Positions 1 through 41,120 of a DNA stretch of 41,120 bases are shown piece after piece (positions within the stretch are counted from its first letter, which is position 1; each line of letters starts with the position of its first letter). The notes below the pieces were generated by a model. It was not told where the DNA came from. It searched no databases and saw only the letters and a list, made by a program, of their open reading frames with translations. Location of the stretch: NCBI GenBank assembly GCA_030754235.1, contig JASMAS010000075.1, positions 1-41,120 on the forward strand, written 5' to 3'. Position numbers and translations under genes: made by a program. Source of the stretch: Litorilituus sp. (GTDB lineage: Bacteria; Pseudomonadota; Gammaproteobacteria; Enterobacterales; Alteromonadaceae).

Positions 1-1751
1 GTTACTTCTTCTAAAATGATACCTCTTTTTGAAATAATGTCATTACTGTAACCGGATACAAAAATAACTTTACTGTTTGGAAAAATACGAGAGAATTTGT
101 CGCTTACCTGTTTGCCATTACTATTTTCAGAGAGAATAATATCAGTGACTAATAAGTGAATTTGAATCTCATTTGGGTTAAGTTCATGAAACATCGTATA
201 ACTGTTCTCATAGCCAAAAACATTATAACCTGCGCTACTTAATACTGAGACTAATAGCTCTCTAACTTGTTTGTCATCTTCAAGGATACATATATTAATT
301 TCATTAGTTTTGCGATGCTCACTTGGCTGAAGTGATTCAATCAATTCGACGGTGTTTTTTTTGCCTGTAACGCGTGCAAGTGGCCATTCAATGATAAATT
401 CTGTTCCTTCTTCATTATCTATATTGACATTAATTGAGCCTTTATTCTTTGTCACTATAGTAAACACCGTCGACAAACCTAACCCTGTGCCAATATCTTT
501 TTTGGTTGTAAAAAAAGGTTCAAATATATATTCCTTAGTTTCCTTGGACATACCACAGCCGTTATCTTTGATAATTAGTGAAACAAAACCCGGTTGTTCA
601 CTATCTTTTAAGAGAATATCTATTCTTTTCTGTTTTGATTTACAACGTTCAAGCATTGCATCTCTAGCATTGACAATCAGGTTTAGGATAACTTGGTCAA
701 TATGGCTTGTATCGGCTTTGATCCAGTATTGATCACAAGCATTAAGTGAAATAAATATATCTTCATCAATAATAGTTGCGTAAGTTGTTAATGCATTTGT
801 GATATGTGTATGTAAGTTAAATGTAGTTGGTTTAACCAACTCTTTACGGCTAAATGTTAGTAACTTTTCTGTCAGTAATTTAGATTTATCAGCAGCAGAT
901 AAAATTCGCTGTAAATAATCGGTATACTTGCCATTATCATAGTGAGTTGATAGCCCTCTTTCTATGAGTTGGGAATAGCCAATGATGACCGCGAGCATGT
1001 TGTTAAAATCATGAGCTATACCACCTGCTAAACGTCCAATTGATTCAACGCGTTGGCTTTGATTTAGGTTATTTGCTAATCGTTGATTTTCTTGTTCTGT
1101 CTTTTTTAAAATAGTGATGTTTTCATAAAAGCATATTATGCCGTATAGTTGCAGCTCTGTGTTTGTCAGTGGCAATATAGTTTCTTTGATACTAATCCTA
1201 TCTCCGCAAGCTATATTCATTTCTCGTTCGCCGCTATATGACAATTTATTTTTTGCGAGAATGTCAGCTTCTGTACTAGAGAGACAGCGGATATATTGAT
1301 AGTCTTTGTTTAATTCCTGCGTATGTTTATTTAAAATTTCATCTTGATCACTCACACCTATGTCGCGTAAGTAGGCATTGTTGCAACCTAAGTATCGTCC
1401 TTTGATATCTTTCCAATATATACTCAGAGGCATTGCTTCTATTACATCGCTTATCATGCGTTGCGCATCAGTTTTTAATGCTGTTTCTCGTTTTAACCAT
1501 AGTGTTTGTTGGACAGTAATTTCGGTTAATAGATCGAATGATTTAATCAGTTGCTTTTGATTTAATGAGTGGCCTAGTGATTCAATACAAAATTGGTGAA
1601 ATGTGACCAAGTCTTCAACGGAACACTTTTTTATAGCGAGCTGTTTTCCCAGTTCAGAGCAATGGTATAATGTATTTTCATCACCTTTTCTGACATATGT
1701 AATTATATAGATACAATACTGGTCAATATATTTCTTAAGAATATTATCCAT
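1..1751 (-). CDS. Hybrid histidine kinase with RsbU-type N-terminal domain, PAS and receiver domain (3' end beyond the window)
   Basis: Reading leftward from an ATG at 1751, the frame stays open for 583 codons to the window edge. Residues about 1-85 resemble the N-terminal domain of Bacillus RsbU, the part that binds RsbT (for example the stretch NTLYHCSELGKQLA followed by SVEDLVTFHQ). A PAS-like region follows (about 100-215), then a HisKA domain with the phospho-acceptor His247 in AHDFNNML. The HATPase has N357, DNGCGM, EPFFTTK and GTGLGLS. A C-terminal receiver domain starts near 485 with EDD and Asp537 and is cut by the edge. The start overlaps the phosphatase stop by 8 bases. Inference: free RsbT docks on the N-terminus and switches kinase activity, so the stressosome output is a phosphorelay instead of a sigma factor. 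There is no transmembrane segment, so it should be cytosolic. Confidence 0.85.
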   Translation of the reverse strand, partial: MDNILKKYIDQYCIYIITYVRKGDENTLYHCSELGKQLAIKKCSVEDLVTFHQFCIESLGHSLNQKQLIKSFDLLTEITVQQTLWLKRETALKTDAQRMISDVIEAMPLSIYWKDIKGRYLGCNNAYLRDIGVSDQDEILNKHTQELNKDYQYIRCLSSTEADILAKNKLSYSGEREMNIACGDRISIKETILPLTNTELQLYGIICFYENITILKKTEQENQRLANNLNQSQRVESIGRLAGGIAHDFNNMLAVIIGYSQLIERGLSTHYDNGKYTDYLQRILSAADKSKLLTEKLLTFSRKELVKPTTFNLHTHITNALTTYATIIDEDIFISLNACDQYWIKADTSHIDQVILNLIVNARDAMLERCKSKQKRIDILLKDSEQPGFVSLIIKDNGCGMSKETKEYIFEPFFTTKKDIGTGLGLSTVFTIVTKNKGSINVNIDNEEGTEFIIEWPLARVTGKKNTVELIESLQPSEHRKTNEINICILEDDKQVRELLVSVLSSAGYNVFGYENSYTMFHELNPNEIQIHLLVTDIILSENSNGKQVSDKFSRIFPNSKVIFVSGYSNDIISKRGIILEEV

Positions 1752-2349
1752 TAAGTGACTCACAAATACAGCATATGTCATCTTTTCCCGACCACTTTTG
1801 AGACAAAAAACTAATAATATGCCGTGAATTCATCAACTGCAGTTGAGGGTGGTTTTGGGTTTTTATCTCCTCAATACCATCTGTAAACATCAACAATTTA
1901 GTTTGTTTAGGCACCTTAATTTGGGTTAAAGATATAGGGAGAGCGTGGTTACCAAAAATCCCCGGAGTGGAACGTAACTTGATTACTTCAGAAGGTGTAA
2001 TAAGTAAGCAATTTATATTACCGACACCAAAGTAATATAGCCTGTTTAGCTTGGGTAAAAATAATACAAAAAAAATAACTACTCCTCGTGTTTTAGCTAA
2101 TTCTGATTGACAAGTTTCAATAATGTCAATCAGTGTTTTATCTCGTGTTTTTTGCACTGTAATCTCAATCAATACTTTATCTAGTGTTTTTTGCACTGAG
2201 GTGTATGCTATATCAGCAATGCAACTGGCTTTTTCTCCATGTCCTATAGCATCAATGACAGCGTAAAAAATACCCTCGTTTCTCTTTTGAACTATATAGC
2301 GATCTCCGCAATATAATTCACCTTTTTTGCTCTCTAAGAAAAAGTGCAT
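1744..2349 (-). CDS. SpoIIE/PP2C-type phosphatase, RsbX-like
   Basis: A small single-domain PP2C-family (SpoIIE fold) phosphatase of 201 aa. In stressosome modules RsbX removes phosphates from RsbR and RsbS to reset the complex. Metal-binding aspartates are visible: Asp16 in CGDRYIV, Asp33 in DAIGHG, the Asp of MFTDGIEE and the C-terminal KDDICC. It should therefore be catalytic. I chose the ATG at 2349, which shares its A with the TGA stop of the upstream ATPase (TGATG), a classic coupling junction. A TTG at 2370 would extend it by 7 residues inside the upstream gene. An in-frame 13-residue tandem duplication sits in the middle. Alternatively it is the phosphatase half of a split ATP-binding SpoIIE protein that acts on a downstream STAS protein. 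Confidence 0.8.
   Translation of the reverse strand: MHFFLESKKGELYCGDRYIVQKRNEGIFYAVIDAIGHGEKASCIADIAYTSVQKTLDKVLIEITVQKTRDKTLIDIIETCQSELAKTRGVVIFFVLFLPKLNRLYYFGVGNINCLLITPSEVIKLRSTPGIFGNHALPISLTQIKVPKQTKLLMFTDGIEEIKTQNHPQLQLMNSRHIISFLSQKWSGKDDICCICESLNG
2127..2204 (-). repeat. Two-copy 39-bp tandem repeat inside the RsbX-like gene
   Basis: Units 2127-2165 and 2166-2204 match at about 31 of 39 positions by eye. They encode VQKTLDKVLIEIT and VQKTRDKTLIDII back to back. The unit is 13 codons, so the frame is kept. It lies in the helical region after the DAIGHG motif. Confidence 0.85.
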
Positions 2350-2786
2350 CAGATAAGCCACTTTAGACAAGTTATTGAAGTACCATGTTGATTTGATGCA
2401 ATCGTGAATTCATCCATTAGCCTTTTTATTCCTGGCAACCCTCCTCCAAGGCCACCATTAGTTGAATAACCATCTTGTAAAGCATCTTCAATTGATATAA
2501 TTCCAGGGCCTGAATCATTGCACGCTAACTTAATGCCTGTACCATTATCGCACTTGATAACTGAAATTTTAATTTCACCGCCATTGTTGGTGTGAAAGAA
2601 AAGATTATAGGCAAGCTCTGACATAGAAGTTACTAATTCAACTATACTGGTACTATTGTAGCCTTGAGACAGCGCTATTTTTTTTAATTCTTGCCGTGCT
2701 TTTGATATTTGCCATTCTTTTTTAATGACTAATTCACAGAGGATGCTTTCTGCATACTTTAGAGCACTCGTTTTATTTGAGGTCAT
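2349..2786 (-). CDS. Second RsbT-like GHKL serine kinase/ATPase
   Basis: A 145-aa HATPase_c protein of the RsbT/RsbW class. It shows the N-box SELAYNLFFH, the G1 box NDSGPGI, and a glycine-rich lid with DGYSTNGGLGGGLPGIKRL. The C-terminus LKWLI resembles RsbT, which ends in IKWLR in Bacillus. It starts 3 bases after the stop of the first RsbT-like gene and its TGA overlaps the phosphatase ATG. In many bacteria an RsbT-like ATPase and a SpoIIE domain form one polypeptide; here they are two coupled genes. Substrate is not visible from sequence. It could phosphorylate RsbS or RsbR, or assist the phosphatase. Confidence 0.82.
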   Translation of the reverse strand: MTSNKTSALKYAESILCELVIKKEWQISKARQELKKIALSQGYNSTSIVELVTSMSELAYNLFFHTNNGGEIKISVIKCDNGTGIKLACNDSGPGIISIEDALQDGYSTNGGLGGGLPGIKRLMDEFTIASNQHGTSITCLKWLI

Positions 2787-2789
2787 TTA

Positions 2790-3212
2790 TCAATACTTTT
2801 TTTGTCTAATTGTTATCTCAATTTGGGTTAGGCCTGGTTCGGATTTTATTGAGAGTTCATGTACTAATCTTTTTGCTCCAGGCAAGCCTAAACCTAGTCC
2901 GTTACCACTAGAATAACCATCGGTCATTGCGAGTTTAGGGTTTTCTATACCGGGACCATGATCAATAATTTTTGCCATTATTGTGTGGTAATTTTTATCG
3001 GTGTAAACATAAAATTGACAGCTACCAGTATCTGCATAGGTTAGAATATTTCTTGTTAATTCTGAAATTGCAGTGGCAAAGCGAGTTTGCTCGCCTTTTG
3101 AAAATTTAAAACAGTGAGCGAGCTCGCGTCCTTTTTGCCGAGCCGTCACTATATCTTTGGTGGAGCATATTGGCACGTGCTCAGAAACTTCTGGTGACAT
3201 TCCATTCATCAT
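2790..3212 (-). CDS. rsbT: RsbT-like stressosome switch kinase
   Basis: A 140-aa GHKL kinase. In the family, RsbT is held by the stressosome, phosphorylates RsbS and RsbR under stress, and then leaves to activate a partner. Visible motifs are AISELTRNILTYA (N-box with the E..RN pattern typical of RsbT), DHGPGI (G1), and DGYSSGNGLGLGLPGAKRL (lid). The region TARQKGRELA matches the VAARQLGRN segment of Bacillus RsbT. It lies 26 bases after rsbS, in the canonical R-S-T order. Tandem ATG codons occur at the start; the upstream GGGGATAGG gives a plausible ribosome binding site. Of the two RsbT-like genes this is the likelier true RsbT by position and motif. Confidence 0.87.
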   Translation of the reverse strand: MMNGMSPEVSEHVPICSTKDIVTARQKGRELAHCFKFSKGEQTRFATAISELTRNILTYADTGSCQFYVYTDKNYHTIMAKIIDHGPGIENPKLAMTDGYSSGNGLGLGLPGAKRLVHELSIKSEPGLTQIEITIRQKKY

Positions 3213-3238
3213 ACAAACCTATCCCCTGATTCATAAAA

Positions 3239-3604
3239 CTATTTTTTTGCTTGAACTTTGGTTGATAAATAGTCAAACGCTTGATCTAATGATAAAAAAG
3301 TTTCTACATTGTTAAGCATCATTCCCATATCAACCAATGTCGATGAAACAGCAGGTTTAACCCCACTGAGCAAAAACACGCTACCTTGCAGTTTTACCAT
3401 GCTGGTTAAATCTTTTAGCACTTTGGCCATGTAAGAGTCAATAACATCGAGAGTTGACACATCAATAATAACCCCTTTCGTGTTAAGTTTGTGATTTTTT
3501 TTCAATAAGTTAGATTGAAATAACAACACTTCTTCATCTGTTAACTCAGTTTGTATTGATGCTATTAGTGTCGACTTTAGGTATAAAATTGGAATTATAG
3601 TCAT
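3239..3604 (-). CDS. rsbS: RsbS, single-domain STAS stressosome scaffold
   Basis: A 121-aa STAS protein closely resembling Bacillus RsbS over its whole length (start IIPILYLKSTLIASIQ, then GVIIDVSTLDVIDSYMAKVL, SGVKPAVSSTLVDMG). Ser57, in the IDSYMAK motif, corresponds to the RsbT phosphorylation site Ser59 of Bacillus RsbS. RsbS and RsbR co-assemble into the stressosome core, which sequesters RsbT. The ATG follows the rsbR stop directly with no spacer (TAAATG), which suggests coupled translation and matched stoichiometry. Confidence 0.9.
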   Translation of the reverse strand: MTIIPILYLKSTLIASIQTELTDEEVLLFQSNLLKKNHKLNTKGVIIDVSTLDVIDSYMAKVLKDLTSMVKLQGSVFLLSGVKPAVSSTLVDMGMMLNNVETFLSLDQAFDYLSTKVQAKK

Positions 3605-4432
3605 TTATGCCTCTTTACTAAGAATAGTATGAGTTTTACTGTAGCCATATGCGATGGCATTCTCTAAAGTATTGAAGGTTTCAACGTGACTCAAGTCTAC
3701 GCCAAGTTTAACTATAGTTACTGCGGCATTAGGGCTAATGCCTGACAAAATCACTTGCGTACCAACCATTTTCGCAGCAATAATTGTTTTAAGAATATTA
3801 TTTGCTACATGCGTATCAAATGTTGGCACTGCCGTCATGTCAATTATTGCCATTTCCGCTTGGTTTTCTACTACTGACTCTAATAGCGACTCTATTATTT
3901 TTTGTGCTTTCATCGTATCAATAATCCCCATTAACGGCATGAGTAAAATACTCGATGAAATTTTTACTATGGGGGTATCATGCTCTAATGCATATGCTTG
4001 AGATTTAATCACTTCTTCACGAGTATCTGTGTATATTCTAAAGGTCAACACCGCAAGATCATCAACAAAGTCATTAAAAGTTATATATTCCGTTGATGCA
4101 GAGTCAGGATATTCACTCGATACAAGTTGATATATGATTCTTTTCAACACAAGTAAATAATTTGCTGTTTGTGTTGGGGTAAAATGATTGAGTGCTCGAT
4201 ATGTCGCGAATGAGCTCAGTTCTTGCTCAAGTAGTTGGTAGGCTTTAGTGCTTTGTATCTTCTCAGATTGAACTAAAGTGCATTGGTGTATGAGGGTTAA
4301 GATTGCGGAGCAATCTGTTTTTTCGCGTTCTTTATTCTCTTCACCGGTAAAGGTGACCGCATCTACCCAGTTATCAATTATTTTTGCCTTATGAGCTTCA
4401 ATTAACGAATTAATCTTTCTATAATCTTTCAC
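3605..4432 (-). CDS. rsbR: RsbR-like stressosome sensor (N-terminal sensor plus STAS)
   Basis: A 275-aa protein with an all-helical N-terminal sensor (about 1-145), a linker helix and a C-terminal STAS domain (about 155-270). The motif PLMGIIDTMKA places Thr173 at the position of Thr171 of Bacillus RsbR, and DMTAVPTFDTHVANNIL places Thr207 at that of Thr205; both are RsbT targets. The start is a GTG at 4432 preceded by AAGGTG, a good ribosome binding site. The N-terminus sets the signal. In vibrios the RsbR N-terminus is a globin-like heme domain; whether this one binds heme cannot be read from sequence alone. It is the first gene of the R-S-T-T-X-kinase series. Confidence 0.88.
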   Translation of the reverse strand: MKDYRKINSLIEAHKAKIIDNWVDAVTFTGEENKEREKTDCSAILTLIHQCTLVQSEKIQSTKAYQLLEQELSSFATYRALNHFTPTQTANYLLVLKRIIYQLVSSEYPDSASTEYITFNDFVDDLAVLTFRIYTDTREEVIKSQAYALEHDTPIVKISSSILLMPLMGIIDTMKAQKIIESLLESVVENQAEMAIIDMTAVPTFDTHVANNILKTIIAAKMVGTQVILSGISPNAAVTIVKLGVDLSHVETFNTLENAIAYGYSKTHTILSKEA

Positions 4433-4483
4433 GTTTCACCTTTTTATTTTCTTTTATTTAAAATTTGTTAACTTTCGTTAGTA

Positions 4484-5650
4484 TTACTTCCAACTTCTAA
4501 GCCATTCATTAACAGCATTGGCAGGCATAGGCTTACTATAAAAGAAGCCTTGACCATAACTGTACTGCATTTGTATTAACGCCTCTGCTTCATCTATGGT
4601 TTCTATCCCTTCAGCTATTACGTTTAAGCCGAGTTGAGTCGCCATGTCAAAAATAGCTTTAACGATTATTTTAGATTGAGGTTTGTTTTGTATTGAATCG
4701 ATGAACATTCTGTCAACTTTTAACTCTGTAAACGGACCATTTTGCAGCATGTTTACTGATGAATAGCCAGAGCCAAAGTCATCTATCGACAATTTAAACC
4801 CCATTAATCGCAGTCGAGTTAGTACTTCTAATGACATTGTGTTTTTTTCTAATAAGACTGTTTCGGTAATTTCTAGTGTAATCATGTTAGTTGAAATGCG
4901 GTATTGTTGTGCTTTTTTCAATAACAGATCAGGTAAGCCGTTTTGTCTAAGTTCTGTGCTAGAAAAGTTAATCGCCAACCCAAGGCCGTTTTTTTTCTCA
5001 TCGATCAGCGAGAAATACTTTAGAGATTGGTCAATAATCAGCGCCGTAAGATCTGACATAAGATGGTTGTTTTCAGCGAGCATAATAAATTTTTCTGGCG
5101 ATACAAAAGTATTGTCTAAAGACCACCTTGCAAGTGCTTCAAACCCTACTGGTTGACGAGTTTTTAAGTTGAATTTGGGTTGGAAATAGACATCTATTTT
5201 GTGTTGCTTAATCGCTTTTTTTAGCTGTATGATTAACGTGGCATCACTCCGTAATTCTTCAGGAGGATAGGGAGAAGATAGCGTTTCTTTTGCTTTAAAT
5301 GGAATAAATTTTTCGAGAAAATCTATGTCAAACGGTTTGCGTAAAAGTGTGTGGAAGTTTAGCTTATGTAGTTTGCAAATTTCTTTTGCTGACTCCAATA
5401 ATGTTCCCGCTTGTCCAGACGTTACCGAAATATAACCTTTATAATTGATTTCTTTAAGAAACCTTAAAATCTGCAAACCATCAAAATCCGGCATCGATAA
5501 ATCAATAATAATATGTTCTATGTCGGCTAAGTCGTATTGTAAAATAGCGATAGGTTGCGTCAACACTTGACATTTTATCCCTGTTTCTTCTATGGCTACT
5601 GAGAAAAATTGGGTGAAATCTTTATCGTCATCTATAAGTAGTAATGCCAA
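4484..5650 (-). CDS. Response regulator with EAL c-di-GMP phosphodiesterase domain
   Basis: A 388-aa REC-EAL protein. REC (about 1-120) has IDDDKDF and phospho-acceptor Asp in HIIIDLSMPDFDG. The EAL domain (about 135-385) keeps the catalytic residues: GFEALARW, AINFSS, LEITET, IDDFGSG, ELKVDRMFI, AEGIET and GQGFFYSKPM. It should hydrolyse c-di-GMP to pGpG when activated. The start is a TTG at 5650 with AAGGA eight bases upstream; no better start precedes the REC domain. It lies 51 bases upstream of rsbR in the same direction, and is a likely phosphorelay target of the hybrid kinase. That pairing is inferred from position only. Confidence 0.9.
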   Translation of the reverse strand: MALLLIDDDKDFTQFFSVAIEETGIKCQVLTQPIAILQYDLADIEHIIIDLSMPDFDGLQILRFLKEINYKGYISVTSGQAGTLLESAKEICKLHKLNFHTLLRKPFDIDFLEKFIPFKAKETLSSPYPPEELRSDATLIIQLKKAIKQHKIDVYFQPKFNLKTRQPVGFEALARWSLDNTFVSPEKFIMLAENNHLMSDLTALIIDQSLKYFSLIDEKKNGLGLAINFSSTELRQNGLPDLLLKKAQQYRISTNMITLEITETVLLEKNTMSLEVLTRLRLMGFKLSIDDFGSGYSSVNMLQNGPFTELKVDRMFIDSIQNKPQSKIIVKAIFDMATQLGLNVIAEGIETIDEAEALIQMQYSYGQGFFYSKPMPANAVNEWLRSWK

Positions 5651-5696
5651 GACAGTAATCCTTGATTATTCATTGCGCTTGAAATTTGCGTGCTAA

Positions 5697-6098
5697 TTAA
5701 TCTAGCGGGTAATTTACATTCCATTTGTTCAAAAGCTCTCTGACATTTTTATCAAACTCTAATTTTGATAAAAAACTAGTCGCCCCTAACATTTTTGCTT
5801 CACTAACATGTTCTTTTCGTGTATCGCCAGAAAACATAACAACAGTGGTAGAAGGTCGTTTAACTTTGATCCATGTTAATAAGGTTAACCCATTAGTCCC
5901 TTGTAAATTTATATCGATAAAAATTAGATCGGCACTAAAAACGAGATTACTCTCCATAAACTCTTTTATCGAAGTAAATGCACTCACTTTGATAAAGCCC
6001 AGTTCTTGCAGAATTAGTGCTGCAAAATCGACAATCGACTTTTCATCATCAATAACAATAATATTAGAATTCTTTTTTAATTGCGGTTCGAAGCTCAT
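5697..6098 (-). CDS. Stand-alone receiver-domain protein (CheY-like)
   Basis: A 133-aa single REC domain. It has the acidic pair in IIVIDDEKS, the phospho-acceptor Asp in LIFIDINLQG, the Thr/Ser switch in VVMFSGDTRK and the Lys in FLSKLEF. No output domain is present, so it may shuttle phosphate or act by protein contact. It is 46 bases upstream of the REC-EAL gene, and probably co-transcribed with it. With the receiver fused to the hybrid kinase, this makes a four-receiver cluster with one kinase. Confidence 0.85.
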   Translation of the reverse strand: MSFEPQLKKNSNIIVIDDEKSIVDFAALILQELGFIKVSAFTSIKEFMESNLVFSADLIFIDINLQGTNGLTLLTWIKVKRPSTTVVMFSGDTRKEHVSEAKMLGATSFLSKLEFDKNVRELLNKWNVNYPLD

Positions 6099-6325
6099 AT
6101 TACTATTAGTAAAATTATTAAATTTATAATGATAGAGAGTATAACCAACCTAATTAAAACAGGTGTTCAAAATACAGACAAAAAAATGTAAAAAAGCGAC
6201 GATGTAAGAGAAAGTTGTACTGAATGAGGGGGGAGCATCTTATTGATAAACACTTTTATTTAAGGTGATACCTTTTTTTTTAAAATTCTGATTTATAGAC
6301 AATTTATTTTATCTGAACTAAATAT

Positions 6326-7156
6326 TTAAAAAAGAGCTCTAGCGTGGACATTCTTTTCTTCGGTATTTATATGCGCTTGAGCGAATTTTTTGGGCGATAT
6401 AACAAAAGCCTTTTTAAAACAGCGTGAGAAATAACTTTGTGAGTCAAACCCTGTTAGCTCTGCGGTTTTTGTTACTGAAATACCTTTAAGTAACAATGTT
6501 TTCGCTTTTCTTAACCGAAAAATTTGAAGACAAAAAGAAGGCCCATACCCATAAACTTTGTTGCATTTGCGCTGCAATTGTCGTTCACTCATAGCCATTG
6601 ATTTAGCGAGTTCAATCACAGTAAATGAATTATCTGGAAAATTTTTTTCAAGCGAAATACTTAATTTATCATCAAAAATGAGATCAGGCGTCAACATCAC
6701 GCTGATGGTTTCTTCGGGGGTTAAATGGTTAAGTTGTGTTTTTGCTTGTAGGGTTAAAATATTGAGAACATTGTTTACTTTTTGACTCAGTGTATTGATA
6801 TCAAAGGGTTTGGTGACGTAATCTATAGCGCCTAACTTTAAACCTTTCTGTGTTTTCTTTTTTTCGGTGGATGAAGAAATTAGAATCAGGGGGATGTGTT
6901 TAGTGGTATTATTCTCAGTGAGTTTTTTTAGCAGTTCTAAACCGCCCATGATAGGCATATTGATATCAGTAATAATCAAACAAGGAGGGCTATTCATTGC
7001 TATTTTTATGGCTTCTTCGCCATTGCTTGCTTCTATAATGATGTGCTCGACCGATAACACCTCTTTCATGAGGTTCCTTAATAGCTTGTTATCTTCGACT
7101 ATGAGGATAGTATTCTGTTCGTTGACATTGCTAGTCGTTGAGCTTTGAACGTCCAT
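6326..7156 (-). CDS. Response regulator with AraC-type DNA-binding domain
   Basis: REC domain (about 15-125; IVEDNKLL, Asp in LIITDINMPIMGG, Lys in DYVTKPF) followed by a linker and an AraC-family double helix-turn-helix at the C-terminus (SMAMSERQLQRKC; ELTGFDSQSYFSRCFKKAF; SPKKFAQ). I prefer the ATG at 7156 (276 aa), which has AAGGAAA seven bases upstream; an in-frame ATG at 7180 adds 8 residues but lacks such a site. It is separated from the next REC gene by 227 bases with no ORF, so it may be its own transcript. It is the only DNA-binding output in the cluster and could carry the transcriptional response of the stressosome relay (inference). Confidence 0.88.
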   Translation of the reverse strand: MDVQSSTTSNVNEQNTILIVEDNKLLRNLMKEVLSVEHIIIEASNGEEAIKIAMNSPPCLIITDINMPIMGGLELLKKLTENNTTKHIPLILISSSTEKKKTQKGLKLGAIDYVTKPFDINTLSQKVNNVLNILTLQAKTQLNHLTPEETISVMLTPDLIFDDKLSISLEKNFPDNSFTVIELAKSMAMSERQLQRKCNKVYGYGPSFCLQIFRLRKAKTLLLKGISVTKTAELTGFDSQSYFSRCFKKAFVISPKKFAQAHINTEEKNVHARALF

Positions 7157-7668
7157 ACCGATTTCCTTATCAATGTTCATATTTAATTAAATTTTCATCG
7201 ATGATTTATGTTGTAACTGAAGTTATTTATGGCATTTAGGTTGTAGGTTTAAAATGTATACGTTCTTGGTGGTATAAAAAGTTCAACAATTAGGACGCTT
7301 ATAACCGCTTCGCCAAAAAATAACGTAACTTCTTCAAATATGCAGATTGATACTAACAGATGATAGCTCAATATTGCTAGCGAGAATTAAGTTTTTTATC
7401 TGGGCTTGTTTATAATGAACTCGACAATAACATCATACTTAACAGTCTGTTTTTAATATGTGTTTTTTAGATTGATGTTAAAAAGTATATCTGTTTTCAA
7501 TACTTGTCAGCGAACTGATAACAATTCAAACTAACTTAAATATAGAACTACTTGATGTTTAAGTTAGTTTGTATGTTCTGAGCTCGCTAATGTAACAGCT
7601 AAGCTGACTCATTTACTTTATTAATATGGTATAAGCGCTTGATAGTTAAATCGCTTAATGATGCAAAC
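7157..7668. other. Non-coding gap between the regulator gene and the lpdA terminator
   Basis: An AT-rich region of about 510 bases with no credible ORF. It must contain the promoter of the REC-AraC gene near its left end. The only clear structure is the perfect inverted repeat listed separately at 7527-7571. Confidence 0.6.
7527..7571. repeat. Perfect 14-bp inverted repeat with 17-base loop
   Basis: Left arm CAAACTAACTTAAA (7527-7540) is the exact reverse complement of right arm TTTAAGTTAGTTTG (7558-7571). There is no T-run on either side, so it does not look like a standard intrinsic terminator. Function unknown. Confidence 0.85.
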
Positions 7669-7702
7669 AAAAAAGCCAACCATAAGGACTTATGATTGAC
7701 TT
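7669..7702 (-). terminator. Intrinsic terminator of the pdhR-aceEF-lpdA operon
   Basis: Read on the minus strand, the arms at 7689-7702 and 7673-7686 form a stem of about 13 pairs including two G-U pairs, with a short loop. A run of six T follows immediately. It lies about 42 bases past the lpdA stop. Confidence 0.85.
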
Positions 7703-7743
7703 TTTCAAAAAACATTATAGTTCAGTTTACTTTTATTTGGTGC

Positions 7744-9174
7744 TTACTTCTTTTTCTTTACTGCTTTGGCGTTGGGTAAATCAGTAATTGAACCTTCGAA
7801 TATTTCAGCGGCTAAACCAATTGATTCATTCAAAGTAGGGTGAGCGTGAATAGTTAAACCAACATCTTCGGCATCAGCCCCCATTTCAACCGCCAAACAG
7901 ATTTCTCCAAGCATTTCGCCAGCATTAATACCCACAATAGCACCACCAAGAACACGACCTGTTTCTTTTTCAAAGATCATCTTAGTTTTTCCTTCAGTAC
8001 GTGCAGAAGCAATAGCACGACCAGAAGCCGCCCAAGGGAAGTTAGCCACTTCAATATTTAAACCTTGCTCTTTTGCTTCACGCTCAGTAACGCCAACCCA
8101 GGCCATTTCCGGATCAGTATAAGCAATTGAAGGGATACAACGGGGATCAAATTCATGTTTCTTGCCAGAGATAACTTCAGCAGCGCAATGAGCTTCATGT
8201 ACCGCTTTATGTGCAAGCATAGGTTGGCCAACAACATCTCCAATCGCAAAGATGTGAGGTACATTTGTACGCATTTCTTTAGAAACGTTAATGAAACCAC
8301 GTTCGTCAACATTGACGCCAGCTTTGTCAGCCGCAACTAAGTGACCGTTTGGTTTGCGGCCAACAGCGACTAAAATTTTGTCGTAACGTACTTGCTCTGC
8401 AGGTGCTTTTTTACCTTCAAAAGTAACGTATAAACCGTCATCTTTTGCTTCAACAGCAACCACTTTAGTAGACAACATAATGTTGAACTTCTTCTTGTTG
8501 TAGTTGTTGTAAATTTTAACGATATCTTTATCAGCAGCTGGTACTAATTGGTCAGCAAATTCAACAACAGATACATTTGAACCTAGCGCAGAGTAAACAG
8601 TGCCCATTTCTAAACCAATGATACCGCCACCTAGTACTAGCATCTCTTCTGGAACATCTTTAAGTTCTAAAGCACCCGTTGAGTCGATAACACGTGGGTC
8701 ATCATTTGGAATAAAGGGTAAATCAATTACCGAAGAGCCACAGGCGATAATGGCATTATCAAATGTGATGGTAGTTTTGCCGTCGCTGCCTTCAACGTCA
8801 ATAGTTTTGTCAGAAGTGAATGAACCAACACCGGTAACAGTTTTAACTTTACGTGCTTTTGACATGCCGCCTAAGCCACCAGTTAATTGACCAATGACCT
8901 CTTCTTTCCAGCCACGAATTTTATCTAAATCAATTTCAGGCTTACCAAAAGTAACACCGTGAGATGCCATTGCTGCTGCATCATCAATAACTTTAGCTAC
9001 GTGGAGTAATGCTTTAGAAGGGATGCAACCAACGTTTAAACAAACGCCACCTAAAGTTGCACGGCTCTCTACTAATACTACCTCTAAGCCTAAATCAGCT
9101 GCGCGAAATGCTGCAGAATAGCCACCAGGGCCTGCACCTAATACTACTACTTGAGTTTTGATATTGTTACTCAT
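7744..9174 (-). CDS. lpdA: Dihydrolipoyl dehydrogenase (E3)
   Basis: FAD flavoprotein that reoxidises dihydrolipoyl groups with NAD+ for the pyruvate and 2-oxoglutarate dehydrogenase complexes. It is 476 aa from the ATG at 9174. Visible are the FAD-binding VVVLGAGPGGYSAA, the redox-active disulfide in GGVCLNVGCIPSK, the NAD-binding LGGGIIGLEMG, the second FAD motif IFAIGDVVGQPML, and the catalytic HAHPTLNESIG near the C-terminus. I reject an upstream TTG at 9186, because GAGG lies eight bases before the ATG. It ends the pdhR-aceE-aceF operon, but a 171-base gap with a strong hairpin separates it from aceF, so it may also have its own expression level. Confidence 0.97.
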   Translation of the reverse strand: MSNNIKTQVVVLGAGPGGYSAAFRAADLGLEVVLVESRATLGGVCLNVGCIPSKALLHVAKVIDDAAAMASHGVTFGKPEIDLDKIRGWKEEVIGQLTGGLGGMSKARKVKTVTGVGSFTSDKTIDVEGSDGKTTITFDNAIIACGSSVIDLPFIPNDDPRVIDSTGALELKDVPEEMLVLGGGIIGLEMGTVYSALGSNVSVVEFADQLVPAADKDIVKIYNNYNKKKFNIMLSTKVVAVEAKDDGLYVTFEGKKAPAEQVRYDKILVAVGRKPNGHLVAADKAGVNVDERGFINVSKEMRTNVPHIFAIGDVVGQPMLAHKAVHEAHCAAEVISGKKHEFDPRCIPSIAYTDPEMAWVGVTEREAKEQGLNIEVANFPWAASGRAIASARTEGKTKMIFEKETGRVLGGAIVGINAGEMLGEICLAVEMGADAEDVGLTIHAHPTLNESIGLAAEIFEGSITDLPNAKAVKKKK

Positions 9175-9258
9175 GCTTATCCTCAAATTATAATTTGTAT
9201 GATGATAAGCAATGTTTCACTATCATCATTTGCTTGTTGTTTATAACGAAATATATAT

Positions 9259-9298
9259 TGTTGGCGATTTTACTCTTTGCTAAGTAAAATCGCCAATA
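9259..9298 (-). repeat. Strong hairpin between aceF and lpdA
   Basis: TTGGCGATTTTAC (9261-9273) and GTAAAATCGCCAA (9284-9296) pair perfectly with a 10-base loop. On the transcribed minus strand no T-run follows, so full termination is unlikely. It could stabilise the aceEF message, cause partial read-through, or be a protein site. Confidence 0.8.
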
Positions 9299-9345
9299 CT
9301 AATTAACAAGAGACGACAAAATTGCACTCTTATTGATTTAGCTTA

Positions 9346-10998
9346 CTACAGAACTAACTTACGAATGTCAGACATTACCCCAGCTAAATGTACAGTAAAG
9401 CGTGCGGCAAGTGCGCCATCAATAACACGGTGATCGTAAGACATTGATAACGGAAGCATAAGTTTAGGTTCAAACTCTTTACCATTCCACTTAGGTTTCA
9501 TTTCAGATTTAGATACACCTAAAATTGCCACTTCTGGTGCATTAACGATTGGCGTAAACGCCGTACCGCCAATGCCGCCTAGGCTAGAAATTGTAAAGCA
9601 GCCACCCTGCATGTCAGCAGCTTTTAACTTGCCATCACGTGCTTTCATGCTAATTTCAAGTAATTCACGTGATAACTGGTGAATACCTTTTTTATCTACG
9701 TCACGTACTACTGGTACGACTAATCCGTTTGGTGTATCAACCGCAACACCAATGTGGATGTATTTTTTCAAAATTAAGCTTTCGCCATCTTCACTTAAGC
9801 TTGAGTTAAACGTTGGGAAGGCACGTAATGCATCAGCAGCAGCTTTTAAAATAAATACTAATGGCGTAATTTTAAAACCGAGTTTTTGCTTTTCACAAAC
9901 AACATTTTGTTCTTTGCGGAATGCTTCAACATTGGTGATATCAGCTTCATCAAATTGGGTAACATGAGGAATAGTTACCCAGTTACGGTGTAAGAATGGG
10001 CCAGATATTTTTTGAATACGCGATAGTGACTTGGTTTCAATTTCGCCGAATTTTGAAAAATCGATTTGTTTGGCACTAATAACTTGTAAACCACCTTCAC
10101 CTGCGGCAACTGAGCTACCAGCATTGGCTTTTGGACGAGAAAGTTCATATTTAACATAAGATTGAACATCTTCTTTTAAAATACGATCCTTGTTACCCGT
10201 GCCCTTGACCAAGGTTAAATCGACACCGAACTCACGGGCTATGCGACGAATTGAAGGTGAGCTATAGATTGCGCCTTTACTGCTTGTACCTGATTGTGGG
10301 TGATGAGGTACAGGAGAGCTGACCGGTGCTGTGGTTGGTGCAACTTTGGCTGGTGCTGCAACTGGAGCTGGCTTAGATGCAGCTTTGGTTACCGGCATAT
10401 CCACTGGGGCGCCGTTTGATGTTTCAAGTGTAATAACAAGGCTACCTTGTTTGACTTTGTCACCGACATTGATGAAAACTTCTTTAACAGTACCGGTATG
10501 CGTTGAAGGTACATCCATAGTCGCTTTGTCAGTTTCAAGTGTGATTAAACCATCTTCTTCTTCGATTGCATCACCAGCACTGATCAGGACGTCAATCACG
10601 TCAACTTCACCCTCTTCACCAATATCAGGTACTGCGACTTCAATCACTGCGGATGCAACAGCTACCGGAGCAGGTGCTATAACTTCAGCAACAGGAGCTT
10701 CAATAGCGGTTTGAACTACAGGTGCTGCTTCGGCTACTGGTGCTTTCTCAGCCACGGCTTCGCCAGTAGCACAGATTTCTCCGATAACATCACCTTCTTT
10801 GATTTTATCGCCAACGGATACACTAAGGCTCGTTAAAGTACCTGCAAATGGGGCAGGAATATCCATTGACGCTTTATCGGTTTCAACGCTAACAATACCT
10901 TCATCAGCTTCGAGAGCGTCGCCTACGGCAGCACATATTTCGATGATTTCTACTTCTTCGCCGCCCACGTCGGGGACTAGAATTTTTTCATTAGACAT
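9346..10998 (-). CDS. aceF: Pyruvate dehydrogenase E2, dihydrolipoyl acetyltransferase
   Basis: Core of the pyruvate dehydrogenase complex; transfers acetyl from lipoyl to CoA. The 550-aa protein has two lipoyl domains with the modified lysines Lys42 (ETDKASM) and Lys158 (ETDKATM), Ala/Pro-rich linkers, an E1/E3-binding domain near 245-285 (SPSIRRIAREFGVDL), and the catalytic domain with the C-terminal SYDHRVIDGA. E. coli AceF has three lipoyl domains and 630 aa, so this is a two-lipoyl version. It starts 26 bases after aceE. Confidence 0.97.
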   Translation of the reverse strand: MSNEKILVPDVGGEEVEIIEICAAVGDALEADEGIVSVETDKASMDIPAPFAGTLTSLSVSVGDKIKEGDVIGEICATGEAVAEKAPVAEAAPVVQTAIEAPVAEVIAPAPVAVASAVIEVAVPDIGEEGEVDVIDVLISAGDAIEEEDGLITLETDKATMDVPSTHTGTVKEVFINVGDKVKQGSLVITLETSNGAPVDMPVTKAASKPAPVAAPAKVAPTTAPVSSPVPHHPQSGTSSKGAIYSSPSIRRIAREFGVDLTLVKGTGNKDRILKEDVQSYVKYELSRPKANAGSSVAAGEGGLQVISAKQIDFSKFGEIETKSLSRIQKISGPFLHRNWVTIPHVTQFDEADITNVEAFRKEQNVVCEKQKLGFKITPLVFILKAAADALRAFPTFNSSLSEDGESLILKKYIHIGVAVDTPNGLVVPVVRDVDKKGIHQLSRELLEISMKARDGKLKAADMQGGCFTISSLGGIGGTAFTPIVNAPEVAILGVSKSEMKPKWNGKEFEPKLMLPLSMSYDHRVIDGALAARFTVHLAGVMSDIRKLVL

Positions 10999-11024
10999 GT
11001 TCTTTTCCTTATTCTAGTCGTGGC

Positions 11025-13703
11025 TTAAGCGTAAAGTGGATTAAGTTTATCACTGTCGATGTTAAAGCGTTTAATCGCTTCACTCACAACACTGCGCTTA
11101 ACCTCACCACGATTTGACAGTTCAAATAACGCGGCAACAACAATGTAGTTTTGATCTACTTCGAAATGTTGACGTAAATTATCACGGCTATCACTACGAC
11201 CAAAACCATCAGTACCCAAACAACGATACTCTGTATCTAGGTAGGCACGCACCTGGTCTGAATAGTTTTTAATGTAATCAGTGGCGGCAATGGCAGGACC
11301 GGCATCTTTAGAGATAACGCTAGAAATATAAGGAACTCGCTGCTTACTTTCTGGATGAAGCATGTTCCAACGCGTAACATCTTGACCATCACGAGCTAAT
11401 TCATTAAATGAAGTTACTGAGTAAACATCACTTGAGATATTATAGTCATTAGCTAAAATCTGTGCGGCTTGACGAACTTTCTGCAATATTGTCCCTGAGC
11501 CCATTAACTGAACATTAGCAATGGCTTTCTTCTTCGTCGCGACTTGCTCTAATTGGTAAATACCTTTGATAATTTGATCGCTAATATCTTTTGTCTCAGG
11601 AATTGCAGGATGCTGATAGTTTTCATTCATTAAAGTCAGGTAGTAGAATACATTCTCGTTTTCTTCATACATACGGCGTAAACCATCTCGCACGATAACA
11701 GCAATCTCATAACCGTAAGTTGGATCATAAGTAACACAGTTAGGAATTAATCCCGCTTGCACATGAGAATGACCGTCTTGGTGTTGTAAACCTTCACCGT
11801 TTAGCGTTGTTCTACCCGCTGTTGCACCTAATAAGAAACCACGTGCTTGGCTATCGCCAGCCGCCCATGCCAAATCACCCACACGTTGGAAACCAAACAT
11901 TGAGTAGTACACATAGAAAGGAATAGTCGTAGCGTTACAGGTTGAGTATGAAGTACCAGAAGCAACCCATGATGCCATTGCCCCGAGCTCATTAATACCT
12001 TCTTGTAATACTTGACCTTTTTTGTCTTCACGGTAGTAAGCAACTTGGTCAGCATCTTGTGGAACGTATTTTTGCCCTTCATTAGCATAAATACCTACTT
12101 GGCGGAATAAACCTTCCATACCAAATGTACGTGCTTCATCAGGAATGATAGGCACAATACGTTTACCTATTTTTTTATCTTTTAACAAGCTGTTGAGCAC
12201 TCTTACAAAAGTCATTGTTGATGATACTTCACGGTCACCAGAGCCTTTTGTGATAGCATCAAAAGATTTTAATGGTGGTATCTCCATTGATTCTTCTGGT
12301 TGCTGACGACGTGCTGGTAATGAACCACCAAGTGCTTCACGGCGAGCTTTCATGTACTTATATTCTTCGCTGTCTTCTGGGAATTGGAAGAATGGTAAAT
12401 CTTCAATGTCATCATCGCTAATTGGCATATTGAAACGATCACGGTAATGCTTGATTGACTCAACATCCATTTTCTTAACGTTATGAGCAATATTTAATGC
12501 TTCACCTGAAGCTCCTAAACCGAAACCTTTTACGGTTTTAGCTAGAATAACTGTTGGGCGACCTTTAGTGTTCATGGCTTTTTCATAAGCAGCATAAACT
12601 TTAACAGGATCATGACCACCACGGTTTAAGCGCCAAATATCCTTATCAGACATATTAGCAACCATGGCTTCAGTTTCAGGGTATTTGTTAAAGAAATGCT
12701 CACGGGTGTATTTCCCGCCTTTGGCTTTACAATTTTGGTACTCACCATCAACCGTTTCGTTCATTAACTGTAATAATTTACCTGAGGTATCACGAGCTAA
12801 TAGTTGATCCCAGTAGCTACCCCAAATAACTTTTACAACTTCCCAGCCAGCGCCACGAAATGTACCTTCAAGTTCTTGAATGATTTTACCATTACCGCGC
12901 ACAGGGCCATCTAAACGCTGTAAGTTACAGTTAATGATAAAAGTTAAATTATCCAGTCCTTCACGAGATGCTAAGCCGATAGCACCTAATGACTCTGGCT
13001 CATCAGTTTCACCATCACCTAAGAAACAGTATACACGTTGACCAGAACAATCTTTAATACCACGGTTTGTTAAGTATTTTAAGAAACGGGCTGTGTAAAT
13101 AGCTTGTAGTGGACCTAAGCCCATAGAAACGGTTGGGAACTGCCAGAAATCATCCATCAAATGCGGGTGAGGGTAAGAGGATAAACCTTTACCATCACAC
13201 TCTTGACGGAAGTTTGCCATTTGTTCTTCAGTTAAACGGCCTTCTAAAAAAGCACGAGCATAAATACCTGGAGATATATGGCCTTGAGCAAAAATAAAAT
13301 CGCCACCATCTTTTTCTGTAGCCGCTTTAAAGAAGTGGTTAAAACCCACATCATATAATGTTGAACTTGAGGCAAAACTACCAATATGACCACCGAGCTC
13401 TAAATTTTTCTTAGACGCACGAAGTACTAAGGCTAGTGCATTCCAGCGAATAGCAGCACGAATACGTGATTCTATCGTTTGATCCGCAGGCATATGAGGC
13501 TCTTGGCCAGGGGAAATAGTATTCACATAAGCCGTTGTCGCATCAAATGGTAAATGAGTACCACCACGACGAGCACGGTCAATCAATGTTTCTAACAGAT
13601 AATGGGCTCGTTCTGGGCCTTCATTTTCTAATACCGCTTCCATTGACTCTAACCACTCCTGGGTTTCTAGTGAATCAATATCGATGTTTGGTAGATCTGA
13701 CAT
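11025..13703 (-). CDS. aceE: Pyruvate dehydrogenase E1, homodimeric type
   Basis: Thiamin diphosphate enzyme that decarboxylates pyruvate and acetylates the E2 lipoyl group. At 892 aa it matches the single-chain E1 of gammaproteobacteria (887 aa in E. coli). The ThDP-binding stretch is visible as GDGETDEPES followed by NLTFIINCNLQRLDGPVRGN. Other typical segments are FAQGHISPGIYARAFLEGR and GEGLQHQDGHSH. It lies 64 bases after pdhR and 26 bases before aceF, in one operon. Confidence 0.97.
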   Translation of the reverse strand: MSDLPNIDIDSLETQEWLESMEAVLENEGPERAHYLLETLIDRARRGGTHLPFDATTAYVNTISPGQEPHMPADQTIESRIRAAIRWNALALVLRASKKNLELGGHIGSFASSSTLYDVGFNHFFKAATEKDGGDFIFAQGHISPGIYARAFLEGRLTEEQMANFRQECDGKGLSSYPHPHLMDDFWQFPTVSMGLGPLQAIYTARFLKYLTNRGIKDCSGQRVYCFLGDGETDEPESLGAIGLASREGLDNLTFIINCNLQRLDGPVRGNGKIIQELEGTFRGAGWEVVKVIWGSYWDQLLARDTSGKLLQLMNETVDGEYQNCKAKGGKYTREHFFNKYPETEAMVANMSDKDIWRLNRGGHDPVKVYAAYEKAMNTKGRPTVILAKTVKGFGLGASGEALNIAHNVKKMDVESIKHYRDRFNMPISDDDIEDLPFFQFPEDSEEYKYMKARREALGGSLPARRQQPEESMEIPPLKSFDAITKGSGDREVSSTMTFVRVLNSLLKDKKIGKRIVPIIPDEARTFGMEGLFRQVGIYANEGQKYVPQDADQVAYYREDKKGQVLQEGINELGAMASWVASGTSYSTCNATTIPFYVYYSMFGFQRVGDLAWAAGDSQARGFLLGATAGRTTLNGEGLQHQDGHSHVQAGLIPNCVTYDPTYGYEIAVIVRDGLRRMYEENENVFYYLTLMNENYQHPAIPETKDISDQIIKGIYQLEQVATKKKAIANVQLMGSGTILQKVRQAAQILANDYNISSDVYSVTSFNELARDGQDVTRWNMLHPESKQRVPYISSVISKDAGPAIAATDYIKNYSDQVRAYLDTEYRCLGTDGFGRSDSRDNLRQHFEVDQNYIVVAALFELSNRGEVKRSVVSEAIKRFNIDSDKLNPLYA

Positions 13704-13767
13704 ATTGCGTTGTCTCCAATAGTATTTTGTTAAATATTTAGTTGCATTAGCTTTGTTTAGTTAGCTA

Positions 13768-14514
13768 TTACATTCGCCTCATAGACCTTTCCATGCGACT
13801 GTGTTCTTGAGTTAGCTTTAAAAGTACTTCTTCAATAAAAGCAAGATGTCTGTGGCTTGCACCCCATGCTTTTTGTGGCTTTCCGCTAATAATTGCCTCA
13901 AGTAAATTTTTTCGGTAGTCAGTTATTTTGCTAAAAATTTCAGGCTTTTTTGATAGCATGGTTAAATTCTGTTCAATGTTATCAATAAGCAGTGCTGACA
14001 TACTGCGACCTATATGTAAAATAACAGCATTATGTGAGGCCGCACATATTGCTAAGTAAAACTCATAAACAGCCTTGGCTTCTTCGCGATAATCGTCTTC
14101 TAATTGACAGCTACCTATAAGGTCGTGCTTAGTTTGAATAAGAGTAAAGTCGGCACTAGTACCACGCATTGCTGCATAATAGGAAGCCATTCCCTCTATG
14201 CCATGGCGAAATTCCAATAAATCAAATTGTGATTCAGTATTATTTGCCATTAACTCAAATAGCGGATCAGCAAAGGATTTCATAATCGCTTTACTGACAA
14301 AGGTGCCGCCACCTTGCTTTCGTGTTACCAAGCCCTTTGCTTCAAGTTTTTGTATCGCCTCCCGAAGAGAAGGGCGTGATACTTGAAATTGAGACGCTAA
14401 TTCACGCTCGGGTAATAGCTTTTCTCCGGGCTGCAAACTGCCCTCAATAATCATATTTTCTAACTGCGCTAAAATAACGTCAGATAACTTTTGTTGTTTT
14501 AATGGCTGTGGCAT
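13768..14514 (-). CDS. pdhR: GntR/FadR-family repressor of pyruvate dehydrogenase
   Basis: A 248-aa regulator with an N-terminal winged helix (about 10-75: LQPGEKLLPERELASQFQVSRPSLREAIQKLE is its core, cited here by key residues P27, E31, R47, R51 approximately) and an all-helical FCD ligand domain. In E. coli PdhR binds pyruvate and releases its operator. Here it is the first gene of pdhR-aceE-aceF-lpdA, and a perfect PdhR box lies 70 bases upstream, so autoregulation of the operon is expected. Confidence 0.95.
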   Translation of the reverse strand: MPQPLKQQKLSDVILAQLENMIIEGSLQPGEKLLPERELASQFQVSRPSLREAIQKLEAKGLVTRKQGGGTFVSKAIMKSFADPLFELMANNTESQFDLLEFRHGIEGMASYYAAMRGTSADFTLIQTKHDLIGSCQLEDDYREEAKAVYEFYLAICAASHNAVILHIGRSMSALLIDNIEQNLTMLSKKPEIFSKITDYRKNLLEAIISGKPQKAWGASHRHLAFIEEVLLKLTQEHSRMERSMRRM

Positions 14515-14570
14515 TAACAGTGAAACCTTTTATTTTTAGCGATTTATTTATACAGTAAATAATTGTGCTA

Positions 14571-14600
14571 ATATTATCTGGTAAATTGGTATTACCAATT
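14571..14600 (-). promoter_or_regulatory. pdhR promoter with perfect PdhR operator
   Basis: The 17-bp palindrome AATTGGTATTACCAATT at 14584-14600 matches the E. coli PdhR consensus (ATTGGTnnnACCAAT) at every fixed base. On the minus strand a TAATAT at 14576-14571 fits a -10 element and TTGGTA at 14598-14593 fits a -35 element with 16 bases between. The operator thus overlaps the -35, as expected for pyruvate-relieved repression. Operator match is seen directly; promoter assignment is inferred. Confidence 0.9.
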
Positions 14601-14943
14601 AAATTCTGGTTTTAAAAATACCAAACAAACGCCATGGTTTCAAGGTAATTTAGTTGAATGTAGTGGTGAAAGCAAGTAAAAAAACAAAATATAAAATGAG
14701 GTGTTGATGAGTGAAAGGTTTAAACGATCGTTTAATTCAAGTGTTTGATTCGGGTGTTTGAATTTAATGGTAAGACCAATTTCGGTTGGTGAAATATTGT
14801 TTTTGTCGGGGATGGTTTGCGACGATAGGATATGTAAAACCTGCACGCAAACTCAGCGTAAAAACTGTAATGTGGGCAGGCTTCAAGTAAACAAAGTTGA
14901 GTATCGAATGTGATTAATTTATTAGCGAGCTGCTTAAAAGTGC
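14601..14943. other. Non-coding gap between pdhR promoter and ampE end
   Basis: Minus-strand frames of 68 and 99 codons are open here, but one overlaps the end of ampE and neither resembles a known protein or has a clear ribosome binding site. I see no convincing gene, terminator or repeat. Confidence 0.5.
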
Positions 14944-15864
14944 TTAGCTTAAAACACCTAGTAGTGTCATTGCTGCAATAACGGCTAATATAAGCAATAC
15001 ATTTCGTTTGGCTAAACTCACAAGTAAGCATGGTTCAGCTGTGCTGTCATCATTATCAATTGTTATATCTTCAGACTTTTGAGCGACGTCAATTAAAACT
15101 TTGTGGCTGGGTTTAGTAAAGTCAAATAGGCTCTCTAGCCATACGGGTAATGCTTTAGAAAAATGGCCGATGAACATATAGCCAAATGAGGTGATGCGTA
15201 CAGGAAACCAATCAAGGTAAAAAAGGACATGTTGATAATTTTTACAACCTGCGGTTATATTAGGGACGTTATCTTGTTCAGTGTCTGTGGTAATGGTTTC
15301 TCGTTGGTCAATATTCTCATGTTTTTCGCTAGCTTCTTCGGTATCCAATTTCTCATTATGTTGTTGCTCTATTGCGGTGGTGAGTAATCGGTAAAAAATA
15401 GCTCCCGGTGCACCAAAGACAACAAAAAAAAGCATAATTGCAATGTAATAACGATAATTTAACCAAATTAGTGCCTGCCCAAAACCTATTGTAGGTAGGT
15501 TTTTATCTTGTAGTAATTGTTGATGGCACAATTCACTGGTGGTTTTCTCACCGCGAAAGGCGGCCTGTAAGAATTGTTTATAACTGTCTCTAACGGTTTC
15601 GCAGCCTAAAGTGATGATGAGTATCAGTGTTGAAATAATTAAATGTAAAAGTCCATCATCTACTAGAGCTAAAACACCATAAACAACCATAACAGGGAGT
15701 AGGAGAAATAGCGTATAACCTTGAGGGCTATCTTTAAGCCGTGACAAAAAATTATTCATGCTAAAAAAGTTTACATATTGCCGATAATAATTGTCAAAGC
15801 TCCATAGTGAAGAAGAAAGTGACTTTTCAGCCCCTAGCGCAATCAGTAAACTTATTAAACTCAT
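14944..15864 (-). CDS. ampE: AmpE-like inner membrane protein
   Basis: A 306-aa membrane protein. Hydrophobic stretches are seen near residues 53-70, 73-90, 145-165 and at the C-terminus (NVLLILAVIAAMTLLGVL). The N-terminal part with LWSFDNYYRQY and the segment FYRLL followed by a polar region match the AmpE family, which E. coli co-expresses with AmpD. The biochemical role is not settled; a link to beta-lactamase induction and cell-wall sensing was proposed. It starts 5 bases after ampD, in the conserved ampD-ampE order. Confidence 0.88.
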   Translation of the reverse strand: MSLISLLIALGAEKSLSSSLWSFDNYYRQYVNFFSMNNFLSRLKDSPQGYTLFLLLPVMVVYGVLALVDDGLLHLIISTLILIITLGCETVRDSYKQFLQAAFRGEKTTSELCHQQLLQDKNLPTIGFGQALIWLNYRYYIAIMLFFVVFGAPGAIFYRLLTTAIEQQHNEKLDTEEASEKHENIDQRETITTDTEQDNVPNITAGCKNYQHVLFYLDWFPVRITSFGYMFIGHFSKALPVWLESLFDFTKPSHKVLIDVAQKSEDITIDNDDSTAEPCLLVSLAKRNVLLILAVIAAMTLLGVLS

Positions 15865-15869
15865 ATTTT

Positions 15870-16487
15870 TTACCTTGTTTTTTCTTTTGTTTTCTGTAAG
15901 AGTTGATGAAAATACGACCAGTTAAATGCTCGGCCAGGATCTGTTTTTCTCCCTGGCGCTATATCACAATGGCCAACAATATTATCATGACAGATTAATG
16001 GATATTGTTGTTGCAAGCATAGGGTTAATTGAGCTAATTGTTGGTATTGAACATCCTGATAAGGAATGTCGTCTGTACCTTCAAGCTCTATACCAATAGA
16101 AAAATCATTACATTTTTCTCTATTGTTAAAAATCGATATGCCAGCATGCCAAGCATTGTCGTCAAAAGAGACATATTGAATGATACTGCCATCACGCCTA
16201 ATTAAGCAATGGGCTGAAACTTTTAATTGAGCTAAATCTGCGAAGCTAGGATGTGCGTTAGGGTCAATTTTTCCTAAAAAGAGCTCGGAGATATGATTCG
16301 TTCCAAAGACACCTGCTGGCAGTGATATATTATGAATCACCAATAAGCTGATTTTATCTTCTTGACAACGCGTGCTGAAAAAATCAGACTTATGCTGTTC
16401 AACACCCGACAACCAGCCATTATTTATGGCAGTTTTTGGTAGTAAATTCTTACTATTTTCAGCTTTGTGTTGCTTACTTAAGGGCAT
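15870..16487 (-). CDS. ampD: 1,6-anhydro-N-acetylmuramyl-L-alanine amidase
   Basis: Cytosolic zinc amidase that cleaves peptide from anhydromuropeptides during wall recycling. The 205-aa protein has the zinc ligand His in LLVIHNISLP, and the His and Asp in GHCDIAPGRKTDPG. The catalytic Glu is in SIGIELEGTD, and WHAG is also conserved. It is about 20 residues longer than E. coli AmpD at the N-terminus; no signal peptide is present, as expected. Its start is 44 bases from the divergent protease gene. Confidence 0.93.
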   Translation of the reverse strand: MPLSKQHKAENSKNLLPKTAINNGWLSGVEQHKSDFFSTRCQEDKISLLVIHNISLPAGVFGTNHISELFLGKIDPNAHPSFADLAQLKVSAHCLIRRDGSIIQYVSFDDNAWHAGISIFNNREKCNDFSIGIELEGTDDIPYQDVQYQQLAQLTLCLQQQYPLICHDNIVGHCDIAPGRKTDPGRAFNWSYFHQLLQKTKEKTR

Positions 16488-16531
16488 ACAATAACGATTC
16501 TTTTCAATTTTTTACCTATATTAACTTTATT

Positions 16532-17053
16532 ATGACTGAAGATGACTCAACAAACAAAATTGGAAAAACATTTGTTTGGCTTGCGTGGATTTTTGCAATT
16601 ATTTTATTGATGTTTGCCTTTGAAAGTGTGCTTGAAGAACAATATAATCCTAATAGCCAACCACAAGTGAGTTTGAACAGCTCAGGGTTAGCTGAAGTAA
16701 TTTTAAAACAAAACAGGCAAGGACATTATCTTAGCAAAGGAACTATTAATGAGGCACCAGTGACGTTTTTACTGGATACCGGCGCTACGCAAGTCTCTAT
16801 TCCGGCTTCAGTGGCTGATAGGTTACAGCTTGATAGTTATGGCAGTTATCTTGTGCAAACTGCTAATGGCACTGTAACGGTTTATAGAACAAAAATAGAT
16901 CAACTTAGCATTGGCAATATTTTTCTGTATAATGTTGCCGCGCATATTAACCCCGCAATGAAAAGTGAAGAAATTTTACTGGGTATGAGTGCTTTGAAAA
17001 AAGTTGAATTTAGCCAAAAAGGCAAACAACTTACTTTACGAGAATACCCCTAA
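16532..17053 (+). CDS. Membrane-anchored retropepsin-like aspartic protease
   Basis: A 173-aa protein from the ATG at 16532. One transmembrane helix (about 13-29, VWLAWIFAIILLMFAF) is followed by a domain with the single aspartic protease motif FLLDTGATQVSIP and the later LLGMSALKKVEF, typical of the TIGR02281/clan AA bacterial family. Such proteins would dimerise to form one active site, here likely on the periplasmic side. An open frame from 16436 adds 32 residues but overlaps ampD and gives no membrane or domain feature. nadC follows 12 bases later, so the two may be co-transcribed. Substrate unknown. Confidence 0.85.
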   Translation: MTEDDSTNKIGKTFVWLAWIFAIILLMFAFESVLEEQYNPNSQPQVSLNSSGLAEVILKQNRQGHYLSKGTINEAPVTFLLDTGATQVSIPASVADRLQLDSYGSYLVQTANGTVTVYRTKIDQLSIGNIFLYNVAAHINPAMKSEEILLGMSALKKVEFSQKGKQLTLREYP

Positions 17054-17062
17054 CAGGAATAA

Positions 17063-17971
<909 letters not shown>

Positions 17972-17989
17972 CGATATATGACGAGTTAA

Positions 17990-18412
17990 ATGATGTTGGT
18001 CGATGATTACATAATCAAACTAGCCCGCCCTACTGCTGCTGATTTTATATCGCTACGCGCTAACGTTGGTTGGCAAAGTGGGTCTATTGCCATGGTTGAA
18101 ATGAGCCTTAACAATAGTTTGTTTCATATCACTGTTTATGAACAGAAAAAACTTGTTGGCATGGGGCGAGTAGTTGGGGATGGCGCTATGTATTTTTATG
18201 TCCAAGATGTAGTGGTTGACCCACAATCCCAAACACTTGGTATAGGTGCTTTGTTGATGGATAAAATAGAAGCTTTTCTATCTGTTGTGGCTAAAGAAGG
18301 GGCAACGATAGCTTTGTTAGCCGCAAAAGATAAAGAAGCGTTTTATCGACGATATCATTATATTGAGCGACCAAATAGGTCTTTGGGTAAGGGAATGTGT
18401 AAATTTATATAA
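17990..18412 (+). CDS. GNAT-family N-acetyltransferase
   Basis: A 140-aa acetyltransferase of the GNAT fold. The acetyl-CoA loop is seen in VVVDPQSQTLGIGALLM, with strand VGMGRVVGDGAMYFYVQDV before it, as usual. The C-terminal FYRRYHY segment is common in the family. It lies 18 bases after nadC, in the same direction. Two consecutive ATG codons mark the start. Substrate cannot be predicted. Confidence 0.88.
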   Translation: MMLVDDYIIKLARPTAADFISLRANVGWQSGSIAMVEMSLNNSLFHITVYEQKKLVGMGRVVGDGAMYFYVQDVVVDPQSQTLGIGALLMDKIEAFLSVVAKEGATIALLAAKDKEAFYRRYHYIERPNRSLGKGMCKFI

Positions 18413-18427
18413 GTTTATAAGGGCTCT

Positions 18428-18985
18428 CTATTTCAACTTATTTATAAAGGTTTGTCTAAACTTGGTTAGTTTAGGTGATACCACCGCTTGGCAGTATTGA
18501 TTTTCAGGGTTAGTGTTAAAATAATTCTGATGGTAATCTTCACCGGCATAAAAAACATCGACAGGGCCAATGTGTGTTACAATTTCTTGCTTGAACACCT
18601 GCTCATCACGCATAGTTTTAAGGGTCTTTTTTGCAATAGCGTATTGTAATTCGTTATGATAGAAAATAGCTGAGCGGTATTGTGTACCAACATCGTTACC
18701 TTGTCTGTTTAATTGCGTCGGGTCATGCAGGGTAAAAAATATTTCTAATATCTCTTGATAGCTAATCATTGTGCGCTCAAAAGCCAACTGTACAACTTCA
18801 GCATGCCCTGTCTCCCCAGAGCAAACCTCTTCATAGGTTGGTTTTATAGTCGACCCGCCCATATAACCTGAAGTGGCGGAGGTAATCCCTTTCAATTGGC
18901 TAAAAGCAGATTCAATACACCAAAAGCAACCGCCGGCTAAGGTCGCTATTTCTAGGTGAGCATTTATTGTGGGAGTTTCAGACAT
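18428..18985 (-). CDS. msrA: Peptide methionine-S-sulfoxide reductase A
   Basis: Repairs the S-form of methionine sulfoxide using thioredoxin. The 185-aa protein has the catalytic GGCFWCIESAF, GYMGG, the conserved EVCSGETGHAEVVQ, and GNDVGTQYRSAIFY. A further Cys in NQYCQAV may be the resolving one. No signal peptide; cytosolic. It converges with the GNAT gene with 15 bases between stops. Confidence 0.96.
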   Translation of the reverse strand: MSETPTINAHLEIATLAGGCFWCIESAFSQLKGITSATSGYMGGSTIKPTYEEVCSGETGHAEVVQLAFERTMISYQEILEIFFTLHDPTQLNRQGNDVGTQYRSAIFYHNELQYAIAKKTLKTMRDEQVFKQEIVTHIGPVDVFYAGEDYHQNYFNTNPENQYCQAVVSPKLTKFRQTFINKLK

Positions 18986-19072
18986 TTTTTTATTTTACTC
19001 ATTAACACTAAGTTATAAAGGAGATAATATATTATTTTTTCACCGTCATATAGACAGGTTATTTAACAATTT

Positions 19073-20323
19073 ATGTCACCATTTTTTAAAATAAATACAA
19101 TGACGGCAGATTTAAAGTCAATTAATCAAATTTATTTGGTACTAGTGCTGCGCAGCGCAGCTATCATTATTCAATTATTATTGATTTTATTTGTTAATTT
19201 AGGCCTGTCTTACCAATTGCCTTGGACGCCATTGTTTAGTGTGATTGGCTTAGAGTTTATTTTTACTCTGACGAGTTTTTTCTTTTATCATACTAAGCAA
19301 CATATAAGTTCGTTAGCTTTACTCATACAAATTTGTGCCGATATTTTATTTCTGTCATTACTGTTGTTTTTTAGTGGTGGGGCAACGAATGCTTTTGTCT
19401 CTTTATTGTTAATTCCAATTGCTATTGCGGCAGTTACCTTATCTCCATCTTTACTGGCCCTAGTAGCGTTACTTGCGATTACTTCTTATTGTATTTTATT
19501 ATGGTTTTTACCGATGAGCGTTATGCACGGCAATATGCAAGGCCATTTTATTGGTATGGGCATTAATTTTTTGTTTTCGACTTTGGTTGTTGCACTCGTG
19601 GTAGGTAAAATGGCACGCAGTATTAATCAACAAGAGTTAGCCATTGCAGCGTATAGAGAAAACTTGTTAAAGCAAGATCAGGTGACATCTCTTGGTGTTG
19701 CCTCAGCACAGGTGACTCATCAACTAGCAACGCCCATTGCCACGGTTCAATTATTAGCTGATGAACTGAAAGAGGACTACCCGAATAACCTAATTATTGT
19801 CGATATACAAAATCAATTACAGCGTTGCACCGACAGTTTAGATAGCTTTCGTCGTATGGTTTTTGATATAAAAGAGCAGACTAGTAAAGTGAGTAGTGTT
19901 AATCACATACTTGATGAAATAATGGAAAACATACGAGTAAATCACCCTGAAATTAATGTTGAGTTAATCAAAGCACACGATGATATTTCGGTTATAGCTG
20001 ATGCGGCATTGTTACCGGCAATACTTAATTTAATTAATAATGCTATTCGGGCAACCAAAGCAAATTATGCCAATAAAATCACCTTAACTAGCATGGTTAA
20101 TCTGGAGGGTTGGCAGTTTATAATTAGGGACTATGGACTTGGTTTTACTCTTGAGAAATTAAAACAACTGGGTATTAAACCTATTAATAGCGAGCAAGGC
20201 TTTGGTATGGCGGTCTTTTTAAGTCATGCAAGTTTAGAGAGGTTAGGGGGAGAGTTGGTGTTATCAAACCATCATCAAGGTGGTGCTTTAGTCACCTTAA
20301 GCTTACCTGTAGTAGAGCGATAA
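19073..20323 (+). CDS. regB: RegB/PrrB-like redox sensor histidine kinase
   Basis: A 416-aa membrane kinase with about six transmembrane helices in residues 18-180 and a cytosolic kinase domain. The H-box HQLATPIATVQ carries His216 and matches the RegB pattern HELGTPLATI. GGATNAF at 102-108 aligns with the RegB quinone-site motif GGxxNPF, with Ala for Pro. Cys252 in LQRCTDSL lies where RegB has its redox-active cysteine (a QRC context, about 36-40 residues after the His). The ATPase has NLINNAIRA, DYGLGFT and GFGMAVFLS. It is 4 bases from its regulator. The start is uncertain: 19073 or ATG at 19100; neither has a strong ribosome binding site. Confidence 0.85.
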   Translation: MSPFFKINTMTADLKSINQIYLVLVLRSAAIIIQLLLILFVNLGLSYQLPWTPLFSVIGLEFIFTLTSFFFYHTKQHISSLALLIQICADILFLSLLLFFSGGATNAFVSLLLIPIAIAAVTLSPSLLALVALLAITSYCILLWFLPMSVMHGNMQGHFIGMGINFLFSTLVVALVVGKMARSINQQELAIAAYRENLLKQDQVTSLGVASAQVTHQLATPIATVQLLADELKEDYPNNLIIVDIQNQLQRCTDSLDSFRRMVFDIKEQTSKVSSVNHILDEIMENIRVNHPEINVELIKAHDDISVIADAALLPAILNLINNAIRATKANYANKITLTSMVNLEGWQFIIRDYGLGFTLEKLKQLGIKPINSEQGFGMAVFLSHASLERLGGELVLSNHHQGGALVTLSLPVVER

Positions 20324-20327
20324 TACG

Positions 20328-20858
20328 ATGAAGAAATTACTACTTGTTGAAGATGATACTATTTTTGCTAACACCCTAACAAGACGGTTAACCAAGCATG
20401 GTTTTGATTGTGTACATGTGACGACCAATTCAGAAGCATTATTAGCTTGTCATCGTCATCAACCCAGTCATATTTTACTGGATATGAAATTAGCAACAGA
20501 AACAACCTTAGGTATTATTAAACCAATACGTCAATCAATGTCTAGTAGTCGTATTATTTTACTTACCGGGTTTGCCAGTATTGCTACTGCAGTTGATGCG
20601 ATTAAATTAGGGGCAGACGATTATTTAACCAAACCACTTGATACTCAAACATTGTTAGCAGCGCTTAATGAAAGTAATGTCTCTGCTATTAACACACAGA
20701 GGGACGTTGATGATGAAACGTTATCGGCAGAACAGGTGCAATGGCAACACATACATCAAGTATTAAAGGCGAATAACGGTAATATTTCTGCTACAGCACG
20801 TCAGCTATCAATGCACAGACGAACACTGCAACGAAAATTACAGAAAAAGCCCCAATAG
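20328..20858 (+). CDS. regA: RegA/PrrA-like response regulator
   Basis: A 176-aa regulator with REC (LLLVEDDTIFA, phospho-acceptor Asp52 in ILLDMKL, Lys in DYLTKPLD) and a short Fis-type helix-turn-helix at the end (NNGNISATARQLSMHRRTLQRKL). This compact architecture and the HTH sequence match RegA/PrrA/ActR. In other bacteria the pair tunes respiration and redox metabolism. It is 4 bases downstream of the kinase. Confidence 0.9.
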   Translation: MKKLLLVEDDTIFANTLTRRLTKHGFDCVHVTTNSEALLACHRHQPSHILLDMKLATETTLGIIKPIRQSMSSSRIILLTGFASIATAVDAIKLGADDYLTKPLDTQTLLAALNESNVSAINTQRDVDDETLSAEQVQWQHIHQVLKANNGNISATARQLSMHRRTLQRKLQKKPQ

Positions 20859-20893
20859 ATAACGAATAACTTTTAGGAAATTAGGACTATACT

Positions 20894-21115
20894 TTGTTAG
20901 CAAATCAACAGGCATTGATTAATGCCATAAATCAAATTATGCCATTTGGTAAATACGCCGGAAGAAAACTATTACAATTACCTGAGCCTTATTTAGTTTG
21001 GTTTCACACTCAAGGCTTTCCTCAAGGTAAGTTAGGTGAGCAACTTGCCTTGATGTATGAAATAAAACTAAATGGTTTAGAGGAAATGTTGAAGCCATTA
21101 TTACAAACAGATTAA
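20894..21115 (+). CDS. DUF3820-family small protein
   Basis: A 73-aa protein with MPFGKYAGRKLLQLPEPYL followed by WFHTQGFP, the hallmark of the DUF3820 family. Function is not established. The likely start is a TTG at 20894 with AGGA seven bases upstream; no ATG precedes the conserved motif in frame. It lies 35 bases after the regulator gene. Confidence 0.8.
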   Translation: MLANQQALINAINQIMPFGKYAGRKLLQLPEPYLVWFHTQGFPQGKLGEQLALMYEIKLNGLEEMLKPLLQTD

Positions 21116-21451
21116 CTTCGCTTTTTAATAAAATAAATTTTTCTAACAGTAATTATTTTTATAGCAGCTAATTCTATAAAAAAATAATACTATTTGCTAA
21201 ATAATTGTTTTTTTTGATAAGAAATATATCAAGTGAAAATTGCACCGAGACGGTGTAACTGACAACTGCTATTTTTTAATATTGCCGCTTGTTTTTATAC
21301 TTGCACCTTAGTTTAAAATATTTTTAAATACATTGTCAGTTTTAAATAATGTCTGTATGAAATTGGCCACTACGTAGTTTTAATTAATATGCTAAGTATT
21401 TGTTAATTAATGGCTTTTGTTTTTTTTGTATGGTTGCGAGGTATTTGAATA
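21116..21451. other. AT-rich upstream region of rmf
   Basis: 336 bases without an ORF. It should hold the rmf promoter, but I could not assign one reliably. A small GC-rich hairpin CACCG-AGA-CGGTG lies at 21243-21255, and two TTAATTAA octamers lie at 21380 and 21403. Confidence 0.5.
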
Positions 21452-21625
21452 ATGAGAAGACAAAAAAGAGATAAACTAGGAAGAGCGCACTCTAATGGCT
21501 ACCAAGCAGGGCTGAGTGGAAAATCAAAGGAGCATTGCCCTTATCAGAGTATTGACGCAAGATCACAATGGTTAGGCGGTTGGCGTGAAGCCGTTTCTGA
21601 TCGAAGTATGGGCTTGTTTAAGTAA
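21452..21625 (+). CDS. rmf: Ribosome modulation factor
   Basis: A 57-aa basic protein that closely matches E. coli RMF: MRRQKRDKLGRAHSNGYQAG, then SKEHCPYQ and RSQWLGGWREAV with E. coli-like spacing. RMF pairs 70S ribosomes into inactive 100S dimers in stationary phase. GAGG lies ten bases before the ATG. It is monocistronic and followed by a hairpin. In a cold-marine organism it would serve starvation survival. Confidence 0.95.
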   Translation: MRRQKRDKLGRAHSNGYQAGLSGKSKEHCPYQSIDARSQWLGGWREAVSDRSMGLFK

Positions 21626-21630
21626 TTATC

Positions 21631-21679
21631 GTCACCTATTGCCATTTCGCTCAAGGAGATAATTGAACGAAATGGTGAC
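21631..21679. terminator. Stem-loop between convergent rmf and moeB
   Basis: CCATTTCG-C-TCAA (21642-21654) pairs with TTGA-A-CGAAATGG (21663-21675) around a short loop; GTCA and TGAC flank it. It sits between two converging genes but has no T-run on either strand. It could be a weak bidirectional terminator or an RNA 3' end. Confidence 0.5.
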
Positions 21680-21714
21680 AATTTAAAGGTGCTCCCTGCT
21701 GGCACTCAGCAAAG

Positions 21715-22470
21715 CTATTTACTTTCTTTGCCACAGACATAACAGCTTTCTTGCTTTTTCATTTTAAATTGCTGCCACTGGTTTGATATGCCGTCATATA
21801 AATTTAATTGATTAATTTGGCTGTCATTGCCCGTTAATAACTTTATTGCTTGTAAGGCTTGCATACCGCCAATAATGGCAAGCACAGGACCTAATATACC
21901 GATTGTTTGGCAGTTGTTTTCTGGGGCTTTTTCTGAGGCAGGGAATAAGCAATGATAACAGGCACTTTGTGCATTGCGAGGATCAACTAACAACTGCTGA
22001 CCATCAAAGCCAGTGGCTGCACCAATTACTAAAGGCGTTTTATGGTTTATACAGGACTGGTTAATTAAATATCGGGTTTTGATGTTGTCTGAGCAATCGA
22101 GTACTAAATCCACTTGCGGTAAGTAGTAATCACAAAGCTCTTCATCTAACATTTCATCAATAGCTTCAATATTACAATCAGGAAATTGTTCGCTTAGCTT
22201 GTCGGCAGCGGTATCGGCTTTATTCTGGCTTATATCTGCTTCACTAAACTGTATCTGTCTAGGCAAGTTACTTAATTCGATAATGTCACCGTCGGCTAAA
22301 TATAATGAGCCAACACCTGCAGCAGCTAAATATAAACTAACAGGGTTCCCTAAACCACCTACGCCCACAATAAGCACTTTAGCATTACGTAAAGCTAATT
22401 GGCCTTGAGCACCAATTTTTTTCATCATGGTTTGTCGAGAATATTTTAGCTGCTCTTGAGTTGTTAACAC
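21715..22470 (-). CDS. moeB: Molybdopterin-synthase adenylyltransferase
   Basis: E1-like enzyme that adenylates the Gly-Gly end of MoaD before sulfur transfer. The 251-aa protein has the nucleotide-binding VLIVGVGGLGNPVSLYLA, the Arg in NLPRQIQF, DCSDNIKTR, and zinc-binding CxxC pairs CYHC and CYVC. The N-terminal YSRQTMM matches MoeB and ThiF. ThiF is the main alternative, but its place after moaABCDE-modABC favours MoeB. It is last in the operon, 30 bases after modC. Confidence 0.92.
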   Translation of the reverse strand: MLTTQEQLKYSRQTMMKKIGAQGQLALRNAKVLIVGVGGLGNPVSLYLAAAGVGSLYLADGDIIELSNLPRQIQFSEADISQNKADTAADKLSEQFPDCNIEAIDEMLDEELCDYYLPQVDLVLDCSDNIKTRYLINQSCINHKTPLVIGAATGFDGQQLLVDPRNAQSACYHCLFPASEKAPENNCQTIGILGPVLAIIGGMQALQAIKLLTGNDSQINQLNLYDGISNQWQQFKMKKQESCYVCGKESK

Positions 22471-22500
22471 GTTAATTCCTGTTGTTGCTTGTTTAAATGG

Positions 22501-23640
22501 TTAGTACAGGTATGTACGCACGGCACCTGCTTTAAATTGCAAATAGATTTTTTGACCTACACTAAGTGCTAATTTTTGTTGAGAAAAAGCACTGATATTG
22601 ACAAAAAACTCTTGCGCTTCACCGTGTTTAGTACATAAAGCCGTGACAAGAGCCATATTTTTCTGGGTAGTAATGGTCGTTATTTTTGCTAATAAATGAT
22701 TAACAATAGATGAATGTATAGGCTCCATTAATGAAATACTGATATCACGGGCAAGGATAAAACAGCGTAAGCTTTGCGCTGTTGTTTGTTTCGCTATTAC
22801 AGGTAAGTATATTTCTTCATCATCATTTAATGATAATACCGTTAAACCATAGCCATTATCTAGATGTTTAATCGGCAACGACAAGCTAGTTTGTTGGTGA
22901 ATTATCTCTTCCGTTTGGCTAGTGGTGGTTAAATAGTTTAATTGATGAATCATTTCATGGATACCACCATAACCGACGACTTCGCCTTGCGCTAATACCA
23001 GTAATTTATCACAGACTTGTTGCAACTCATCTAAAGAATGGCTGACATAAAGCATAGGGATTTGCAATTCAGTTTGAATCGTTGCCATAAGCTTGAGTAA
23101 ACGAGTTTTTGCTTGTCTGTCAAGGGCGCTTAATGGTTCATCCAGCAATAGTAATCTTGGCTCAGTCAAAATAGCTCTTGCTAAGGCTACTCGTTGTTTT
23201 TGTCCGCCTGAAAGCTCATCAACATGCTTGTCTAATAAAGTATCTAACTCGGTAAGTTGGATGATTTCATTTAATTCTAAACGAGCATGTTGACACCGTT
23301 TTACGGCAAACTGTAGATTAGCGAGTACAGTTAAATGTGGGAATAAGCGCGCATCTTGAAATACTAAACCAATATGTCTTTGCTCGGCTTTGATAAACTG
23401 CTTTGTGTGGCTATCGGCTAATACTTTATTATTTAAAGTAATGTTGCCACTTACTTGTTTTTCTAAGCCGGCAATCACACGTAACAAGGTGGATTTTCCT
23501 GAGCCTGAGTGACCAAAAACCCCGGTGATCCCTTGCAGATCAAATTTCTGAGAGATGGCTAGGGTAAATTGTTCATAATTAAGTTGAACATTGACACAAA
23601 GGGGTAAGGAAGAATGTGTGATTAGTGACGGTAAATTCAT
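22501..23640 (-). CDS. modC: Molybdate ABC transporter ATP-binding protein
   Basis: 379-aa ATPase of the molybdate importer. Walker A is GHSGSGKS, the signature LSGGQKQRVALARA, Walker B LLLLDEPLSALD, followed by the switch His in YVSHSLDE. The C-terminal part (about 300-379) fits the TOBE domain that binds molybdate in ModC. Its ATG overlaps the modB stop by 4 bases. Confidence 0.95.
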   Translation of the reverse strand: MNLPSLITHSSLPLCVNVQLNYEQFTLAISQKFDLQGITGVFGHSGSGKSTLLRVIAGLEKQVSGNITLNNKVLADSHTKQFIKAEQRHIGLVFQDARLFPHLTVLANLQFAVKRCQHARLELNEIIQLTELDTLLDKHVDELSGGQKQRVALARAILTEPRLLLLDEPLSALDRQAKTRLLKLMATIQTELQIPMLYVSHSLDELQQVCDKLLVLAQGEVVGYGGIHEMIHQLNYLTTTSQTEEIIHQQTSLSLPIKHLDNGYGLTVLSLNDDEEIYLPVIAKQTTAQSLRCFILARDISISLMEPIHSSIVNHLLAKITTITTQKNMALVTALCTKHGEAQEFFVNISAFSQQKLALSVGQKIYLQFKAGAVRTYLY

Positions 23641-24329
23641 TTATTTACCACCTTGTTTATCGATCTTTTATGAGGTCTATTGAGTAAATAAATCGCGGCT
23701 AAAAGGAGCAGTGAACCAGCTAATAAACTGATAGCTAATACATGCGCTTTGGCGTAGTCAAATGCTTCTACATGATCAAAAAGGGCAATAGAAAGTACGC
23801 GAGTTTCGCCTGGAATATTGCCACCAATCATTAATATTATCCCAAATTCGCCAACAGTATGAGCAAAACCTAGGCTGGCGGCAGTAATATAACTGGCTTT
23901 GGTGATAGGCAACACGATATGGAAAAATCTATCCATTGGGCCTGCACCCAACATGGCACCGGCTTCAAGTAATGGGTCACCTAACTGTTCAAAAGCTTTT
24001 TGCAAGGGTTGCACAACAAAGGGCATTGAATAAAGCACAGAACCAATAACAATGGCAGAAAAGCTAAAGGCCAGCTGCTTCCCCGTGACTTGCTGCCAAA
24101 TTTGTCCTGGCAAGTATTGAGGAGAGAAAGCAATGAGTAAATAAAAACCTAATACTGTAGGTGGTAGTACTAACGGTAGTGCAATAATAGCCTCTATTAT
24201 AACTTTAAAGCGACTTTGCGTTTTGGCTAAAATCCACGCTAAGGGAGTGCCAATGAATAATAAAATGACTGTCGTTAATACTGCCATTTTTAAGGTAGTT
24301 AATAAGGCAAGTAAATCAGGGTTAATCAT
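23637..24329 (-). CDS. modB: Molybdate ABC transporter permease
   Basis: 230-aa inner-membrane protein with about five helices. The EAA-type loop contacting ModC is visible around LGDPLLEAGAMLGAGPMDRF. The segment HTVGEFGIILMIGGNIPGET is strongly conserved in ModB. It overlaps modA by 8 bases and modC by 4. Confidence 0.95.
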   Translation of the reverse strand: MINPDLLALLTTLKMAVLTTVILLFIGTPLAWILAKTQSRFKVIIEAIIALPLVLPPTVLGFYLLIAFSPQYLPGQIWQQVTGKQLAFSFSAIVIGSVLYSMPFVVQPLQKAFEQLGDPLLEAGAMLGAGPMDRFFHIVLPITKASYITAASLGFAHTVGEFGIILMIGGNIPGETRVLSIALFDHVEAFDYAKAHVLAISLLAGSLLLLAAIYLLNRPHKRSINKVVNK

Positions 24330-25098
24330 CGGCTAACTTCCCCTTTTGCGCTTTTATATTTGCGTAACCATAATTGATAATTTTATCTTGCACTGTTTGC
24401 GAGAGTAAAAAATCACTTAATCGTTTGGCATTGTTGATATTGTTGCTGTGTTTTACTATCACTAGTTGCTGGGCAATTGGCTGATGATAATGTGCAGGAA
24501 TAATGACGCCAGTTAAACTATTTAAAACCAGCTGGCTATTGGCTACTAATCCAATATTCACGGCTTGGCTCCTTATTTGTGCAAAGGTTTGGTTGACATT
24601 AATACCTTGTATTAATGTCGGTTTATATTGTCGCCACAGACCTAAGTGCTGCAAGGTTTGTTTAGCTGCTTTACCGTAAGGAGCGGTATCAGGATTAGCA
24701 ATAGCAAAGCGGTTGACTGGTTTGTTGAGATCAGATAGTTGCACCTTAGCCGTCATTGATAATAAGGCTAATTGCCCAAGCGCATACGTTTTTCGGCTAT
24801 TGGCTAGGATTAAATTTTCTTGCTCAAGCTGTGCCGGTCTTGTGGAATCTGCAGCAATAAATATATCAAAAGGAGCACCATGTTTTAACTGTAAAAATAA
24901 TGCCCCCGTAGCGCCACTGATTATTTGAGTGTTAATTTGGGTTTGTTGGTGAAATTCAACTAAGAGCTTTTTAAGCGCAGGGGTAAAGTTTGAAGCAACT
25001 GCTATACGTAATGGTTGCTCTGAAGTGGCGTGACAAAAAGTGCACCAGCTTAAGTTAAGGCACCAAAAAAATGTTTTTAGCCAAGACCACAAGTGCAT
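24322..25098 (-). CDS. modA: Periplasmic molybdate-binding protein
   Basis: 258-aa solute-binding protein. A signal peptide covers about residues 1-25 (SWCTFCHATS near the cleavage site). The mature domain has IAVASNFTPALKKL, SGATGALFLQLKHGAPFDIFIAAD (key residues S, G, A, D) and NPDTAPYGKAAKQTL, all typical of ModA. The start lies 3 bases after the moaE stop, an unusual direct join between cofactor synthesis and molybdate import genes. Confidence 0.95.
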   Translation of the reverse strand: MHLWSWLKTFFWCLNLSWCTFCHATSEQPLRIAVASNFTPALKKLLVEFHQQTQINTQIISGATGALFLQLKHGAPFDIFIAADSTRPAQLEQENLILANSRKTYALGQLALLSMTAKVQLSDLNKPVNRFAIANPDTAPYGKAAKQTLQHLGLWRQYKPTLIQGINVNQTFAQIRSQAVNIGLVANSQLVLNSLTGVIIPAHYHQPIAQQLVIVKHSNNINNAKRLSDFLLSQTVQDKIINYGYANIKAQKGKLADD

Positions 25099-25101
25099 GA
25101 T

Positions 25102-25554
25102 TTACCACTTCGCCGCTTTGTTTTCATCGCTTGTTTTAGCTTCTAGCCAATTAACACCCTCTTTGCTGGCCTCTTTTTTCCAAAAAGGCGCCTGAACTTT
25201 TAGGTAATCCATAATAAACTCGTTAGCAGCAAAGGCATCTTGGCGGTGCTTACTGGTCACGCCAACAAAAACGATTTGATCGCCAAGAAAAAGCTCTCCC
25301 ACACGGTGAATAACTTTTACTCGGCCAATACACCAGCGCTCTTTAGCTTCGGTGATTATTTTAGCCAATGACTTTTCAGTCATGCCGGGATAATGCTCCA
25401 ATGTTAAACTAGTTACTTCTTTGCCTTCATTGTTATTGCGTACTCTGCCGGTAAAGGTCACTACTGCGCCATCAATGGCATTATCTTTTTCAAGTAAAGT
25501 CACTTCATCAGCGAGGCTAAAATCAGCAGTTTGTATCGATATCTCTTGGGTCAT
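25102..25554 (-). CDS. moaE: Molybdopterin synthase catalytic subunit
   Basis: The 150-aa large subunit that, with MoaD, inserts two sulfurs into cPMP to make molybdopterin. Family motifs are GAVVTFTGRVR, LEHYPGMTEKSL, HRVGEL, and the catalytic area HRQDAFAANEFIMDYLK with KKE. It is separated from moaD by 115 bases, while these genes often touch. Confidence 0.95.
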   Translation of the reverse strand: MTQEISIQTADFSLADEVTLLEKDNAIDGAVVTFTGRVRNNNEGKEVTSLTLEHYPGMTEKSLAKIITEAKERWCIGRVKVIHRVGELFLGDQIVFVGVTSKHRQDAFAANEFIMDYLKVQAPFWKKEASKEGVNWLEAKTSDENKAAKW

Positions 25555-25669
25555 ATTTATTATCCGTTTCTTCTTTTATTTGCGCTTAGATGAGCCGCCT
25601 TTAGTATGAACAGTACAAATGAAGTTGTTCAGGGAAAATGAAGAGGATCTGGATGAATACATCTGCTTG

Positions 25670-25918
25670 TTAACCACCTGTTACTGGAGGGAAAAAAGCC
25701 ACTTCATCACCACTTTTTATTGAATGATCATTGTTAACCATGTCATGGTTAACCGCGGTTAATAAAGCGCTATTGGCAAAAACATGCTGCCATTGATCGT
25801 TTTTGTTCGCAAGATGAGTTTTTAAATCAGCCACGGTTTTTAAATTATCATCATTTATTAATAACTCACTACAGTCAAGTTGCTCGCGTAAAGCGGCAAA
25901 AAAAACAACGTTGATCAT
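25670..25918 (-). CDS. moaD: Molybdopterin synthase sulfur-carrier subunit
   Basis: An 82-aa ubiquitin-fold protein ending in VAFFPPVTGG. The terminal Gly-Gly is adenylated by MoeB and then carries sulfur as a thiocarboxylate. The start VVFFAALREQL is typical of MoaD. It follows moaC by 28 bases. Confidence 0.95.
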   Translation of the reverse strand: MINVVFFAALREQLDCSELLINDDNLKTVADLKTHLANKNDQWQHVFANSALLTAVNHDMVNNDHSIKSGDEVAFFPPVTGG

Positions 25919-25946
25919 GATTATTTTCTCTTTCGATAAAGGAATG

Positions 25947-26441
25947 TTATTTAATTGCTTGCCAGTTTCCTGACTTGCCGCCTGCTTTGCTTAATACTTT
26001 TATGTCATGAATTTCCATCGCAGGATCGGCCGCTTTACACATATCAAATAGGGTTAAACAAGCAACAGATACAGCGGTTAACGCTTCCATTTCAACCCCT
26101 GTTTGTCCGGTTAAGCGGCATAGGCTAGTCACCTTTACTTGTGAGTGTTCGTTATCAAGGGTGAAATCAACCTGTACTTTGCTCAGCATTAACGGGTGAC
26201 ATAAAGGAATTAGGTCACTACATTTCTTTGCCGCTTGAATACCCGCAATACGAGCAACGGCAAAAACATCACCTTTTTTGTGTTTACCGGTAGTGATCAA
26301 TTCAAAGGTTTCACGGTTCATCCTGATAAAACCTTGCGCCGTTGCAGTGCGCGATGTCATTGCTTTTTCGGTCACATCCACCATATTTGCTTCACCTTTT
26401 TGATTTAGGTGGCTTAGCTTAGGAGTATTCGAAGTAGTCAT
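25947..26441 (-). CDS. moaC: Cyclic pyranopterin monophosphate synthase
   Basis: 164-aa enzyme that turns the MoaA product into cPMP. The active-site motif [18 protein letters not shown] and the [27 protein letters not shown] stretch are complete. The gene overlaps the end of moaB by one base. Confidence 0.96.
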
Positions 26442-26983
26442 TAGCCGCGAGTCTCACATTGCTCAGCACTAATGTTTAAATGTGGCACAAAATTACAAGG
26501 TCTGTGGCTAGCATCTAATTGCTCTTTAATGACTTTATCCCAAGCCGTTTTGCAAGCATTGGTTGAACCCGGTACACATAAAACCACTGTTTTATTAGCA
26601 ATACCACCAAAAGCGCGTGATTGAATAGTAGAAGTGCCAATTTCAGCTAATGACACATGACGAAATACTTCACCGAAACCTTCAATATCTTTGTCAAATA
26701 AGGCCATTAATGCTTCGGGGGTGTTATCGCGTGCGGTAAAACCTGTGCCGCCTGTTGAGATGATGGCATTAATGCTATCATCGGCAATCCACGCTGAAAC
26801 TTGGGCACGAAGTTGATAAACATCATCAATGACAATCGCTTTATCCGCTAGGTTGTGACCTGCGGTAGTCAGGCGCTCTACTAATGCTTGTCCTGAGGTG
26901 TCATTGTCTTCTGTGCGAGTATCTGAAACGGTTAATACCGCAATGTTTAAGGGGATAAATGTGTTACCGCCGTGTGTTGACAT
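26441..26983 (-). CDS. moaB: MoaB/Mog-like molybdopterin adenylyltransferase
   Basis: 180-aa MogA/MoaB-family protein, with [27 protein letters not shown] and [11 protein letters not shown]. MogA adenylates molybdopterin before metal insertion; E. coli MoaB has no proven essential role. With no mogA in the window, this protein may do the adenylation (inference). It follows mobA by 12 bases. Confidence 0.92.
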
Positions 26984-26995
26984 AATTGTTCCTTT

Positions 26996-27610
26996 TTAAA
27001 AATTAAATTGTTTTCTTGCTTGTTGCCACTCTTCGGGCGTATTGGTATTAAATAACATATTGCTATCATTGCAGTGAATAGCTTGATGCGGAATTTGATT
27101 TAATAAGGCTTTAATTGATGGCCCTTTATTTTTAAATCGGCTACCTTCTTGTGTTTCTGCTGTGCACGATGATGGTGTAAATGCTTGTGCTAAAAAAAGT
27201 TCGACATAGCTATTGTTGGGTAAAAATAGTGGGATGTTATGGCCTTTAAAGTAAGTTGCTTTGTGACTCAATTCACCTTTTACACGCAATTCGGTAAGCG
27301 CAGATGCTTTCATTAGCGGTAGATCAACGGGTAAGATCAATAAAGATTTTATATGAGGGAAGCGAGATAATACGCTTAAAATACCACCAACAGGGCCGCT
27401 TTCTTTCACGTTGTCAGGGATTTGATAATTATCGCCACTGATCACAACATTGCTAATACCCGATTCAAGGAGTATTTGCTTGGAAAACGCTAACATAGAG
27501 TGCTTATCTCGAAGTAGCTTAGCTTTATCTTGCCCCATGCGAGAAGATAAGCCTCCAGCAAGTACAACCCCTAAGCAGTCATTATTGGCAGTGCGAGTCA
27601 TATCAACCAC
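26996..27610 (-). CDS. mobA: Molybdenum cofactor guanylyltransferase
   Basis: 204-aa nucleotidyltransferase that attaches GMP to Moco, making the bis-MGD cofactor of DMSO-reductase-family enzymes. The GTP-binding LAGGLSSRMGQDKAKL, SGPVGGILSVL and LPVDLPLM motifs are present. It overlaps moaA by 8 bases. Its presence implies that the organism uses enzymes such as Nap nitrate, DMSO/TMAO reductases or formate dehydrogenase. Confidence 0.95.
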   Translation of the reverse strand: MVDMTRTANNDCLGVVLAGGLSSRMGQDKAKLLRDKHSMLAFSKQILLESGISNVVISGDNYQIPDNVKESGPVGGILSVLSRFPHIKSLLILPVDLPLMKASALTELRVKGELSHKATYFKGHNIPLFLPNNSYVELFLAQAFTPSSCTAETQEGSRFKNKGPSIKALLNQIPHQAIHCNDSNMLFNTNTPEEWQQARKQFNF

Positions 27611-28574
27611 CTAGCATGGCTAAATGCTTAGTACCGCCAGTAAGTTTGTCATGTAAGAAGTGCGCCGCTTTTTTATCACCTAACAAGGATAAAATTTGTG
27701 CCTGTAATGGTTCAATATCATCACATTGCAGTTGTTCACGTAAAGACAGGCCGTTCTCACCAAACAAACATAGGTGTAATTTACCTGATGAGCTTACACG
27801 AAGGCGGTTACAACTATCACAAAAGTCTTTGGAATAGGGCATGATCAGACCAATACGACCTTGATAATCAGGGTGGTAAAATTCTTGTGCGGGGCCCGCT
27901 GCCTTATCTTGAATTACGGGCAACCAACCATCCAAAATGAGGTTTTGTTTGATGCGTGAACCTTGTACGTGCTGGGCATCGAAAAATGCTTGGTTGTCAC
28001 CTGTTTGCATTAATTCAATAAAACGTAGCGTAACAGGAGTGTCTTTTAACCAGTCTAAATAGCTTTTAATATCTCGGCCGCTATATTCACGCATTAATAC
28101 CGTATTGACTTTAATGGTTGGACGACCATCAGCCAAGGCCATATCAATTCCCTTTAAAACAGTCTCTAACTTATCGTGGCCAGTAATGGCAAAAAACTGC
28201 CGAGGATCTAAACTGTCTGCACTAATATTAATAGCATCAATACCTGCGTCTAACCATTGGGGTAAATGTTCAGGTAACTTGAAACCATTACTGGTAATGG
28301 CGACTTTTTTTATGCCAGGAGTTTGTTTACAGGTTGAAATAACCTCAGGAAGATCTTTTCTTAACGCAGGCTCGCCACCTGTGATGCGAATTTTTTCAGT
28401 ACCTAAACTGGCAAAAGCAAACGTGAGGCGTTTGATTTCAGCAAGTGACATAAAATCACGTGGTTGATCACATTGATAGCCATCAGGCAGGCAGTAATTG
28501 CACTTAAAATTGCATACGTCGGTAATTGATAGGCGCAAATAATAAAATCTGCGTCCGAAGTTGTCTGTTAACAT
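27603..28574 (-). CDS. moaA: GTP 3',8-cyclase (radical SAM)
   Basis: 323-aa first enzyme of Moco synthesis, carrying out radical rearrangement of GTP. The radical SAM cluster motif is CNFKCNYC (near 21-28), and the C-terminal cluster cysteines appear in FCDSCNRLRVSSSGKLHLCLFG. The protein ends in GG, required for activity in the family. It is the first gene of a ten-gene operon. The ATG is preceded by AAGGTGAG, which lies inside the probable Moco riboswitch. Confidence 0.97.
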   Translation of the reverse strand: MLTDNFGRRFYYLRLSITDVCNFKCNYCLPDGYQCDQPRDFMSLAEIKRLTFAFASLGTEKIRITGGEPALRKDLPEVISTCKQTPGIKKVAITSNGFKLPEHLPQWLDAGIDAINISADSLDPRQFFAITGHDKLETVLKGIDMALADGRPTIKVNTVLMREYSGRDIKSYLDWLKDTPVTLRFIELMQTGDNQAFFDAQHVQGSRIKQNLILDGWLPVIQDKAAGPAQEFYHPDYQGRIGLIMPYSKDFCDSCNRLRVSSSGKLHLCLFGENGLSLREQLQCDDIEPLQAQILSLLGDKKAAHFLHDKLTGGTKHLAMLGG

Positions 28575-28700
28575 CTCACCTTTCCAAATGTCGGGAGGCT
28601 AACGTGTTTCCTTGTTAACCCTGGTAGCGTACTATTTTCAAAGCAGTTGCTACGGCTTGTAATGACATAATTTCTATTGTAGAAATCTTAGCCAATACAG
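28575..28700 (-). promoter_or_regulatory. Probable Moco riboswitch in the moaA leader
   Basis: Read on the minus strand, the leader has a stem GTAGC/GCTAC (28653-28649 with 28628-28624), a stem GGTTAAC/GTTAGCC (28620-28614 with 28603-28597) capped by a GGAAAC loop, and then GCCTCCCG followed by GGAAAGG next to the moaA start. The last pair would hide the ribosome binding site. The CCTCCC...GGAAAGG signature and position upstream of moaA fit my memory of the Moco RNA motif (Rfam RF01055). A covariance-model hit would settle it. Confidence 0.65.
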
Positions 28701-28748
28701 CTCGGTGTAAATACTCGCTTAAGTATATATCATTTATTGGCACTTATG

Positions 28749-28816
28749 ATAATATTTTTCGATTCATGACTTTTTGATTCGAATCAATAAATAGCGAACT
28801 TATCTACTATTAAAAT
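28749..28816. promoter_or_regulatory. Divergent moaA/moeA promoters sharing a perfect FNR box
   Basis: TTGATTCGAATCAA at 28774-28787 matches the FNR consensus TTGATnnnnATCAA at every fixed base and is a full palindrome. On the minus strand a TATTAT (28754-28749) and on the plus strand a TAAAAT (28811-28816) fit -10 elements whose near edges lie 26.5 and 30.5 bases from the box centre. A class II FNR promoter would have about 29.5. One box may therefore activate both moaA and moeA. Confidence 0.8.
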
Positions 28817-28908
28817 ATAAAGCACTATTACTTTTGTGATTAATTAAGTGATAATACCTACCTTGAAAATCTTTGAATAAATTACTAGTTACATTAAGCG
28901 AGTTTACT

Positions 28909-30144
28909 ATGTCTGATTGTTGTTCTGCTCCAGGGCTATTGCCATTTGAATGTGCGTTAGAAAATATGCTGTCACAAATTACCCCAGTGACAGAAACGTT
29001 AACCCTACCCATAGCAAAAGCGCTTAATTATGTTCTAGCTCAAGATATTGCTAGTCCGTTGAATGTGCCAAACCATGATAATTCAGCAATGGATGGTTAT
29101 GCTTTTGCTCTGGAAAGCTTAACCCAAAGTAACACCTTGTCTTTAGTTGGTCGCTCTATGGCAGGAGCACCTTATGAAGGTGAGTGTAAGCGCGGGGAGT
29201 GTATCCGCATTATGACGGGTGCTAAAATGCCTAGCGATTGTGATAGTGTTGAAATGCAAGAAAATGTGCAGGCACAAGAAAATCATATCACCTTCTTAAC
29301 CGAAAAACAGCTTGGCTCTCATGTGCGTAAAACGGGTGAAGACATTCAACGGGGACAGCAGGTGCTTACGCAAGGACATCAATTATCAGCAATAGACATC
29401 GGTATTTTGGCTTCACTAGGTGTTAGTAACGTGCAAGTTTATCGAAAATTAACCGTAGCCTTAATCGCGACAGGTGATGAGTTAAAATTACCGGGGCAAA
29501 CGTTAAAATCTGGCGATATCTATGAAAGTAATAGCTTTGTTTTACGTGCAATGTTAGAAAAACTGCATATTAATGTTGTAGATTTTGGCGTGATTGAAGA
29601 CGATTTTGAGTCGATAAAAGCCGCTTTTATTCGTGCTGACAGTCAAGCGGATGCCGTGATTTCATCAGGTGGTGTGTCAGTAGGGGATGCGGATTATACT
29701 AAAACAGTTTTAGATGATTTAGGTGAAATAGGTTTTTGGAAAATAGCCATGAAACCAGGTAAACCCTTTGCTTTTGGTAAGTTACCTAATAGTGTCTTTT
29801 TTGGTTTACCGGGCAACCCGGTGTCGGCATTAGTTACTTTTCATCAATTAGCAATCGTTGCGTTAACCAAAATGCAAAATGCACAAGAGTTAAAGCGTAC
29901 TAACTTGCAAGTGAAGTGCGTGAGTGATTTGAAAAAATCCCCGGGTCGTATGGACTTTCAACGTGGCGTTTTAACGGTGAATGAGCAAGGTGAAAGCGTA
30001 GTTTCCTCTACTGGTTCACAAGGCTCAGGCATACTCTCTAGCCTAGCTAGAGCCAATTGTTTTATTGTTTTGCCCGCCGAACAAGATAAGGTTAATGCTG
30101 GTGAAATTGTATCAGTACAATTATTCGATCAATTTATCAGTTAG
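28909..30144 (+). CDS. moeA: Molybdopterin molybdenumtransferase
   Basis: 411-aa enzyme, the same length as E. coli MoeA, that inserts molybdate into adenylated molybdopterin. Motifs include NHDNSAMDGYA (as VPNHDNSAMDGYAF), IMTGAKMPSDCD, GDE in LIATGDELK, SSGGVSVGDADYTK, AMKPGKPFAFG and FGLPGNPVSA. The ATG at 28909 is chosen; an upstream TTG at 28873 would add 12 residues outside the family. It is monocistronic and divergent from the moaA operon. Confidence 0.96.
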   Translation: MSDCCSAPGLLPFECALENMLSQITPVTETLTLPIAKALNYVLAQDIASPLNVPNHDNSAMDGYAFALESLTQSNTLSLVGRSMAGAPYEGECKRGECIRIMTGAKMPSDCDSVEMQENVQAQENHITFLTEKQLGSHVRKTGEDIQRGQQVLTQGHQLSAIDIGILASLGVSNVQVYRKLTVALIATGDELKLPGQTLKSGDIYESNSFVLRAMLEKLHINVVDFGVIEDDFESIKAAFIRADSQADAVISSGGVSVGDADYTKTVLDDLGEIGFWKIAMKPGKPFAFGKLPNSVFFGLPGNPVSALVTFHQLAIVALTKMQNAQELKRTNLQVKCVSDLKKSPGRMDFQRGVLTVNEQGESVVSSTGSQGSGILSSLARANCFIVLPAEQDKVNAGEIVSVQLFDQFIS

Positions 30145-30312
30145 GCCTAATGAACTCGTTAAACTCAGCTAGACTTAGAGTAGCTCAGTTTGATTGATTA
30201 GTTGGTTGAGTAAGTACTGATGAAATGAGGTTTATTACTGCTGTGCTTATTGTGCTGAATGTGTACAGGGTAGTTATAACCTCTTCACCTTGTTTCCCTT
30301 AAGAGGTTTATA

Positions 30313-30699
30313 ATGAAATATAAATTAAGCTTTTGCACTGTTAATAGGCTTAGTGATCAAATTGCTGAAGTGATCGTAAATAGTGGTATTGAAATATCTA
30401 TTGAAATGGTTGAGGAGTTAGAAGTGTTTTTTGCAGAGTATTTTACTCAACCTTTTGGGGTGTTAATTAATAAAGTTAATCATTACTATTATGCTTTTGA
30501 AGCAAAATTAGTTATTGGCTCTCATGCACATTTAAAAGCGATTGCTGTGGTTAATTACAGTAAAGAAGATCAAGATTTTACAGATAACTTTGTTAAAATC
30601 AGAACAGTTGATCAATGGAATATACAATCTTTTTCTGGATTAGATTTAGGCTGGCAACAAGCATATGAATGGTTAAAAAAAGAGTTATCTACTTGTTAG
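30313..30699 (+). CDS. Hypothetical protein, possible SpoIIAA/STAS-like fold
   Basis: A 128-aa protein I do not recognise by name. It has no signal peptide or membrane helix. The alternation of strands and helices (a start with IEISIEMVEELEVFFAEYF, then FGVLINKVNHYYYAF, KAIAVVNYS, and a final AYEWLKKEL) resembles small SpoIIAA-like or STAS/SEC14-type proteins of marine bacteria. TTAAGAGG precedes the ATG. It stands alone between moeA and convergent hemL. Confidence 0.7.
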   Translation: MKYKLSFCTVNRLSDQIAEVIVNSGIEISIEMVEELEVFFAEYFTQPFGVLINKVNHYYYAFEAKLVIGSHAHLKAIAVVNYSKEDQDFTDNFVKIRTVDQWNIQSFSGLDLGWQQAYEWLKKELSTC

Positions 30700-30745
30700 C
30701 AGAACACTCTTTTTTACTTACTTTCTCATTAACTTAATCATTTTT

Positions 30746-32053
30746 TTAGAGTTGTGCAAAACACTTAGCTGCAGCTTCTAATGTACTTTCAATAATTTCA
30801 TCACTGTGTGCAGTAGATAGAAAGCCTGTTTCAAAGGCGGACGGCGCTAAGTATATACCCTCTTCAAGCATTAAGTGGAAGAAGCGTTTGAATTTTTCTC
30901 CATCACAAGCCATAACTTGATCGAATGTTGTGATTGGTGCTTCTTCACTGGTAAAAAAGAAGCCAAACATGGCGCCTACGTAGTTAATACTTAAATCAAC
31001 TCCATGACGCTCAGCGGCAGCTTTTAAGCCCATGGTTAATTTTTCTGTTGCCGCGCTGAGTTGTTTATGTTTCTCACCTTTAGCGAGTTCGGTTAACGAT
31101 GCAAGGCCAGCAGCCATAGCAATAGGATTACCTGATAGTGTTCCTGCTTGATAAACTGGGCCTACAGGGGCAATATAGTCCATGATCTCTTGCTTGCCAC
31201 CAAAAGCACCGACAGGCATACCGCCACCGATTACTTTACCTAAAGTGGTTAGGTCAGGTTTAATATTGTAATATGCTTGAGCGCCACCTAGCGCAACACG
31301 AAAGCCAGTCATTACTTCGTCAAAAATAAGTACTGAACTGTACTGGTCACATACGTCACGTAAACCTTCTAAAAATCCTTCAACAGGAGGAACACAGTTC
31401 ATATTACCAGCAACAGGTTCAACAATAATACAAGCAATTTGATCAGGGTATTTGGCAAATATTTCTTTGACTTGTTCAAGGTTGTTATAGCTTACCGTTA
31501 AGGTGTGTTGTGCAAAGTCAGCAGGAATACCCGGTGAATTAGGTACACCTAAAGTTAATGCACCAGAGCCGGCTTTTACTAATAATGAATCAGCATGGCC
31601 ATGGTAGCAGCCTTCAAATTTTAGTATTTTATCGCGACCAGTAAATCCTCGCGCTAAACGAATAGCACTCATGGTCGCTTCGGTACCCGAACTCACCATG
31701 CGCAAAGACTCCATTGATGGCACCAGTTCGCGAACTTTTTCAGCCATAGTAATCTCTACTTCAGTTGGTGCACCAAAGCTTAAGCCATCTTGAGCGGTAT
31801 TAATAACCGCATCTAAAATAGCAGGATGATTATGACCTAAAATCATAGGTCCCCATGAGCCAACATAGTCAATATAAGCATTGTCATCGGCATCAAATAT
31901 ATAAGCACCCGCTGCTCGTTTAATAAATGATGGTGTTCCACCTACACTGTTAAAAGCACGAACAGGTGAATTTACGCCGCCTGGAATGACGTTTTTAGCT
32001 TGAGAAAATAATTGCTCTGAATTGCTTGTTGAGAAATTGGTTGATCCATTCAT
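30746..32053 (-). CDS. hemL: Glutamate-1-semialdehyde 2,1-aminomutase
   Basis: PLP enzyme that makes 5-aminolevulinate in the C5 heme pathway. The 435-aa protein shows [55 protein letters not shown] and the PLP lysine in [16 protein letters not shown]. Length is close to the 426 aa of E. coli. It lies 91 bases downstream of pyrB. Confidence 0.97.
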
Positions 32054-32144
32054 AGTAAAACTCTTTTTAGTTCATGACTTATCGTTACCGACCCAAAAAA
32101 ACTTTTCTGGTCGATAAAGAAAATAAATGTGTAATTAAATAGGA

Positions 32145-33155
32145 TTAGCTTTTATTGGTGTGCCAGTATACTTCTTTTTCATATTGCGTTAATTGATCTT
32201 CCACACCTAAAGCTAATGCAAAAAGTGCCATTCTCACTAAAACACCATTTTGTGCTTGCCTAAAGATAGCTAAACTGTCTAAGTCGTTTAAATCGATATC
32301 AAGCTCATTGGCTTCGGGTCGAGAATCTCGTGGTAAAGGGTGCATTATAACTGTATTTTCTCGGCAATACTGGTGATAAATTTCTCTATTTAAACTAAAA
32401 TGACCGCGATATAAGTCAGCTTCATCTCTACTGGCAAAGCGCTCTTGTTGAATACGGGTTTGGTAAATGACATCACAGGATAAATTACCCGCCATAGTGT
32501 CAGTAACAATGACTTGGTGGCCTGCATTTTCTAACGTTGAAATGACGCTGTCAGGCATTTGCAAGGCAGCAGGTGACACCATAGTTATTTTTACATTGTT
32601 ATAAAGGCTAAGTAACTTTGAAAGTGAGTGCACGGTGCGGCCATGCTTTAAATCACCCATCAGAACAATATCAAGATTATCTAAGCCCTTTTGATAATGC
32701 ATCATTTCAGACTGAATAGTAAATAAATCCAGTAATGCTTGAGTTGGATGTTCATTTGCTCCATCACCACCATTAATAACAGGAACAGTGCTGCCTAGAG
32801 CAAACTGCTCAACAGAATGCATTTGTGGATGTCGCATGGCAATAACATCACTATAGCCGCTAATCACTTGTGCGGTATCAAATAATGATTCACCTTTACT
32901 CAAAGAAGAGTTTTCTTGGCCAACCGTTTCTCGAACAAAGCCACCAAGTAGGTTAAATGCCGTACCAAAGCTGACTCGAGTACGAGTACTTGGTTCAAAA
33001 AATAGATTACTTAAGATGGCGCCATCAAGTACATGACAGCGTTTTTTTCTGGCTGCATAAGGCGCCATTTGTGCAGAAACATCTAAAATTTTAGCAATTG
33101 CTTCACGATCAAATTGGGATACCGACAGGATATGACTGCCTTGAAATGTCATCAT
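32145..33155 (-). CDS. pyrB: Aspartate carbamoyltransferase catalytic chain
   Basis: 336-aa enzyme for the first committed step of pyrimidine synthesis. The carbamoyl-phosphate site FFEPSTRTRVSF is intact, with SKGESLFDT, DGANEHPTQALLD, MGDLKHGRTVHSL and HPLPRDSR-E. No pyrI regulatory chain follows; hemL does. I chose the ATG at 33155, because an open TTG start at 33200 lies upstream of the predicted -10 element. A second ATG follows at once; no clear Shine-Dalgarno is visible. Confidence 0.95.
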   Translation of the reverse strand: MMTFQGSHILSVSQFDREAIAKILDVSAQMAPYAARKKRCHVLDGAILSNLFFEPSTRTRVSFGTAFNLLGGFVRETVGQENSSLSKGESLFDTAQVISGYSDVIAMRHPQMHSVEQFALGSTVPVINGGDGANEHPTQALLDLFTIQSEMMHYQKGLDNLDIVLMGDLKHGRTVHSLSKLLSLYNNVKITMVSPAALQMPDSVISTLENAGHQVIVTDTMAGNLSCDVIYQTRIQQERFASRDEADLYRGHFSLNREIYHQYCRENTVIMHPLPRDSRPEANELDIDLNDLDSLAIFRQAQNGVLVRMALFALALGVEDQLTQYEKEVYWHTNKS

Positions 33156-33171
33156 AGGGAAATTATGCAAA

Positions 33172-33217
33172 GAGTAAAAATTTGCAGGAATATAGCACAA
33201 AAAAGGTATTTTTTAAA
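33172..33217 (-). promoter_or_regulatory. Predicted pyrB promoter with AAATTTTTA start region
   Basis: On the minus strand TGCTATATT gives an extended -10 (hexamer 33194-33189); TTTAAA at 33217-33212 is a weak -35 with 17 bases between. Transcription would start near 33183-33181 in AAATTTTTAC, leaving a leader of about 27 bases. An A-then-T-run start resembles E. coli pyrBI (AATTTG), where UTP causes slippage. Confidence 0.55.
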
Positions 33218-33251
33218 ATGGCGTATTCCAGCGCTAATTTGTGGCGGCTGT

Positions 33252-33279
33252 AAAAAAAGGCTGAAATTCAGCCTTTTTT
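33252..33279. terminator. Bidirectional intrinsic terminator after the protease gene
   Basis: A-run (33252-33258), stem GGCTGAA/TTCAGCC (33259-33265 and 33267-33273), T-run (33274-33279). It lies 20 bases past the protease stop and upstream of the predicted pyrB promoter, so it mainly insulates pyrB. Confidence 0.88.
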
Positions 33280-33298
33280 ATGGTTGCTACTGTGTTTT

Positions 33299-35428
33299 TT
33301 AGTTTTTTCTTCTTCTAATCATTAGTAGCGTCAACATAACTGACAACCAAGTCATACTACCACCTGAGCTAGCACTGGGGGTAGTTGGCGCTGGAGGTGG
33401 AGTTGGCGTCACTACCGTTTTAGGTGTAAAGACAATATTACGTAAATAACCTTTATCATCACCTTCAGATGTATAAGCATCTTTTGAATAAACCCAAGTG
33501 ATTCTATGTTCACCTTTACTCAGAACAAGTTTCTCAGCAGTATAATCCACTTCACCTGAGATAAATTTGATTAATTCGTCATCTAAATACAGGTATAGTG
33601 CATCATAAGGCTTTTCTGGGCTATCAGTGTTTTCTTCAGATGAAACAGACCACTCAAATGATAATTCACCTTCGCCTGCAACCGTTACCATCACTGAGCT
33701 TTCTTGAGCATCACTGATAGCACCACTTTCAATGGCAGTAGACGCGTTATCTACTTGCCAAATTAGATTGCCGCCACTGTACCATGTTAAGGCATTATCA
33801 GTGCTTGATAGCTGCGCTTTTATTTCACTGGCAACAGCAATCGTTTGTGCTGAAACTTCGCTGCTACTGGTTAGGAGGTCGTCATTATCACTATTGATAA
33901 CAATAGTGGCGTTATGGTTACCTACTTGTGCAGCATCATAATGGACTGTTAGTTGGCAAGTTTCACCTGCACCCATAACATTACATTGATCATTTGCCGT
34001 GGTGAAGTGTGTGTCGCCTTGGATACTAAAAGTTAAGTTTGCTTCTAAATCACTATTATTTACTAGAGTTAATTGTGTGCTTTGCGTTGCCCTTTGGGCT
34101 TGGATACCTAAATCTACACGTTGGTCTACAGCAATTCCTGTCGATATTTCATTTATCCAGTCAGAAAATAGTGCGGATCGAGTGAAAACACCAGGGAAGC
34201 CATCAGCGGCACAACCAACTCCCCAGCTAACAATACCTATTTGTTGCCAGCCTTCATTGGTGTTAACCATTAAAGGACCGCCGCTATCACCTTGACATGA
34301 GCTTTTTCCTCCACCCGCTACAGCGGCACAGATCATGGCATCAGTAATACCTGTTTCATTTTCTGATATTTGAGTGTTGTATAAATTAGTATAGGATTCT
34401 GCCAAAGTGGTTTTGCATGCATCATTAGTCATTATCTGTAAATCAACTTGATGCAAAATATCAGGGAAATTAGAGGTTGGTCCTTCGCCAGCACCATAAC
34501 CTTCTCTGCCTCCCCATCCAGTAACAGTAACGGTACTATTTTCAATTGCTAACTGAGTTGTTTCAGCTAAATCAACTAAAGAAATTGTTTCATTATCAAC
34601 ACTCTGGGTTAATTCAATTAAGGCAATATCATTATCGAGATCAACATTTAATGAATAATTAGCATGCATATAAATGCGCTTGACCGGCGTTGCATTTCCT
34701 GCCCCATTGGCTAAATCATATTCACCGACATTTACTTTTAATTGGCTAGTGTCAACGTCTTCAACACAATGTGCAGCGGTTAATACCCACTTATCACCTA
34801 AGAAAGAGGCACCACAAGTTGAGGCTTGAACTAAAGATTCCGATGTAGAAACTGTTAAACTTGCATTGCTGCCAATGGTACTTTTTAGTCTATCCCCATC
34901 TGTTTGGCTAATTGCAACTGCTGGAATACTGCCTGTAAAATCAGCACCTAAAGTACCGTTAATATAGCCATCTTCATTATTAAAAATGATTGCACCAACA
35001 CCTCCGCCAGCTTCACAGTTTTCTATTTTTGCGGAGAAGCTGATTTCTCCTCGCTCAATTAAACAAATTTTATTTGTAGCGTCACTACATTGCGTATCAC
35101 CTAAGCCACAATCAACAGTTACGCCATTTACTGAGCCTGATGCACCTCCAGTGAAAGATTGACTATCATAATTGATATTGTCGATAGTGAGTGAGGTGGC
35201 AATATCATTGTAGGTATAAACCAACGCGGACATCCAGGGCCAGTCGCCTTCAATAGCCTCTTTGCCACCAACAATCTTAGGTTTTACGGGCATAAGGTTG
35301 TTGGCCTTGGCAACACTATTCATGCTAATCGGGGTCGTTGACAAGACAACAGCACAAGTAGCAACTTTAAAAAATTTATTCACTTTTTTACTCCTAACAG
35401 CGGATTGCTTGTGCTTAAAATAGGACAA
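33299..35428 (-). CDS. Secreted trypsin-like serine protease with inserted PA domain and GlyGly-CTERM tail
   Basis: A 709-aa exported protease. The signal peptide covers about residues 1-42. The chymotrypsin-fold domain starts at IVGGKEAIEGDWPW and has the triad His in LTAAHCVED, Asp in NDIALIEL and Ser in CQGDSGGPLM. Between the first strand and the His region, about 110 extra residues (DCGLGDTQC, ICLIERGEISF, GAIIFNNEDG, IPAVAISQTDGDRL) form a protease-associated domain. Then come an immunoglobulin-like segment and a sandwich domain. The C-terminus SGGSMTWLSVMLTLLMIRRR is a GlyGly-CTERM sorting signal, as in Vibrio VesB, processed by rhombosortase after type II secretion. It is monocistronic. 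Confidence 0.92.
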   Translation of the reverse strand: MSYFKHKQSAVRSKKVNKFFKVATCAVVLSTTPISMNSVAKANNLMPVKPKIVGGKEAIEGDWPWMSALVYTYNDIATSLTIDNINYDSQSFTGGASGSVNGVTVDCGLGDTQCSDATNKICLIERGEISFSAKIENCEAGGGVGAIIFNNEDGYINGTLGADFTGSIPAVAISQTDGDRLKSTIGSNASLTVSTSESLVQASTCGASFLGDKWVLTAAHCVEDVDTSQLKVNVGEYDLANGAGNATPVKRIYMHANYSLNVDLDNDIALIELTQSVDNETISLVDLAETTQLAIENSTVTVTGWGGREGYGAGEGPTSNFPDILHQVDLQIMTNDACKTTLAESYTNLYNTQISENETGITDAMICAAVAGGGKSSCQGDSGGPLMVNTNEGWQQIGIVSWGVGCAADGFPGVFTRSALFSDWINEISTGIAVDQRVDLGIQAQRATQSTQLTLVNNSDLEANLTFSIQGDTHFTTANDQCNVMGAGETCQLTVHYDAAQVGNHNATIVINSDNDDLLTSSSEVSAQTIAVASEIKAQLSSTDNALTWYSGGNLIWQVDNASTAIESGAISDAQESSVMVTVAGEGELSFEWSVSSEENTDSPEKPYDALYLYLDDELIKFISGEVDYTAEKLVLSKGEHRITWVYSKDAYTSEGDDKGYLRNIVFTPKTVVTPTPPPAPTTPSASSGGSMTWLSVMLTLLMIRRRKN

Positions 35429-35495
35429 AGCGCACCCTGTTTGTTAATTTTTCGTTAAAATACTAGAAAAGTAATCGCTATTCAATCACTATCTA

Positions 35496-35948
35496 TTATC
35501 CAAATGTTGGTTTTACGTACGCTAGAAGAATAATGACAAAAAGAGCTAAAACCGGTATTTCATTGAAAATGCGGTAAAACTTAGCTGAACGGGTGTTGTT
35601 ATCTTGTGCAAATGTTTTGAGTAATTGAAAACAATATAAATGATAAGCAAATAGCATAATCACTAAAGTGAGTTTAATGTGCAACCACTTAGCTGCAGCA
35701 ACCCACTCACTGCCATAACCATACATAATCAATAAGCCTAAAATTAACGTTAATAAGGCGAACGGTGAAACGAAATAAAGTAATCGTTTTTCCATGCCTT
35801 TAAGCTGAGCTATTACTTCGGGTGATTTTGTTTGTGCATGATTAACAAATAATCGAGGTAAATAAAAAATACCTGCAAACCAAGCTACCATAAAAATAAC
35901 ATGAAAAGCCTTAAACCAGAGCAAGTTGTTGAGGATGAAAGTGGTCAT
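35496..35948 (-). CDS. hemJ: Protoporphyrinogen IX oxidase HemJ
   Basis: 150-aa membrane protein with four helices and the HemJ (TIGR00701/UPF0093) start LLWFKAFHVIFMVAWFAGIF then YLPRLFVNHA, including the conserved His residues. It oxidises protoporphyrinogen in heme synthesis in many bacteria without HemG or HemY. Its start overlaps the clc stop by 4 bases, suggesting co-transcription. Confidence 0.88.
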   Translation of the reverse strand: MTTFILNNLLWFKAFHVIFMVAWFAGIFYLPRLFVNHAQTKSPEVIAQLKGMEKRLLYFVSPFALLTLILGLLIMYGYGSEWVAAAKWLHIKLTLVIMLFAYHLYCFQLLKTFAQDNNTRSAKFYRIFNEIPVLALFVIILLAYVKPTFG

Positions 35949-37714
35949 TGCTGAAATTTCCCTGTAACTAGGTAATGTCGCATTTGTTCAAAGGTAACGA
36001 TGCCAATGATGTCGACAACATTTTTTTGGTAAATATAAACACCACCGCAACGCTCATCAACTAAAGCTAAATAGGCTTCAGCAAGGGTAGCTTGATGCGA
36101 TAACGGGTGTAGTTTATGTAAGTGCATTTTAGCTGATATTTGATATTCAGCATGCGAGTTTTCAACTTCGGCATTGCTGTCTTGATGGTTTGTGGCTAGA
36201 GGGACTTTGGCATCAAATTCAGCCCAATAATAAGTGATTTGTTCACTAATTTTTTTGTTAACCATGATCTTTTTAATGGTTTTATTAATTATAGGTACTT
36301 TGGCGTCAATGCTAACGACACGTCCTGCTAAAGATTTTTCTGAGGCTTGCTCTAATAAATCAAATTTATCTTTCATCACACCTAAAACACCAATTTTTTG
36401 TAATGTCTTTTCTATTGGAGGCTTGCGATAAGCTAAATGTTGTACATCTAGCTGCATGGTAAATACAGAGCGATTTTTAAATAGCTGACCTGAAATAATA
36501 CTGGCAATGGTAATAACAATCATGGCCGGTAGTATGATTTCTAACTGCCCAGATAACTCTACTACCGCAAGTAAAGCTGCAAGCGGAGCATTTAAACTAG
36601 CGGCCATAAAGCCTGACATACCCAGTAGAATGAAGTCATTACTGATATGCTCACTGGGCATAATTTGCAACACTATAGCACCTGTAAAAGCCCCTGCTAT
36701 GGCACCAATACCAATAATTGGTCCAACAATACCACCAGGAATACCTAAACCTATTGCAAAAGTTGTCATGACAAATTTAGCTAGTAATAGTGATAGTAAC
36801 AAGCCGACATGCCAGTTATTTGATAATGAGACATCAATAGCACCACTGCCTACCCCCATAGCGCCAGGAACAAGATAACCTAAAGTACCAGTGATCATAG
36901 CTGCTAGCATAAGTCTTGGTATAATATGAATTCTTGTACTGTGTTTAATTACAGTGACGAGTGTTTTATTAAAGGCAGCGGCGAGTGTGCCAAGAAGAAG
37001 GGCAAGAATGATAAGGGGGATATAATGCTGAGGAATAAGCTCTATTTTGTGAAAATATTCAAAGTTATGGGTTACATCAAAAACGTTGCGTGTTATCAAT
37101 GAGCCCACAAGTGAAGCGAGCATCACGGGAATAAAAATGTGGATTTTATATTCACGCATAATAACTTCCATGACAAAAATCACTGCCGCTATAGGGGTAT
37201 TAAAAGTAGCAGCAATTCCCGCAGCAATACCACAGGCACATAAAGTACGTACACTGTTATATGGTAATTTTAGTAAGCTGCCAATATAACTGCTGGCGGC
37301 TGCTCCTAGGTGAACTGCAGGGCCTTCTCGGCCAACAGAAAAACCTGAAGCGAGGGCAACTGCGCTGCCAAAAAATTGATTTAAAGTGTTTTTTAGAGGG
37401 ATAACACCATGAGCGACTTTTAATCGGTGCAGTACAAATGGAATGCCTGTTCTAAGATATTTATAACCCGTTAACCAAGCAAATAATAAAATGATAAGTG
37501 AGCCGATAATCGGTAAATCGAAACGACTTACCCTGTCTAAGGTGTTATAGTTGTCGCGCTCAATTAAGTAGAGCTGTTGAATTTCTTCAATTGCTAAGGT
37601 AAATAAAATCACTAATAATGCTGAAGTGCATCCACCTAATATGGCAAGTAGACATATTTGCCATGAGGTTTTCGGTAAAGCTAACTGCTTTCTAAATGCC
37701 GCAACTGATATCAT
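35945..37714 (-). CDS. ClC-family chloride channel/transporter with C-terminal CBS domains
   Basis: 589 aa: a ClC membrane domain (about 20-430) and a cytosolic CBS pair (about 440-589). The selectivity motifs are RTGIP (GSGIP in E. coli ClcA), GREGPAVHLG with gating Glu130, and GIPGGIVGP. In FVMEVIMREY, Val184 occupies the place of the internal proton glutamate Glu203 of E. coli ClcA. The position of ClcA Tyr445 appears to be Phe (RSVFTM). Channel-type ClCs also carry Val at the Glu203 position, so this may be an uncoupled Cl- channel. Substrate is inferred. Confidence 0.9.
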   Translation of the reverse strand: MISVAAFRKQLALPKTSWQICLLAILGGCTSALLVILFTLAIEEIQQLYLIERDNYNTLDRVSRFDLPIIGSLIILLFAWLTGYKYLRTGIPFVLHRLKVAHGVIPLKNTLNQFFGSAVALASGFSVGREGPAVHLGAAASSYIGSLLKLPYNSVRTLCACGIAAGIAATFNTPIAAVIFVMEVIMREYKIHIFIPVMLASLVGSLITRNVFDVTHNFEYFHKIELIPQHYIPLIILALLLGTLAAAFNKTLVTVIKHSTRIHIIPRLMLAAMITGTLGYLVPGAMGVGSGAIDVSLSNNWHVGLLLSLLLAKFVMTTFAIGLGIPGGIVGPIIGIGAIAGAFTGAIVLQIMPSEHISNDFILLGMSGFMAASLNAPLAALLAVVELSGQLEIILPAMIVITIASIISGQLFKNRSVFTMQLDVQHLAYRKPPIEKTLQKIGVLGVMKDKFDLLEQASEKSLAGRVVSIDAKVPIINKTIKKIMVNKKISEQITYYWAEFDAKVPLATNHQDSNAEVENSHAEYQISAKMHLHKLHPLSHQATLAEAYLALVDERCGGVYIYQKNVVDIIGIVTFEQMRHYLVTGKFQQ

Positions 37715-37769
37715 GCTGAGTGATTAATGGTATTAATTTTTTAATTTATAAGGTTATTGTACGTTACAA

Positions 37770-38486
37770 ATGAATTGGTTAGCAAAAATAAATCTTAGTG
37801 TTGTTCTTGAACGTCTAGGCCCTTTTAAGTCGGCAATGTTTTTAATTGCCTTGATTGTTGTCTGTCTATTTACTGGCTATAGGTTAGGTAATTATTATCA
37901 TACCTTTCAAATATCGACTTTAGCGCAGCAAAAGCAACGTTTGGATGATTTATATTTTCATCAATCAAAGCAAGTTGAACGTATTCATAGTTTAGAGGTT
38001 GAGTTGGCGGTAGAGCAATTGGCTAATCAAAATGCACAAATCACATTAAAACAAATGGCTGATGATCATTATCAAGTAAAAAAACAATTAGCTTTTTATG
38101 AAAAAGTGATGGCACCAGAAAAAGAAGCTGACGGTTTAGTGATTGATAAGATAAAGGTTAGCGCAACCCAAAGCCTAAATCATTATAATTTCCAAGTAAC
38201 TTTAGTGCAGCAGATTTTAAAGAAACGCTATGCTAATGGTTATATTACCCTGAATGTGATTGGGAGTTTAGATGATGTGCCTACTAAACTAGCGCTTAAA
38301 GATATATCGACTTTCACTAAAAAAAACCTGACCTTTAGTTTTCAGTATTTTCAGGTGTTTGATGGCAGTTTCACCTTACCTGAGAGGTTTGTGCCAGAAA
38401 AAGTGCAAATATCAGCAATATTGACCAAGAGTAAATGGCAAAAATATCAAAAAGTTAATAAAACTATCTCTTGGATTTTAGATTAA
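37770..38486 (+). CDS. DUF6776-family membrane-anchored coiled-coil protein
   Basis: A 238-aa protein with one transmembrane helix (about 18-38), a coiled coil (about 55-120) and a C-terminal beta-rich domain. It fits the DUF6776 family, found near erpA in related bacteria. Topology suggests inner membrane with a periplasmic domain. Function unknown. Divergent from clc by 55 bases. Confidence 0.75.
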   Translation: MNWLAKINLSVVLERLGPFKSAMFLIALIVVCLFTGYRLGNYYHTFQISTLAQQKQRLDDLYFHQSKQVERIHSLEVELAVEQLANQNAQITLKQMADDHYQVKKQLAFYEKVMAPEKEADGLVIDKIKVSATQSLNHYNFQVTLVQQILKKRYANGYITLNVIGSLDDVPTKLALKDISTFTKKNLTFSFQYFQVFDGSFTLPERFVPEKVQISAILTKSKWQKYQKVNKTISWILD

Positions 38487-38568
38487 TCCGCAATAATACT
38501 TGATTAAATTAGTCAGGTTTAAGATAATTAGCGGGTTTTTGTTATCCATATTTATTAAGTAGAATTTC

Positions 38569-38922
38569 ATGCCTGAAACCACTTCCAATCCAGAATTGCC
38601 GATTAAGTTTACTGATGCTGCAGCGACAAAAGTGCTGTCTTTGATCACCGAAGAAGAAAATCCAACATTAAAGCTCAGGGTTTATGTAACCGGTGGCGGC
38701 TGCTCTGGTTTTCAATATGGTTTTACTTTTGATGAAAAAGTCAATGAGGGCGATATGACTATTGAGAAGCAAGGGGTCACTATGGTTATTGATCCGATGA
38801 GCTTACAGTATCTAGTTGACGGTGAAGTTGACTACCTTGAGAGTTTAGAAGGAAGTCGCTTTGTGGTTAACAACCCTAATGCAACAACAACCTGTGGTTG
38901 TGGCTCTTCATTTTCAATATAA
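38569..38922 (+). CDS. erpA: Iron-sulfur cluster insertion protein ErpA
   Basis: 117-aa A-type carrier that delivers Fe-S clusters, for example to IspG. The three cluster cysteines are in [11 protein letters not shown] and TTCGCGSSF; the C-terminal pair is complete. The N-terminus is close to E. coli ErpA. It lies 82 bases after the DUF6776 gene and stops 7 bases before the convergent HD-GYP gene. Confidence 0.96.
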
Positions 38923-38929
38923 GTATTAG

Positions 38930-40081
38930 TTAACCATCCATCATCAGCATTTCAATAATTTTGTTCATGTCTAGATTAAATTCTTCAGCGCAAATTCCTT
39001 TTTCTATAGAATCTTCAGTTTGCGTTAAATCTATGTCTTCTGCATCAATAAAGTCATTAACCGTTACATTATAAAAGCTTCGCACTTTTGGTCTGGTAGG
39101 GGTATGGTCATTGCGCGCTTCTATCATCGCTAATTTTTTAGAGTTAAGTTGCACCAAAGAGCCCACAGGAAATACCCCTATGCATTTGATAAAATGATCC
39201 ACTAAGCTTTCATCTAAATGATTTTGCTGGGCTAACTCACGTAATATGGCGAATGCTTTAGGGTGAGAAAAACCTTTTTTATAGACTCTTGTTGCAGTAA
39301 GGGCATCAAAAATATCGCAAATAGCAATCATTCGACCATATTGATGGATATTTTCTGCTTTGACTTGAAAGGGGTAGCCTGTACCATCTAATTTTTCATG
39401 ATGTAAAGCGGCTATCTCTAGACTTAATTTACTAATACCTGGGGTTCTTTCGATAATATTTATAGAGTGGTTAGCATGAGTTTTCATCACAGTAAACTCA
39501 ACATCAGTAAGTTTACCGGGTTTATTTAATATATCTTCAGGTACTTTAATTTTACCTATATCATGCAAAAAAGCACCAATGGATAGTTTTTCTATTATGT
39601 CTCTGTCGAATTTAAAATATCGGGCAAATAATGTCATATACACGGACACTGAAACTGAATGTTCTAATAAATATTCATCTTTATCTCGAATGTTAATAAT
39701 ACAGGCAAGTGAGTCAGGGTTATTGAAAATGGCATCAATACTTTTATTGCACACATCAATAACAGGACCTAACTCCAGCGTTGCGCCGCTAAGTGCTTGC
39801 GAAAAAAGTTGCTTTTGAATGTTTTTTGATTCACTAAAGATACGCTTCGCGTGTTGTAACTCTTTAGTTAGTTTTGCCTTTTTATCGTTGACAAGGCTGT
39901 CTTGAATAGTTTTACTACTATCAATAAGTAAGGTTTGCACTTTTTTATGCTTAAGGTTATTGATAACCTGAATGCTTTTAATGTGCCCTGGTGATGTTAA
40001 GTGAAATTCACCTTGTTGTTTAATTATTTTTTCAACATAGTGTCCTACTTTTAACTCGTTGATGTCTATTTCTATCTTCAA
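38930..40081 (-). CDS. HD-GYP c-di-GMP phosphodiesterase with DUF3391 domain
   Basis: N-terminal DUF3391 (about 1-125; ELKVGHYV) and an HD-GYP domain (about 150-330). The metal residues are in LLEHSVSVS, LHDIGKIKVPEDIL, THANHS, AALHHEKLDGTGYP and ICDIFDALTATR, all intact. It should degrade c-di-GMP. I prefer a TTG start at 40081 (383 aa, MKIEIDINELKVG) with GGAAATCGG upstream; the frame is open to a TTG at 40147 but the extra residues match nothing in the family. It is the second c-di-GMP phosphodiesterase in the window and sits beside motX. Confidence 0.92.
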   Translation of the reverse strand: MKIEIDINELKVGHYVEKIIKQQGEFHLTSPGHIKSIQVINNLKHKKVQTLLIDSSKTIQDSLVNDKKAKLTKELQHAKRIFSESKNIQKQLFSQALSGATLELGPVIDVCNKSIDAIFNNPDSLACIINIRDKDEYLLEHSVSVSVYMTLFARYFKFDRDIIEKLSIGAFLHDIGKIKVPEDILNKPGKLTDVEFTVMKTHANHSINIIERTPGISKLSLEIAALHHEKLDGTGYPFQVKAENIHQYGRMIAICDIFDALTATRVYKKGFSHPKAFAILRELAQQNHLDESLVDHFIKCIGVFPVGSLVQLNSKKLAMIEARNDHTPTRPKVRSFYNVTVNDFIDAEDIDLTQTEDSIEKGICAEEFNLDMNKIIEMLMMDG

Positions 40082-40290
40082 ACCGATTTCCAAGTTAATA
40101 CTATGATGCCTATACTTTAAGTTTAGCGTTATTTTTAAAATAGACAATGCTTAACAATTAAAATGTGACGGTTAATTCACGTTTTAGTTTTTAAATATTC
40201 AACTTAATTAACTGACTGCCGATAACTAATATATCTTATTTTTTTTGCAAATTTTATCTACATTATTCTAATCAGTTGTTTAAGGACGTT

Positions 40291-40908
40291 ATGCGTATTT
40301 TTATTCTTTTTTTACTAAGCTTGATGACCACTCCTTTGCAAGCACAGAACCTACAAGCCGTACAAATTTATACTGACGATCAATTACTGGGGTTGATTAA
40401 AGAAAATAAGCATTTAAGTCAAATCGTGCTTGATGAGTGTCAACTAGTACAAGATATCGAAGCCAGAGCAATTAAGGCGGAAATGCCATCTTATCAATTT
40501 TTATGGGGTGATATGCTTGCTTATGGTGTGTGTGTAAAAAAAGATATCTCACTGGGTTTACATTATATGCACTTAGCTGCTGATCAGGGCTTGTCTGAAG
40601 GGCTTGAGCAAATAGGGCGATATTATCATATTGGAAAATTTGTACAGGTTGACATGGATCAGGCAATCGTTTATCTAAAAGCTGCTGCGGCGATGAATAA
40701 CCTTGCCGCTCAAATACGCCTAGCTAAGATTTATCGTCAAGGTTTTGGAAGCCCATTAGACTTTCCTGCACTGTATTCACAATTACACCATGCATTGACC
40801 GATGATAAAGCAACCCATCAACAAATTAATCAGTTAAAAAAACAGCTAGCCAGCAAAATGCCAACACATGTCGTTAATGCGGCTAAAAAAGCAGACTACA
40901 CCAATTAA
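40291..40908 (+). CDS. motX: Sodium-driven flagellar motor protein MotX
   Basis: 205 aa with a signal peptide (about 1-18, ending LQAQN) and Sel1-like repeats. The stretch VQIYTDDQLLGLI, the segment DECQLVQDIEARA, FLWGDMLAYGVCV and GLEQIGRYYHIGKFVQ match MotX of vibrios. MotX and MotY form the T-ring that holds PomAB stators in Na+-driven polar flagella. The ATG at 40291 has AAGGA five bases before it; an upstream TTG at 40276 is rejected. Confidence 0.92.
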   Translation: MRIFILFLLSLMTTPLQAQNLQAVQIYTDDQLLGLIKENKHLSQIVLDECQLVQDIEARAIKAEMPSYQFLWGDMLAYGVCVKKDISLGLHYMHLAADQGLSEGLEQIGRYYHIGKFVQVDMDQAIVYLKAAAAMNNLAAQIRLAKIYRQGFGSPLDFPALYSQLHHALTDDKATHQQINQLKKQLASKMPTHVVNAAKKADYTN

Positions 40909-40914
40909 CTTTAG

Positions 40915-41120
40915 GGTCTGTTGATCTTTGGCGGTTAAATTTTGTTCGAGATAAAAGCGTTTTAATCGCGGCAAGTAGTGTGTAGCCTAGTCATTCTAAG
41001 CAAATACTACTCAACAAAGAGTTAAAGCGCTTTTAGCCGAATCCTTCAAACAGTGTTTGTTGGACATTTTTACGGCGTTATCGCTTTTTTATGTGAAAAA
41101 ACCACATGACAAAAGCTCTG
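40915..41120. repeat. Structured non-coding sequence, possible dispersed repeat or MITE end
   Basis: After motX the sequence has no ORF but nested inverted repeats: TAAAAGCGTTTTAA (40952-40965) with TTAAAGCGCTTTTA (41022-41035), and AGTAGT (40974-40979) with ACTACT (41006-41011). Its start GGGTCTGTTGATCTTTG looks like the end of a repeat family seen in marine gammaproteobacteria (from memory, unverified). It runs off the edge. Confidence 0.4.

Follow-up and report, generated by a model that had tools for sequence, protein, structure and literature searches.

A stressosome locus in Litorilituus sp. with an RsbU_N histidine kinase as its predicted output and a second RsbT-like ATPase beside RsbX

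RsbU_N proteins, kinases included, have already been published as neighbors of stressosome genes (PMC9237108, PMC12143880), and the wiring of RsbT to an RsbU_N kinase is not new, having been proposed in both studies. In RsbU itself, Glu24 has been implicated in RsbT binding, as have Arg19 and Arg23 of RsbT in the contact with RsbU, and RsbT has been proposed to order the helix of an RsbU_N histidine kinase (PMC12143880). A putative RsbU has been noted in Vibrio brasiliensis (PMC4976288). The output of the Vibrio vulnificus stressosome is thought to act on c-di-GMP (PMC9237108, PMC10014275); no RsbU_N was found in this system, and no contact between VvRsbT and the kinase VvD1 was detected (PMC9237108); the vibrio loci, called related in our initial annotation, are therefore not near relatives of the one described here. 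A locus that keeps a recognizable docking domain on its kinase is thus a better place to measure RsbT-to-kinase signaling.

Our study concerns a 41,120-nucleotide stretch of Litorilituus sp. DNA (contig JASMAS010000075.1; hereafter the window), the first position of which is the contig end (G000:C75:1). Pfam searches recovered all six genes that had been named from the sequence, RsbR, RsbS, RsbT, a second ATPase, RsbX and a hybrid kinase, on the minus strand. The locus had been taken to end at position 4432; three further genes lie upstream of rsbR and are syntenic in relatives. The nine genes are listed below, where T2 is a label given by gene position.

6326..7180, minus strand: REC-AraC response regulator (Asp72); REC 91.9 bits, HTH_18 71 bits
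5697..6098, minus strand: single-domain receiver (Asp62); REC 71.5 bits
4484..5650, minus strand: REC-EAL protein, predicted c-di-GMP phosphodiesterase; EAL 208.9 bits, REC 38 bits
3605..4432, minus strand: RsbR; Pfam RsbRD_N 44.4 bits and STAS 46.8 bits, both above cut-off
3239..3604, minus strand: RsbS; Pfam STAS 40.8 bits, above cut-off
2790..3212, minus strand: RsbT, a GHKL ATPase; HATPase_c 38.7 bits and HATPase_c_2, both above cut-off
2349..2786, minus strand: T2, the second RsbT-like ATPase; HATPase_c_2 39.4 bits, above cut-off
1744..2370, minus strand: RsbX-like SpoIIE/PP2C phosphatase; SpoIIE 40.6 bits, above cut-off
3..1781, minus strand: hybrid histidine kinase; RsbU_N, HisKA, HATPase_c and a truncated REC, above the Pfam cut-offs

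The order of all nine genes is kept in two relatives, L003 and L104, with identities of 44-80%. The REC-EAL protein has Asp50 and the EAL, DDFG, KVDR and EGIE motifs; the REC-AraC gene, which stands 227 nt before the next gene, probably encodes the transcriptional output. No Hpt domain was seen in the cluster, and a promoter and terminator scan gave counts at the level of shuffled sequences. The rsbX gene overlaps that of T2 by 22 nt and that of the kinase by 38 nt, or by less if the kinase starts at 1751.

Comparison with solved structures matched RsbS to PDB 6jhk (E 1.8e-26), RsbR to 7b0u (E 7.3e-27) and RsbX best to 3zt9 (E 9.2e-14), which we take to be Moorella RsbX, and to the RsbX structure 3w40 (E 1.4e-4); RsbT had no match at E 0.01. 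Ser57 of RsbS aligns with the Listeria RsbS phosphosite Ser56, and Thr173 and Thr207 of RsbR align with the Listeria RsbR phosphosites Thr175 and Thr209 (PMC12154155). The motifs CGD, VIDAIGHG, TDG and DD are present in RsbX, and a feedback phosphatase of the RsbX type is predicted to be part of the module. Numbered as in B. subtilis, RsbT keeps Glu45, Asn49 and Asp78, presumably the catalytic residues of an RsbT-type GHKL ATPase, together with the RsbU-contact residues Arg19 and Arg23; T2 keeps the same three, Arg19 and Asp92, and has Lys in place of Arg23. The match of T2 to HATPase_c, at 24.6 bits, falls below the Pfam cut-off.

The kinase has the layout RsbU_N(21-89)-helix-PAS-like(120-221)-HisKA(His257)-HATPase-REC(Asp547). 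The proposal that its N-terminus resembles RsbU is borne out by an RsbU_N match of 39.8 bits against a Pfam cut-off of 25.5 (34.6 bits in the L003 kinase), and the HisKA model also matches above its cut-off. The expected PAS domain is weak in Pfam (PAS_4, E 0.24) and appears as a PAS-like stretch in the AlphaFold2 model. The phospho-acceptor named as His247 is correct when counted from the second ATG and is His257 from the first. In the AlphaFold2 structures the N-domain consists of helices ending in one long helix (75-116), beyond which come the PAS-like stretch, DHp, CA and the receiver. Foldseek ranks LOV-histidine kinase chimeras first among the PDB matches of the kinase model (E 7.4e-25). 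The N-domain by itself has no Foldseek match at E 0.001; RsbU N-domains come at E of about 1, with KaiA C-terminal domains scoring equally well, and phmmer gives only E 0.56 against RsbU. Because the window edge is the contig end, the kinase is cut short within its receiver: 593 residues remain, whereas its counterparts in the two syntenic relatives have 622 and 621. In the full-length L003 protein Pfam finds a single receiver and no Hpt. When the genome was searched with the next gene of L003, nothing but general kinase matches came up; outside the window the best was on contig C59, at 28% identity and on a strand that does not fit, and this candidate for a partner gene past the contig edge was rejected. 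A broad kinase search kept 80 of at least 587 relatives, of which L003 alone matched from residue 1; L004 and L005 from this search serve as rows of alignment A2, and the rest were unused.

The absence of an RsbU phosphatase, RsbV and RsbW, at first claimed for the window, appears to extend to the whole genome. The only RsbU_N match in the genome sits on the kinase, and HATPase_c_2 and STAS profile searches found no RsbV/RsbW-like pair genome-wide. There are 13 HATPase_c_2 matches, of which RsbT and T2 are the only short reading frames, the others lying in frames of 353-629 residues. The four STAS matches are RsbR, RsbS, a 528-residue frame and a 98-residue frame on contig C99 that stands between mla-like and murA-like genes (named from gene order). 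Besides RsbX, SpoIIE matches occur in frames of 611, 579 and 957 residues, the first of these just above the cut-off. Across 369 genomes of the same class, RsbU_N was found in 8, a match to the window RsbS in 11 and both in 7 (hypergeometric P 1.5e-11, ignoring kinship and taking the two samples as the same set); a search at the level of the order found RsbU_N in 1 of 394 genomes, the window's own.

The extra ATPase had been regarded as a peculiarity of this version of the module. Yet several lineages have it, and a fused counterpart exists as well: a free T2 gene stands directly before rsbX in all eight T2 loci, with Glu45, Asn49 and Asp78 kept in each protein, while in eight further loci RsbX itself carries a fused RsbT-like domain. 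In a phylogenetic tree the T2 proteins of the window, G071, Thalassotalea, G989, G755 and G623 form one clade (support 98/95), and those of G678 and G533 group with the RsbX-fused domains (96/86). The window T2 thus lies outside the fused clade, though neither a joint clade of T2 and fused domains (AU p 0.41) nor a single clade of all eight T2 (AU p 0.34) is rejected. Before this tree was built, three sets of rows were dropped because of their long branches, namely the RsbW of Lysinibacillus and, from Phaeobacter, the T and the T-kinase domains; an earlier tree that included them placed the G678/G533 pair apart from the fused rows. The RsbT of ParaA (L148) and the kinase N-parts of Variovorax and Caballeronia were left out of both trees. 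The T2 of G755 scores higher on the RsbT profile than on the T2 profile. A Rosetta-stone relation, in which the window T2 would derive from the RsbX-fused ATPase or have given rise to it, was considered and is not supported; in the window T2 and RsbX are separate overlapping genes and not one HATPase_c_2-SpoIIE polypeptide. We recognized no description of a free second ATPase beside RsbX among the titles and abstract openings of the literature, a scope to which subscription reviews (e.g. Pane-Farre 2005, 2017) do not belong.

The residues implicated in the RsbT-RsbU contact can be followed on both sides. The column of Glu24 holds Glu in 22 of the 24 RsbU_N domains found, and in all 22 that exceed the Pfam cut-off. 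The window kinase keeps Glu24 and Tyr28 and has Val for Ile78 and Thr for Ile74; Tyr28 is shared with its two syntenic relatives only, outside of which identity to the N-domain is 13-22%. Arg19 and Arg23 are both present in RsbT wherever an RsbU_N locus has an R-S-T set or a T gene (12/12). G765 has the pair in its second RsbT-like gene, as do all three orphan RsbT-like genes adjoining RsbU_N proteins and one of the eight T2; Asn24 and Asp92 of RsbT vary across the RsbU_N loci. The arginine pair is missing from all four single-ATPase loci without RsbU_N, which form one clade (G027, G567, G692 and Vibrio THAF191d), and the dropped Phaeobacter RsbT appears to be without Arg23; yet the pair is kept in five of six RsbT rows of the fused-type loci, all without RsbU_N, and is therefore not specific to RsbU_N docking. 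This rules out the idea that it is kept only where an RsbU_N kinase exists. The fused-type loci are those of Paraburkholderia, Deinococcus radiodurans MP1, Sphingomonas and Phaeobacter (L147, L148, L151, L153, L155) and of G816 (L172).

Gene content, domains, synteny, residue conservation and genome-level co-occurrence are the observations from which we propose a stressosome with a two-component kinase as its output, in which RsbT would dock on RsbU_N and T2 would act with RsbX in the reset; we put the probability of this model at roughly 0.6. The presence of RsbU_N on the kinase, the lack of an RsbV/RsbW-like pair, and the kept phosphosites and contact residues make docking of released RsbT on the kinase the best reading of the locus; we infer all binding, phosphorylation and output steps, as well as the sign of the regulation. 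RsbR, of the RsbRD_N type, and RsbS would form the STAS core to which RsbT is bound. On stress, RsbT would phosphorylate Ser57 of RsbS and Thr173 and Thr207 of RsbR, leave the core, and dock on the kinase dimer at RsbU_N and the long helix next to it; by fixing this helix it would switch the kinase between an autophosphorylating and a phosphatase state. From there phosphate would travel by way of the kinase receiver, and of a phosphotransfer step not evident within the cluster, to the cluster's receivers, where REC-AraC would act on transcription and REC-EAL on c-di-GMP breakdown. RsbX would reset the core, and T2 is most likely the partner ATPase of RsbX, which may keep this phosphatase at STAS domains that carry phosphate or may oppose it as a kinase.

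The link might also be inhibitory or work in reverse, with core-bound RsbT holding the kinase through RsbU_N so that release would set the kinase free without activating it. Fused-type kinases bear an RsbT-like domain of their own that would tie them to the STAS core, and RsbT-dependent phosphorylation has been suggested for kinases without RsbU_N (PMC9237108), both in keeping with such an arrangement; in B. subtilis, however, RsbT leaves the stressosome and then binds RsbU (PMC12143880), and we consider the reversed link unlikely. It is rather improbable that T2 docks on the kinase and leaves RsbT to phosphorylate the core only. T2 is encoded nearer to the kinase, has an intact ATP site with Arg19 and Asp92 kept in the window, and occurs as a free protein in seven loci with an RsbU_N kinase, but G589, G745 and G1155 combine RsbU_N kinases with a single ATPase directly after rsbS, and the arginine pair follows RsbT far more closely than T2.

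We think there is little chance that RsbU_N serves dimerization only and that the kinase answers to PAS alone, even with the low identity of the N-domains, the RsbU_N kinase of G705 adjoined only by an RsbX fragment, and the lack of a nearby RsbT in L140, L141 and L142 (the RsbU_N match of L142 being below cut-off): the invariant Glu24 above the cut-off, the co-occurrence with RsbS and the conserved gene order all speak against it. T2 as an RsbW-like anti-sigma factor, with the pathway still ending in a sigma factor encoded elsewhere, is highly improbable. Its matches to SpoIIAB (E 0.001) and to NCBIfam spIIAB (35 bits, where the cut-off is 135) are weak, it carries a GLGxGLPG stretch as the RsbT rows do, Lysinibacillus RsbW was well separated from it in the earlier tree by a very long branch, and the genome has no RsbV-like STAS protein save the frame among mla-like genes.

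Beyond the docking of RsbT on the kinase, it is conceivable, if somewhat doubtful, that RsbT-like ATPases are exchangeable docking heads, with RsbT serving the kinase, an old and separate T2 lineage serving RsbX, and each machine having its own head. RsbT would act via RsbU_N or a kinase fusion, and T2 free or fused to RsbX; if so, the window would represent the fully split form, in which kinase and phosphatase compete through two paralogous heads for one core. A second ATPase beside RsbX offers a testable idea of how the reset may be aimed at the core.

The closest described systems are the proteobacterial RsbU_N proteins encoded 3' of rsbRSTX (Heinz et al. 2022, PMC9237108). As in the window, RSTX is followed directly by an RsbU_N signaling protein, a sigma-B cascade is not seen, phosphorelay outputs are listed, and RsbT docking is proposed. 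That survey took globin-type RsbR, whereas the window RsbR is of the RsbRD_N type; the window differs further in its REC-EAL and REC-AraC genes upstream of rsbR and in the second ATPase, encoded by a separate gene that lies between rsbT and rsbX, of which the sections of the survey used here make no mention. The gammaproteobacterial kinase modeled in PMC12143880 (eLife 2025) shares the RsbU_N-helix-histidine kinase arrangement; it is called NreB, with no receiver mentioned in the corresponding passages, whereas a PAS-like part, HisKA and a receiver are all present in the kinase of the window. The modeled NreB may resemble L107 and L111 (HisKA_3 kinase plus regulator). Moorella thermoacetica MtG likewise carries RsbU_N on its output protein, a GGDEF cyclase instead of a kinase (PMC12143880). 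The V. vulnificus system VvRsbRSTX-VvD1-VvD2 also places a kinase after RSTX and lacks sigma-B (PMC9237108, PMC10014275). With its RsbU_N, the window kinase does not fit a Vibrio type defined by REC-REC-Hpt and a missing RsbU_N; in Vibrio sp. THAF191d (L149) a PAS-HisKA-HATPase-REC-REC-Hpt kinase is accompanied by a REC-HD protein and one RsbT, with no T2. The six fused-type loci resemble the window in having RsbS and RsbT, RsbX and then a histidine kinase, with an extra RsbT-like domain accompanying RsbX; in these, however, that domain and RsbX form one fused protein, and a further RsbT-like domain, not RsbU_N, heads the kinase. What this locus adds to the described systems is a second ATPase, predicted from sequence to accompany the reset phosphatase and recurring in many relatives.

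One end of contig C75, from a draft genome of 3.33 Mb in 112 contigs, is where the window begins. Pfam supports the assignment of nine consecutive genes there:

7180-6326, minus strand, REC-AraC gene
6098-5697, minus strand, REC gene
5650-4484, minus strand, REC-EAL gene
4432-3605, minus strand, RsbR gene
3604-3239, minus strand, RsbS gene
3212-2790, minus strand, RsbT gene
2786-2349, minus strand, second RsbT-like ATPase gene (T2)
2370-1744, minus strand, RsbX gene
from 1781, running off the window edge, minus strand, kinase gene

The intergenic gaps from REC-AraC to kinase are, in order, 227, 46, 51, 0, 26, 3, -22 and -38 nt, and because the gaps between its genes are small or negative the stretch from REC through kinase reads like an operon. 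Every component named in the initial annotation, namely RsbR, RsbS, RsbT, a second RsbT-like ATPase, an RsbX-like phosphatase and a hybrid kinase, is present with Pfam support. Immediately upstream of the cluster are lpd-like and pyruvate dehydrogenase E2 and E1 genes (7744-13703, minus strand); no lpd match was seen in the related loci L003 or L104. Elsewhere in the window, a molybdenum cofactor riboswitch (RF01055, 28561-28719, minus strand, 73.6 bits) sits just before a moaA-like gene (27603-28574), an ordinary arrangement.

The same nine genes occur in the same order, at 44-80% identity, in L003 (Thalassotalea sp. isolate ALOHA_ZT_66, the nearest named locus) and L104 (genome G071, from the window's family). 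Given matching ATGs, the rsbX/kinase overlap is 38 nt in all three, and the kinase is 622 residues long in L003 and 621 in L104 versus 593 in the window copy. Beyond these two loci the cluster is patchy in distribution: in a family sample of 147 genomes, RsbU_N was found in two and a match to the window RsbS in three, one of them (G027) through the STAS domain of its RsbR, beside which an RsbS-like gene lies, and the four other same-genus genomes listed had neither.

Across a class sample of 369 genomes, own genome counted, RsbU_N was present in 8 and an RsbS match in 11 (that of G567 being to the STAS domain of its RsbR, which is followed by an RsbS-like gene); the two coincide in 7 genomes (hypergeometric P 1.5e-11, kinship ignored). 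The neighbourhoods of the 11 RsbS-matching genomes hold an RsbU_N kinase in the window's genome, G533, G678, G755, G589, G745 and G765, the last with kinase and R-S-T-X on different contigs; none was seen in those of G816, G692 and G567, and the G623 locus stops after rsbX, with no rsbR seen beside its rsbS. A free T2 is found in five of the 11 (own, G533, G678, G755 and G623), an ATPase-RsbX fusion in one (G816) and a single ATPase between rsbS and rsbX in five. From these counts, both the RsbU_N kinase and the extra ATPase recur, so that the extra ATPase, correctly recognized at the outset, is not singular to this version. G765 has an additional RsbT-like gene after its kinase and NarL-type regulator genes (L108, L175); it is closely related to the RsbT of the other contig (100/99). 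A phylum-level search found RsbU_N in 10 of 349 genomes, own included. In one stressosome locus with T2 (L139:7216-9893), an RsbU_N-GGDEF cyclase immediately precedes an RsbU_N-PAS-kinase-REC protein; as two RsbU_N outputs adjoin there, a single RsbT could serve both.

Pfam finds RsbU_N, HisKA, HATPase_c and REC in the window kinase; for its PAS part the evidence is the AlphaFold2 model (mean pLDDT 75.5, pTM 0.37) and the structural matches of that model. The N-domain is modelled with confidence (pLDDT 86.6), and its predicted helix 75-116 extends into the linker, as the published mechanism would require. A Foldseek search with this model placed RsbU N-domains near the top (two best: probability 0.82 and 0.80, TM by target 0.63 and 0.65), at E near 1 and level with KaiA.

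The accessible part of PMC12143880 gives RsbU E24, Y28, I74 and I78 and RsbT R19, R23 and N24 (B. subtilis numbers) as contact residues. The E24 place is Glu in 22 of 24 RsbU_N places (18/18 in an initial subset); the exceptions, the first domain of G968 (Asn) and G1096 (place outside the match), are the two RsbU_N matches under Pfam's cut-off. A 17-row alignment has invariant Y22, E35 and L38, of which E35 corresponds to E24. Both R19 and R23 are Arg in the RsbT of 12/12 RsbU_N loci that have an R-S-T or a T gene and in 3/3 orphan RsbT-like genes adjoining RsbU_N proteins, in 1/8 T2, in 1/8 RsbX-fused domains, and in none of four single-ATPase loci without RsbU_N, all in one clade. Because 5/6 RsbT of fused-type loci and 5/5 kinase-fused domains also keep both, the pair, judged by sequence, is not a marker of RsbU_N docking alone. 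RsbT N24 and D92 are variable.

The window stressosome core looks competent from its residues. RsbS S57 aligns with Listeria S56, and RsbR T173 and T207 with Listeria T175 and T209, sites whose roles are described in the accessible part of PMC12154155; RsbX has the motifs CGD, VIDAIGHG, TDG and DD; and E45, N49 and D78 are conserved in 49/49 RsbT-like rows, a set that excludes three long-branched rows.

In a tree of these 49 rows, T2 from six loci form one clade (98/95), and those of G678 and G533 group with the RsbX-fused domains (96/86), which themselves form one clade (99/97); kinase-fused domains form another (100/100). On the basis of these clades T2 looks like an old lineage. Fusions of an RsbT-like domain to the RsbX-like phosphatase were found in eight loci: G816 and plasmid records of Paraburkholderia (two), Deinococcus radiodurans, Sphingomonas, Phaeobacter, Variovorax and Caballeronia, the plasmid loci being chosen from matches to T2 or RsbS and so not a fair sample. 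By Pfam, an RsbT-like domain also heads a histidine kinase in six of the eight (L147, L148, L151, L153, L155 and L172); the Caballeronia kinase head matches our own-built profile (44 bits) and not Pfam, no such head was seen in the Variovorax locus, and RsbU_N was found in 0/8. T2 lies directly before rsbX in 8/8 T2 loci, the position by which it is labelled, and its tie to RsbX is suggested by this position and by analogy with the fusions rather than by demonstrated descent. RsbRD_N is above cut-off in RsbR of the 5/5 T2 loci tested (window, L105, L106, L109 and L139; eight in all); the RsbR of L138, a one-ATPase locus, has a protoglobin domain, and that of L107 an RsbRD_N match below threshold.

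G567 encodes an RsbX-like SpoIIE domain and a histidine kinase in a single 604-aa protein (L174:1304-3118), after RsbR-, RsbS- and RsbT-like genes. RsbT-like genes of one clade (100/99) adjoin RsbU_N proteins in L134, L135 and L136, near which own-built profiles found no RsbR, RsbS or RsbX. A Vibrio-type kinase without RsbU_N (L173:1581-4286) weakly matches our RsbT profile over its first 60 residues (20 bits), which might be a remnant RsbT-like segment. A Stenotrophomonas plasmid record (L154, CP031730.1) shares an acpS-alr-MazF-rsbT-phosphatase-rsbW-sigB stretch with a Lysinibacillus record (L150, NZ_CP130332.1), and its assembly may be mislabelled or mixed.

The central wiring idea of the initial annotation, that freed RsbT docks on the kinase, is already published: in its accessible part, PMC9237108 describes phosphorelay outputs and, in alpha, beta and gamma Proteobacteria, RsbU_N-bearing proteins encoded downstream of RSTX, and PMC12143880, likewise, models an RsbU_N kinase of this kind. 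As far as literature searches show, what is new relative to these systems is the T2 lineage together with its fused counterparts, and the nine-gene arrangement.
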